A DNA stretch of 37,875 nucleotides from a virus. Where the stretch lies: positions 1-37,875 of IMG/VR virus record IMGVR_UViG_3300028840_003151, one strand, 5' to 3'. The notes under the pieces are model-generated. The model searched no databases, had not been told where the DNA came from, and saw nothing but the letters and a program-made list of their open reading frames with translations. This document shows, one piece after another, positions 1 to 37,875 of the stretch. Positions within the stretch are counted from its first letter, which is position 1. Each line of letters starts with the position of its first letter. The translations under genes were made by a program, and so were the position numbers.

Positions 1-22
1 CGAGGCCGAAGAGGGGGGGTGA
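1..22 (+). CDS. 3' end of the membrane protein gene that starts at 37370 (copy in terminal repeat)
   Basis: The last six codons and the TGA stop (20-22) of the gene at 37370-37753 recur here because of the terminal repeat. This is a window artefact and not a separate gene. It shows that the reading frame continues across the junction. Confidence 0.85.
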
Positions 23-144
23 GGCATGCCTAGTTCATACATTGCCAGTCAGAGAAGCATTCACGTCGGGATCATCGACGACAAGCGCGTCAATGACCTC
101 GAGGACCCCTGGTACATCACCGGGCACTTCCGCGCTCTGCTACG
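1..144. repeat. 144-bp direct terminal repeat, left copy
   Basis: Bases 1-144 are identical to 37732-37875, the end of the window. The repeat contains the last codons of one gene and the first 40 codons of the replication-protein gene, so it is coding sequence read twice. The simplest reading is a circular assembly, or a circularly permuted or terminally redundant phage molecule of about 37,731 bp. The repeat alone does not show whether physical terminal repeats exist. Confidence 0.95.
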
Positions 145-1168
145 CATGGACAATCTCGGCCGCCTCGAGGCGGACCCGTCCCAGCTCCGCGCCATGCTCT
201 TTCCGCGCAACCCCAAAGTCACGCCGCGGAAATGCGCGGCGATGGCCCAGGCCCTCAATGACGTCGGGCTGTTTTTCCTCTACTCGGCGCCGGATGGCGA
301 GCAATTTTTGCAGTCCGCGCGGCCGGACCGACAAAAAATGGTCGGGTCTATGCAGCGCAAGTCGGCACTACCTCCGCCTGACCCCCAAGCCTTTTTGAGT
401 TGGCTCCGCGACGTGAGACGAGACACCCGTTTTCAGGCCCTTTCCGAAGCTGAGTGTTATGAACATGTTACTAACTTGTTACTAACAGGTTCAGAACATG
501 GTGACAACACGTTACCACCAAGTTCGCAACATGTTAGCCCTGAAGAGAAGAGAAATAGAATAGAAAGAGAAGAGAATGAGAAGGGAAGAGAAATAGAAAG
601 AGAAGCGGAAGCGAAGGGACCGGGCGACCCCACCACCCCCCCCGGCACCACCCCGTCGCCTCTCTCTCTCCGCCCTTCTCTCTCCGACCAGGAACGCGAG
701 GCCGAGTTTGACCACGTCGTCGACTCTTTCCATCAGCTCGTCAAGGGCAACCTCACCGCTCAGATCGCCACCACTATCCGCAGGCTCCTCGCCGACCTCG
801 AGCCCACCACCATCATCGACGCTATGAAAACCGGCAAGGCTCAGCTCGACCGCAAACCCGACTGGCCCTACGTCAAGGCTATCATCAACAACTGGCTCGC
901 GTCGGCACAGTCTGAAAACGCCACCCCCGGTGAGCGGAAGGACTATGGACCGCACTGCCCCTTCTCCGTCGGGCTCATCTGCGCATCCAACTGTGCCTCT
1001 CCTGAACACTGCAGACGCCCCGACCACATCAAGCAAGGCATCATCGACGAGTGGAACAAACGGCAGGCCGACATCTGCCCCTTCTGCGAGCTGCCACGCG
1101 ACCTCTGCACCTGCGATACCGACAACCCCCAGGAGGATCAAGCCCATGCCCAACAACAGCAAACCTGA
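26..1168 (+). CDS. Phage replication initiator, DnaD/lambda-O-like, with C-terminal zinc-binding cysteines
   Basis: A 380-residue protein. Residues about 25-100 look like the N-terminal winged-helix domain of phage replication organisers (WYITGHFRALLRMDNL onward). Residues about 175-225 are a charged, Pro-rich linker. Residues about 230-295 resemble the DnaD-type helical domain ending in WPYVKAIINNWL. The C-terminus carries two Cys clusters, including CPFC...CTC, typical of zinc binding. By analogy with O-type proteins it would bind the origin and load the host helicase. It follows the 37370 gene by 3 bases and overlaps the next gene by 23 bases. The linker DNA contains iteron-like repeats and a purine tract, so the origin may lie inside the gene. 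The family is assigned by sequence character only. Confidence 0.7.
   Translation: MPSSYIASQRSIHVGIIDDKRVNDLEDPWYITGHFRALLRMDNLGRLEADPSQLRAMLFPRNPKVTPRKCAAMAQALNDVGLFFLYSAPDGEQFLQSARPDRQKMVGSMQRKSALPPPDPQAFLSWLRDVRRDTRFQALSEAECYEHVTNLLLTGSEHGDNTLPPSSQHVSPEEKRNRIEREENEKGREIEREAEAKGPGDPTTPPGTTPSPLSLRPSLSDQEREAEFDHVVDSFHQLVKGNLTAQIATTIRRLLADLEPTTIIDAMKTGKAQLDRKPDWPYVKAIINNWLASAQSENATPGERKDYGPHCPFSVGLICASNCASPEHCRRPDHIKQGIIDEWNKRQADICPFCELPRDLCTCDTDNPQEDQAHAQQQQT
455..625. other. Candidate replication origin inside the initiator gene
   Basis: Two 13/15-identical repeats (461-475 and 472-486) share the core TTACTAAC. The 9-mer AACATGTTA occurs at 462-470 and 528-536, with a partial copy at 494-500. 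They are followed by a nearly pure purine tract (541-617) and a pyrimidine-rich stretch (about 625-690). This arrangement of iterons next to a low-GC asymmetric tract inside the initiator gene is that of lambdoid origins. It could instead only reflect the charged low-complexity linker, so this is inference. Confidence 0.4.
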
Positions 1169-1409
1169 GTTCGTCTTTCGCGTCCACAACGGCGGCGTTC
1201 AATTCCGCGTCAACAAGCCCGGCCACTGCTGGATCTACGCTCAACCCATCGTCGCCGATGCCTACACCGCCGGCTTCCACGCCGGTGCCTTCCACGCTGG
1301 ACAAGCCTGCTCATGTGCCTTCGCTCGCCAAGTCTCTGACCTGTGCGCCCACGCGGTTTCTCAGCTTCTATCCGAGCCCTCCGAGGCTACGCCGTCCCCC
1401 CGCGGCTGA
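1146..1409 (+). CDS. Small hypothetical phage protein, 87 aa
   Basis: Starts at ATG 1146, nine bases after a perfect AGGAGG (1131-1136), which fixes the start; upstream in-frame codons belong to a shadow of the initiator gene. It overlaps the 3' end of that gene by 23 bases, suggesting translational coupling at the end of the early operon. The protein begins MPNNSKPEFVFRVHNGG and has a central Ala/Gly/His-rich segment with repeated AGFHAGAFHAG followed by two cysteines (CSC). No signal peptide or membrane segment is visible. I do not recognise the family; a small accessory replication role is possible only from position. Confidence 0.65.
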   Translation: MPNNSKPEFVFRVHNGGVQFRVNKPGHCWIYAQPIVADAYTAGFHAGAFHAGQACSCAFARQVSDLCAHAVSQLLSEPSEATPSPRG

Positions 1410-1617
1410 CGTGCCCAAACAAACCTTGGCACTCGGCGAAAAGGCGTCAATGGTGCCCACACGCGCTCGTCGACCTGGGCGCGTTCGTGCGTGGGCGTAG
1501 TAAACAACCGCGCGCGCATGGGCGCGGCCTCGGGGCTACTTGACAAAACATGACTTTTCGCCACTTTTCGAGGCTAGTGGTTCGTACTATGCGCGGTGTG
1601 GGCATTATCGACAGGAC
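1410..1617. other. Intergenic region upstream of the 1.6-kb promoter
   Basis: About 280 bases separate the early genes from the small gene at 1692. I see no convincing gene: the overlapping open frames are low-complexity Arg/Pro/Ser shadows. It holds a direct repeat of ACTTTTCG (1553-1560 and 1563-1570), a TTGACA at 1540 with no good -10 partner, and the 19-base element at 1572-1590 that recurs near the late promoter. Confidence 0.6.
1572..1590 (+). promoter_or_regulatory. 19-bp element GGCTRGTGGTTCGYACTAT, copy 1
   Basis: Matches 2867-2885 at 17 of 19 positions. Both copies lie upstream of a TTGACA-type promoter (27 bases before the -35 here, 6 bases in the second case). Probably an activator or regulator site common to the 1.6-kb and 2.9-kb promoters. 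The protein that binds it is unknown. Confidence 0.5.
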
Positions 1618-1646
1618 TTGACAGGAATCGTCAGGGGTGGTAGAAT
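1618..1646 (+). promoter_or_regulatory. Sigma70-type promoter with overlapping operator-like dyad
   Basis: TTGACA (1618-1623), 17-base spacer, TAGAAT (1641-1646). The block GACAGGAATCGTCA (1620-1633) overlaps the -35 and spacer; it recurs with one mismatch at 27913-27926 in the repressor control region. It reads as TGAC-N7-GTCA, like the other operator-like dyads. It would drive the small genes at 1692, 2071 and 2294 and is probably shut off by the repressor. Confidence 0.75.
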
Positions 1647-1691
1647 CTAGCCCTACTGTGTCGAGTGTCGACGGAGAGGGGGTGACTGAGA

Positions 1692-1868
1692 GTGAGGGAG
1701 CAAACCGACGAGGGGCTCAAGCGCGTACAGGAGGCCAACTGCCGAGGTTGCTACTATGCCGACGCGCAGTGTGTAGGCACTGGCCGACCATGCTGTACCA
1801 AGCTGACAGCGCCCCGCTTCCGTGACTATGAGTGCCTCGACAGGCGACCGATACTCACACCCAACTGA
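1692..1868 (+). CDS. Tiny Cys-rich protein, 58 aa
   Basis: GTG start at 1692, ten bases after a GAGGGG purine run; the only upstream alternative is a CTG, because a stop lies in frame at 1683. The protein has six cysteines (17, 20, 27, 34, 35, 48) in the pattern CRGCYYADAQC ... CC ... C, which suggests a small metal-binding or knuckle fold. It resembles in style the other mini-proteins at 34917 and 35773, which also carry C-x2-C motifs with nearby aromatic residues. It is the first gene after the 1.6-kb promoter, the place for an early or delayed-early regulator, but no function is recognisable. An overlapping frame (1637-1825) lacks such features and was not chosen. Confidence 0.6.
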   Translation: MREQTDEGLKRVQEANCRGCYYADAQCVGTGRPCCTKLTAPRFRDYECLDRRPILTPN

Positions 1869-2061
1869 GCCTTGGGTGTCAGAGAACAGGGGGGAGCCGA
1901 AGCCTCACGCTGGAGCCGCTAGGTAACTGCTCGAAGGGGAGAGCCCCGGGCCTGGGCCCTGGTTCCCTGGCAGCGAAGGGAAGCGGCAGGCAGGCACACC
2001 GAAGCCGAGGACGCGCGCACGACTCCTGCCCTGTTCCCTGGCAACCAACCAGGGGGAGGGG
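1869..2061. other. GC-rich spacer with small hairpins
   Basis: About 200 bases without a convincing gene. The frame of the next gene is open upstream to about 1926 but has no start codon. Small stems are possible: GGGG/CCCC at 1937-1948, GGGCC/GGCCC near 1948-1960 and TTCCC/GGGAA at 1963-1982. CCCTGGTTCCCTGGCA and CCCTGTTCCCTGGCA form a near-direct repeat. A leader or regulatory RNA is possible but unproven. Confidence 0.4.
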
Positions 2062-2070
2062 GTGATACCC

Positions 2071-2235
2071 GTGGAGTTCAGCAAAGACGGCAAGAACCTG
2101 ATCATCAAGGTGCCGCTCGGCGCCGGCACCCCGAGCAAGAGCGGCAAGATGCTCCTGGTGGGCCAGACCGGGGGCTGGGTCGACAGCGGCGTCGACGGGC
2201 TGCGCGTCAACGTCATGGTGGGCAAGGCAGCATAA
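2071..2235 (+). CDS. Small conserved-type phage protein, 54 aa
   Basis: GTG at 2071 is chosen because the G-rich Shine-Dalgarno stretch (AGGGGGAGGGG, 2051-2061) then has a normal spacing; the GTG at 2062 is too close to it. The sequence MEFSKDGKNLIIKVPL followed by GKMLLVGQTGGWV and ending in hydrophobic beta strands (LRVNVMVGKAA) resembles a class of tiny phage proteins of unknown role that begin with a charged strand and contain a GK-LLV-TGG motif. It is likely a compact all-beta protein. It lies in the operon read from the 1.6-kb promoter. I can assign no function. Confidence 0.65.
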   Translation: MEFSKDGKNLIIKVPLGAGTPSKSGKMLLVGQTGGWVDSGVDGLRVNVMVGKAA

Positions 2236-2293
2236 CACCGAAACGAGGGGCACGAGCTCGCCAGCTCGTCGCCTCTCGCCTGGGGGTTATGCC

Positions 2294-2494
2294 ATGGACC
2301 CGAACGACTGCACCAACACAGAGACCGAGAGCCCCGAGCCGTGCCCTACGGCTCAGGAGCCCGGTAGCCCCGAGGCCGGACGGCAGTGGACCCTCACCGG
2401 CGAGCTCGTGGAGCGACGCCCGCAGGGACGGGGACGCCCCACACAAGGCAGCCTCGATGACCTTCTCAAGCTCGACGCCTGGCACAAGGCTTGA
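2294..2494 (+). CDS. Small acidic hypothetical protein, 66 aa
   Basis: ATG 2294 is preceded by a GGGGG run seven bases away. The protein is Thr/Glu/Pro-rich in its first half (residues about 6-31) and ends in an amphipathic stretch (GSLDDLLKLDAWHKA). The overlapping frame starting at 2289 is an Arg/Ser/Pro-rich shadow. It is the last gene of the short operon after the 1.6-kb promoter and before a 400-base noncoding region. No recognised family. Confidence 0.5.
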   Translation: MDPNDCTNTETESPEPCPTAQEPGSPEAGRQWTLTGELVERRPQGRGRPTQGSLDDLLKLDAWHKA

Positions 2495-2511
2495 CCCACA
2501 CTTGCCATAAC

Positions 2512-2539
2512 GGTTCACATAACGATTATTGTGCGAACC
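2512..2539. promoter_or_regulatory. 28-bp dyad, 11-6-11 architecture
   Basis: The left arm GGTTCACATAA and right arm TTGTGCGAACC match as inverted repeats at 9 of 11 positions around a 6-base centre. The layout recalls Xer/dif sites, and the left arm matches 9 of 11 bases of the E. coli XerC arm GGTGCGCATAA. With a dedicated integrase and a tRNA attP present, an operator for a dimeric regulator is at least as likely. Confidence 0.45.
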
Positions 2540-2540
2540 A

Positions 2541-2559
2541 TAGGCATGATTCACGCCTA
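2541..2559. promoter_or_regulatory. 19-bp palindrome next to the 28-bp dyad
   Basis: TAGGCATGATTCACGCCTA is self-complementary apart from three positions, the centre included, and begins one base after the preceding dyad. No T-run follows, so a terminator is unlikely. It is probably a second regulator site. Confidence 0.45.
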
Positions 2560-2866
2560 GCCCCTCACGCGACCACGCGCCCCCTGGCGCTCGCGCCCTG
2601 TGTCGCCAGTCTACAGTACCCACCCCCCTGCTGGAGTCTGGCGACACCATCCCCCCACCCCGGCGACCACGCGCGCCGCGCGCCGCGCCTGCGACGACGC
2701 GCACGGGGGGGTGGGGGACTTTTGAAAGCATACACATGTGAATGTTATAGGTCGCCGCGCGCAATTTTTGCTCAAAACGCCGAGTCCAGGCGTGGGGACC
2801 CCGAAAAGTGGCATATTCCTGGTCATAATTTCCGACGAGCTTGCGTGTTTGCGCAAGTTGTCGGGC
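2560..2866. other. Noncoding C-rich region with inverted repeat
   Basis: No gene is supported between 2495 and 3002. The C-rich, strand-asymmetric stretch holds a perfect 10-bp inverted repeat GTGTCGCCAG/CTGGCGACAC (2600-2609 / 2638-2647), the repeated block GCGACCACGCGC, and a short AT-richer part (about 2717-2750). At 2855-2865 lies AAGTTGTCGGG, identical to part of the operator region at 27954-27964. It may be a regulatory region or an accessory origin. Confidence 0.4.
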
Positions 2867-2885
2867 GGCTGGTGGTTCGCACTAT
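2867..2885 (+). promoter_or_regulatory. 19-bp element GGCTRGTGGTTCGYACTAT, copy 2
   Basis: 17 of 19 bases match the copy at 1572-1590. It ends six bases before the -35 hexamer of the 2.9-kb promoter, which is a typical position for an activator site. Confidence 0.5.
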
Positions 2886-2891
2886 TCGCTA

Positions 2892-2920
2892 TTGACAAGG
2901 CTTCGGCGTTGTGTTATGGT
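2892..2920 (+). promoter_or_regulatory. Presumed late promoter, sigma70 type
   Basis: TTGACA (2892-2897), 17-base spacer, TATGGT (2915-2920). The same -35, spacing and -10 occur in the rightward early promoter at 27967. Transcription would start near 2927 and run into the terminator at 2944-2992 before reaching the first late gene at 3002. All genes from 3002 to 25754 lie on this strand with no other strong promoter that I could see. Confidence 0.7.
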
Positions 2921-2943
2921 AACTGACAACAGAGGAACAGGCA

Positions 2944-2992
2944 CCGAAGCCCTTGACGGAGAGAGAATCAGTCGGGGGCTTCGGCTTTTTTT
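2944..2992 (+). terminator. Factor-independent terminator/attenuator between late promoter and late genes
   Basis: CCGAAGCCC (2944-2952) pairs perfectly with GGGCTTCGG (2976-2984), 23-base loop, followed by C and seven T (2986-2992). It lies only about 20 bases after the predicted transcription start and 10 bases before the first late gene. It would therefore yield a leader RNA of about 65 nt unless bypassed, as in late-gene antitermination. Confidence 0.75.
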
Positions 2993-3001
2993 GGGGGAAA
3001 G

Positions 3002-3505
3002 ATGGGGCGCTGGAAGGCAATGCTGGTAGCGATATTGAGCTACGTCGCAGGCGGGATAGTGGCGGCGGTAGCGGTGATGGCGCACGAGCGGATACAGCGG
3101 GCGGCGGTGAGGCCGAGGTACAAGGTAGAACAAGACTTCGAGATAGCGGGTGGGGTAGGGAGAGAGTTGCGTGGGGCGTGGCCGGAGGCGGAGGTGCGTG
3201 CGTGGGACGCGCGGTACTGGGGTTGCTCGATGAAGGACTGGCAAGGGGTGATAGCGGACGTGGTGCGGGACTTGCCGGTCTACAGGCAGGATCGGTTCGA
3301 CTGTGACAATTTCGCGGTGCTGTTCTCGGCGCTGGTGGCGCAGCGATACGGGCTGAATACGTGCGGGATAGCGGTAGGGACGAGTCCGGGAGGGCGCCAT
3401 GCGTGGAACGTGATCCGCGCTGAGGATGGGTGGCACAGCCTGGAGCCGCAGAACGGCAGGATAGACCCGAAAGGGTACCTGTGCGATTTCATCATCTGTG
3501 GGTAG
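3002..3505 (+). CDS. Membrane-anchored Cys-His (transglutaminase/papain-like) protein
   Basis: A 167-residue protein. Residues about 7-27 form one hydrophobic membrane segment after a short basic start (signal anchor). The rest carries a motif set that looks catalytic: DCDNFA with Cys101, GGRHAWNV with His133, and SLEPQNG with Glu148. A homologue with the same three motifs sits at 24707. The Cys-x(31)-His arrangement suggests a transglutaminase-like or papain-like fold acting outside the membrane, possibly in cell-wall attack or remodelling. It is the first late gene, followed 23 bases later by a holin-like gene, so a lysis or wall role is plausible. No catalytic activity can be proven from the sequence. 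Confidence 0.6.
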   Translation: MGRWKAMLVAILSYVAGGIVAAVAVMAHERIQRAAVRPRYKVEQDFEIAGGVGRELRGAWPEAEVRAWDARYWGCSMKDWQGVIADVVRDLPVYRQDRFDCDNFAVLFSALVAQRYGLNTCGIAVGTSPGGRHAWNVIRAEDGWHSLEPQNGRIDPKGYLCDFIICG

Positions 3506-3528
3506 TACGGCAGGAAGGAGGGCAAGTT

Positions 3529-3963
3529 GTGAAGAGGCGAAGGTACGGGGCGAAGCTGTGGTTTGGGGTGTTCATCGTGTGCCTGGTGCTGGCGGTGGCG
3601 AGCGTGGTGGCGATGGGCATCGCGGTGGTCGCCGACGAGGGCGCCGGTGGCAGTGGGGGGACGAATTGGGTGGCGGTGGTGACCGGCGTGGGGACGGTGC
3701 TGTTCGGCGCGCTATCGGGCCTGTTCGGGGTGAAATGGCGACAGGGCGTCAAGTTCCTCAAAGAAACCTCGGAGGCGTTGGTGGCGGTCGGTCTATGCGG
3801 CGCGGCGATGGCGACGGTGCTGGAGAAACCTGGCGACGCGACAGCAGAGCAGATATCGGCGTTACTGGACGAGGTTCGGCGAGTCGGCACTGAGTTCAAA
3901 GAGGCGATCCAGGCCGGCAAAGACTTCTTCCAGTCATTTCACAAGGTCCAACTTCGAGAGTAG
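3529..3963 (+). CDS. Holin-like membrane protein, 144 aa
   Basis: GTG 3529 is chosen because AGGAGG (3516-3521) lies seven bases upstream; longer in-frame versions overlap the preceding gene. The protein starts MKRRRYG, followed by membrane segment 1 (about residues 8-34), a short Gly/Ser-rich turn, membrane segment 2 (about 45-69) and a charged helical C-terminal half ending in EFKEAIQAGKDFFQSFH. Two membrane spans with a basic N-terminus fit a class II holin or a small-molecule-type phage membrane protein. It pairs with the Cys-His protein upstream. A second candidate holin lies at 25425, so which protein controls lysis is uncertain. Confidence 0.55.
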   Translation: MKRRRYGAKLWFGVFIVCLVLAVASVVAMGIAVVADEGAGGSGGTNWVAVVTGVGTVLFGALSGLFGVKWRQGVKFLKETSEALVAVGLCGAAMATVLEKPGDATAEQISALLDEVRRVGTEFKEAIQAGKDFFQSFHKVQLRE

Positions 3964-3996
3964 CCGTCCGTGCCCTGCCGACGGTTATTTCAAAGA

Positions 3997-4030
3997 GGGA
4001 GTCCCCGGCTGACCGTCCCCGGGGACTCCC
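3997..4030. terminator. Strong intergenic hairpin without T-run
   Basis: GGGAGTCCCCGG (3997-4008) pairs perfectly with CCGGGGACTCCC (4019-4030), loop of 10. No U-tract follows on either strand. It may be a pause, processing or mRNA-stability element between the holin-like gene and the SpeD gene and not a true terminator. Confidence 0.4.
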
Positions 4031-4088
4031 CCAGCCCCCGATAATCGCGTTGAAGTATTGGCTGGAGGGTTGCACATGGAGGAACCCG

Positions 4089-4457
4089 ATGCACCTGCGG
4101 ATAGACGGGTACGCGCGGAACGAAGGGCTCCTGACGGACGTCGCGGTGCTCGCCGCATGGCTGGAGGCCTGCGTGTTCTTTATCGGCATGACGGTGATCG
4201 CGGCGCCGCGGGTCGTGGCGTTCCCCGGGTCCAATGGTGGGGACATGACGCAGAAGCCGGGGCTATCGGGCGACGTGATATTGGCCGAGAGCGGCGTCAT
4301 GGTGCATACCTGGCCGGAGTACGGACTGGTGATGCTGGACATATTCAGTTGCAGGCGGTTTGACGTCGACGGCACCGTAGCGTTCGTCGAGAAGAGCTTT
4401 GACATGGTTGACTGTCGATGGGATTGGACACTGCGGCCCCTGGGAATCGAGGTATAG
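4089..4457 (+). CDS. speD-like: S-adenosylmethionine decarboxylase family (SpeD-like pyruvoyl enzyme), 122 aa
   Basis: ATG 4089 follows GGAGG (4078-4082) by six bases and puts the family N-terminus (HLRIDGYA) at the protein start; the open frame extends upstream to TTG 4050. The core matches the AdoMetDC signature: LAESGVMVHTWPEYG, then DIFSC. In this family the chain cuts itself before a Ser to make the pyruvoyl group: here Glu67-Ser68. His73, Glu77 and Cys88 fall at +5, +9 and +20, as in the T. maritima enzyme (Ser63, His68, Glu72, Cys83). The residue after the Ser, usually His, is Gly69. SAM decarboxylases make the aminopropyl donor for spermidine; some homologues, phage ones included, decarboxylate arginine or ornithine. 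Its stop directly abuts the terminase small-subunit ATG. Confidence 0.85.
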   Translation: MHLRIDGYARNEGLLTDVAVLAAWLEACVFFIGMTVIAAPRVVAFPGSNGGDMTQKPGLSGDVILAESGVMVHTWPEYGLVMLDIFSCRRFDVDGTVAFVEKSFDMVDCRWDWTLRPLGIEV

Positions 4458-4961
4458 ATGGCGAGACACAGGCCGGGGAGGTCCAAGAAGCGCAAGGCGG
4501 TTGAATCGGCACAGCGGCAGTGGGCAGAGGTGCTGGTCAAAGACCTTGTACTGGAGGGTCCGGAAGAGCGGCAGGAGGTCAAGCGGAAAGTGCTGGAGGC
4601 CCTGGCGCGCGGAATCCCCACGTTGACTGAGGCTTGCGAGTACGCCGGTGTGTCGAAGGTGCAGTTCTACAAGTGGCGCAAAGACGACCCGGCATTCGAG
4701 GATGGCATCGGGCGTGTGACTGAGGCGGTCAACGAGCGGCTCGAAAAGACGGCGCTGGAGATCGCGCTCGACGAGCGCGACGGGAAGATGATCCGGTTCC
4801 TGCTGCGCACGAGGATGCCGCATCACTACAGCGAGAGAATCGGCATTTTTGGTGAGATCCGCCACGACATACAGACGGTTGAGATAGTGAAGGAAGGCCC
4901 AATCTATGACGCAGATGCTCGAGTTATCGACGACGAGCGCCAAATCGTCGCCCCCTTCTGA
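4458..4961 (+). CDS. terS: Terminase small subunit
   Basis: A 167-residue protein with a basic N-terminus (MARHRPGRSKKRK) and a helix-turn-helix at about residues 54-75, TLTEACEYAGVSKVQFYKWR, followed by DPAF. This pattern is characteristic of small terminase subunits that recognise the packaging site. The rest is helical (ERLEKTALEIALDERD), suiting ring assembly. Its start immediately follows the SpeD stop codon and its 3' end overlaps the large-subunit gene by 56 bases, typical of terminase pairs. Confidence 0.85.
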   Translation: MARHRPGRSKKRKAVESAQRQWAEVLVKDLVLEGPEERQEVKRKVLEALARGIPTLTEACEYAGVSKVQFYKWRKDDPAFEDGIGRVTEAVNERLEKTALEIALDERDGKMIRFLLRTRMPHHYSERIGIFGEIRHDIQTVEIVKEGPIYDADARVIDDERQIVAPF

Positions 4962-6219
4962 GATTCCCCCATTTCGACAGATCGATGGGAAGAAGCTCGT
5001 ACTGCATTTCCATGCCGGCCAGACTAGGGCTTGGGAGTCCGAGGCGCGGTTCCCCATGCTGTTCGGAGGCACACAGGTCGGCAAGACGTGTTTCGCTCCG
5101 CACTGGCTCGACCGTGAAATCAAGCGGGAGGGACCCGGTGACTACTTGGCGATCACGGCCACGTTTCCCCTGCTGAAGCTGAAACTTCTTCCTGAGTTCC
5201 TCTACGTGTTCGACACCCTGTTCCACTACGGGTCCTACAACGCTTCGGACAGAGTGTTCTATTTCCGCGACGGCAAGACCAGGGTCATCTTCGGCTCAGC
5301 CACGAATCCAGAGAGCATCGAGAGTGCCACGGCCAAGGCGGCGATCCTGGACGAGATCGGGCAGAAGCAGTTCCGGCGCGGTGCTTGGGAAGCCGTGCTG
5401 CGGCGCCTCTCGCTGAACCAGGGGCGGGCGCTCGGTACCACGACGCTGTATCAACTCGGCTGGCTCAAGAACGAGGTGTACGACAGGTGGCTGAAAGGCG
5501 ACAAGTCGTATGACGTGATCCAGGTAGACTCCATTGTGAACCCGGCGTTTCCTCGGCAAGAGTACCATCGCGCGAAGGCGACGCTTCCGCGATGGAAGTT
5601 CAACCTGTTCTATCGCGGCCGCTACGACAAGCCTGCTGGCCTCATCTATGACGCCTTCGACGAGGACGTCTGCAAGATTCCGCGCCACGACATTCCGAAG
5701 GACTGGCCCAGGTATGTCGGTATGGACTTCGGTGGCGCCAACACCGCAGCCATGTTCTACGCACTGAATCCCTATACCGGGGAGTTGACGGCCTACCGCG
5801 AATACCTGTGCGGCGGCAAGTCCGCGGAAGGGCACGCTGAGAGCCTTCAGGAAGAGAGCTTGGGCGAACGAATAACCAAGATCGCTGGCGGCGCACCACA
5901 CGAGGACGGCTGGCGCGAGGCTTTCACCCGGGCCGGTTGGCACGTTGTCAAGCCGAGGGAGAAGAGCGTCGCCACTGGCATCGACCGCGTGTATGCCTTT
6001 CACAAGCGGGACGGGCTCTATGTGTTCGACGACTTGGACAACTATCTCGACGAGAAGCAGACGTACAGCTACAAGCTGGACGATAAGTACGAGCCCACCG
6101 ATGAGATCGAGGACAAGGCGCGGTTTCACCTCATGGATGCGGAGCGATACATCATCTCGGAGTTCCGGCCGGAATTGGCGGAGGCTGGCCGCCGGGCGCA
6201 AGTCTGGCGGTACGGATAG
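4906..6219 (+). CDS. terL: Terminase large subunit
   Basis: A 437-residue packaging motor. Walker A is GGTQVGKT (54-61), Walker B is AILDE (146-150) with the catalytic Glu150, and a coupling motif TTTLY follows near 178-182. The nuclease domain begins with YVGMDFGGAN, where Asp274 is the first metal ligand. The length is slightly short for the family but both domains are present. It translocates DNA into the prohead and cuts it at the end of packaging. The ATG at 4906 lies inside the small-subunit gene. Whether packaging is headful or cohesive-end cannot be decided from this sequence. Confidence 0.93.
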   Translation: MTQMLELSTTSAKSSPPSEIPPFRQIDGKKLVLHFHAGQTRAWESEARFPMLFGGTQVGKTCFAPHWLDREIKREGPGDYLAITATFPLLKLKLLPEFLYVFDTLFHYGSYNASDRVFYFRDGKTRVIFGSATNPESIESATAKAAILDEIGQKQFRRGAWEAVLRRLSLNQGRALGTTTLYQLGWLKNEVYDRWLKGDKSYDVIQVDSIVNPAFPRQEYHRAKATLPRWKFNLFYRGRYDKPAGLIYDAFDEDVCKIPRHDIPKDWPRYVGMDFGGANTAAMFYALNPYTGELTAYREYLCGGKSAEGHAESLQEESLGERITKIAGGAPHEDGWREAFTRAGWHVVKPREKSVATGIDRVYAFHKRDGLYVFDDLDNYLDEKQTYSYKLDDKYEPTDEIEDKARFHLMDAERYIISEFRPELAEAGRRAQVWRYG

Positions 6220-6230
6220 GAGTCTGAGAA

Positions 6231-7943
6231 ATGGCAATAGACTACAAAAAGCTCTTCGAGGAGAAGTTCAGCGGCGACTTGATGGCGCTCTACTCGCGCA
6301 TGGACCGGGACAAGGACCTGTACTACCTCAAGCGGTTCATCATGACCAACAGTCAGGGGGAGGTCGTTCCCGACGTCGAGAATGTCACCCTCAACGACCC
6401 GTTCCTGTATGCCCATAAGGTAATCGCGGCAATCACTGGCGCCGCAATGCAGACTATCGTCGAGAGCCAGACACTGAAGGACAACAAGACGAGCCACATA
6501 GAGCAGTTCCTTCGAGATCTGTCGGCGATGGTGGACCTGCGCCTGTTGAACCGCGAGGTCGTCGGCCTGTTCGCCTGGGCCGCAGAGCACGTCAGCGTCC
6601 GGGGACGGCTCGCGGCCAGAGTGTATCTGCGCATGGAGAAGGGGCAGTTCGTTCCGGATATTCTACCGATCGACGCTCGGTATTTTGCCTACGAGCGGTC
6701 GAGCGACGGCTTCCTGTGGGGCGGCTACAAGACGCCGAGGTCGGCAGCGGCGATCAAGAGGGAATACAACATCGACTTGAAGCAGGACGAGAAGAAGGCC
6801 GACGTCATAGACGTATGGGATGAGGACAGGAATGTAACCTACGTCGATGATGAGAAAGTCAGGGACGTCAAGAACCCCCTGGGCTATCCGCCGTTCGTGG
6901 TCGCCATGTCGACGAGCGGCTCAATGCTCCAGGACGAGGACAGCCTCGAGCACTCGGGCGAGTCGATCTTTGCCGCGAATCGGGACCTCTACAAACAGTT
7001 GAACCTCGCCGCCACCATACTCCAGACGCTCAACGTAATGAGCTTTCGCGGACCCATGCAGTATGAGAGTGACGCCGGCACTGCTGCTGAGAAGCCGCCG
7101 CAGCCGCCCTATGGCGTCGGCGCCGTGATCCCCGTGGAGAAGGATGCCGGCTACAAGGCGATGCCGATACAGGATATTCGGCAGGCTACACGCATCTTCT
7201 ACGCCATACTCGACTCCAGGCTTCAGCGCGGCAGTCTACCGACCATAGACTACGGCACGCTCACATTCCCGTTGTCAGCCGTCGCCATCACTCAGCTCAC
7301 CGCCTCAAAGAACGAGGTTTTCGTGCCGCTCCTCCAAGGTATTGCTCTCTTCCTCCAGGGCGTGTTCAACATGGCGATCCGTCAGTACCGCGATGCGAAG
7401 ATGAAGGTGAAGCTAGGCGAGCAGGGCTTGGGGCGGGAGTACAACTGGAAGGAGTTGGACGGCGACTATCAGCTCCGCTACAAGTTCTGGGCGAAGCTGC
7501 CCGAGCAGGACGTCGCAAACTACGCGATTGCGCAGGCAGCGAGCGCCTGGTACGGACGCGAGAAGATCCTCAGGGACATTCTCTCCACCGACAACCCTGC
7601 CTCGGAGTTGGCAGCCTGGTACGCCGACCAGGTGGAGCGCGACGATGTGGCAGTGCGAATGTACCGCAGGGCCTCGAAGTTGATCGAGCAGGGGAACGAC
7701 ATCGAGGCGAGAATGGTCGCCAACTCGCTGCGGCTCGTGTTGCGGAAGCGAAGGGTCGGCCAGGCCCCGCCGGAAGAGCCGTCGCCAGAGAAGATCGGAG
7801 CCCTTGCCGGCGGCAACGGACAGGGGTTGCTACCGCTTTTGGGTGGACCCGGCGGCAGTAGCGGAACCAAAGGACGTCCGGAACTCGAGGGATTGAGCCC
7901 CGACGTCAAGGCGATCGAAGCGGAGAAGGAGGGCCTGCCGTGA
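6231..7943 (+). CDS. Portal protein
   Basis: A 570-residue protein directly after the large terminase, with AGGAG eleven bases upstream of the ATG. The sequence has portal-like traits: N-terminal helical region, a beta-rich body (residues about 125-235), a long helical stem region (SIFAANRDLYKQLNLAATILQ) and a C-terminal helical, then Pro/Gly-rich tail (about 515-570). Length and position are normal for a dodecameric portal forming the DNA entry vertex. I infer the assignment mainly from synteny (TerL-portal) and fold character; no short signature motif is decisive. Confidence 0.8.
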   Translation: MAIDYKKLFEEKFSGDLMALYSRMDRDKDLYYLKRFIMTNSQGEVVPDVENVTLNDPFLYAHKVIAAITGAAMQTIVESQTLKDNKTSHIEQFLRDLSAMVDLRLLNREVVGLFAWAAEHVSVRGRLAARVYLRMEKGQFVPDILPIDARYFAYERSSDGFLWGGYKTPRSAAAIKREYNIDLKQDEKKADVIDVWDEDRNVTYVDDEKVRDVKNPLGYPPFVVAMSTSGSMLQDEDSLEHSGESIFAANRDLYKQLNLAATILQTLNVMSFRGPMQYESDAGTAAEKPPQPPYGVGAVIPVEKDAGYKAMPIQDIRQATRIFYAILDSRLQRGSLPTIDYGTLTFPLSAVAITQLTASKNEVFVPLLQGIALFLQGVFNMAIRQYRDAKMKVKLGEQGLGREYNWKELDGDYQLRYKFWAKLPEQDVANYAIAQAASAWYGREKILRDILSTDNPASELAAWYADQVERDDVAVRMYRRASKLIEQGNDIEARMVANSLRLVLRKRRVGQAPPEEPSPEKIGALAGGNGQGLLPLLGGPGGSSGTKGRPELEGLSPDVKAIEAEKEGLP

Positions 7944-8116
7944 AGAAGCTGACCCAAGAAGAGCTCGACAAGATGGTCCTCGATGAACTCGTCGGAAAGC
8001 CAGGCACTACAGCGCAAGGCGGAGCTCTGCAGAGGCTTCTTGCCAGAGCCCGCGGTGGCACACCGCCGCCAGGCAGCGAAGTCGTAGCTGAATCGGAGGC
8101 CGAAACAGCGACATGA
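7940..8116 (+). CDS. Small hypothetical virion-operon protein, 58 aa
   Basis: GTG 7940 overlaps the portal stop as GTGA, and its own stop TGA (8114-8116) overlaps the ATG of the giant gene as ATGA, so it is coupled on both sides. The protein begins MKKLTQEELDKMVLDELVGK, an amphipathic helix, then turns Gly/Pro-rich and ends in an acidic stretch. Helical charged mini-proteins at this position may be chaperones or head-assembly factors, but I do not recognise this one. The tight fit between two genes supports it as real. Confidence 0.7.
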   Translation: MKKLTQEELDKMVLDELVGKPGTTAQGGALQRLLARARGGTPPPGSEVVAESEAETAT

Positions 8117-11100
8117 ACAGCGACGATATCCGGAACATACTCAAGAAGTATGGCGGTGGTCTTCAGGAGACGCGGGAACTGATCGCGGAGGTCAACCGGC
8201 ATCTCGCCACCGCTGTCGCGCCGGAGAGTTTGCTCACGGGGCCAGCGGTCCTCGGACCCGAAGAGGCGGCTGACCTTGGCATCGAGTTGGACGAGGGGTG
8301 GCAGTTGAAGGTCACGCCTGACTCGTCGCAACGCGGGTTCAGCGTCAGCTATGTTACCCCCGAATCATGGGAGATCACCGACCTGGGTGAGTATATCTCG
8401 CCCGAGGGACAGGTCTACACTGAGGCCGAGCTGCGGTCTCTCGGTGGCGAACAGGAGCCGATTCTCACGGGCTTTTTCGAGGGGCCGGAGCCAGCAGCCA
8501 TCCCCACAGAGGGATGGCTTGCCGAGCCCACGACCGCGATGCCAGCGGAAGTCCAGGAGGCGTTCACGGCAGTATTCCCGGAAACTGACCTGATCACGCT
8601 CCTGGAGTACGCGGAACAGCAACCCGAGGCTTTCTACACGGACATAGTGGCCGAAGGCCGAAGCGCCGAAACCGAGGCCCTGCTGCGCGCCATGTACCCC
8701 GAAATCAGCGAGGCGGACCTTCAAGAGATCTTCGCCCCCTATGCAGTGCAGACAGCGCAATGGCACAAGCTCACCGAGCAACGTCCGGCGTGGGCTGCCG
8801 CCGCGCCCCCACCGCTCGACTTGGGCGCAGCCGCAGCCATGGTGCTGGGCCACCTTGGCGGATTCCTCGAGAAGTACATCGACCGGCCCTATGAGACTGC
8901 CGCTATGGAAGTGCTCATGCGGTCCGTAGTCAGCCAAGCGCAGTATGACATACGGGCTCCAGAGTATGTCGGCCAGGCGAAGGACGCTGAGAAGATTCTG
9001 AGCGTGCTCGAAGAGAACCGCCAGAAGTACGGCGTGCTGGGCTCGTTCTTCTCGGACGAGGCGAACAACGCATGGGAGACCGTTGCCAGGGAGGAGGCCG
9101 GGCTCGGTGGTATGGTTACACTCCTGCCCTGGACCAACCCAGCATACACAATTCCAATCGGCAGTAGCTTCGGTCTCGCCGCCAGGTGGACCACGAAGGT
9201 CCCCATTCTGGGCAAGGCTCTGGAATACACGGCTGCCGGGGTACAGGCAATCGAGGCAGGCGTAGTCAAGCCAGTGGCCGTCGCTGCACAAGCTGCGGTG
9301 AAAGGCCTCAACAGAGTCGGCGTCGAGTTGGGGGAGCAGGCGGCGAAGCAACTGATTAAGCGGTCGAGGAATCTGGAGGCGCTTCTCGACTTGCCGACCA
9401 CGGAGGCCATCATAGAGGCCGCGCTCGTCGATAACTGGATGAAGCGCACGCTCCAAGTGGCCGCGAAGATCAAGCCGATTCGTTTGGGCATCGAGAAGAG
9501 CCTCGGCTGGCGCATCCTTGTCAAGCGCGAAGGCCAGCTCATCGAGGACATAGTGGGCCAGGCCGCCGTCGCGCACTCCGAGGTGCTGCGCCGCGGAATC
9601 AACGCACGTGCCGTCAAGTATTGGGAGCTCCAGTCCATCGTCGATGACCCCATCAAGTATTTCGGCTTCAACGAGGACGCGATCTCGCAGAAGATGATTG
9701 ACCGCCTGCTTCCCGAATACCGAGGGCTGCCCGAGGCAGGCACACTTGAGCACGTTTTCACAAAGCCGGAAATGTATAACTGGACCGGCATGGAGCGAGG
9801 CCTGGAGTACGTGACGAGGGTTCACGAGGTCAACAACCAAGTCCTGACGTTGTTGCGAAACGAGGGCGTTCCCCCTGAGGGAATCCTTGAGGACTGGTGG
9901 ATTCACCGCGTCGTCGAGGGCAAGTTCGACGCCAACGGCGAACTTGTGCGAGTGCGTGGCCGGACCGGCGGGGCGCGTGGGCGGATCGGCGCGCGTCTGA
10001 GCTACGAGCTGAGGCGCAAGGCTCCCACCATGGCGGAGGGGATAGCCTGGGGTATCAAATACAACCGCAGTCCACAGGTGAGCGTTGGGAGCTACATCGA
10101 GCAAGCGTTCAAGAAGATTGCCGACGAACGGTTCGTCAAGTACGTCAGCGAGTCGCTCGCCGCGATCAAGGAGCCGTTCGGCTTGACGCCATCAGAGCTC
10201 CTTGCGCGCCGGTACCCGCAGCTACTCGAGGAAGTGGAAACCGCCGCTGGACGTCAGTTGGTGCAAAAGGCTGTGCTCAGGGCCGACGAGCTGCAGCACG
10301 TCAATCACTTCGCCAGCGCAATTCAGCGAGCGATTCGCGGCGAGAAATTGCCCTCCTCCACCTTGCGCGCGATCGAGCGGCGTTTCCCGGGCCTGGGCAA
10401 CAGGTTCCGGAATCTGGTGCAGACGCAGAGCGTAGGCGAGACTCAGCTACGCGAAGTGATCGCCAAGAATCAGCGGCTTGTTGATAGCCTCTATCGGCAG
10501 CTCGAAAAGGCCAAAGCCCTTGACATTTCAGCGATCGAGCTCAAAGCGCGCGAGAAGGCCATGGCGGACCTGCGCACTCTGAGCAGGGACCGCCCTGCCT
10601 TGCCCCCCAGGGACAAGCTCACGGAAGCGTTCTGGCTCATGGAGGAAGAGGATCGGCGAGCCTTTCGCCTCACCATGCAGGACCAGGGTGCCGAGATCCA
10701 GGAAATCATCGAGAAGTACAGCGCAGAGCTTGGCGCCCTCGACGACTTCCTCAGCACGGACTTAGTTGCTCAGTTCCGGGGAACAATGGGGAAGCGGCGC
10801 ATGAGCCTCACGAGCATACTGACCAAGGAAGGCGAATGGCCAGAGACTCTGACCAGAAAGCAGGCCGAGGTGATTATGCTAGGACGAGAAGTCAAGCCAT
10901 CGTCCCTTACGCCAGAGGGCCGCGTCAAGTGGGAATACGTTCTCGATGAACTGGCCGACGAGTTCAACATGTCGGAGCAAGAGCTGATCGAGGCGATAGA
11001 GCACATTCGGCTGGCGAAGAACCAGCAGCGAGATTTTCAGATGTTGCTACGCGATGCCGAGAACAGGGAGAAGCGGCTCCGCTATATGCTTGACGTCCTG

Positions 11101-14100
11101 GACGACGCCGACGCTGGCCCGCGGGCGCGAGTCGCAGTGGACACCGTAGAGGGTACGCCCGCGGTCCCGACCGAGGCGACGGAGCCCCTGATTCAGCCAA
11201 AGCCTGCCGAGGCCATCCCGAAGGCTGAGGCTGGCGAACTCGAGGCCGGCGTACAGAAAGATATCTTCGGCTACGAAACGCCCGTCTACCCGAAGGGCAA
11301 GGCCGAAGTGACGCAAATGTCCATGGACGATCTCTCGAAGCTCGAGCAGTGGCGGAAAGACGCCGGTTTGCCGCCACCCGAAGTCGCTGTCAAGCCTGAG
11401 ATAGAGGGCATTCCGAGCGTGGAAGCCGAAGCGCTGAAGCCAGCCCCAGTCAAGCGTGTTGCGTACGAGATTCCTCCAGAGAGCAAAGGGATCAATGAAG
11501 TCGTTGGCTATACGACACATACATATGAGCGGCAGGCTTACACGTACCAAAGAGGAGGGAAAACGATAAGCGTTCCTGCTAAGACCATTACGACTAAGAA
11601 GCCTGTTACCGCCGGTGAGCAACTGTTGGAGGAAGTCAATGCGGTGGTAACGGCGAGGAAGGGAGCCTACTGGCAGGCCAGAGCGGAGCGCAAGATAGCC
11701 ATGGAGAAGGTGCGTCGGCCGGAGATCGGCAAGGGCTACATCATGCAGCCGTTCGCTGGAGGCAAAATCTTCGACCAGGAGTTCATCGACGCCTTCAACA
11801 AGTTCTTCGGGTGGGACAAGGGCCTGGGAGTGCTCCGCGCAACGAGCGACGTCGCGGGCATCATGAGGATCACGAAGGCCGCTCTCGACCTGTCAATGAT
11901 GGCGATTCAGGGGATGCCCGCTTGGGGACTGGCACACGCCTATCTGCTCATAGACCCGAAGATTGGAGCCGAGTTGACCGGCGCCTGGTATCGGGCTTTC
12001 CTCCATTCGTGCGAGTCGTTCTTCCATCCGAGCACGTTGGCGTCGTTCATGGCGAAGAACGAAGAGATTGCGCTACAGCGCATCGCTATGGGTGGGTCGT
12101 CACGAGCTGTTGACTACTTCGCCACGCTGGAGGCTCGGACTGGCCTCGGTGGGTGGGCCGAGAAAGCGATGGCGAAGATACCGTTGAAGCCGTACCACCG
12201 GGCCGAGATCGCGTTCTACGGCGCCGGCGAAATGGTGCGAAATGAGTTCTGGAGAATCCTCTCACCCAAGGCAATCAAATCGGGCCAGGAGTTCGAGCTG
12301 GCGCGCTTCCTGGACAGAATCACCGGCATCATCGACCCGGCCACGATTGGAGTGCCGCTCACGGTGCGACAACTCGAGCAGACGTTCGGGTGGTTCGCAC
12401 CAGCCTACACCCGCGCCTGCCTCACGGTTGTTGCTGACATCTTCCGCGGCGGCTACACCGGGCACATGGCCCGCCGTGCGATAGGTGGCATGATCGGTGC
12501 TGGCGCCATGTACTTTGCCGGTGTGCAATTCTCCGCTGCGCTGCTGGAGGGCAAGAGCGCGGAGCAGGCATGGAACACGGTGCTGGAGGGCTTTGGCTTG
12601 ACTCAGGACCCGATCACCGGGACCTGGGAATGGAGGCCCACCGGAGCGTTTATGACCATGAAAGTCGGCAACTATCGGTTCGGCTTCGGCGGCTTCTGGT
12701 ATGGGCTGCTGCGATTGGCCGGCAACATAAGCGCGTGCGTCAATGAAGTGGGCGGCAAAGAACGAATCGACCTGGTGCGTCTGCTCAAGTACGGGTCCTT
12801 CAACAAGAAGGACAATCCGTTCATCTACTGGTGGTACAGCCGGTCGTCACCCCTGGTCGGATTCGGTTTCGACCTTGCCAGTGGTCAGGACTTCCTTGGC
12901 TACCCGATAGAGACTCCCATGGACTATGCGCAGTATATCCTCACGCGGTTCGAGCCGATCTGGATGGAACAGGGCCTCAATCCGCTCATTCCCGGGTTGG
13001 GTCGGGACCATGAGGTACCCGAGGGCGCGGCCCGGGCGGCGGTCATTCCGGCCGAGATCTTCGGACTGCGGACATTCCCCGAGAGTGGGTGGGTGAAGTT
13101 CTACGACAAGGCTCTTGAGTACATTGGGCGGATGCCGGCCACGGAACTCGATGAGAAGCAGATGGCCGCATGGCGCGAGGGCACATTGGGCTGGAACCAA
13201 CTGTCGGAGATCCAGCGGACGCGCCTACTCACGCGCTATCCCGACCTCAATGAGCTGTACGAAGAGGCCCAGGCCGACAGCGCCGTTCGCAGCAGTCCTC
13301 AATGGGCCGCATGGTCGAAGAGAGTTGACGAAGAGAGAGCGACCTACTACGAGCGCATCAACGACCTGACGGACCTCTTGATTCGCGGCGAAATCAACAC
13401 GCAGGAGTACAGGGAGAAGGCTGGCGAGGCCGGCTCAAACTACTACGCGATAATGGCGGCTCTCGAAAGGGACCCGGCCTACGCCGATATCTACGACTAT
13501 TTCGCCAAGAAGGAGGCCGAGGGCGACAAGTATGGGTTCAAGGACGATATCGCGCTGGCCGAGTATCAGAGCTACATACAGTTCGCGGAGGTAGTCGATG
13601 AGCACGGCGACCCCGATTGGGACGAGCGGGACCGACGAGTCGACGAGTTCATTGAGGAGTGGGGCGAGGACGTCTACCAGCGCATCCAGCAGTATCTCCA
13701 GGACGAGCGGAAGCTGAAAGGCCTCAATGAGGTTTGGGTGAGGAGGTCGAAGGATAGCGAAGCCCTGGGGAGAGCATACTGGAGGCTTCCGTACAAGCCG
13801 GTCATCGAAATGGACGATGAGGACCTTGCAGACGGCGCGATTCCGGGCGAGTACGTTGACCTCTGGAATGCCTACCAGCGACTTGAAACCGACGAAGAGC
13901 GAGAGGCTTTCCTTCGCACGTATCCCGACATGGCGAAGAACTGGCGCCAAGACTATCGCCGTGAGCACCCCGAGGATGATGCACGGCTCGCCCTGTGGGG
14001 GTACGGCGGCAAGCTTCAAAGCATGAGGGCTTATGAACTCGTGGTTCAGTGGGCCGAAGAGCTCGGCCTATCGCTCGACAACCTGGGCCTGGGCCTGCCG

Positions 14101-14496
14101 CCCAAGAGTCTCATAGGAAACTACTTCGAGTACAACGACATTGTGGCGCAGTACGGCGGCTCGAGTGTTGAGGCCAAGTGGTACAGGCTCGAGCACGAGA
14201 AATGGGAGGCGTGGGGCCAGGAACACTATGGCTGGACAGCAATCAGCCAACAGGGGGTGATGCCGAGGAATGTCTATAGCCAGTATCAAGAGTACCAGTC
14301 AAAGCCGAAGGGTCAAGCCAGGTTAGTCTATCGCCACGAGCACCCGGAACTGGAGCGATACCTGGTCGAAGAGAAGGGCTACACGCCGGTAGGCGACAGG
14401 TGGAAAACAGGCGAAGGTGGTGGAGGTGGCTCGCAGGCTGAGACTCCCTGGACAGAATTGGAGGAAATCGAAGAGTTCAAAGAGCTCTTCGAATAG
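8113..14496 (+). CDS. Giant 2127-aa virion-associated protein (polyvalent / internal virion type)
   Basis: One uninterrupted frame covers 17 percent of the genome. It contains an acidic Pro/Ala-rich N-terminal part (1 to about 240), a hydrophobic Ala/Gly-rich stretch (about 335-400), a long helical part (about 800-1010), a Pro/Glu-rich linker (about 1010-1150), and a conserved-looking domain (about 1205-1500) with YIMQPFAGG, MMAIQGMPAWGLAHAYLL and a possible membrane helix IGGMIGAGAMYFAGVQF. The acidic C-terminal part repeats motifs such as YRREHPE and YRHEHPE. This composition resembles large polyvalent or internal virion proteins of podoviruses that are ejected with DNA. Its position between portal and scaffold supports a virion role. 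A Gly-rich run (GEGGGGGS) precedes an acidic tail. Confidence 0.65.
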   Translation: MNSDDIRNILKKYGGGLQETRELIAEVNRHLATAVAPESLLTGPAVLGPEEAADLGIELDEGWQLKVTPDSSQRGFSVSYVTPESWEITDLGEYISPEGQVYTEAELRSLGGEQEPILTGFFEGPEPAAIPTEGWLAEPTTAMPAEVQEAFTAVFPETDLITLLEYAEQQPEAFYTDIVAEGRSAETEALLRAMYPEISEADLQEIFAPYAVQTAQWHKLTEQRPAWAAAAPPPLDLGAAAAMVLGHLGGFLEKYIDRPYETAAMEVLMRSVVSQAQYDIRAPEYVGQAKDAEKILSVLEENRQKYGVLGSFFSDEANNAWETVAREEAGLGGMVTLLPWTNPAYTIPIGSSFGLAARWTTKVPILGKALEYTAAGVQAIEAGVVKPVAVAAQAAVKGLNRVGVELGEQAAKQLIKRSRNLEALLDLPTTEAIIEAALVDNWMKRTLQVAAKIKPIRLGIEKSLGWRILVKREGQLIEDIVGQAAVAHSEVLRRGINARAVKYWELQSIVDDPIKYFGFNEDAISQKMIDRLLPEYRGLPEAGTLEHVFTKPEMYNWTGMERGLEYVTRVHEVNNQVLTLLRNEGVPPEGILEDWWIHRVVEGKFDANGELVRVRGRTGGARGRIGARLSYELRRKAPTMAEGIAWGIKYNRSPQVSVGSYIEQAFKKIADERFVKYVSESLAAIKEPFGLTPSELLARRYPQLLEEVETAAGRQLVQKAVLRADELQHVNHFASAIQRAIRGEKLPSSTLRAIERRFPGLGNRFRNLVQTQSVGETQLREVIAKNQRLVDSLYRQLEKAKALDISAIELKAREKAMADLRTLSRDRPALPPRDKLTEAFWLMEEEDRRAFRLTMQDQGAEIQEIIEKYSAELGALDDFLSTDLVAQFRGTMGKRRMSLTSILTKEGEWPETLTRKQAEVIMLGREVKPSSLTPEGRVKWEYVLDELADEFNMSEQELIEAIEHIRLAKNQQRDFQMLLRDAENREKRLRYMLDVLDDADAGPRARVAVDTVEGTPAVPTEATEPLIQPKPAEAIPKAEAGELEAGVQKDIFGYETPVYPKGKAEVTQMSMDDLSKLEQWRKDAGLPPPEVAVKPEIEGIPSVEAEALKPAPVKRVAYEIPPESKGINEVVGYTTHTYERQAYTYQRGGKTISVPAKTITTKKPVTAGEQLLEEVNAVVTARKGAYWQARAERKIAMEKVRRPEIGKGYIMQPFAGGKIFDQEFIDAFNKFFGWDKGLGVLRATSDVAGIMRITKAALDLSMMAIQGMPAWGLAHAYLLIDPKIGAELTGAWYRAFLHSCESFFHPSTLASFMAKNEEIALQRIAMGGSSRAVDYFATLEARTGLGGWAEKAMAKIPLKPYHRAEIAFYGAGEMVRNEFWRILSPKAIKSGQEFELARFLDRITGIIDPATIGVPLTVRQLEQTFGWFAPAYTRACLTVVADIFRGGYTGHMARRAIGGMIGAGAMYFAGVQFSAALLEGKSAEQAWNTVLEGFGLTQDPITGTWEWRPTGAFMTMKVGNYRFGFGGFWYGLLRLAGNISACVNEVGGKERIDLVRLLKYGSFNKKDNPFIYWWYSRSSPLVGFGFDLASGQDFLGYPIETPMDYAQYILTRFEPIWMEQGLNPLIPGLGRDHEVPEGAARAAVIPAEIFGLRTFPESGWVKFYDKALEYIGRMPATELDEKQMAAWREGTLGWNQLSEIQRTRLLTRYPDLNELYEEAQADSAVRSSPQWAAWSKRVDEERATYYERINDLTDLLIRGEINTQEYREKAGEAGSNYYAIMAALERDPAYADIYDYFAKKEAEGDKYGFKDDIALAEYQSYIQFAEVVDEHGDPDWDERDRRVDEFIEEWGEDVYQRIQQYLQDERKLKGLNEVWVRRSKDSEALGRAYWRLPYKPVIEMDDEDLADGAIPGEYVDLWNAYQRLETDEEREAFLRTYPDMAKNWRQDYRREHPEDDARLALWGYGGKLQSMRAYELVVQWAEELGLSLDNLGLGLPPKSLIGNYFEYNDIVAQYGGSSVEAKWYRLEHEKWEAWGQEHYGWTAISQQGVMPRNVYSQYQEYQSKPKGQARLVYRHEHPELERYLVEEKGYTPVGDRWKTGEGGGGGSQAETPWTELEEIEEFKELFE

Positions 14497-14507
14497 AAAG
14501 GAGCATC

Positions 14508-15206
14508 ATGCAGGACGATACTCAGGGCGGCTCGCACTCTCTTCCGCAAGACGCGGGACAGGCTCCGGGCGGCGATGAGGACACTTCTGCGAAAGCCAAG
14601 ACGTATTCCCAGGATGAGGTCAACAAGATGTTGCGTGACGAAAAGGCCGCTGCTGGCCGGAAGCAGGTGGACTTGGCGAAACAGGTGCAGACCCTCAGCA
14701 CTGAGCGCGCCACGCTGCAGAACGAACTCAATTCGACGCGGACGCGGCTCGACGCGGTGGAGGCGACAATCGAGGCATCCGAAGCCGACGCTGCTCGAGA
14801 CAATCCCGATATGCTGAGACTGTACCAGGAGCGCAAAACTCTGAGGGCGAAAGAGCAATCTCTCCAGACTGATCGAGCGAAGCTCGACGCGGAGAGGTCT
14901 CAGCTTGACCAGGAGCGCCAAGAGTTTCAACAGTGGCAGCATCAGCGCATGATCGAGGACGTGAGCAAGGCCTACGGTGTGTCGGCGGAAACGCTAGCGA
15001 ACTTGGGGCTCACGGATCGAGAAGCCGTAGAAAGGGTTGCCCAGGCTCTCAAGAGCCAAGGCACCGCGGCCGATACTGACTCGACATCTTCCGCTGCCGA
15101 CTCCGGGATCACGCTTGGGGGCGGTCGCGTGTTGTCTCCAGAGGAGCTTGAGAAGCTCGATATGGACTCATACGCGAAGCAGTGGAAAGACAGGCAGGGC
15201 AAGTAA
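14508..15206 (+). CDS. Capsid scaffolding protein
   Basis: A 232-residue, highly charged protein directly ahead of the coat gene. Residues about 35-155 form a long coiled coil rich in Gln, Glu, Lys and Arg (for example KQVQTLSTERATLQNELNS). The C-terminal part is Ser/Thr-rich, then ends in basic YAKQWKDRQGK, a likely coat-binding helix-turn-helix as in P22 and phi29 scaffolds. AAAGGAG lies just before the ATG. It would guide coat assembly into a prohead and leave before or during packaging. Assignment rests on position and composition. Confidence 0.85.
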   Translation: MQDDTQGGSHSLPQDAGQAPGGDEDTSAKAKTYSQDEVNKMLRDEKAAAGRKQVDLAKQVQTLSTERATLQNELNSTRTRLDAVEATIEASEADAARDNPDMLRLYQERKTLRAKEQSLQTDRAKLDAERSQLDQERQEFQQWQHQRMIEDVSKAYGVSAETLANLGLTDREAVERVAQALKSQGTAADTDSTSSAADSGITLGGGRVLSPEELEKLDMDSYAKQWKDRQGK

Positions 15207-15224
15207 AGAAGGAGGAACAACAGA

Positions 15225-16349
15225 GTGAGCAATACCCTGCTTACCCCGACGGTAATCGCCAGAGAAGCTCTGCTCGCTTTGGAGAATAACCTGGTGCTCG
15301 GGAACCTGGTTCACCGTGATTTCTCAAACGAGTTCGTCAAGGTGGGTGACACGGTTCGGGTCCGAAAGCCAGCGACGTTCACGGCGGTAGAGTTCGACGG
15401 CGATTTGACGGGTGAGCTGCAGGCGATAACTGAGGGCTACGTCGATGTGAAAATGGACAAGGTCCTCGATGTGTCGTTCGAGCTCACCTCTCAGGAACTC
15501 ACGCTCGACTTGCAGAACTTCCAGACGCAGGTCATGGATCCGGCGATGAGGGCCTTGGCGCAGGCTGTTGACGAGAGGATCGCGCAGCTCGCGCTCGACA
15601 TTCCGTACTTCGTGAGCTACGACGGTACGTCGGATGCCACGAAAACGCAGAATGTCGCGGATATTCGAGCGATGCTCAATACCAACAAGGTCCCCATGGT
15701 CGACCGGCGAGCCGTTCTGGACCCGACGACTGAGTCCAAGCTGATCACGGTTGCGTCCTTCCTCAATGCCGAGAAGCGTGGCGACACGAAGGCACTGAGA
15801 GAAGGCTCGATGGGCCGTGTGATGGGCATGGATTGGTTTATGGATCAGAACATTCAGGCGGCGCCAGCGGATTCCGACGACCTGGCTGGAGCGATCGACA
15901 GCGGCAACGGCGGCTACGCCGCCGGCACGACCACGATCCACGTTGACGCGCTCGGCACGACGGCGATCAAGAAGGGCACGATTCTGACCATCGCGGATTG
16001 CGCTGGACAGTACGTTGTCACAGAGGATGTCACGCCGGGCACGAACGAGTGCGACATCAAGATCTACCCGGGCCTGGCGGCTCAGGCAGTCGAGGACAAG
16101 GTCGTGACGCTGAAAGCCACGCACAAGATGAACCTGGCGTTCCACAAGAACGCTTTTGCCCTGGTAACGAGGCCGCTGGCTCAGCCTCTCGGCGGAGCCA
16201 AAGCTGCCGTCGTGAACTTCCGGGGGCTGAGCTGTCGAGTCGTGTATGACTACACGATCCTGACCAAGACCAACGTCGTGTCCATCGACATTCTGTGCGG
16301 CTTCAAGACGCTCACCCAGGAGCTCGCCTGTCGATACACCTATGCGTAG
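15225..16349 (+). CDS. Major capsid protein, P22 coat-like
   Basis: A 374-residue protein with a GTG start after GGAGG (15211-15215). It opens MSNTLLTPTVIAREALLALENNLVLGNLVHRDF and continues with GDTVRVRKPATF and VDVKMDKVLDVSFELTSQELTL, the hallmark N-terminal region of the P22-type coat family (HK97 fold with an inserted domain). The middle contains a Gly/Ala/Thr-rich beta segment (about 220-280), matching an insertion domain. Neighbours are the scaffold upstream and connector genes downstream. A strong hairpin follows the gene. Confidence 0.9.
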   Translation: MSNTLLTPTVIAREALLALENNLVLGNLVHRDFSNEFVKVGDTVRVRKPATFTAVEFDGDLTGELQAITEGYVDVKMDKVLDVSFELTSQELTLDLQNFQTQVMDPAMRALAQAVDERIAQLALDIPYFVSYDGTSDATKTQNVADIRAMLNTNKVPMVDRRAVLDPTTESKLITVASFLNAEKRGDTKALREGSMGRVMGMDWFMDQNIQAAPADSDDLAGAIDSGNGGYAAGTTTIHVDALGTTAIKKGTILTIADCAGQYVVTEDVTPGTNECDIKIYPGLAAQAVEDKVVTLKATHKMNLAFHKNAFALVTRPLAQPLGGAKAAVVNFRGLSCRVVYDYTILTKTNVVSIDILCGFKTLTQELACRYTYA

Positions 16350-16373
16350 CGTGAGCGCGTAGCAAATAAGGGT

Positions 16374-16399
16374 GGTGGGGGGTCCCGAAGCCCCCCACC
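16374..16399 (+). terminator. Hairpin after the coat gene (weak or partial terminator)
   Basis: GGTGGGGGG (16374-16382) pairs with CCCCCCACC (16391-16399) around an 8-base loop. No T-run follows, so it is more likely an mRNA stability or partial termination signal helping to overexpress the coat gene. Confidence 0.5.
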
Positions 16400-16417
16400 G
16401 CCCGCGGAGGAATTGGG

Positions 16418-16639
16418 ATGTCAGTCAGAACGAGGAAACTGCCAAGCGGCAAGGTGAGGGTTTCGACGCCTGGCGGCGTGAAGGCGAAAGCCACCACGCC
16501 AGCCAAGGCGCAAAGGCAGGCGAATCTCCTGCGCGCCGTTGACAAGGGATGGGAGCCAACTGGCAAGCCGCCCCGGGATGTGCGGAGCCGAAGCTCGAAG
16601 AAGCCGAGTCCCAGCAAGGGCTCTCGGAAAGGTAGGTAG
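16418..16639 (+). CDS. Small basic virion-region protein, 73 aa
   Basis: ATG 16418 follows GGAGG (16406-16410). The protein is strongly basic, with the N-terminal pattern SVRTRKLPSGKVRVSTPGGVKAKATT followed by a short helix (AKAQRQANLLRAVDKGW) and a disordered Arg/Ser/Lys tail. Such proteins with a beta hairpin, Gly-rich turn and a QxxLLRAv helix are frequent between coat and connector genes in phages, yet their role is unknown; DNA or capsid binding is a reasonable guess from charge. Confidence 0.7.
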   Translation: MSVRTRKLPSGKVRVSTPGGVKAKATTPAKAQRQANLLRAVDKGWEPTGKPPRDVRSRSSKKPSPSKGSRKGR

Positions 16640-16641
16640 CT

Positions 16642-17472
16642 ATGGGACAGCCCTTGAGTCAGGTCCGGACCGTAGTACGCCAACTCCTGAACGACGAGTT
16701 GGTGCCCGGAGAGAATCTCGACTTCAAGGACGATGAGATCGACGTGCATATCTGGAGACTCGTCCATCAGATCTCGATGGTCCGGCCCAGGGTCGTGTGG
16801 GAAACGGTTTCGACAACGGCAGGCTCCAGGGAGCTCTCCGTCGCCAGTATCTCGGACCTGCTCTCCGTCAATAGGGCCGAGTACCGCACGGGGCAAACCC
16901 CGCCGAGCTATAGGAACGTGCTGGTCAAGGACAGCTCGACCGTGCTGCTTGACGTTTACTTCTCGCCGTCGGGGAACGAAACGGTGTACCTCGAGTGTCA
17001 CAAGCTGCACACGCTGACGGAGGCCGAGTCAACTCTGGACCCGCAGGGCGACAACTGCCTGATCTTGGGAGTGACGGCTGGAGTCGCGCTCGCCTGGGTC
17101 AACTCTGTCCGGGCCAACGTCAAGTCAGCTTTGAGCCTGCTCACGAACGTCAATAGTGCTGTCGATAACATGACGGGGCGGGTCGCCAAGGCAGTCGAGG
17201 ACCTGACGACTGGCCGGGGCTACATCAACAAGGTCAACTATGGCGGCAATCCCGAAGCCGATTACGCCGCCTACGCAGCGAGAGAGCTGTCGAACGCGGC
17301 CACGTATCTGAGTCAGAGCCAGGGCTATCTACGCGAAATGACAGCCCGGCTGAACAGCGCCGGCGTGGTCAACAGCTACCTGTCTTGGGCGAATGCGCGA
17401 CTGCTCGAGTACCGTCAGGAACTCCAGCGGATCGCTGTGCCGAAGGTGAGCCAAATCTACCCGAAAGACTAA
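16642..17472 (+). CDS. Head-tail adaptor / connector protein
   Basis: A 276-residue protein, two bases after the preceding stop. Residues 1-170 have the look of phage adaptor proteins (RTVVRQLLNDE near the N-terminus, then alternating helices and strands). Residues about 170-276 are helical and alanine-rich (AAYAARELSNAATYLSQSQG), suitable for a ring collar. Its position, two genes after the coat gene and before tail proteins, is where gp4-like or gp6-like adaptors are found. The fold is inferred, not directly recognised. Confidence 0.6.
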   Translation: MGQPLSQVRTVVRQLLNDELVPGENLDFKDDEIDVHIWRLVHQISMVRPRVVWETVSTTAGSRELSVASISDLLSVNRAEYRTGQTPPSYRNVLVKDSSTVLLDVYFSPSGNETVYLECHKLHTLTEAESTLDPQGDNCLILGVTAGVALAWVNSVRANVKSALSLLTNVNSAVDNMTGRVAKAVEDLTTGRGYINKVNYGGNPEADYAAYAARELSNAATYLSQSQGYLREMTARLNSAGVVNSYLSWANARLLEYRQELQRIAVPKVSQIYPKD

Positions 17473-17482
17473 GGAGGAACCG

Positions 17483-18016
17483 ATGGAAACAGTCAAAGAG
17501 CGAACCGAACACGCGAAGTGGCACATGAAGGGGCGGCTACTCAAGTACCGCGAGGACATTACGCCCTGGGCGGCCCTGGGCTTGGAGCAGCTGTTTCACG
17601 AAATCCACAAGCCCTTCGACGTCATACCGATCGAGGGCAACTGCCTGCTGAACGCCGGCATTGACGAGATGTGGGACTTGGTGACGGGAGTTGTCTCCGG
17701 CGCCGACCATATCTACGACAACTCGCACGCTCAGATAGGCGTCGGTGACGATGATACAGCCGCCGACCCGAGCCAGACCGACCTTCAAGCGTCGTCGAAC
17801 AAGACCTACAAGGCGATGGAAACCGGATACCCGACGTCGACCAGCCAGAAGGTCACGTTCAAGTCCTCATTCGGTACGTCTGACGCGAACTATGCGTGGA
17901 AAGAGTGGGTCGTCAAGCACTCGACGTCCACGATCTGCCTGAACCGCAAGGTCGAGAGCTTGGGAACGAAGAGCACGGGGACCTGGACGCTCGAAGTGGA
18001 CATTACACTCTCATAG
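17483..18016 (+). CDS. Virion structural protein (tail / fibre-associated family), 177 aa
   Basis: ATG 17483 follows AAGGAGG. The protein has a sequence pattern found in many phage structural modules: NCLLNAGIDEMWDLVTG, then AQIGVGDDDTAADPSQTDL, then MEGYP-like METGYPTSTSQ, ANYAWKEW and a C-terminal strand set with LNRKVESLGTKSTGTWTLEVDI. It is probably an all-beta tail component. Context between the adaptor and fibre genes supports this. The exact role, tail tube or fibre base, is unknown. Confidence 0.55.
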   Translation: METVKERTEHAKWHMKGRLLKYREDITPWAALGLEQLFHEIHKPFDVIPIEGNCLLNAGIDEMWDLVTGVVSGADHIYDNSHAQIGVGDDDTAADPSQTDLQASSNKTYKAMETGYPTSTSQKVTFKSSFGTSDANYAWKEWVVKHSTSTICLNRKVESLGTKSTGTWTLEVDITLS

Positions 18017-18024
18017 GCTGATTT

Positions 18025-18045
18025 GCCGGCGGCGGTGCCGCCGGC
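18025..18045. other. Perfect 9-bp GC hairpin, 3-nt loop
   Basis: GCCGGCGGC (18025-18033) and GCCGCCGGC (18037-18045) pair around GGT. No T-run follows. It sits between two late genes, like the hairpins at 3997 and 16374, and may modulate translation or decay of the message. Confidence 0.4.
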
Positions 18046-18076
18046 GGTCCGCCTGGAGATTGGAGGGGGTCATGCT

Positions 18077-18376
18077 ATGAGCGAGAAGGGCGACGTTTAC
18101 ATTGCCCACGAAGCTGTCGAAGACGACCACTGGCTAGCGTGCCAACCCAGTGCTGGCCATGAGATCGTGATAAACAACATCTACCACCAGGACGACATAG
18201 AGTTGGAACGGTTCGACGGGAGTAACGTGATCTCGTTTGACCCTCGCTCTGGAGCTGGCGCGCTGGTGCAGCAGAGTTTTCGATGTACCAACACCGAGTA
18301 TCTGCGGGTCAAGAACGTATCCGGCGAGACAAAGCGAATCATGGCAGATGGGGCCTACACGAAAGTGCCCGAATAG
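18077..18376 (+). CDS. Small beta-rich virion protein, 99 aa
   Basis: ATG 18077 is preceded by GGAGGGGG (18062-18069), which fixes the start; the frame is open upstream. The protein is acidic and beta-rich (HEIVINNIYHQDDIELERFDG, LRVKNVSGETKRIMADG). Its pattern of a binding loop followed by NxSGxTKRI resembles small capsid- or tail-associated jelly-roll-like proteins in which a 'ligand' term recurs, but I cannot name the family. It precedes the fibre gene by 11 bases. Confidence 0.6.
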   Translation: MSEKGDVYIAHEAVEDDHWLACQPSAGHEIVINNIYHQDDIELERFDGSNVISFDPRSGAGALVQQSFRCTNTEYLRVKNVSGETKRIMADGAYTKVPE

Positions 18377-18387
18377 GGGGGTGACGC

Positions 18388-19449
18388 ATGCCGATCAAAC
18401 GCGCGACGAGACTCGGTGAGCTGTGGGACCTCAAGGGTGATGGCAACGCGCAGCACTTTCTCGATGGGGAAGGCAACTGGATCACGCCGAAACTTGAGTA
18501 TGACACTGCCCCGAAGCTCGGCGGCGATATCGACATAAACAACAAGGTGATTAGCGCCATCAAGAAGATCGTATTCTCCTCCTTCTCGACTGTGACGATC
18601 AGTAGCGCAGCGATTACCGTGACGAATACGTGTCACTGTGTCGCTACGGAGGGCGGCGCCGCATCCGATAGCCTCGACACGATCAATGGCGGTAGCACAG
18701 GGCAAATCTTGTTCCTCATCCCGAACGTCGGCCAAGAGATAATCCTGTCGCACAATACCGGCAACGTCGTTCTGCAGGGCGGCAGGGATATGCGGCTCAA
18801 GGGCTTCTCCGGGGTCTTTTTGATGTTCGTCGGGCTTTGGTGGGTGGACGTGAGCCGTGGAATCGGTTTGTTCGAGGCGGATTGGGGGGCGATATGGGAT
18901 TTCACCAATTTCACGACGTTCACCACCGGGAGCGCGACTGTGGTCGCTCTTCCACGGCAACTCTATCTCAACGTGGGCAACGGAAACGGCGATACGGCCG
19001 GCGGCTATATCTCATGGCGCCCCTCCCCGACCAGCTTCGACCGCTCTATCCGTCTGGACGTCGTCTATCACCACCTGGTTTCGGGCGCGAACAACCAGAA
19101 CTGGTTCAAGTTTGGCGCTGACTACAGTGCTGCTGACTTGGCTGGCAAGGGTATCGCCTTCACGGTGAAGGGCGACAGGTTGTACCTGGTCACCTATGAC
19201 ACGAGCCTGCATGAGACTGACACGGGCTACGACCTAGCGTTCAACACCAGCTACCTAATTACCATCAGGCACGTTCCCAATGACAAGTGCTACATAGACG
19301 TCAATTTCGTGAACAAGGCGGACACTGGTGATATTCCCAGTGGAACGCAGAGCTGCAACCTGGCATTCACGGCCAAGACAGGAGCAGCATCAGGCCTCAA
19401 TGCACCGGTCGTCGCCAAGATAGACTACGACCTGGAGTGGTGGTTCTGA
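18388..19449 (+). CDS. Tail fibre / receptor-binding protein candidate, 353 aa
   Basis: The N-terminus (TRLGELWDLKGDGNAQHFLDGEGNW) and the segment ITVTNTCHCVATEGGAASDSLDTINGG followed by GQILFLIPN and ILSHNTGNVVLQGG match a repeat-like shaft region seen in phage tail fibres, with parallel strands. Residues about 175-353 form a probable carbohydrate-binding jelly roll (beta-rich, aromatic), ending DLEWWF. The stop overlaps the next ATG as TGATG. Position among tail genes and the two-part architecture support a fibre that contacts the host surface. Confidence 0.6.
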   Translation: MPIKRATRLGELWDLKGDGNAQHFLDGEGNWITPKLEYDTAPKLGGDIDINNKVISAIKKIVFSSFSTVTISSAAITVTNTCHCVATEGGAASDSLDTINGGSTGQILFLIPNVGQEIILSHNTGNVVLQGGRDMRLKGFSGVFLMFVGLWWVDVSRGIGLFEADWGAIWDFTNFTTFTTGSATVVALPRQLYLNVGNGNGDTAGGYISWRPSPTSFDRSIRLDVVYHHLVSGANNQNWFKFGADYSAADLAGKGIAFTVKGDRLYLVTYDTSLHETDTGYDLAFNTSYLITIRHVPNDKCYIDVNFVNKADTGDIPSGTQSCNLAFTAKTGAASGLNAPVVAKIDYDLEWWF

Positions 19450-19679
19450 TGAAGTATGTATGGATCGAGGAAGAAACCTGTGTCGGCCTGACTGAGAAGC
19501 TCGGCGCCGAGGTGGTATCTGTCTCGAGGGGATTGATCATCTTGCCGGACGGACGGCCAGCGACAGGACTTGAAATCGAGACTAAGGCGCCTCTACCCGC
19601 CGCTTCTTTGGCGAGCTTTACGCGCGAAATGGAAGGCCGGGGCTTGAAGCGCATTGACGTGGAAGAGGGCAGGGAATGA
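19449..19679 (+). CDS. Small hypothetical protein, 76 aa
   Basis: ATG 19449 overlaps the stop of the fibre gene (TGATG), and its own stop overlaps the next ATG (ATGA), which indicates translational coupling. The protein begins MKYVWIEEETCVGLTEKLGAEVVSVSRG and is a small alpha/beta domain with a charged end. It may be a fibre chaperone or a small tail component; I do not recognise it. Confidence 0.6.
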   Translation: MKYVWIEEETCVGLTEKLGAEVVSVSRGLIILPDGRPATGLEIETKAPLPAASLASFTREMEGRGLKRIDVEEGRE

Positions 19680-20512
19680 GCGAGATCACCGAGTTGGGTT
19701 TTCTCGTCTTTGACGTCGTGGACGAGAACGGCAACGTCCGGCCCGATGCCTTATTCCTGGAGAACGGCGTCGGCGTTATGGTCCTGCCGTTCATGGCGCG
19801 AACATCCAGCGACACCGGCGCTGGCTACGACGTCGCGGTCCTTGTCGCATCCTATGAGCTTGACGAGAGCGGTGCCGGGGTTGAATCCTCGGACCTCACT
19901 TGGAGCTTCTTCGGACAGGACCAGGGTGTCGGCACCGAGCAGTCGTACGTTCACACGATTGTCACGGACCGCTTCTCAAGCGATTCTGCAGAGGGCTCAG
20001 AGGCTGCGCTGGTCGCCTTTGCTGTCCAATCACAGGAGGTTGGCTCCGGTGTAGACTCCCTATACGAACGTGCCCTCGAGGTAACTCAAGGCTGGGTGGT
20101 GCAGGAATCAGCGGAGCCATTGGCCGAATATGCCAGGTCCGAAACTGCACAGGGAGAGGAAGTCTCTCGACTGAGCCAAGCCAAGGGCGAATCCGAGCTA
20201 GGCGACGGTGTCGAGAAGGCGATCGTCCGTGGTGACATGATTGCATCGGAGCAGGCATCAGGCGAAGAAACGACTTCGGTCCTGGTGGAGATCGTATCTG
20301 CGGATGCCGGCGCCGGAGTCGAGAGAATTGTCGACCGTGACATGGTTGTGCAGGATTCGGCGTTGGGCGAGGAAGAGGTCAATCTGATTGGGGCAGTTGG
20401 ACGGGACATGGTCGTGACGCTCTACACCATGGGCTTCCACCAAGCCTGCATGTACGGACGAACGTATCATAAGAGCACAATCTACACCGCCGAGGCTGGA
20501 GCGGAGAAGTAA
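19676..20512 (+). CDS. Repeat-rich tail protein A, 278 aa
   Basis: Acidic protein made of loose repeats about 20-30 residues long, each with a D/E-S-G-x-G-x-E/D core (DTGAGYDVAV, DESGAGVESS, QGVGTEQS, EVGSGVDS, ADAGAGVERI). The C-terminus (IGAVGRDM ... Y ... TIYT) is alignable with that of the following protein, so the two are paralogues. It shares an exact 27-bp stretch with the next gene, 20210-20236 versus 20782-20808, encoding VEKAIVRGD. The Ala/Gly/Glu pattern suggests a repetitive fibrous or beta-solenoid structure. ATGA overlap with the gene before; its TAA shares one base with the next ATG. Confidence 0.6.
   Translation: MSEITELGFLVFDVVDENGNVRPDALFLENGVGVMVLPFMARTSSDTGAGYDVAVLVASYELDESGAGVESSDLTWSFFGQDQGVGTEQSYVHTIVTDRFSSDSAEGSEAALVAFAVQSQEVGSGVDSLYERALEVTQGWVVQESAEPLAEYARSETAQGEEVSRLSQAKGESELGDGVEKAIVRGDMIASEQASGEETTSVLVEIVSADAGAGVERIVDRDMVVQDSALGEEEVNLIGAVGRDMVVTLYTMGFHQACMYGRTYHKSTIYTAEAGAEK
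20210..20236 (+). repeat. 27-bp exact direct repeat, copy 1
   Basis: Identical to 20782-20808 and in the same codon phase; encodes VEKAIVRGD in both paralogous tail genes although the surrounding protein sequence differs (repeat region here, beta-sandwich there). Confidence 0.9.
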
Positions 20513-21879
20513 TGACACAGGTGTTCTTTGAGGACTTTGAGGACGGCACACTGAACAAGTGGGTCAACGACGGTGCCTGGGTCAGCTCGACGCAAAATGC
20601 CAAGGATGGCTCGCGGTCTGCCGAGATCGATGGTCCGGTTGGGAACCACTGCCTCACCCTCAAAGGGGCGCTCGACCTGTCCGAAGCTACTGTCGCCACC
20701 CTGAGCTTCTGGTGGCTCATTGAGTCCGGCTTCGACTATGACGACTGGATCGCGCTCGATTGTTGGGATGGCGATTCCTGGGTCGAGAAGGCGATCGTCC
20801 GTGGTGACTACGACCCCGAGAACACTTGGCTGCACAAGGAAATCGACCTGGCCAACTTCCTGTTCAGCACGTTCAAGTTTCGGTTCCGAGCGACTGTATC
20901 TCTCAGTCTTGAGGACGGTTATGTTGACCTGATAGAAGTCACAGGCGACTTCGTCACCGAGAAAACGAGCTCGGATTCGGCGTCTGCTTCGGATGCATCC
21001 CAAGTCGTCGCGTCTTTGGCAAAGAGCGAGTCCGGAGTGGGCACTGATTCGCAGTCCTCAATGGCGTCTGCCATGGTGAAAGCCGAGAGTGGTTCGGGCC
21101 AAGACCAGTCGGACCTTTCTGGACAGTTCGCTAGTCAGGACCAGGCGAACGGCGCTGATGCCGTGGGTTCCTATGTTGCAGCTTTTCTGAGGTCCGAGTC
21201 GGGGTCGGCAATCGAGGTCATAATTGACCGGGCACTTGTACTCATCGAATCTGGAGTCGTGGCTGAGGCGGTGTCGATGTTCCGCGAGCTCGTCGAATCC
21301 GGGTCTGGAGCCGAGACCAGCTACGTCAAGATCCTAGCGGAGATCAGGCAGTCCTCGGATTCGGCCTCTGGCTCCGAAAGCTCGGCTCTCGGAGGCGCGC
21401 AGAAGGGCGCAGATAGCGGTTCAGGACAGGAAGGAATTGGCGACAGGCTGCTCAAGGTCGCTGAATATCCCACCGGAGGTATCGACAGGAGTTCGCTGCT
21501 GGGCGCTATTATGGGCTCCGATCTCGCCGAGGGTCTGGAGGCCTCCGTCGTCGCGGAGCTGTATACCTCGAGCGACGTCGGCGCCGCGGTGGAAGCCGCT
21601 ACCCTGGGCGCTTCCGTAATGGCAAATGACCCTGTGACGGGCGCCGAGGCAGCAGTCCTGTTGGCCACCATGCTCGCCGAGGACTCCGGACTTTCCCTAG
21701 AGGCTGTCGTATCGAGCCTACGGCATACGTATGATTCGGGCCAAGGCACCGAAATAGTGAGCCTGATCGGCCTGGTTGGCAGGCTCATGCAAACGTGGGT
21801 ATACACCCGGGCGCACCATAAGGCGGCGGTCTACTCCGCCGACTTCTTCGAGACAACGATCTATACAGGCACTTCGTAG
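20512..21879 (+). CDS. Repeat-rich tail protein B with N-terminal beta-sandwich, 455 aa
   Basis: Residues 1 to about 145 form an adhesion-like beta-sandwich (DFEDGTLNKWVNDGAW ... LTLKGALDLSEATVATLSFWW), as in carbohydrate-binding or discoidin/MAM-like modules. Residues about 150-420 are the same D/E-S-G-x-G-x-E repeats as protein A (for example SESGVGTDS, AESGSGQDQ, VESGSGAET, DSGQGTEIV). The C-terminus repeats the paralogous ending of protein A. It is likely a tail or fibre protein that exposes the N-terminal domain to the host surface. Which domain touches the host is inferred. Confidence 0.6.
   Translation: MTQVFFEDFEDGTLNKWVNDGAWVSSTQNAKDGSRSAEIDGPVGNHCLTLKGALDLSEATVATLSFWWLIESGFDYDDWIALDCWDGDSWVEKAIVRGDYDPENTWLHKEIDLANFLFSTFKFRFRATVSLSLEDGYVDLIEVTGDFVTEKTSSDSASASDASQVVASLAKSESGVGTDSQSSMASAMVKAESGSGQDQSDLSGQFASQDQANGADAVGSYVAAFLRSESGSAIEVIIDRALVLIESGVVAEAVSMFRELVESGSGAETSYVKILAEIRQSSDSASGSESSALGGAQKGADSGSGQEGIGDRLLKVAEYPTGGIDRSSLLGAIMGSDLAEGLEASVVAELYTSSDVGAAVEAATLGASVMANDPVTGAEAAVLLATMLAEDSGLSLEAVVSSLRHTYDSGQGTEIVSLIGLVGRLMQTWVYTRAHHKAAVYSADFFETTIYTGTS
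20782..20808 (+). repeat. 27-bp exact direct repeat, copy 2
   Basis: Exact match to 20210-20236, in the coding phase for VEKAIVRGD, but inside the N-terminal beta-sandwich of the second protein. Confidence 0.9.
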
Positions 21880-21888
21880 GAGGCTGAA

Positions 21889-22221
21889 ATGGAAGTGACC
21901 AACACTTTCCGGAAGGGCGATGTCGTACCGATCCACTACGACGTTCAGAACTGGGAAGGCGAATACATCGACCCGAGCCAGGGTTGTCTCTGCACCGTCA
22001 CGATGCCCGATGGCACTCACGCGCAGGACCCGAGCGAGGACGACATAATCGAGAAACCCATGACCAAGCTCGAAACCGGCAAGTACGTGTACTACTACTA
22101 CTCCCACGACGACGACCCCGATGATCCCGATGCCTGGTTCAAAGCCGAATGCACTGCCAAGGATGGCTCGGGCGACACGACCAAGAAAACCTCGAAAACG
22201 TGGAGTTTCAGACTGCAATGA
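21889..22221 (+). CDS. Small beta-sandwich tail protein, 110 aa
   Basis: ATG 21889 after GGAGG (21879-21883). The acidic protein (EVTNTFRKGDVVPIHYDVQNWEG, then KPMTKLETGKYVYYYYSHDDDPDDPDAWF and KAECTAKDGSGDTTKKTSKTWSF) has the pattern of an Ig-like or macroglobulin-like bacterial adhesion domain, with the GKYVYYY and W-F signature seen in many phage proteins. It overlaps the start of the next gene as ATGA. Probably a tail or capsid decoration protein; exact role unknown. Confidence 0.55.
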   Translation: MEVTNTFRKGDVVPIHYDVQNWEGEYIDPSQGCLCTVTMPDGTHAQDPSEDDIIEKPMTKLETGKYVYYYYSHDDDPDDPDAWFKAECTAKDGSGDTTKKTSKTWSFRLQ

Positions 22222-24407
22222 GAAGCCTCACTCCGACCCTGCTCGCTGAGCAGAAGCAGATGAGCGTCACTCCGCTCGTCAAGTTGGTCCTCTCGCATGG
22301 TGAGGACAGCTACGAGTACACGTTGACGCGCCTCCTCAAGCTCACGCAGAACGAGGAACCGTACAGCCACAAGCTGAGCGTCGTCCTCGAGAACGCCGAC
22401 GGAGCTCTCAGCAGCCTGGACCTCAAGGGATTCAAAGCGGAACTCAGCTTCGGCCTTGTCACCGGGTCCGGCGACGAGCTTTCGCAGTGCGCTCCGCAAT
22501 GGGTGCTTTGGCAGCAGCTCGACTCGGCCCCAGGGCTCTTGACGTGCGAACTGACGTGCGTGGGCATTCCGAACCTTCTCGCCGAGGACCGGGCCAGCGC
22601 AGCCTACACCCCCAACGCCGAGGACAACAAGACAGTCAAGACGCTGATTCAACAGATCTGTGGCGCTACTCTGGCGTGTTTCACCCACTGCAAGGCTTAC
22701 GACGTCGTGTTCGACAGCGAGGACTCGCTGATATCGACGTACCAGCCGAAGGACAGTTTCAGAATCTACGTCAACGGCTCGCGCCTGGCGGCTCTTCGCC
22801 GGTTGCTTGACTACACTCACTGCGTCATGCGGTTTGGCGCGGACGGGAAGATTCACATACTGAATCCGACCATCACCGGCGAAGTCTATGACTACCAGTA
22901 CCAGCTCGAGTCCGGCCATACGTTCTTCTCCAAGGCCTACAGGCGAACGCTTGTGGTCCCGAATTACATTCATGTCTCGACGCCGGACGATGCGGAAACC
23001 CCCTACTCCGGCTATGCGGTGGACCAGGACTCGGTCGACGTCATTGGCGAGGTCCGTCAGTTCGAGAAGTGCGCCCTCATAAGCAACGGCCAAGCCGACG
23101 CGATCGCCGCGGCGATCCTGTCGAAGTATCGGCTATGGTCCGAGCGCGGCGCCGCCGACGTGCCTCAGAACATGGGCGCCGAGATTTGGGACTATGTGAA
23201 GGTGACTGACGAGCGGCAAGAGGACTATCGAACGGGCAACATTGGTTCCATCACGAGGAAGTACAACGCGGGGGAGCCGGGGCCCTCGGGCAAGAGGTCT
23301 CCAGCGGAGTTCTCGATGCGATTCAGCTTCGGCGGCTGGCTATCGGTTCGTGCGCTCCTCAGCGACATTGAAACCTATCCTTCGGGCTTCGGCAGCGCCG
23401 GCCAGACGATGAACCGACTCTCCGTCAAGGACCTGTACGCCGAGAACATCACGGCCGAGAACATCGACATGGCTTGGCTGGACCCCGACAACACGATCGA
23501 CCTCAGCAAGATAGGCGACACGCTCGACTCGCTTCCCGACGGCGAAACCTACGCACGAGTTAAGACCCTGCACCTGGACGCGGAGGGCGGTATCATACTT
23601 GACGAGTATATCCTCTACGCCGAAGGCTACGACCCGAGTCTCAAAGAGGCCAAGATCACGAAGTCCGACACGCCTCCTGACGACCCCGAGATAGGCGACC
23701 TCTGGATCGACACGAGCGAAGTGCCCAATATCACCTCAAGGTGGTCCGGCGCGGCTTGGCTTCCCACGGCCGCGACGAACCTCGACGTCCTGCCGGACGG
23801 CAACATATACCAGCGCGTCAAGAAGGCGGCACTCAGCACGGACGGTCTTGTACTGCTGGACCAAGTGACCATCGGCAACGTCTACGACCTCGTAGCGAAG
23901 ACCGATATCTCGGCTCACCACGTCAAGCTGAGCTACTGCGTCGAGGACTCGTTGCATCAGACAGTGAGTTCGAGTGACAAGGGCTACTGGGACTCAAAGC
24001 CTGACGACATGGACGACATTCCCGATGGGTCCTGGTGGAAGAAGGTCTACTACACGGAGATATCAGCCGGCCACATCAAGGTGTACTCCGGCACGGTCTT
24101 TCAGGACGAATGGTACTCGGACGGGTCGGGTACAGAGATTGACTACCGCTACGGCATCACGATCGGAGGGGTAGGCGGCCTTCAATTCAAGTACGGTGGC
24201 AGCCTCATAGCGCGTATCTACGCCGACTCTGGCGAGTTGAATCTCAGCGCGGCCGGCAAGTACATTCACTGTATCGCCGAGGGCTTCGACCTGCCGCGAC
24301 GGAGCGGATTCCCCACAGGCTCATTCGGGCGAGTGTTCGCCAATACGTCCGATAACAGACCGTGGGTCTATCGAGGCGGGGCCTGGCACTACATGGCGGA
24401 CGGATAG
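22218..24407 (+). CDS. Large tail / host-interaction protein, 729 aa
   Basis: ATG 22218 overlaps the preceding stop (ATGA) and is preferred over the in-frame ATG at 22149, which lies inside the preceding gene. The first half (residues 1 to about 390) resembles a tail-hub or baseplate-type scaffold (TPLVKLVLSHGEDSYEYTLTRL, SYKL-like turns, FDSEDSLISTYQPKDSFRIYVNG). From about 410 on it repeats LPDG-x-x-Y-x-RVK-x-x-x-L units, with LLDxxTIGNVYDLV, and ends in a beta-rich receptor-binding-like tail (HIKVYSGTVFQDEWYSD ... HYMADG). A tail spike or fibre role is probable; no enzyme motif is evident. Confidence 0.6.
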   Translation: MRSLTPTLLAEQKQMSVTPLVKLVLSHGEDSYEYTLTRLLKLTQNEEPYSHKLSVVLENADGALSSLDLKGFKAELSFGLVTGSGDELSQCAPQWVLWQQLDSAPGLLTCELTCVGIPNLLAEDRASAAYTPNAEDNKTVKTLIQQICGATLACFTHCKAYDVVFDSEDSLISTYQPKDSFRIYVNGSRLAALRRLLDYTHCVMRFGADGKIHILNPTITGEVYDYQYQLESGHTFFSKAYRRTLVVPNYIHVSTPDDAETPYSGYAVDQDSVDVIGEVRQFEKCALISNGQADAIAAAILSKYRLWSERGAADVPQNMGAEIWDYVKVTDERQEDYRTGNIGSITRKYNAGEPGPSGKRSPAEFSMRFSFGGWLSVRALLSDIETYPSGFGSAGQTMNRLSVKDLYAENITAENIDMAWLDPDNTIDLSKIGDTLDSLPDGETYARVKTLHLDAEGGIILDEYILYAEGYDPSLKEAKITKSDTPPDDPEIGDLWIDTSEVPNITSRWSGAAWLPTAATNLDVLPDGNIYQRVKKAALSTDGLVLLDQVTIGNVYDLVAKTDISAHHVKLSYCVEDSLHQTVSSSDKGYWDSKPDDMDDIPDGSWWKKVYYTEISAGHIKVYSGTVFQDEWYSDGSGTEIDYRYGITIGGVGGLQFKYGGSLIARIYADSGELNLSAAGKYIHCIAEGFDLPRRSGFPTGSFGRVFANTSDNRPWVYRGGAWHYMADG

Positions 24408-24416
24408 GGGGGCCAA

Positions 24417-24710
24417 ATGGCAGACGGTTTGCAGATCTTCGATGTGACCAACGTCGTCATAAGTGAGGACAAGCTCATAGCCTGCCTCTTCGACGGACGC
24501 TACGGCTCAATCGCCATCGTCGAGATCGTGGGTCCCGACAAGAAGGGATTGTACCATCTGCAGATGAGGGAGCCAGACGGGGACGAACGACTCTACTGGC
24601 TCGATAAGTTCGGGCTTATGACAGAAGAGGACATGGACGCGGAGGTCGAGAAACTGAGCAAAGACGAGAAGCGACGCCTGTTCAACAAGCTCCAGAAGGA
24701 GCTCGCATGA
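24417..24710 (+). CDS. Small acidic hypothetical protein, 97 aa
   Basis: ATG 24417, after GGGGGCC. N-terminal beta-rich half (DGLQIFDVTNVVISEDKLIACLFDG) with a charged helical C-terminal half (EEDMDAEVEKLSKDEKRRLFNKLQKELA). The end overlaps the next start as ATGA. Not recognised; likely a tail-assembly or lysis-accessory protein judging from context. Confidence 0.55.
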   Translation: MADGLQIFDVTNVVISEDKLIACLFDGRYGSIAIVEIVGPDKKGLYHLQMREPDGDERLYWLDKFGLMTEEDMDAEVEKLSKDEKRRLFNKLQKELA

Positions 24711-25087
24711 CCCTCTCAGCTCTGAGGGCCTGGTGGCGCGTTGCCCGGGCGTTGAGGACGCCGCTCGTGTTCTCCCTGGACCATTGGTACTACACCATGT
24801 CGATGCCCGACTGGAGGTCCCAGGTCGCCTACTTCCTCGCGGAACTCTTGATGCAACCCTACTTGGCGGAACTCTTCGACTGCGACGACTTCGCGCTCTG
24901 TCTCAAGGCGGCTTTCTCCAAAGCGAAGGTCAACGGAATCGGCCTAGTGTGGGGACGCTACAACAGGCGGTGGCACTGGTGGAACGTGGTACTCGATTCG
25001 GGCGGCCTGGTGCAACAGTTGGAACCGCAGACAGGGACGTTTTTCATGCGCCGGCGCCGCTACCGAGCGATTCTGGCGATTCTGTGA
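24707..25087 (+). CDS. Second Cys-His (transglutaminase/papain-like) protein, 126 aa
   Basis: Shares the three motifs of the protein at 3002: DCDDFA with Cys59, WHWWNVV with His90, QLEPQTG with Glu106, at near-equal spacing (31 and 16 against 32 and 15). It lacks the signal anchor and has a basic C-terminal tail (MRRRRYRAILAIL). The two genes lie at the two ends of the late operon. Such small phage Cys-His proteins could be virion- or lysis-associated wall-remodelling enzymes; a structural role cannot be excluded. The start overlaps the previous stop. Confidence 0.6.
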   Translation: MTLSALRAWWRVARALRTPLVFSLDHWYYTMSMPDWRSQVAYFLAELLMQPYLAELFDCDDFALCLKAAFSKAKVNGIGLVWGRYNRRWHWWNVVLDSGGLVQQLEPQTGTFFMRRRRYRAILAIL

Positions 25088-25095
25088 GGTGAGTC

Positions 25096-25428
25096 ATGAA
25101 CGGACAGGGGAATGGACACGAGGACCAGAATCAGCTTCAAAATGGTGGACAAGACGGTGGACAAAATGAGCTGCAGAATGCGCCGCCCGAAGTTGGCATG
25201 GTCATGCTCGTCGTGACGAAGCCAGACTACAATCTGACCCACGCGGTCCGCAACCTCAATCCGTGGGAAGTGAGGGCTGTGCTGCAGAAGATGCTCGAGA
25301 TCGCGGAGCGCACGATCATACAACTCCAGGCCCAGGAGATCGCCGCCGAGTCTACGCCTGGGCCACCGCCGTCGCGCCAGCAACGAAGGCTGCTGGACCG
25401 GCTACGCGCCAAAGGGGTCACGCCATGA
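25096..25428 (+). CDS. Hypothetical protein, Gln/Gly-rich N-terminus, 110 aa
   Basis: The protein begins with a Gln/Asn/Gly-rich low-complexity stretch (residues 3-28), then has a short beta/alpha segment (VVTKPDYNLTHAVRNLNPWEVRAVLQKMLEIAERTIIQLQ) and a Pro-rich basic end. The stop overlaps the next gene start (ATGATG). Position between a Cys-His protein and a membrane protein suggests a lysis or tail-end accessory role. Not recognised. Confidence 0.55.
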   Translation: MNGQGNGHEDQNQLQNGGQDGGQNELQNAPPEVGMVMLVVTKPDYNLTHAVRNLNPWEVRAVLQKMLEIAERTIIQLQAQEIAAESTPGPPPSRQQRRLLDRLRAKGVTP

Positions 25429-25754
25429 TGGACGACGCGAACACCGTTCAGTACCACCTGGGGCGGCTCACGGCAGAGGTTGAGGGACTCAAGACTAGCG
25501 TGGAGAACCTTGCCGAAGCAGTCGGTGACAACGCCGTGGTGGCGGCCCGGGTTGAGGAGGCCATTGACCGCTTGCCCTGCAATGAGAGGCTGGACTCATG
25601 CCAGCGCGAGAGAGACTCCCTCAGCAAGCGCATCAATCATCAAATCGCCACCCGCCGCGAGCGGTCCGGACGCTGGTGGGTCGCGCTCGGCGCGGTCGCC
25701 ACTGCGGTCATTGTGGGGCTTTTTGAGGCTCTCGCCCGTTTCCTCTGGCGTTAG
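25425..25754 (+). CDS. Coiled-coil protein with C-terminal membrane segment (holin-like), 109 aa
   Basis: ATG 25425 overlaps the preceding stop. Residues about 8-50 are a heptad-like coiled coil (HLGRLTAEVEGLKTSVENLAEAV). A C-terminal hydrophobic segment (about 84-104, WWVALGAVATAVIVGLFEALARF) follows a basic region. This architecture occurs in single-span phage membrane proteins with holin or anti-holin roles. It is the last late gene; its 3' end overlaps the integrase gene on the other strand by 47 bases. Confidence 0.55.
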   Translation: MMDDANTVQYHLGRLTAEVEGLKTSVENLAEAVGDNAVVAARVEEAIDRLPCNERLDSCQRERDSLSKRINHQIATRRERSGRWWVALGAVATAVIVGLFEALARFLWR

Positions 25755-26628
25755 CCGCGCCGAACAGGTTGTCGACGGGACTGTACTTCGTGTGTGCCAA
25801 GGCCGCATCCTCAGCATTCAACGACTGAACGTATCTCCGCGTCATTGCCAACGTGCTATGTCCCAAGAGCTGCTGCAGAACAAACTCACCGCCACCGTTG
25901 CGTAGCCAGTTTACGGCGAACGTATGCCGGAACGTGTGCGCGGACCGTCGTGGCCCCTTCAATCCGGCGCGACGGCAGAGCTTGAACACCGTCAGTTTCA
26001 AGCCCCCCAGCGTCATAGGCTGGCGTTCCTCACTCAGCCACAGGCTATCGTAGCCGTTGCGGTAGACGCCATAGTGCCAAAGCGCCTTCTGCGTCACCGA
26101 GCCGATTCGCACCCATCGTTGCTTTGAGCCCTTGCCTTGGACGCGAATCAGGTCCTGTTCGACGTCCGACCAGGTGAGGCGCTGGGCCTCACCGATCCTC
26201 ATGCCGGTGTCCAATAGTAGCAGCACGAGAAGCCGATTGCGGGTGCCAAGGAACGTGTTGGTGGGGCATAGCGTGAGCAGTCCCTCGATGTCCTCTCGTG
26301 AGAATGTCGGGATGATGCTCTGAGGTAGCCGGCCGAGTTTCACTCTCTCGGCGCAATTACCCGTGACGAGGCCTTCGGCTCTGAGCCAGTTCAGGAATGT
26401 GCGCACGATGCGCAGGTCGGTGTGCTGCGTCGCCGTGCTCACTCGCTCGTGACGTTCGGCCAGCCAACTCCGGACGTCGGCTGTCGTCAGCTCCGCGACT
26501 TCTTTCTCTCCAATGTGCTGCGCGAATTGTGACAGCCGTTCCCGGTATGTTCTGAGCGTGTAGTCAGAAACGCGCTCGAGTTTCTTCGCCAGAAGAAACC
26601 CATCGAGGCAATACTGTAATCCAGCCAT
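25708..26628 (-). CDS. int: Tyrosine integrase (XerC/D-like site-specific recombinase)
   Basis: A 306-residue protein. N-terminal SAM-like core-binding domain (residues about 1-95), then the catalytic domain with the full set: Arg144 (TGMRIGEAQRL), Lys166/Lys169 (GKGSK), His231-x-x-Arg234 (HTFRH), His257 (LLGHSTLA) and Tyr266 (TRRYVQ). It joins phage attP to the bacterial attB in a reversible lysogenic reaction. The attP core, a tRNA-Ile 3' half, lies 70 bases upstream of its start. No arm-binding N-terminal extension is evident. It overlaps the convergent late gene. Confidence 0.92.
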   Translation of the reverse strand: MAGLQYCLDGFLLAKKLERVSDYTLRTYRERLSQFAQHIGEKEVAELTTADVRSWLAERHERVSTATQHTDLRIVRTFLNWLRAEGLVTGNCAERVKLGRLPQSIIPTFSREDIEGLLTLCPTNTFLGTRNRLLVLLLLDTGMRIGEAQRLTWSDVEQDLIRVQGKGSKQRWVRIGSVTQKALWHYGVYRNGYDSLWLSEERQPMTLGGLKLTVFKLCRRAGLKGPRRSAHTFRHTFAVNWLRNGGGEFVLQQLLGHSTLAMTRRYVQSLNAEDAALAHTKYSPVDNLFGAANARGNGREPQKAPQ

Positions 26629-26653
26629 TTCGCACCCCCTGAAATACTGTCAT

Positions 26654-26662
26654 CTTCGGTGT
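26654..26662. repeat. Left arm-site candidate, CTTCGGTGT
   Basis: Inverted copy of 26781-26789 (ACACCGAAG). The two lie 35 and 38 bases outside the attP core on each side, a symmetrical layout expected of integrase or accessory-factor binding sites. Confidence 0.45.
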
Positions 26663-26697
26663 TCTGTCAGGTGATGCGCTGCTGTTTTTCGTGCCTG

Positions 26698-26742
26698 TGG
26701 TGGGCCATTCTGGACTCGAACCAGAGACCTCAGTCTTATCAG
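26698..26742 (-). other. attP core: 3' half of tRNA-Ile(GAT)
   Basis: On the minus strand, bases 26742 to 26698 read as the anticodon loop CTGATAA, 3' anticodon stem GACTG, variable loop AGGTC, T-arm TCTGG-TTCGAGT-CCAGA, acceptor ATGGCCC and ACCA of a tRNA-Ile with anticodon GAT. The 5' half is absent: the sequence upstream of the loop does not complete the stem. Insertion at a tRNA-Ile 3' end would restore a full gene in the host. The site sits between integrase and lipoprotein genes. Confidence 0.88.
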
Positions 26743-26768
26743 TTAGGCTGTCGAAAAACTGCTAGCAG

Positions 26769-26793
26769 CGTCGAAAGACGACACCGAAGGTGT
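26769..26793. other. Tandem hairpins between attP and lipoprotein gene
   Basis: CGTC/GACG (26769-26780) and ACACC/GGTGT (26781-26793) are two adjacent short stems; the palindrome CTGCTAGCAG lies just before them at 26759-26768. Read on the minus strand they lie just past the lipoprotein stop, so weak termination is possible as well as a role in attP. Confidence 0.35.
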
Positions 26794-26799
26794 ACGACA

Positions 26800-27276
26800 T
26801 CACCAGATTAGAGAACCCGTCGCCGACGCGACCTCCTCAGGACCAATGAACCCCTGATACTCACCAGCTTGCCCGTAGAACGTCCTGGTCAGTTGCGTGA
26901 TACCAGGTTCGACGGAGTAGCTCAGACGCTCCGTCACCAAGGTCTTGCCGTGACTATCATTCCAATTCAGTCGAACCCTGATACTGATGGCCTCCGGGGA
27001 CTGGTTCTGGATCTCGGCTTCCCACAACGGACATTCCACTTCGACGTCTTTGCTCTCGCAGTGACCGCCGATGCAGATGCTCTCCGTACTCGTGCCGCAG
27101 ACAACGGTATTGGTACTCTGCGCTATGATGTTGACCAACGACCGGTCTACGGTAGGCGTAGGTGTTGGTCCCGGGGTCGGCGTCTCGGTAACACTAGGCG
27201 GCTGTCCTGAACCACAAGCCACGCTGAGGCCCATTATCAGGGCGGTTGCTGCAGCAAGAACCCCCGCTATGCGCAT
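26800..27276 (-). CDS. Lipoprotein, probable lysogenic-conversion or exclusion gene, 158 aa
   Basis: N-terminal signal peptide (MRIAGVLAAATALIMGLSVAC) with a lipobox-like LSVA-Cys21, then a Thr/Pro-rich linker (ETPTPGPTPTPTV) and a beta-rich C-terminal domain with four more cysteines (CGT, CIGG, C, CPLW). It lies 14 bases after the repressor gene on the same strand, so both are likely transcribed in the lysogen. Phage lipoproteins in this position often alter the cell surface or block superinfection; this role is inference. The Thr/Pro linker type is common in Chloroflexota lipoproteins, a weak hint to the host. Confidence 0.75.
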   Translation of the reverse strand: MRIAGVLAAATALIMGLSVACGSGQPPSVTETPTPGPTPTPTVDRSLVNIIAQSTNTVVCGTSTESICIGGHCESKDVEVECPLWEAEIQNQSPEAISIRVRLNWNDSHGKTLVTERLSYSVEPGITQLTRTFYGQAGEYQGFIGPEEVASATGSLIW

Positions 27277-27290
27277 GACGGACCCACTGA

Positions 27291-27881
27291 CTACTTACGT
27301 CTCATTGACTGAGACTTGCCAATCACGGTGCCCTGTATCGTTGCGGATTCGAGCGAGAACTTCTCGTCGTTGCTTTCGAGCCAGGAACGGCCACCTGAGT
27401 CGCGGAACCTTTTGACCATGCACGAACCCTCGACGACCGCAACCACCAGGTCTCCGTCGCGTGGACTGAGGTTGCGGTCAACGATGAGTGTGTCGCCCGG
27501 GTTGATTTCAGGCAGGAGACACTCACCCACCACTTCCAAGCCGAATATGTCAGCCTGCGGTGCAACAGCGGCGGGAATGTAGGCGTATTCCTCAGACGGT
27601 GCGCCCGGACCTGCGGAGCCAACCTGAGTGGTCACCGGCGCGGCTCGTAGCACCAAGTCCCGTAGCGTTGCTGGCTCGTCGTGAAGGAAATCGTGGATAT
27701 TCTGCCCGAGGACGCGCGCTAACTCGTAGAGATGCTCTAACCGGATCGGCTGCGTGCCCCGTTCCCACCGTCCGATACTGACGTCAGACACACCAATGGC
27801 CTTCGCCAGTTGCACGCGACTCATGCCCTTGAGAACCCGGGCAAGCTCGATCCTCTTCCCGATTAGCTTTCGTCGTTCCAT
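27291..27881 (-). CDS. CI/LexA-type repressor (HTH + S24-like C-terminal domain), 196 aa
   Basis: Start ATG at 27881 chosen because GGGGG lies seven bases upstream; a longer form from GTG 27902 has no ribosome site. HTH_3 domain at residues about 7-60 (LAKAIGVSDVSIGRWERG). The C-terminal part matches the S24 fold: VVGECLLPEINPGDT, then RDGDLVVAVVEGSCMVKRF. The usual catalytic Ser in G-x-SM-x-P is Cys121; the general-base Lys157 remains. An Ala-Gly bond (90-91) before the domain could be a cleavage site. It would bind operators in the divergent promoter region. Confidence 0.85.
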   Translation of the reverse strand: MERRKLIGKRIELARVLKGMSRVQLAKAIGVSDVSIGRWERGTQPIRLEHLYELARVLGQNIHDFLHDEPATLRDLVLRAAPVTTQVGSAGPGAPSEEYAYIPAAVAPQADIFGLEVVGECLLPEINPGDTLIVDRNLSPRDGDLVVAVVEGSCMVKRFRDSGGRSWLESNDEKFSLESATIQGTVIGKSQSMRRK

Positions 27882-27911
27882 GATGTAGCCCCCTTGCATC
27901 ACGTCCCGAAT

Positions 27912-27926
27912 CGACAGGAATCATCA
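27912..27926. promoter_or_regulatory. Operator-like site O3
   Basis: Within it GACAGGAATCATCA (27913-27926) matches the block at 1620-1633 at 13 of 14 positions. It overlaps the predicted start of the leftward repressor transcript, so binding there would give autoregulation. Confidence 0.5.
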
Positions 27927-27955
27927 ATTATAGTCGCTTCTTGTCGATATGTCAA
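27927..27955 (-). promoter_or_regulatory. Perfect sigma70 promoter for the repressor gene
   Basis: Read on the minus strand: TTGACA (27955-27950), 17-base spacer, TATAAT (27932-27927). Both hexamers match consensus exactly. It drives the repressor and probably the lipoprotein gene. It is back-to-back with the rightward promoter; their -35 elements are 11 bases apart. Confidence 0.85.
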
Positions 27956-27956
27956 G
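27940..27956. promoter_or_regulatory. Operator-like dyad O2, CTTGTCGATATGTCAAG
   Basis: An imperfect 17-bp dyad covering the -35 of the leftward promoter, adjacent to O1. It shares TTGTC/GTCAA half-sites with the other dyads. Confidence 0.5.
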
Positions 27957-27973
27957 TTGTCGGGACTTGACAA
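27957..27973. promoter_or_regulatory. Operator-like dyad O1, TTGTCGGGACTTGACAA
   Basis: TTGTC and GACAA form perfect inverted arms around seven bases. It covers the -35 of the rightward early promoter. The left side AAGTTGTCGGG also appears at 2855-2865 near the late promoter. Likely the main repressor or antirepressor binding site. Confidence 0.6.
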
Positions 27974-27995
27974 GACTCGACTAATGTGGTATGGT
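27967..27995 (+). promoter_or_regulatory. Rightward early promoter, sigma70 type
   Basis: TTGACA (27967-27972), 17-base spacer, TATGGT (27990-27995). Transcription would start near 28002, inside a hairpin ATCGTC/GACGAT (27996-28001 / 28008-28013), and read the early operon from 28049 round to 1409. Confidence 0.8.
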
Positions 27996-28048
27996 ATCGT
28001 CGAACTGGACGATGCTCGACTTCTACGACGAGTGAAAGAGGTGGTCAA

Positions 28049-28240
28049 ATGGAGAAGGGAAACAACCACGAGAATCCCGAGAACAAGGAGCCGTTCGCGC
28101 TGACTCAGGCCAACATACTCATCCCGAATTGGTTGAACGACCTACTTCTGGAGAAGGGCCGGCAGCGCGGTGGTCTGTCCCGGTCGTCTGTTGTCCGTGC
28201 GGACCTGTGCGAGCTCTACAAGGATGCGATGCCGAAATGA
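28049..28240 (+). CDS. Ribbon-helix-helix (Arc-like) regulator, 63 aa
   Basis: ATG 28049, after GAGGTGG. The protein has an N-terminal polar stretch (MEKGNNHENPENKEPF), then a beta strand ANILIP followed by two helices (NWLNDLLLEKGRQRG; SRSSVVRADLCELYKD), the layout of a ribbon-helix-helix DNA-binding dimer. As the first gene after the rightward promoter it is placed as a Cro-like early repressor or activator. The small size fits Arc/Mnt-type proteins. The bound site is unknown; the short operators nearby are candidates. Confidence 0.65.
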   Translation: MEKGNNHENPENKEPFALTQANILIPNWLNDLLLEKGRQRGGLSRSSVVRADLCELYKDAMPK

Positions 28241-28389
28241 GAGTGAGCGAGAGGCAGCACACGGCCCGGGTAAAGGGCGGCCAAACAACGCTTGAGCGGC
28301 ATGGCCGCGAGCACTACGTCAGGATGGGACGAGCTGGCGGACGGCCAAGGGCGAAAACGCTGGCTGAAATACGTTCAGAGAGGGGGTGA
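28237..28389 (+). CDS. KGG-motif protein, 50 aa
   Basis: ATG 28237 overlaps the preceding stop (ATGA). The sequence RVKGGQTTLERHGREHYVRMGRAGG carries the repeat seen in KGG-type stress-induced small proteins (KGG-x-T-x-E-x-x-G...GRxGG). The phage copy is basic. Function of the family is not well defined; in phage it occurs in early operons, and I infer only the family. Confidence 0.6.
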   Translation: MRVSERQHTARVKGGQTTLERHGREHYVRMGRAGGRPRAKTLAEIRSERG

Positions 28390-28394
28390 GGAGA

Positions 28395-28769
28395 ATGCTA
28401 GTGAGCTGTGCGATTGAGGACCTCCGCACGGACCACTGTGGCGATGGTGTGTTCCGTGTCTGGCTCCCCGTTCGAGCCTGCACTTCTCGCGGACTCAACG
28501 ACGACCCGCTACTTGTGCAGGCTATGAGTGAGAGGCTTTTGCCGCAGGCGCTCAAGAACGGCCTGAGCGTCGAATGGCGAAAGGCCGACAAGACGGGCGT
28601 CAGCGCCCTGGTCTACCTTCACCAATGGCCGGACTTGGCAGCCATGGAGTCGTTGGCGAAGGAGGTCCAGCAGCATGCGACCGAACTCATGGACCGGCTG
28701 ATGCAGGTGCGCGACGCCATGTTTGCCTTGGCGAAGGCCGGCCGGTTGCCGGCTGCGAGCCTGTCCTAG
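28395..28769 (+). CDS. Hypothetical early protein, 124 aa
   Basis: ATG 28395 with GAGGGGG (28380-28386) eight bases upstream; GTG 28386, overlapping the preceding stop, is an alternative. The protein has an N-terminal beta-rich domain (LVSCAIEDLRTDHCGDGVFRVWLPV) and a C-terminal helical one (ESLAKEVQQHATELMDRLMQVRDAMFALAKAG). Not recognised. The alternation of Arg/Glu-rich helices suggests a dimeric accessory protein. Confidence 0.55.
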   Translation: MLVSCAIEDLRTDHCGDGVFRVWLPVRACTSRGLNDDPLLVQAMSERLLPQALKNGLSVEWRKADKTGVSALVYLHQWPDLAAMESLAKEVQQHATELMDRLMQVRDAMFALAKAGRLPAASLS

Positions 28770-28782
28770 AGAGGGCTGAACC

Positions 28783-29133
28783 ATGAACGAGCAAGACCCG
28801 CTGTACTGCGGAGTAAGAGGCAAACACCGAGGCGAAACCTCAGTCACCAAGGAAGGCATACCGCTCGACATTAGGCCGAGTCAGCGCCTAGTACGACCGT
28901 CGCCAGACGGCTTCGATTGGGGCTACATCGGCTCCGGGCCGGCCCAGCTCGCTGCCGCTCTTCTCCTGGATGCCACCGGCAACACTGACACAGCCACACG
29001 GTACTACGCGACGTTTGAGCGGGACGTCGTGAGCCAGTGGAAGTCCCACAAGTGGAAGATCTCACGCAGCGAGATCCTGGCGTGGGTCGATGCCAAGATG
29101 GGCGTCGCCCTGCCAGGAGGAACAGCGGAATAG
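28783..29133 (+). CDS. DUF6166-type phage protein, 116 aa
   Basis: Conserved pattern seen in this family: YCGVRGKH at the start, then RPSQRL, SPDGFDWGYIGSGPAQLAAALL, and a C-terminal SEILAWVD. The family is widespread in phages and mobile elements but has no proven role. GAGGGC lies before the ATG. The gene is in the early operon, ahead of the recombination module. Confidence 0.75.
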   Translation: MNEQDPLYCGVRGKHRGETSVTKEGIPLDIRPSQRLVRPSPDGFDWGYIGSGPAQLAAALLLDATGNTDTATRYYATFERDVVSQWKSHKWKISRSEILAWVDAKMGVALPGGTAE

Positions 29134-29235
29134 ACTATGCGGCCGGGGGCGGCGCCGCACGGGCCGCGTTGTGCGAATAGTCTCAGGCTGCAGGGGCAGC
29201 AGTAGGCGTCGCCCCACCAAGAAAGGAGCAGGGCA
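29134..29235 (+). other. GC-rich spacer with stem-loop
   Basis: GACTATGCGGCC (29133-29144) can pair with GGCCGC (29162-29167) and ATAGTC (29177-29182) around a 9-base bulge. No gene is visible. The next gene has a clear AAAGGAG at 29221-29227. Confidence 0.35.
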
Positions 29236-29931
29236 ATGCGTCAAGTGAAAACACAGAAAGCCTTGGATGCAGCCATTAAGAAGGGCGAAATCGTCCGCGT
29301 CAAGTCGGGTTTGTATTGTATCTCCGGCAACGCCAGGGTGTACGCCTACGGCAACGCCAGGGTGGACGCCTCCGGCAACGCCAGGGTGGACGCCTCCGGC
29401 AACGCCAGGGTGGACGCCTCCGGCAACGCCAGTGTGTACGCCTCCGGCAACGCCAGTGTGTACGCCTCCGGCTATAGTGCCGCAGTCAGGCGGTCAGCGC
29501 AGGCGGAGTGCCGAGGGAATGTATTGGATTTAACGACCCGCCCAGAGACAGTGGAGCAATGGCTAGCACGTTACCACGTCGCATTCCATGATGGCCTACC
29601 ACTGCTCTACAAAGCTACTCATGCGAATTATGCGACCCAGAACGGTGTCAGCTATGTTCCTGGCACCGACGTTGTGGCACCGGATTGGGAAGACCGTTCA
29701 GACATCGAGTGCGGCAGCGGCCTACATTTCTGCTGGTGCGCAGCAGCCTGTCGACAGTTCAACCGAGAGCCAGCGCACTTCATAGCCTGCCAAGTGGCTA
29801 TCGAGGACATACGCATCTACGATGGCCAGCCACAATGGCCCGACAAAATCCGGGCGCGAGCATGCCGAGCGCTGTATGAATGCGATGAGGATGGGAATCG
29901 AGTTGCCAAGGAGGAAGGAGCAGGGCAATGA
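29236..29931 (+). CDS. Octapeptide-repeat protein with C-terminal conserved domain, 231 aa
   Basis: ATG 29236 with AAAGGAG eight bases upstream. Residues 31-78 are six tandem octapeptides, such as GNARVDAS and GNASVYAS, which suits a left-handed beta-helix or a repeat-capping stack. Residues about 95-215 form a mixed domain with YKATHANYATQNGVSYVPG and ECGSGLHFCW, a pattern common in phage proteins that carry such repeats (like DUF7666). The repeats could bind surface or DNA; no enzyme residues are evident. The repeats are also a nearly identical 24-bp tandem array. Confidence 0.65.
   Translation: MRQVKTQKALDAAIKKGEIVRVKSGLYCISGNARVYAYGNARVDASGNARVDASGNARVDASGNASVYASGNASVYASGYSAAVRRSAQAECRGNVLDLTTRPETVEQWLARYHVAFHDGLPLLYKATHANYATQNGVSYVPGTDVVAPDWEDRSDIECGSGLHFCWCAAACRQFNREPAHFIACQVAIEDIRIYDGQPQWPDKIRARACRALYECDEDGNRVAKEEGAGQ
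29326..29469 (+). repeat. Six tandem 24-bp repeats (in-frame minisatellite)
   Basis: Six consecutive 24-bp units (29326-29349, 29350-29373, 29374-29397, 29398-29421, 29422-29445, 29446-29469). Units 2-4 are identical to one another and units 5-6 are identical to one another; copy-number change would stay in frame. Confidence 0.9.
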
Positions 29932-30644
29932 CACAGGGCAAACAGGACACACAGGAGACGGCACTCGTAGACACCGCCGTTGTCAAACTCAATCCGCACG
30001 CCGACGCCGCCATTCGGGAGTTCTACGAGAAGGCACTCAAGCTCCGAACATTCGCGGCGTCGCTTGTCGTTGACTCGGCCGACTCGGCGAAGCTGGCGAC
30101 AGACACGCTCAGCACCATCGCCCAGGTCAAGAAGGGGCTGAAAGAGAAGCGCGAGGAGTTCGTCAAGCCTCTCAACGGCCACGTCAAGGCCGTCAACGAC
30201 GCCTTCAAGGCTCTGTCCGAGCCGATCGAGGAGGCGGATCGGACGGTACGGGAGAAGGTGGCAGCCCACCTCAAGGCAGAACAGGCTAGGCGTGAGGAGG
30301 AGCAACGCATCAATCGCCTGCGCCAGGAGGCGGCGGAGGCCGAGGCTCGCCTGACAGGAGCGCCGGCGGAGCCAGTGCAACTCATCCACAGTCCAGGGCC
30401 AGAGCGCACTGTAACGGAATCTGGTGCCATGGGTGGCCGCAAGATCTGGAAGTGGGAACTTGAGGATCTGTCGAAAGTGCCTGACGAGTACAAGATCTTG
30501 AATGAGGCTCTGATCGGCAAAGTTGTGAGGGCCGGTATGAGAAACATTCCAGGCATCCGCATCTACCAGGAAACCATCGTAACTGTCGAGACGAAGAAGG
30601 CACCGGAGGAGGCGGAACCTGATGCACCCAATGCCCCTTTCTGA
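29928..30644 (+). CDS. Coiled-coil recombination-module protein, 238 aa
   Basis: The protein has a long coiled coil (residues about 18-145, including REEFVKPLNGHVKAVNDAF and AEQARREEEQRINRLRQEAAE) and a C-terminal domain WKWELEDLSKVPDEYKILNEALIGKVVRAGMRNIPGIRIY. The C-terminal pattern (dEYkxvnexxixkxVkagmrxIPGixIy) occurs in proteins next to RecT. It may modulate recombination or block host nucleases. The exact role is not defined. It overlaps the RecT gene by 23 bases. Confidence 0.6.
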   Translation: MTQGKQDTQETALVDTAVVKLNPHADAAIREFYEKALKLRTFAASLVVDSADSAKLATDTLSTIAQVKKGLKEKREEFVKPLNGHVKAVNDAFKALSEPIEEADRTVREKVAAHLKAEQARREEEQRINRLRQEAAEAEARLTGAPAEPVQLIHSPGPERTVTESGAMGGRKIWKWELEDLSKVPDEYKILNEALIGKVVRAGMRNIPGIRIYQETIVTVETKKAPEEAEPDAPNAPF

Positions 30645-31920
30645 GGCCGAAGAGGTCGTCAAGCGAAACGTCTGCGGTGAATGTGCCAGCCCGCTGACGA
30701 TAGCCTGGGGCGGTTCCTACGGCGTCACGGGCTACATCGTGCGCTGTGGCAGGGACATCACACATGAGGGATTTGCGCCCGTGCTCAGTCTCACACAGGA
30801 ATACCGGCGCGGCGCAAGTCTACCACTCCCGATTGAGAATAGGTTAGACAAACGATTCGGAGGTAAGAGGATGGACAGCGTAGCACTGACCAAGCTGGAC
30901 CCGAAGGAAATGGAGGAACGAGTCAAGACAGCCTCAGCGCAGTTCGGCTTCGCCCTGGACCAGTACGGCAATCCACGAAATCTGACACAGACGGACGTCG
31001 TGTTCCTGGTGGAATACTGCCGCAGCTATGGCTTCGACCCGATCCTGCACGAGGTTTGCCTCTTTCATGGGGCACCATACCCGATGATCGACGGACTCAG
31101 GCGCAAGGCCCAGGAAACCGGCGACTATGCTGGCCTACACATGGTGCCTGTGACTGACCGCGACGAGAAGGTAGCCTGTGGCTACGAGGCCCACGACATA
31201 GTCTTCAGGGCGACAGTCAAGCGCGTCGTCAAGGGACAGATAGCCGAGTTCCAGCGATACGGTGCCGTCACTGACGCCGAGCGCAAGGAATTGTCGAGGC
31301 AAGGGAACACGCCTCGGCATCCGGTACTCGCCAAGAAGGGTCCGGAAATGGCGCAGAACAGGGCGGAGAGACACGCGATCCGAAGCGCGTTTCATTTCGA
31401 GTTCCCTGGCGTCGACATGGAGCCGTCTATCGTTGTTGTCGGCGATCCCGAAGGCACGGAGTTTGGCTCCGACCAGGGCGAAGCTGACGAGTCTGGAGCC
31501 GTCGAGGCCGACTTCCGCCTTGTCGACCCAGAGACCGGCGAGATCCTGCAACCTGCTGCACAACCGCCAGAATCGCCGCCACAAGCCCAGGAGCCGCCGC
31601 CCCAAGAGCTAGCTACAGCCTCGGCAGAAGCTTCGGAAGAGGCTGGGGCAGACACAGGCGACCCTTTCGGCGGCGAGATTCCGAGCTACGGCTCGAACGA
31701 GATCGAGCGCCGCAAGGCGTTCATCGACGCGGCAAAGCGGTGGGGATGGGAGCGCGGAGCCGACGACTCCCGTATGCAGAAGTGGATCACGGCGGAGTTC
31801 AGAGACCCGGAGACTGGCAAGACGAAGGCTTGGGCTGCTCTGACGGCTGCAGAGCAGAACAGAGCGGTTCACTTTATGACGCTTGAGGGTCCGAACCGCC
31901 ATTACGAGGAAACCAAATAG
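30622..31920 (+). CDS. recT: RecT-family ssDNA-annealing recombinase, long form with N-terminal Cys-rich segment
   Basis: The full frame encodes 432 residues. Residues 1-83 carry CGEC (18-21) and RCGRD (41-45), a possible zinc ribbon. The RecT domain runs from about 84 to 280: TQTDVVFLVEYCRSYGFDPILHEVCLF then MIDGLRRKAQETGDYAG, the family hallmark. Residues about 300-350 are a Pro/Glu/Ala-rich linker, and about 360-432 form a helical tail (RRKAFIDAAKRWGWERG). An internal ATG at 30871 has GGAGGT (30859-30864) at ideal spacing, so a 349-residue form may be made too. RecT anneals single strands for phage recombination. Confidence 0.85.
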   Translation: MHPMPLSEAEEVVKRNVCGECASPLTIAWGGSYGVTGYIVRCGRDITHEGFAPVLSLTQEYRRGASLPLPIENRLDKRFGGKRMDSVALTKLDPKEMEERVKTASAQFGFALDQYGNPRNLTQTDVVFLVEYCRSYGFDPILHEVCLFHGAPYPMIDGLRRKAQETGDYAGLHMVPVTDRDEKVACGYEAHDIVFRATVKRVVKGQIAEFQRYGAVTDAERKELSRQGNTPRHPVLAKKGPEMAQNRAERHAIRSAFHFEFPGVDMEPSIVVVGDPEGTEFGSDQGEADESGAVEADFRLVDPETGEILQPAAQPPESPPQAQEPPPQELATASAEASEEAGADTGDPFGGEIPSYGSNEIERRKAFIDAAKRWGWERGADDSRMQKWITAEFRDPETGKTKAWAALTAAEQNRAVHFMTLEGPNRHYEETK

Positions 31921-31923
31921 GCA

Positions 31924-31989
31924 GTGTGGACGGGGTATCGCGGGGCGAGGCTCAGCGTAGCGAGCAAAACAACCCTGCCCCGTCCACAC
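31924..31989. other. Intergenic element closed by a perfect 12-bp stem
   Basis: GTGTGGACGGGG (31924-31935) pairs exactly with CCCCGTCCACAC (31978-31989) around 42 bases which can form inner stems (GCTC/GAGC). The 3' side is followed by AAAAA, not T, so it is not a normal plus-strand terminator. It lies between the RecT and the CHC2-protein genes. Confidence 0.45.
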
Positions 31990-32014
31990 AAAAAGCGAAA
32001 GGAGGCAGGGCACA

Positions 32015-32779
32015 ATGGGAGAAATGGAAGTCAGAGTCAGAGTCGAGAGTCTCAGTAAGCTCAAGCTCGCCATGAGCAGCGACAAGGATGGCGCGCTGGT
32101 GACGCAGGTGAGCTTCGAGATCCCCGGCAAAATCGAGTCAGCCGCTCGAATGCTGAACCTGATCAAGCAGAAGCAGCCCATGTACTGCGTGATCGGGTGC
32201 GCGCAGGCGCGCTTCGACCTCCAGGTCGTCGAGGTCTTCGAGAAGGACAAGCGCGCCGCTCAGTCCGAGGCGGATAAGGCATTGGCCGCCGGGGAAGAGC
32301 CGACGATGGACCTCCCCACGTTTCGCGTGATCCACTTGGAGTCGAAGGACTCCTGGGAGGGCCTCGCCATGTCGCCGGAGGCAGCCTGCGAGCAGGCAGG
32401 GTGGCCGCCTGAGGAATGCACCATCAAGCGGCGCACGGCGAAGGGCGGATGGGCGAAGGCAGAGGTATCGGCAGAGGCTCCAGTGGAAGAAGCCCCTCCT
32501 GCGGAGGCTACTGGAGCCGACAACGGCAGGGGCGATGCCGCTGACATTGGCGCTGCGCTGGACAGTCTCAGCGCATGGCTCGATGCCAACGCCCAGGAAG
32601 ACGCGAGCGGCGAGTATTACATCGACTGCCCTTTCCATGAGGACAAGCAGAGGAGCCTGTGCATCAATCGGGAGCAGGACCTCTACGAGTGCACGGTCTG
32701 CGGCTCGACCGGCAACCTGATGCGCTTGGCAGAGCGCCTCGGGCTCGTCAAGGAAGAGGCAACGGCAGGAAGTATGTAG
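32015..32779 (+). CDS. Early protein with C-terminal CHC2-type zinc finger, 254 aa
   Basis: ATG 32015 follows AAGGAGG (32000-32006). The N-terminal half (residues 1 to about 115) is a beta-rich domain resembling small phage DNA-metabolism proteins (VRVRVESLSKLKLAM ... PMYCVIGCAQARFDLQVVEV). A linker rich in Ala/Glu/Pro follows. Residues about 205-245 match the CHC2 zinc finger of DnaG-type primases: CPFH then CTVCGSTGNLMRL. It lacks a Toprim domain, so it is not a full primase; it may bind DNA or guide a host primase. Not recognised as a family member in full. Confidence 0.6.
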   Translation: MGEMEVRVRVESLSKLKLAMSSDKDGALVTQVSFEIPGKIESAARMLNLIKQKQPMYCVIGCAQARFDLQVVEVFEKDKRAAQSEADKALAAGEEPTMDLPTFRVIHLESKDSWEGLAMSPEAACEQAGWPPEECTIKRRTAKGGWAKAEVSAEAPVEEAPPAEATGADNGRGDAADIGAALDSLSAWLDANAQEDASGEYYIDCPFHEDKQRSLCINREQDLYECTVCGSTGNLMRLAERLGLVKEEATAGSM

Positions 32780-32783
32780 CTGG

Positions 32784-32954
32784 CTGACCAGGCGGAGCCA
32801 GAGGGGATTCGGGTGCCGGAGTCCCCCGGGGTCGTCGAACCCTGAGCGGACCTGAATTGGCGGCGGTCTCTCCCCGCCAGTCGGCTTCGGTGCGTAGCTG
32901 GCTTCCGCAAGTCCGGTAGAGTCCTGACGGTCGTAGGGACCGGAGCCTGGTCAG
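32784..32954 (+). ncRNA. Candidate structured RNA, 171 nt
   Basis: Closing stem P1: CTGACCAGGC (32784-32793) with GCCTGGTCAG (32945-32954), 10 perfect pairs. Inside: P2 GGGGATTC/GAGTCCCC (32803-32810 / 32819-32826, one G-U), P3 TTGGCGG/CCGCCAG (32857-32863 / 32874-32880, one G-U), P4 TCCGGT/ACCGGA (32912-32917 / 32939-32944), directly against P1. This is a multiloop fold in the 253-base gap before the Gp37/Gp68-like gene. No known class is recognised. No promoter was found just upstream, so it would be part of the early transcript. Confidence 0.4.
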
Positions 32955-33032
32955 AACAGTCCTGGGGGGTAGGTTTTGCTGGTGGTGCGGTGGGCCTGCC
33001 CCCCCAGGGGGAATCCAGAATGGAGGCAGGGC

Positions 33033-33884
33033 ATGGACTACGCGAAGGGACTGAACAAGACCAGTATCCAGACGACCGACTTCACGATCAGCCCTGTTAC
33101 CGGCTGTCTCCGCGGTTGCTCCTACTGCTATGCGAGGGACTTGGCTGAGACCCGCCTGGGGAAGAGGTATCTGGCCAACAGCATCGCCATCCAACCCGAC
33201 CCGCTGAGGACTAGCGAGGCGTGGGAGGCCCTGTGGCAGCGAAGCCACGACGACCCGTTCTACCCGAGACTGTGGACGGAGCGTGCTGGACCGCTGCGGG
33301 TCTCACGCAACTTCCGGAGTCGCAATTCCTATCTGCCCCAAGGCAGCGCCATGGTGTTCGTGGTCGACATGGGCGATCTCTTCGGACCCTGGCTTTCGGA
33401 CACCCTAGTCCGAAACATCGTGTCCATCATGTGCAGAGAGAATCGGCGCCATGTGCTCCAATTCCTCACGAAGTACCCGGAGAGGCTGCCAGAGTTCAAC
33501 CCCTGGCCGCACAACGCCTGGGTGGGCGCGACGGCGACGAGGCCAGGAGAGGTCGTAGGGGCCTGCCAGGAGCTCCGGCGCGTGTACGCGGACGTCCGGT
33601 ACCTGTCGATCGAGCCGATGATCGGCGACCAGTGGAAGCACTCGGATCTCGTCGAAGACATGGACGGCGTGGTCGATTGGGTGATCATCGGGCAAATGAC
33701 CGGTCGGCATGCTTCCGAGGCGACGCGCATCGACGCGAAGCAACTAGAGCCGCTCGTAGAACAGTGCGAGCGCGTCGGCGCCAGGGTGTTCATCAAGAAC
33801 AACGTGCATGAGGGCGCGCTGGTCAACCTGAGAAGACCGCTTGAAACCTTCCCGTACACGAGGACGCCGCGGGATGGTTGCTGA
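33033..33884 (+). CDS. Gp37/Gp68-type protein with radical-SAM-like Cys motif (DUF5131), 283 aa
   Basis: ATG 33033 after GGAGG (33022-33026); the open frame extends upstream but has no better start. Motif TGCLRGCSYCYAR has Cys25, Cys29 and Cys32 in the CxxxCxxC order of radical-SAM enzymes, with downstream strands (VFVVDMGDLFG, LQFLTKYPERL, VGATAT, YLSIEPMIGD, WVIIGQMTGR) matching the phage Gp37/Gp68 family of partial TIM barrels. Substrate unknown. It is followed by a run of short overlapping genes. Confidence 0.8.
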   Translation: MDYAKGLNKTSIQTTDFTISPVTGCLRGCSYCYARDLAETRLGKRYLANSIAIQPDPLRTSEAWEALWQRSHDDPFYPRLWTERAGPLRVSRNFRSRNSYLPQGSAMVFVVDMGDLFGPWLSDTLVRNIVSIMCRENRRHVLQFLTKYPERLPEFNPWPHNAWVGATATRPGEVVGACQELRRVYADVRYLSIEPMIGDQWKHSDLVEDMDGVVDWVIIGQMTGRHASEATRIDAKQLEPLVEQCERVGARVFIKNNVHEGALVNLRRPLETFPYTRTPRDGC

Positions 33885-34302
33885 GTCGGTAGCGGCAGGG
33901 TGGCAGCCAGCTGGCGCCCCCTTTGGATTCGTCTGGTTCCTACGCAAGGTCCAGATTGAAGAGTACCGGATCAGGTTCGTTTGGGCGCTGCGAAGAGACC
34001 CGTGCCCCAGGTGGTCGGACTATCCCGACCGCGGTTGCCGTTGGGGGCACGCCATGGCTGGCCAGCCATGCGCCTGCGTCGACTGTCCGTTGCCCCGCTG
34101 CGTCGAGGACAAAGACGGGCGGGCGAGACACCTGGGCGGGGAGCTAGCGACGGAAAGGGACAGGTGGGTGGTCCTACTGGCGAGCATGGGCTGGACGGAC
34201 CGAGCGATCGCAGGAGTTCTAGCCTGCACTCGGGTCCGGGTGACACAGGTCCGGAACGGCCTCGGCTATCTCAAGTCCGAGGCGGTAAGGGGGCACTCGT
34301 GA
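33874..34302 (+). CDS. Cys-rich protein with C-terminal helix-turn-helix, 142 aa
   Basis: ATG 33874 overlaps the preceding stop by 11 bases; ATG 34053 (83 aa form, with GGGGG upstream) is an alternative start. The middle holds CPRW ... GCRWG ... CACVDCPLPRC, a likely zinc-binding region. The C-terminal part (WTDRAIAGVLACTRVRVTQVRNGLGYL) resembles a helix-turn-helix with a recognition helix. A small transcription regulator or terminator-bypass factor is possible. Its stop overlaps the next GTG as GTGA. Confidence 0.55.
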   Translation: MVAESVAAGWQPAGAPFGFVWFLRKVQIEEYRIRFVWALRRDPCPRWSDYPDRGCRWGHAMAGQPCACVDCPLPRCVEDKDGRARHLGGELATERDRWVVLLASMGWTDRAIAGVLACTRVRVTQVRNGLGYLKSEAVRGHS

Positions 34303-34709
34303 GAGCGCTGAGCATCCGGCAGCCTTGGGCATGGCTCATAGCGACCGGAAAGAAGAACATCGAGAACCGACGATGGTCGACCACGTTCAGAGGCCGGGTC
34401 TACATTCACGCCGGCCAGCGATGGGATGATGAGGCTTTGGAGTGGCTGCTCAGGAACAATATGTCGATCGTGGATTCCCTCTTGCTGCATAGCCGAGCTA
34501 TTCCCCGAGGCGGCATCATAGGCGAGGTCGACATTACCGGCTGCGTCACAGAATCCAACTCTATGTGGTTCGCAGGACCCTATGGATTCACGCTGTCCAA
34601 CGCCAAGCTGTACCCGCAGCTCGTGCCATACAAAGGGCGCCTCGGTTTCTTCGAGGTTCCAGAGGACATAGCGGCAATAGCATGGGGCACCCTAGGAGGT
34701 TCAAAGTGA
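34299..34709 (+). CDS. ASCH-domain protein, 136 aa
   Basis: GTG 34299 overlaps the preceding stop as GTGA. The N-terminus RALSIRQPWAWLIATGKKNIENRRW ... RGRVYIHAG is the ASCH signature (beta-barrel RNA- or nucleotide-binding fold related to PUA). Such domains act in RNA processing or as modified-base hydrolases/readers; phage versions may bind RNA or N-acetylated nucleosides. The C-terminal part is a helical tail with VDITGCV. Its stop overlaps the following gene. Confidence 0.8.
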   Translation: MRALSIRQPWAWLIATGKKNIENRRWSTTFRGRVYIHAGQRWDDEALEWLLRNNMSIVDSLLLHSRAIPRGGIIGEVDITGCVTESNSMWFAGPYGFTLSNAKLYPQLVPYKGRLGFFEVPEDIAAIAWGTLGGSK

Positions 34710-34933
34710 GTGCATACGGAAGCAATTACCCACCCGGAGTGACGGGGAACGAGTACGAGATAGCCGGTCCTGACTATGAGACAGAGGTAGACGGCGAGTG
34801 CCCCGTCTGCGGCAAGAGCAACGTGTTGTGGGAATGGTGTGTTGGAGGCAATCGCTGGATCGAGTGTTCAAACTGCGACCATTACCGCGAGCTGCCTAGA
34901 TTGGAGAAGTCCGACTATGACCCTGCACTGTAA
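34706..34933 (+). CDS. Zinc-ribbon mini-protein, 75 aa
   Basis: GTG 34706 overlaps the preceding stop (GTGA) and has AGGAGG (34694-34699) six bases away. The protein carries CPVCG and CSNCDH, two CxxC pairs about 20 residues apart, with conserved Trp residues between: a rubredoxin-like or zinc-ribbon knuckle. Part of the chain of small overlapping early genes. Likely a nucleic-acid-binding or regulatory accessory protein. Confidence 0.65.
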   Translation: MSAYGSNYPPGVTGNEYEIAGPDYETEVDGECPVCGKSNVLWEWCVGGNRWIECSNCDHYRELPRLEKSDYDPAL

Positions 34934-35126
34934 AGACTGCCGGCACTGGAGGCCTGGCCCACCGGCGATACACCCGATGCTCGGCTGCTGCGGAAACGCC
35001 GGCGCTATATGCCTACACCACCCGCCGGCGACCATGAGCGACGGCACGATGCACCAGTGGGGCGCCGAGCAGGCCTGTGCCTACTTTGAGAAGGGAGAGA
35101 CCCATGTTCACAAGAGCTCAAGCTGA
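34917..35126 (+). CDS. Cys/His-rich mini-protein, 69 aa
   Basis: ATG 34917 overlaps the preceding gene by 17 bases. The protein starts MTLHCKDCRHW and contains CCGN, CLHHP and CAYFE, so seven Cys/His candidates form a small metal site. Similar patterns (CRHWxxG, CxxHPP) occur in small phage proteins of unknown function. Its 3' end overlaps the next gene (35104). Confidence 0.6.
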   Translation: MTLHCKDCRHWRPGPPAIHPMLGCCGNAGAICLHHPPATMSDGTMHQWGAEQACAYFEKGETHVHKSSS

Positions 35127-35322
35127 CGCAATCAAGGTGCTGCTGTATAAGCAGTCGGAGAGAACAGCCGGATTACAGCACCACTACCTCAGCCCAGGCG
35201 GGTTCGACGCTGTAATACGAGAGTTGGAGGCTATGACCGATGGAGAAAGCAAAGGTACTCACACACGGGTCTGCCGTGATCCAGAGCGACCCCATGGCAG
35301 AGTCGGACGGTCGCACCGTTGA
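35104..35322 (+). CDS. Small hypothetical protein, 72 aa
   Basis: ATG 35104 after AAGGGAGAG; upstream in-frame ATG codons lie in the preceding gene. The N-terminal part (FTRAQADAIKVLLYKQSERTAG) is helical; the C-terminal third (residues 47-72) overlaps the start of the RusA gene in another frame, so this end is less certain. Not recognised. Confidence 0.45.
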   Translation: MFTRAQADAIKVLLYKQSERTAGLQHHYLSPGGFDAVIRELEAMTDGESKGTHTRVCRDPERPHGRVGRSHR

Positions 35323-35776
35323 ACTCACCATCCTCGGCCCCCCCGTTCCGAAGGGTCGGCCGAGGATCGTCAGGCCAGAAGGGCATCATCACCCAATGGG
35401 CTACACGCCAAAGCCTACTCGCTTGAAAACCGTAGAGGTCCGCCAAGCCTATGTCGCACGATACGACCGCATGGTATTCAGGAAGCACGAGCCCCTGATT
35501 CTGGACGTCCTGTCCGTCATGGAGCGCCCCCCGTCGGCGCCGAAGAAACGCCGCTGGCCAGCCGTGAAACCCGACCTTAGCAACATCGTGCAGCTCGTAC
35601 AGGACGCGCTCAATGGCCTGGCCTACCCCGACGACGCCGCGGTCGTGGTCGGCGAGCAGGGCAAGGTCTACGGCTATCCGCCGAGGACGTTGCTGAGGCT
35701 GCGGCTGGCGACTGAGCAGGACCTACTACGGTTCCAGGCTAAGGTCGAGCAATGGGGTTCAGGAGAGCAGCCGTGA
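35240..35776 (+). CDS. rusA: RusA-family Holliday-junction resolvase
   Basis: ATG 35240 with GGAGG (35226-35230) nine bases away; ATG 35294 is a possible shorter start. The core pattern is present: GPPVPKGRPRI, then YTPKPTR, then KPDLSNIVQLVQDALNGLAYPDDAAV. RusA cuts branched recombination intermediates as a dimer with three Asp ligands. Two are here, Asp112 and Asp131 or Asp132; the position of the second Asp in P-D-x-D-N is Ser114. It works with RecT and the replication protein. Its stop overlaps the next GTG. Confidence 0.8.
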   Translation: MEKAKVLTHGSAVIQSDPMAESDGRTVELTILGPPVPKGRPRIVRPEGHHHPMGYTPKPTRLKTVEVRQAYVARYDRMVFRKHEPLILDVLSVMERPPSAPKKRRWPAVKPDLSNIVQLVQDALNGLAYPDDAAVVVGEQGKVYGYPPRTLLRLRLATEQDLLRFQAKVEQWGSGEQP

Positions 35777-36006
35777 GTGACGAGCTGAGCGACCGAGAAA
35801 TGAAGCATGCCTGCTGCCTGTGCCGCTATCTGGAGTGGCGCTACATGCGCACGTTCAGCGAGGGAGGGGACATAGGTTGTCGCGTCGCTGTTGGCGTGTG
35901 TATCCTCCTGGACCCGCCCTTCATACCGACGGATAGATGCGGCGAGTGCGAGAGCCGGCTTGACAAGCCGACAGTGGCCAGGCAGGACAAGGACAAACAC
36001 GCATAA
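35773..36006 (+). CDS. Cys-rich mini-protein, 77 aa
   Basis: GTG 35773 overlaps the RusA stop (GTGA) with AGGAG (35761-35765) seven bases upstream; the in-frame ATG at 35752 is less likely. The protein has HACCLCRYLEWRYM, GC, CIL and CGEC, a metal-binding pattern. No family recognised; another member of the small early-gene chain. Confidence 0.6.
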   Translation: MSDELSDREMKHACCLCRYLEWRYMRTFSEGGDIGCRVAVGVCILLDPPFIPTDRCGECESRLDKPTVARQDKDKHA

Positions 36007-36020
36007 GGAGGCGACGAACA

Positions 36021-36254
36021 ATGCTGACAATCAAGTGCATTGAGAAGGACGTCGAGTACATCGGGCAGGACTTCTGGAATGAGCACTGCAAGACGTGCCC
36101 ACAGAATCACCTGACGACAGTCACGAGCTCGGAAGTCCGCTGTCCTCACCTGGTCCACATGCAGACGAGCAAGCCGAGGAATAAGGCGAAGGCCGCAGAC
36201 GAAGAGAAGAAGGTCGGGACGCCGGCCGCGGTGCCCTGCAGCATCGCGTCGTAG
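36021..36254 (+). CDS. Small protein with CxxC motif, 77 aa
   Basis: ATG 36021 after AAGGAGG (36005-36011). Contains HCKTCPQNH followed by RCPHLVHM, a possible zinc site, then a Lys/Ala-rich tail. It precedes the tRNA by about 145 bases. Not recognised. Confidence 0.6.
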   Translation: MLTIKCIEKDVEYIGQDFWNEHCKTCPQNHLTTVTSSEVRCPHLVHMQTSKPRNKAKAADEEKKVGTPAAVPCSIAS

Positions 36255-36399
36255 GACGCCGAAAAGCGACGTGCTATGACGTGGGATACCCGTTCGACTG
36301 GCAAGGGGGCAAAATCGCAGCGAGGCGAACGGATGAGCGGACGATTGACCGCTGATGTCGGAAAAATGCACAGCATGACGGGGACACATAGAGCGGAGA

Positions 36400-36473
36400 C
36401 GCGGAGTGGCGCAGCGGGAGCGCGCGGGACCCATGATCCCGAGGCCGGGGGGTTCAACTCCCCCCTCCGCTAC
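36400..36473 (+). tRNA. tRNA(CAT), initiator-like acceptor end
   Basis: 74 nt with encoded CCA. Acceptor stem: pairs 2-7 are perfect (36401-36406 with 36463-36468); pair 1-72 is C-T, unpaired as in initiator tRNAs. T8 and the T-arm (GGGGG-TTCAACT-CCCCC) are regular. D-stem GCGC/GCGC (36409-36412 / 36420-36423). Anticodon stem CGGGA/TCCCG (36423-36427 / 36435-36439), loop CCCATGA, anticodon CAT. It lacks the usual base 26, since C36423 is needed by both stems, and has C at the normally invariant T33. It is probably an altered tRNA-fMet; a Met or Ile2 role is not excluded. Confidence 0.8.
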
Positions 36474-36518
36474 CAATGTAACTACCAGGAGTGACTACTA
36501 ACGAGGGGCAAGCCGATT

Positions 36519-37358
36519 ATGAGGATTCTGAGGGTGTTTCCACAGCGCACCAGTTATACACCAACCGACGACATGGCGGCCGTCGGTGAACCCAATATGT
36601 TCATGCCTGACCCGGCCGACGTCGAGGAGGTACACGTATCTGCTACCTTCTCTTGGGACTGCACGGTGGCCGAGCGGCTAGCCCAGGCGTGGGGCGTGTA
36701 CTACCCGAACGTCCGTGTTGGGGGACCGGCCTATCGCTCGCCGGTGAACGGCTTTTCCCCAGGTCTCTACGTGAAACAGGGCGTCACATTCACGACACGC
36801 GGGTGCAACAACCAGTGTCCATGGTGCATCGTGCCGGACCTCGAGGGACGCTTGAGCCTCATACCCGAACCAGCGCCTGGCTACATACTCCAAGACAACA
36901 ACTTGCTGCAGGCGCCGCGATCCCACGTCGACAAGGTGTTTCGTATGCTGCGGCGCCAGGGCCGCCGCGTCGAGATAAAGGGCGGGCTCGATGCACGCCT
37001 AGTCGACGATTGGGTGGCCGAGGAACTGCGGGGTATGCCTATCCGGTACCTGTTCCTGTCTTGTGACTATCCGGAGGCGATCGTGCCGTTGCGCCAAGCC
37101 ATACGTCGGCTCCGCTTCCTGGACCGTGAACATCTGCGGTGCTATGTCATGGTCGGGCGAGACGGCGAAACGCTGGAACAGGCCCTTGACCGACTCACAT
37201 GCGTCTGGGCTGCCGGATGCACGCCGTTTGCGATGCTTTACCAACCCACAGACGTCGAGGAGCCGCTGGACTACGGACCTCGCTGGCGCCGACTGCAAAA
37301 GATGTTCACTAGGCCAGCCTATACCAAGCTCGTCATGGCCGGCCATATCACAATCTGA
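36519..37358 (+). CDS. Phage radical-SAM protein, 279 aa
   Basis: Motif TTRGCNNQCPWCIVP places Cys96, Cys100 and Cys103 in the CxxxCxxC arrangement binding a 4Fe-4S cluster. Upstream N-terminal half (HVSATFSWDCTVAERLAQAWG ... VRVGGPAYRSP) looks like a Rossmann-like or B12-binding-like domain without a clear DxHxxG motif. Downstream strands (ILQDNNLLQAP, VEIKGGLDARL, YLFLSCDYPEA) complete a partial TIM barrel. This gene type recurs in phages; substrate unknown. It follows the tRNA by 45 bases. Confidence 0.85.
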   Translation: MRILRVFPQRTSYTPTDDMAAVGEPNMFMPDPADVEEVHVSATFSWDCTVAERLAQAWGVYYPNVRVGGPAYRSPVNGFSPGLYVKQGVTFTTRGCNNQCPWCIVPDLEGRLSLIPEPAPGYILQDNNLLQAPRSHVDKVFRMLRRQGRRVEIKGGLDARLVDDWVAEELRGMPIRYLFLSCDYPEAIVPLRQAIRRLRFLDREHLRCYVMVGRDGETLEQALDRLTCVWAAGCTPFAMLYQPTDVEEPLDYGPRWRRLQKMFTRPAYTKLVMAGHITI

Positions 37359-37369
37359 GGGGGTGTTTC

Positions 37370-37753
37370 ATGGATAGCATCGTGATCGTTTGCCTGGTTT
37401 GCCTCGGGGGATGCATAGCCTTGGCATTCCTCACCCTGGGCCTGGCAGGGTTGGTCCTCAAGCTCTACACCGAATACTTGAAAGACCAGAAGCAAGACCG
37501 GCGCCAGGCAAAGCAGCCCGGAATTCCCTTGGAGGGGCAGAAGCTCATCGCGCGACTTGATGGCACGCCGGGCCTACGGGACCCTGACGCACCGTGCGAC
37601 CGTATCCTGCCCCGGATGGTGTTCGACGTTGACGGCAAGATCATGTCAGCGCTTGACGACGGCTTGCCGGCGGATCTGGAGGAACGGATGCGCGCCAGGC
37701 ACCGCGACTGGAACGACCAGGCCGAGCGAGCCGAGGCCGAAGAGGGGGGGTGA
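37370..37753 (+). CDS. Single-span membrane protein, 127 aa
   Basis: ATG 37370 after GAGGGGG. Residues about 4-31 are a hydrophobic span (IVIVCLVCLGGCIALAFLTLGL and on), followed by a positively charged helix and an acidic C-terminus (RDWNDQAERAEAEEGG), so the tail is presumably cytoplasmic. It ends three bases before the replication initiator. No recognised family. Confidence 0.6.
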   Translation: MDSIVIVCLVCLGGCIALAFLTLGLAGLVLKLYTEYLKDQKQDRRQAKQPGIPLEGQKLIARLDGTPGLRDPDAPCDRILPRMVFDVDGKIMSALDDGLPADLEERMRARHRDWNDQAERAEAEEGG

Positions 37754-37875
37754 GGCATGCCTAGTTCATACATTGCCAGTCAGAGAAGCATTCACGTCGG
37801 GATCATCGACGACAAGCGCGTCAATGACCTCGAGGACCCCTGGTACATCACCGGGCACTTCCGCGCTCTGCTACG
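37732..37875. repeat. 144-bp direct terminal repeat, right copy
   Basis: Exact repeat of bases 1-144. Contains the end of the 37370 gene and the start of the initiator gene. Confidence 0.95.
37757..37875 (+). CDS. 5' end of the replication initiator gene (copy in terminal repeat)
   Basis: ATG 37757 is the same start as at position 26. The gene runs out of the window after 39 full codons; its full form is 26-1168. This duplicate is a window artefact of circular or redundant ends. Confidence 0.9.
   Translation, partial: MPSSYIASQRSIHVGIIDDKRVNDLEDPWYITGHFRALL

Follow-up and report, generated by a model that had tools for sequence, protein, structure and literature searches.

A SpeD-family decarboxylase homologue abutting the terminase genes of a phage, and similar arrangements in other viral contigs

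The window, that is, the whole stretch of DNA analysed here, is the 37,875-nt IMG/VR virus record IMGVR_UViG_3300028840_003151. Its two ends carry an identical, exact repeat of 144 bp, and we therefore regard the record as a complete phage genome of roughly 37.7 kb. Pfam and PHROG matches identify a P22-like coat protein, RusA, a primase zinc finger and a terminase. On the plus strand, positions 4089–4457 encode a 122-amino-acid SpeD homologue (AdoMet_dc, class 1b; Pfam, AlphaFold and PDB matches), which opens a gene run in the order SpeD–TerS–TerL–probable portal. The SpeD ATG begins 5 nt past the end of a GGAGG Shine–Dalgarno-like sequence (4079–4083, plus strand). Its TAG stop codon (4455–4457) lies immediately 5′ of the ATG (4458) of the terminase small subunit gene (TerS; 4458–4961, plus strand; PHROG terminase small subunit, 2.4e-7), such that stop and start touch as the original prediction had described, and a Shine–Dalgarno-like GAGG for TerS is located within the 3′ end of SpeD. 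The terminase large subunit (TerL; 4906–6219, plus strand; phrog_2, 2.4e-22) has relatives of 56–61% identity. The following gene (6231–7943, plus strand) has no match in Pfam or PHROG and is probably the portal gene, as suggested by its position and by the gene at the same place in relatives, where a homologue follows TerL (L019–L029). The codon-position GC of SpeD (0.63/0.42/0.82) resembles that of the neighbouring genes, which argues that the frame is coding.

The 125-nt gap preceding SpeD contains a perfect 12-bp hairpin with a 10-nt loop (3997–4030, plus strand; sequence and predicted fold), which marks the start of the SpeD–TerS–TerL unit. This is the sole perfect 12-bp hairpin with a 3–12-nt loop genome-wide; 20 first-order Markov sequences gave an expectation of roughly 0.15. 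Promoter and terminator scans upstream of SpeD gave no match. As the hairpin has no T run, it is perhaps a regulatory or packaging site. Elsewhere in the genome, a 2127-aa open reading frame between the probable portal and scaffold genes (8113–14496) has no Pfam match and has homologues in L025 and L029. Another open reading frame (29236–29931), with weak matches to baseplate-like proteins and DUF7666, contains in-frame 24-bp tandem repeats (29298–29489). A DUF5131 gene (32976–33884) has a similar-looking counterpart in the SpeD-bearing contig L007 (8973–9866).

The window SpeD belongs to the AdoMetDC family, in agreement with the original prediction. It matches Pfam AdoMet_dc (PF02675) with E=5.5e-18 and 65.7 bits, above the cut-off of 25, and PHROG SAM-decarboxylase families match it too. 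Against the NCBIfam equivalog TIGR03330 it scores 46.8 bits, under the cut-off of 75.65, and it thus falls inside the family but outside the curated SAM-decarboxylase equivalog. An AlphaFold model built from an alignment of 58 homologues has a pLDDT of 94.6, and PDB matches to the model with E<0.001 are exclusively class 1b AdoMetDC (TM 0.71–0.75). One of these, T. maritima TM0655 (PDB 1tlu/1vr7), a class 1b AdoMetDC, has the same fold (TM 0.75, 2.0 Å) and shares the Glu-Ser cleavage site, the His, the Cys and the HTWPE loop. The two proteins are 23% identical in the structural alignment, and the window SpeD differs in having Gly rather than His after the Ser, roughly ten extra residues before the GLSG strand, and FSC-R-x-FD in place of FTCG.

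The catalytic set named in the original prediction (Glu67-Ser68, His73, Glu77 and Cys88) is present at those positions, with G69 after the Ser and W75-P76 before Glu77. Ser68, His73, Asp84 and Cys88 are invariant in the alignment of 58 homologues, and Glu67 and Glu77 are kept. These residues, together with the fold, suggest that the protein is a decarboxylase of the class 1b AdoMetDC/SpeD type that processes itself and works through a pyruvoyl group. The proenzyme would cleave itself at Glu67-Ser68, turning Ser68 into that group, and cleavage and catalysis would involve His73 and Cys88. Residue 69 is unusual, as previously remarked: His follows the Ser in 80/80 of the IMG/VR matches read for the pattern ES-x-x-x-[IVM]-HTWPE...D-x-F, and the window SpeD has Gly. 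Gly is also found there in other phage proteins (L007, L076 and L210), and Ser in L027 and in L047, which is archaeal. A Gly where His is near-constant might lower or alter activity, and one explanation holds that the fold is catalytically dead or repurposed, serving as a binding protein (for SAM or a host enzyme, for example) or as a partner of the host SpeD. The rapid divergence of the window protein, which lies on a long branch and is 43% identical to its nearest homologue (L032), would fit such a loss, as would the rarity of Gly69 and the existence of phage SpeD variants that have no Glu before the Ser, some of which form a tandem pair with a canonical SpeD. Set against this are the family-invariant Ser68, His73 and Cys88, the retained Glu67 and Glu77, and the confidently predicted fold, and we consider a protein with no decarboxylase activity improbable. 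Among the variants themselves, five viral contigs (L089, L105, L172, L190 and L252) carry a tandem SpeD pair in which a Glu-less form (IETS...H) adjoins a canonical SpeD. Others are of a TTSH type at the cleavage site (L003/L013; L015, 5429–6804) and lie within a conserved trio behind tail genes, consisting of a 178–190-aa gene, the SpeD variant and a 130–132-aa gene.

Phage and cellular SpeD homologues can have SAM, arginine or ornithine as their substrate (PMC9992855, PMC10407285), which bears out the earlier statement that some phage homologues use arginine or ornithine. To place the window SpeD, we built profiles of two family halves. The amino-acid half comprises V. chlorellavorus SpeD2, an assayed arginine decarboxylase (PMC10407285) that we recognised from its species and gene cluster, together with related proteins. 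The SAM half includes four proteins reported to be active on SAM (those of S-PM2, phiYS40 and P2559S, and V. chlorellavorus SpeD1). The window SpeD scored 94.8 bits against the arginine-decarboxylase half and 49.1 bits against the SAM half, and 65.9 versus 12.6 bits with the active-site loop masked; leave-one-out controls assigned all 38/38 proteins correctly (13/13 and 25/25). The protein also has the GMT, Pro40, long linker and FSC+xFD of SpeDA/SpeDC (PMC10407285). Many of 43 cellular homologues fetched by similarity adjoin agmatinase, and the SpeD genes of L032 and L047 additionally adjoin a deoxyhypusine-synthase-family gene; both kinds of neighbour are the published context of arginine decarboxylases. 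The earlier default, that the enzyme makes decarboxylated SAM for spermidine, is accordingly not supported as a default, given that the scaffold sides by score with the proteins that include an assayed arginine decarboxylase and many agmatinase-adjoining homologues, and that the trees conflict.

The active-site loop points the other way. Its sequence, HTWPEYG, is SAM-type and keeps the HTWP and Tyr-Gly, unlike that of V. chlorellavorus SpeD2 (HSFID). Pro76 is present in this loop; the Pro of HTWP is reported as non-conserved in SpeDA, not as absent (PMC10407285), and the phiYS40 SAM enzyme has no such Pro (HYWID). Four residues are diagnostic of SpeDC, namely Gln, Thr, Phe and Tyr (Fig. 8 of PMC10407285), and Trp75 would speak against the Phe if the Phe belongs at that place in the loop. 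The window SpeD therefore seems to join an amino-acid-decarboxylase-like scaffold to a SAM-type loop with Gly69, a combination that is new.

Phylogenetic analysis gave conflicting answers as to the half. A first tree set it within the amino-acid half with support of 95/95, and a second tree did likewise. Placement in the SAM half nevertheless survived two AU tests (p 0.64 and 0.36), and in the densest tree the window SpeD fell in a phage clade (with L027, L211, L222 and L225) whose sister group, at moderate support, is the SAM half. We do not trust the first tree on its own, since a constrained tree did better in the AU test and the window SpeD changed place in the denser tree.

The pyruvoyl arginine and ornithine decarboxylases of pelagiphage HTVC201P and a Lake Baikal phage (PMC9992855), compared here by description only, are small (117–122 aa) like the window SpeD, and these homologues do not replace E. 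coli SpeD (PMC9992855). Croceibacter phage P2559S encodes a SAM-type SpeD (gp67) that, like the window gene, lies near TerL (gp01): read across the record ends, SpeD is followed by one gene and then TerL, the intervening gene being annotated as RNase E (phrog_645) and not TerS. A further phage record, L004 (MW495066, Microcystis phage MaAM05), contains at 2477–5255 a speD-speD-speE-speB cluster that is almost the same as the one in Vampirovibrio chlorellavorus (L057/L058; speD 99%), and this record may be partly bacterial.

Should the window SpeD be a bona fide SAM decarboxylase, its decarboxylated SAM would pass to the host spermidine synthase and yield more spermidine late in infection. The HTWPEYG loop, the AU tests and the densest tree are compatible with this, as are the P2559S SpeD, which restored spermidine in E. 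coli (PMC9992855), and the SAM-type SpeD of L226/L227, which abuts TerL. Conversely, the profiles prefer the other half by 45.7 bits, or by 53 with the loop masked, the TIGR03330 score is under its cut-off, Gly69 replaces the His, and the spermidine synthase that the original prediction proposed to look for is not recognisable in the phage genome. That search likewise found no recognisable arginase/agmatinase or deoxyhypusine-synthase-family (homospermidine-synthase-like) gene in the window, and use of the product would thus depend on a host pathway. Weighing the profiles and gene neighbours against the SAM-type loop and the conflicting trees, we lean towards arginine or ornithine as the most likely substrate, with about an even chance of being correct, and retain SAM as the main alternative, a substantial possibility that we rate below even. 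The original prediction had left the substrate open, and sequence alone indeed does not settle it.

The arrangement beside the terminase is not confined to the window. Besides the window, SpeD abuts a terminase gene in four types of viral contig, drawn from both family halves. In L027/L028, found among the relatives of the window TerL, a SpeD homologue lies between a TerS-like gene and TerL and overlaps TerL by 4 nt. The other three types emerged from SpeD-based searches: in L207 the SpeD stop overlaps the TerL start by 4 nt, in L210 it shares 4 nt with the beginning of a TerS-like gene, TerL being 0.9 kb further on, and in L226/L227 a SAM-type SpeD has a 4-nt overlap with a TerL of roughly 530 aa. 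The L210 protein carries ESG and HTWPEY, as the window SpeD does. L225 and L017 carry SpeD after the portal gene, within the head module. A DNA-pattern scan of IMG/VR gave a match in four contigs. Because the SpeD proteins of L226/L227 and the window belong to different parts of the family and adjoin different terminases, the linkage most likely has more than one origin.

We assessed this abutment in a small sample, the 19 contigs in which TerL was clear, omitting the window and L027/L028 because they had not been found blindly. SpeD lay within 50 bp of TerL in three of the 19, against 0.14 expected under random placement (p 0.0004), and merging near-duplicates left two abutting cases against 0.11 expected (p 0.006). 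Enrichment of SpeD within 1 or 2.5 kb of TerL was not significant among these contigs. The TerL counts are lower bounds, because phrog_2 alone was used and the TerL of L027/L028 was missed by it. The proposition that every phage SpeD adjoins a terminase was rejected, the two genes being more than 10 kb apart in 13/19 contigs.

These data bear on the view that the adjacency has no function, SpeD being a mobile accessory gene that settled at a permissive spot by TerS, whatever its substrate. SpeD is absent beside TerL in 11/13 TerL relatives (some of these contigs have short flanks), its position varies from before TerS in the window to the TerS–TerL interval in L027/L028, and in L007 it is 24 kb away. 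Against a chance insertion stand the recurrent 4-nt overlaps in the contigs from the SpeD-based searches (L207, L210 and L226/L227) and an abutment above random placement, which holds with near-duplicates merged. We give a functionless adjacency close to an even prospect. The link to packaging that was originally suggested has thus gained comparative support from repeated terminase coupling in other phages, and its functional side stays conjectural.

Our preferred reading, which we consider reasonably probable, is that the window SpeD is a self-processing decarboxylase that leads the packaging run and raises polyamine supply at the time of packaging. The gene order suggests that co-translation with TerS would tie SpeD synthesis to packaging time, and with SpeD leading the late packaging run, polyamine supply may rise during DNA packaging. 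With arginine or ornithine as substrate, agmatine or putrescine would be passed to host enzymes. A phage-driven rise in putrescine is reported to help Pseudomonas phage JBD44 (PMC11898732); this case makes the packaging–polyamine idea plausible by analogy and provides no evidence on the window SpeD itself. A wider proposal, which we regard as tentative and rather unlikely, is that unrelated tailed phages have repeatedly recruited SpeD-fold decarboxylases of differing substrate into the packaging operon, coupled translationally to TerS or TerL, such that counter-ion supply would keep in step with the motor. Under this proposal the window enzyme would represent a phage-specific subgroup that has Gly or Ser as the residue following the pyruvoyl Ser and is intermediate between the two family halves.

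The SpeD family, phage SpeDs and substrate-shifted phage members are already published. Full-text literature searches found no report of SpeD–terminase coupling: a virosphere paper on phage SpeD leaves the terminase unmentioned, and one on alphaproteobacterial phages refers to the enzyme without a terminase link. What is new here is the repeated apparent coupling of SpeD to terminase genes.

Polyamines neutralise packaged phage DNA, and the host is thought to be the main source from which phages take them. A decarboxylase gene repeatedly wired to the terminase would allow a direct genetic approach to the question of whether phages produce packaging counter-ions themselves. With its mixed scaffold and loop, the window SpeD is a useful test of substrate determinants in the family, and recurrence in unrelated viruses makes the link between polyamines and packaging testable.

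Follow-up and report, generated by a model that had tools for sequence, protein, structure and literature searches.

The tRNA-Ile fragment and the phage attachment site

A 45-bp piece of a tRNA gene stands in front of an integrase gene in the phage DNA analyzed here, with inverted repeats on both sides, and the arrangement raises the questions of whether this segment is the attachment site of the phage and which of its sequences the integrase would use. The window (the whole stretch of DNA that was analyzed, a virus record of 37,875 bases) encodes, among other products, a P22-type coat protein, a large terminase, a Cro/C1-S24 repressor, RusA, and recombination proteins. The first and last 144 bases of the record are identical, so the record closes to a circle and the site is accordingly attP rather than attL or attR. 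The segment lies between the integrase gene and the next upstream gene, whose stop is at 26800, and the tRNA fragment is located 69 bp before the integrase gene. The main features are as follows.

1 to 144, plus strand: direct terminal repeat, identical to 37732-37875
25708 to 26628, minus strand: tyrosine integrase of 306 aa with core-binding and catalytic domains, Xer-like (domain and profile matches)
26698 to 26742, minus strand: proposed shared attP/attB core, the 3' 45 bp of tRNA-Ile(GAT) from C32 (anticodon loop) to CCA (exact match, 21 of 21 genome loci, ARAGORN)
27291 to 27902, minus strand: phage repressor (HTH_3 and Peptidase_S24), two genes upstream of the integrase

The 45-mer was searched in a collection of bacterial and archaeal genomes with one genome per species (84,980 species). 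It was present in 21 genome stretches, each of which contained an intact tRNA-Ile(GAT) according to ARAGORN, so that the search for tRNA-Ile genes with the same last 45 bases, suggested in a preliminary description of this DNA, was productive. The identity of the window with these loci and with the viral contigs L002 and L003 is continuous from C32 to CCA, and the flanks differ; phage and host thus agree at 45 of 45 positions between the start of the anticodon loop and the 3' end of the tRNA, as do the two copies in the relative G034 described below. In L002 and L003, which were judged by shared genes to be one virus, these 45 bases recur without change in front of a different integrase gene, and searches of viral contigs with wider tRNA patterns returned these two contigs again and nothing else. 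The gene order of L002 is similar to that of the window, with an XRE/S24-like repressor frame (931-1554, plus strand, named by eye), the attP with its tRNA-Ile fragment, and the integrase. Neither an integrated copy of this phage nor an attB-attP pair from one host was found in the genome collection and the Dehalococcoidia genomes (hereafter class genomes). The relatives L025 (integrase 79%), L096, and L097 (MCP 84%) are short contigs in which attP is, as far as we found, not covered, L025 ending inside the integrase.

Integrated relatives and the point of strand exchange

We searched 393 class genomes with the window integrase and obtained a match at E 1e-30 or better in 85. About 120 integrase places were listed, of which a part, 83 stretches, was analyzed (including L056, L177, and L178, the last being the same place as L080). 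An intact tRNA on the same strand was located just upstream of the integrase in 42 of the 83 stretches and was lacking there in 41. In seven cases (L081, L084, L187, L191, L195, L210, and L227) the intact tRNA just upstream of the integrase is on the opposite strand, a different geometry. The window integrase is a member of an arm-less, Xer-like family that occurs in many Dehalococcoidia and at many different tRNAs. Tandem pairs of related integrase genes about 2 kb apart were also seen in Dehalococcoidia genomes (G092:C101, G146:C16, G199:C26, G316:C43, and G389:C77).

Three integrases were found directly 3' of an intact tRNA-Ile, namely L076 (G034, 42%), L078 (G250, 39%), and L079 (G153, 42%). 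G034 contains an intact tRNA-Ile (981132-981208) and a bare fragment (955564-955608) on one strand, 25.6 kb apart and sharing the exact 45 bp; on sequence comparison this pair is attL and attR. Among seven large frames of the G034 element tested with Pfam, we identified the integrase and a DnaG-type zinc-ribbon protein and found no capsid or terminase. In G030, a bare tRNA fragment is present on one contig and an intact tRNA near the end of another. When the downstream DNA of 21 family loci was inspected, tRNA fragments were detected in 8 (nine fragments, from tRNA-Ala, Lys, Pro, Met, Gly, and Ile, a count from which the tRNA of L078 and another intact tRNA-Pro close to L083 are excluded), and none was detected in the downstream DNA fetched for the other 13. 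All nine fragments begin at the anticodon loop, and strand exchange is for this reason placed in the loop, most likely at CTGATAA in the window, the cleavage positions being deduced from the repeat ends. The core would then consist of three parts.

26726 to 26735, minus strand: GACTGAGGTC, putative right core half-site (3' anticodon stem), adjoining the loop; its reverse complement is one of two motifs copied in the P' arms of relatives
26736 to 26742, minus strand: CTGATAA, tRNA anticodon loop, putative 7-bp overlap (strand-exchange) region; identity starts here on the 5' side in the window, L002, G034, and G030, as it does in eight further fragments of five other tRNA species
26743 to 26757, minus strand: TTTTCGACAGCCTAA, putative P-side left core half-site with TTTT at -15 to -12, a run found by eye in the same register in 7 of 10 P arms

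The preliminary description had proposed that the segment is an attP formed from the 3' half of tRNA-Ile(GAT). On the basis of the exact tRNA match, the adjacent integrase, the related integrases at tRNA-Ile, and the attL/attR pairs of relatives, the identification as a phage attP that would target a host tRNA-Ile gene is well supported.

An integrase lacking the arm-binding domain and the inverted repeats around the core

The catalytic domain of the integrase (Phage_integrase, PF00589) was matched at residues 110-270 with E 8.7e-30, its SAM-like core-binding domain starts at residue 8-12, and residues 5-268 align end to end with XerD 7-279. The N-terminal arm-binding domain is absent from the protein by both the domain search and the XerD alignment; with a catalytic domain and no arm-binding domain, the protein is a simple tyrosine recombinase (core-binding plus catalytic domains). 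The best curated models include XerC, XerA, and XerD, all scoring below their cut-offs, and we rejected assignments as an XerC/XerD dimer-resolution recombinase (XerC, 155 bits against a required 335; XerD, 134 against a required 330) and as an integron integrase (TIGR02249, 70.4 bits versus a cut-off of 265).

An inverted 9-bp pair at near-equal distances from the tRNA fragment had been pointed out earlier and suggested to be arm sites. The pair is present (CTTCGGTGT at 26654-26662 and ACACCGAAG at 26781-26789, 35 and 38 bp from the fragment), and it is longer than described and accompanied by a second, nested pair.

26651 to 26662 and 26781 to 26792, no strand: distal inverted repeat I1, two arms of 12 nt each (11/12 alike) that extend the 9-mers
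26681 to 26691 and 26752 to 26762, no strand: proximal inverted repeat I2, GCTGTTTTTCG and CGAAAAACTGC

Both pairs share one dyad axis at 26721.5. When one of the 80-bp flanks was locally aligned with the reverse complement of the other, the score was 17, a value that 3 out of 2000 dinucleotide-shuffled sequences attained; the inverted repeat is stronger than expected by chance. Comparison of 10 P/P' arm pairs led us to reject inverted arms as a family rule, the repeat being weak or absent in most of the nine other pairs. Only the window and G117Lys_b lie beyond all mononucleotide shuffles, and the weak inverted repeat of the L002 pair has a score reached by 2 of 1000 mononucleotide shuffles but by 72 of 2000 dinucleotide shuffles. 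The proximal part coincides with the recurring T-run of the P arms noted above. Of 42 P' arms, 8 (L076, L078, L089, L091, L056, L177, L217, and L218) have a GCTAAAA or CGAAAA motif within the first 25 nt beyond the tRNA, and TTTTAGC, its inverted partner, is found on the P side in G034 and G117.

Two explanations center on this inverted repeat. The segment could be a canonical lambda-type attP whose inverted 9-mers are arm sites for the N-terminal arm-binding domain of the integrase, as the near-equal spacing and the above-chance score would suggest, but the integrase begins at its core-binding domain, the distal 9-mer was found in 0 of 42 P' arms of relatives, and an inverted repeat above shuffles is seen in only two of the nine other arm pairs (G117Lys_b and, weakly, L002). 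The arm-site reading is therefore not supported, given an Xer-like integrase without the arm-binding domain and a motif absent from 42 relatives, and we consider it very unlikely. The repeat might instead act as RNA. Folding of the attP region gave an MFE of -55.1 kcal/mol, which none of 200 dinucleotide shuffles equaled, and the fold surpassed all of 300 flank shuffles in which the tRNA was kept (z -4.15; z -3.85 to -4.15 over both tests), with the arms flanking the integrase leader. Transcripts reading through from the upstream gene would then form a long hairpin ahead of the integrase start, which would reduce expression of the enzyme in the free phage, and integration is predicted to part the two arms and place the integrase behind the tRNA-Ile promoter. 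Against this idea, the attP of L002 has no comparable fold (z -1.08), and neither a sigma-70 promoter nor a minus-strand terminator was found near attP. A hairpin on the integrase leader is thus one candidate role of the inverted repeat, possible though doubtful, and it is compatible, as a second layer, with the explanation that we prefer, which is built on direct repeats.

Direct repeats that resemble the target half-site

In the first loci inspected, the gap between the tRNA and the integrase holds paired copies of the anticodon-stem half-site of the locus's own tRNA. The half-site test set consisted of the 42 loci, out of 83 stretches, in which an intact tRNA on the integrase strand lies just upstream. 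Against the half-sites of their own tRNA, the two best 10-mers scored a mean of 16.2 of 20 (n = 42); the mean was 13.6 with half-sites of other tRNAs, 13.1 on the opposite strand, and 13.2 in shuffled sequence. The own half-site outscored swapped tRNAs in 39 of the 42 loci (Wilcoxon 3.4e-8) and in 25 of 28 held-out loci that had not been used to form the idea (p 1.1e-5). When direct repeats of at least 10/12 were sought without using the tRNA, the spacing was 47 in seven loci, 48 in eight, 46 in two, and 24 in four, with 0.14 expected per spacing. In the half of the integrase tree that includes the window, most members have a first repeat (DR1) that begins 23-26 or 44-46 bases past the tRNA, giving two offset classes about 21 bp apart. 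In many loci the second repeat (DR2) directly precedes or overlaps the start of the integrase gene. Regularity is lower in the other half of the tree, and no convincing pair was found in L192, L218, L219, L222, L231, and L238. The tree of 44 rows, in which the window integrase is not firmly placed, contains 19 changes of target, and the repeats change along with the target tRNA; for the sisters L076 and L091, GAGCACAGTC fits tRNA-Ile (L076) and GACCTCTTGC fits tRNA-Val (L091).

The window has a pair of its own.

26643 to 26654, minus strand: DR1, GATGACAGTATT, candidate accessory site for the integrase, 44 nt past the end of the tRNA, an offset shared with DR1 of L076 and L078, two relatives at tRNA-Ile
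26610 to 26621, minus strand: DR2, GATTACAGTATT, second candidate accessory site (repeat search), 33 bp on and over integrase codons 3-7

DR1 and DR2 are 11/12 alike, which was matched by 3 of 1000 shuffles, and they are the two best matches of the arm to the half-site plus loop edge, GACCTCAGTCTT, at 8/12 each. They fit their own tRNA core less well than the repeats of most relatives do, and their spacing is 33 rather than 47-48, the nearest similar case being L094 with 34. The window fits the family repeat rule in kind and less well in detail. L002 has GACCACAGTATT (10/12) at offset 54, and a clear partner at the family spacing was not found there.

Proposed mechanism and alternatives

We propose, with a probability of about 0.8, that a temperate tailed phage uses the segment as its attP and that its arm-less integrase exchanges strands at the anticodon loop of tRNA-Ile(GAT) with the P' direct repeats as accessory sites. 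The integrase would recombine attP with the host tRNA-Ile(GAT) gene at CTGATAA, 7 bp present in both, and the phage-borne 45 bp would restore the 3' part of the tRNA gene. The products would be an attL in which the tRNA adjoins the integrase and an attR with a bare 45-bp fragment, as seen by comparison in relatives and expected for this phage. Extra molecules of the integrase that acts at the core would bind both direct repeats; so occupied, the repeats would identify the P' arm as belonging to the phage and take over the function of arm sites. Overlap of the repeats with the integrase start may also allow repression of the integrase gene. We give slightly better than even odds to the broader view that the family solves attP/attB discrimination without arm sites by keeping the target half-site in two additional copies, at a fixed helical spacing beside the core, which are rewritten when the integrase switches to another tRNA. 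The predicted function of the half-site pair in such discrimination includes its being read by the same DNA-binding surface of the integrase. If this view is correct, the repeat pair is a readable record of which tRNA an element targets.

The direct repeats might be only operators for integrase autoregulation, outside the recombination complex. DR2 is placed immediately ahead of or across the integrase start in many loci and on codons 3-7 in the window, which agrees with such a role, but the repeats copy the tRNA half-site, keep a fixed spacing, and fall into two offset classes measured from the tRNA, properties that are expected of site geometry rather than of a promoter; we regard a purely regulatory role as unlikely. 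That the 45 bp are a chance tRNA-like sequence or the relic of a phage tRNA, with no part in integration, is barely conceivable, even though phages do carry tRNA genes and this one has a tRNA-Met gene at 36400-36475: the match covers 45 of 45 bases, ends exactly at CCA beside an integrase, and recurs in a second virus, and the family has attL/attR pairs.

Comparison with known systems

The attP of SSV-type elements splits the integrase gene, whereas the integrase gene of the window phage stays whole. The SSV1-type archaeal integrases nevertheless resemble our proposal in that their strand exchange is described as bordering the tRNA anticodon loop (PMC8371274). Among bacterial systems, the arm-less or "simple" tyrosine integrases of the IntBrujita type, as presented in the passages cited, likewise have core-binding and catalytic domains only, and a tRNA target is reported for the related phage Weirdo19ES (PMC8138268, PMC7194413). 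Brujita itself is described there as having no arm-type sites and an attP inside the repressor gene (PMC8138268, PMC7194413), in contrast to the window attP, which lies between genes, and to its family, which has a pair of half-site copies beside the core.

Integron attI1 is perhaps the closest working analogue for accessory half-sites. It too is used by a simple tyrosine recombinase and has, in the cited account, a core of two inverted half-sites with two direct-repeat sites on one side; these repeats are reported to favor attI1 x attC, to be dispensable for attI1 x attI1, and are proposed to act as topological filters (PMC8946536). The integron target is a cassette attC, whereas the window family targets a tRNA gene that its repeats follow, and the window protein is far below the integron-integrase cut-offs. 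Genomic islands of Dehalococcoides, in the same bacterial class, are located at tRNA-Ala, Val, Lys, and Arg with tRNA 3' fragments as end direct repeats, so that a tRNA target itself is ordinary; half-site repeats are not described in the portions consulted (PMC2764846). Islands at ssrA are reported to use a serine recombinase (PMC3146451). In the literature covered (titles, abstract openings, and passages, with subscription papers mostly outside), we found no description of tRNA half-site repeats beside arm-less integrases. What appears to be new here is arm-less integration with putative accessory sites copied from the target. How arm-less integrases discriminate attP from attB and set the direction of recombination is poorly understood, and a family with tRNA-copied, fixed-spacing sites that follow the target makes discrimination testable, offering a natural series of retargeted integrases.

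Host of the phage

The preliminary description had also offered the tRNA fragment as a clue to the host, and it works as one, pointing to Chloroflexota: 19 of the 21 stretches with the 45-mer are titled Chloroflexi, Dehalococcoidia, Dehalococcoidales, or Tepidiforma(ceae). The remaining two are titled "Bacterium" and "Acidimicrobiia", and the latter is probably a stray contig because it has the same flanking sequences as the Dehalococcoidia records L007 and L023. The exact tRNA together with the integrase family indicates that the host class is most likely Dehalococcoidia. The GC content of the window is 0.604, and that of the tRNA-Ile loci is 0.595-0.655 beside tRNA-Ala and 0.466-0.499 for a lone tRNA-Ile; the host assignment accordingly stays at the level of the class. 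MCP relatives in class genomes were remote matches in 4 of 393, and no relatives of the repressor were found in viral contigs; the host assignment rests on the tRNA and the integrase for these reasons. The exact tRNA signature would link uncultured Dehalococcoidia to temperate phages and islands.

Other features of the record

The P22-type coat protein is encoded at 15225-16349 on the plus strand (PF11651, E 1.9e-56), and the remaining structural genes, including one for a 2127-aa protein, are mostly without matches. The phage-borne tRNA-Met(CAT) gene at 36400-36475 on the plus strand was called by both ARAGORN and Rfam; with its CAT anticodon it could also be tRNA-Ile2. An ARAGORN call of tRNA-His at 25966-26054 was taken as false because it falls within the integrase gene and Rfam gives no tRNA match for it. 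Tandem repeats of 24 bp at 29298-29489 (plus strand) lie within a 231-aa reading frame with a weak DUF7666 match and encode an eight-residue repeat, and a purine-rich 11-bp tandem repeat occupies 545-621 within the first gene, which has a weak replication-initiation match.
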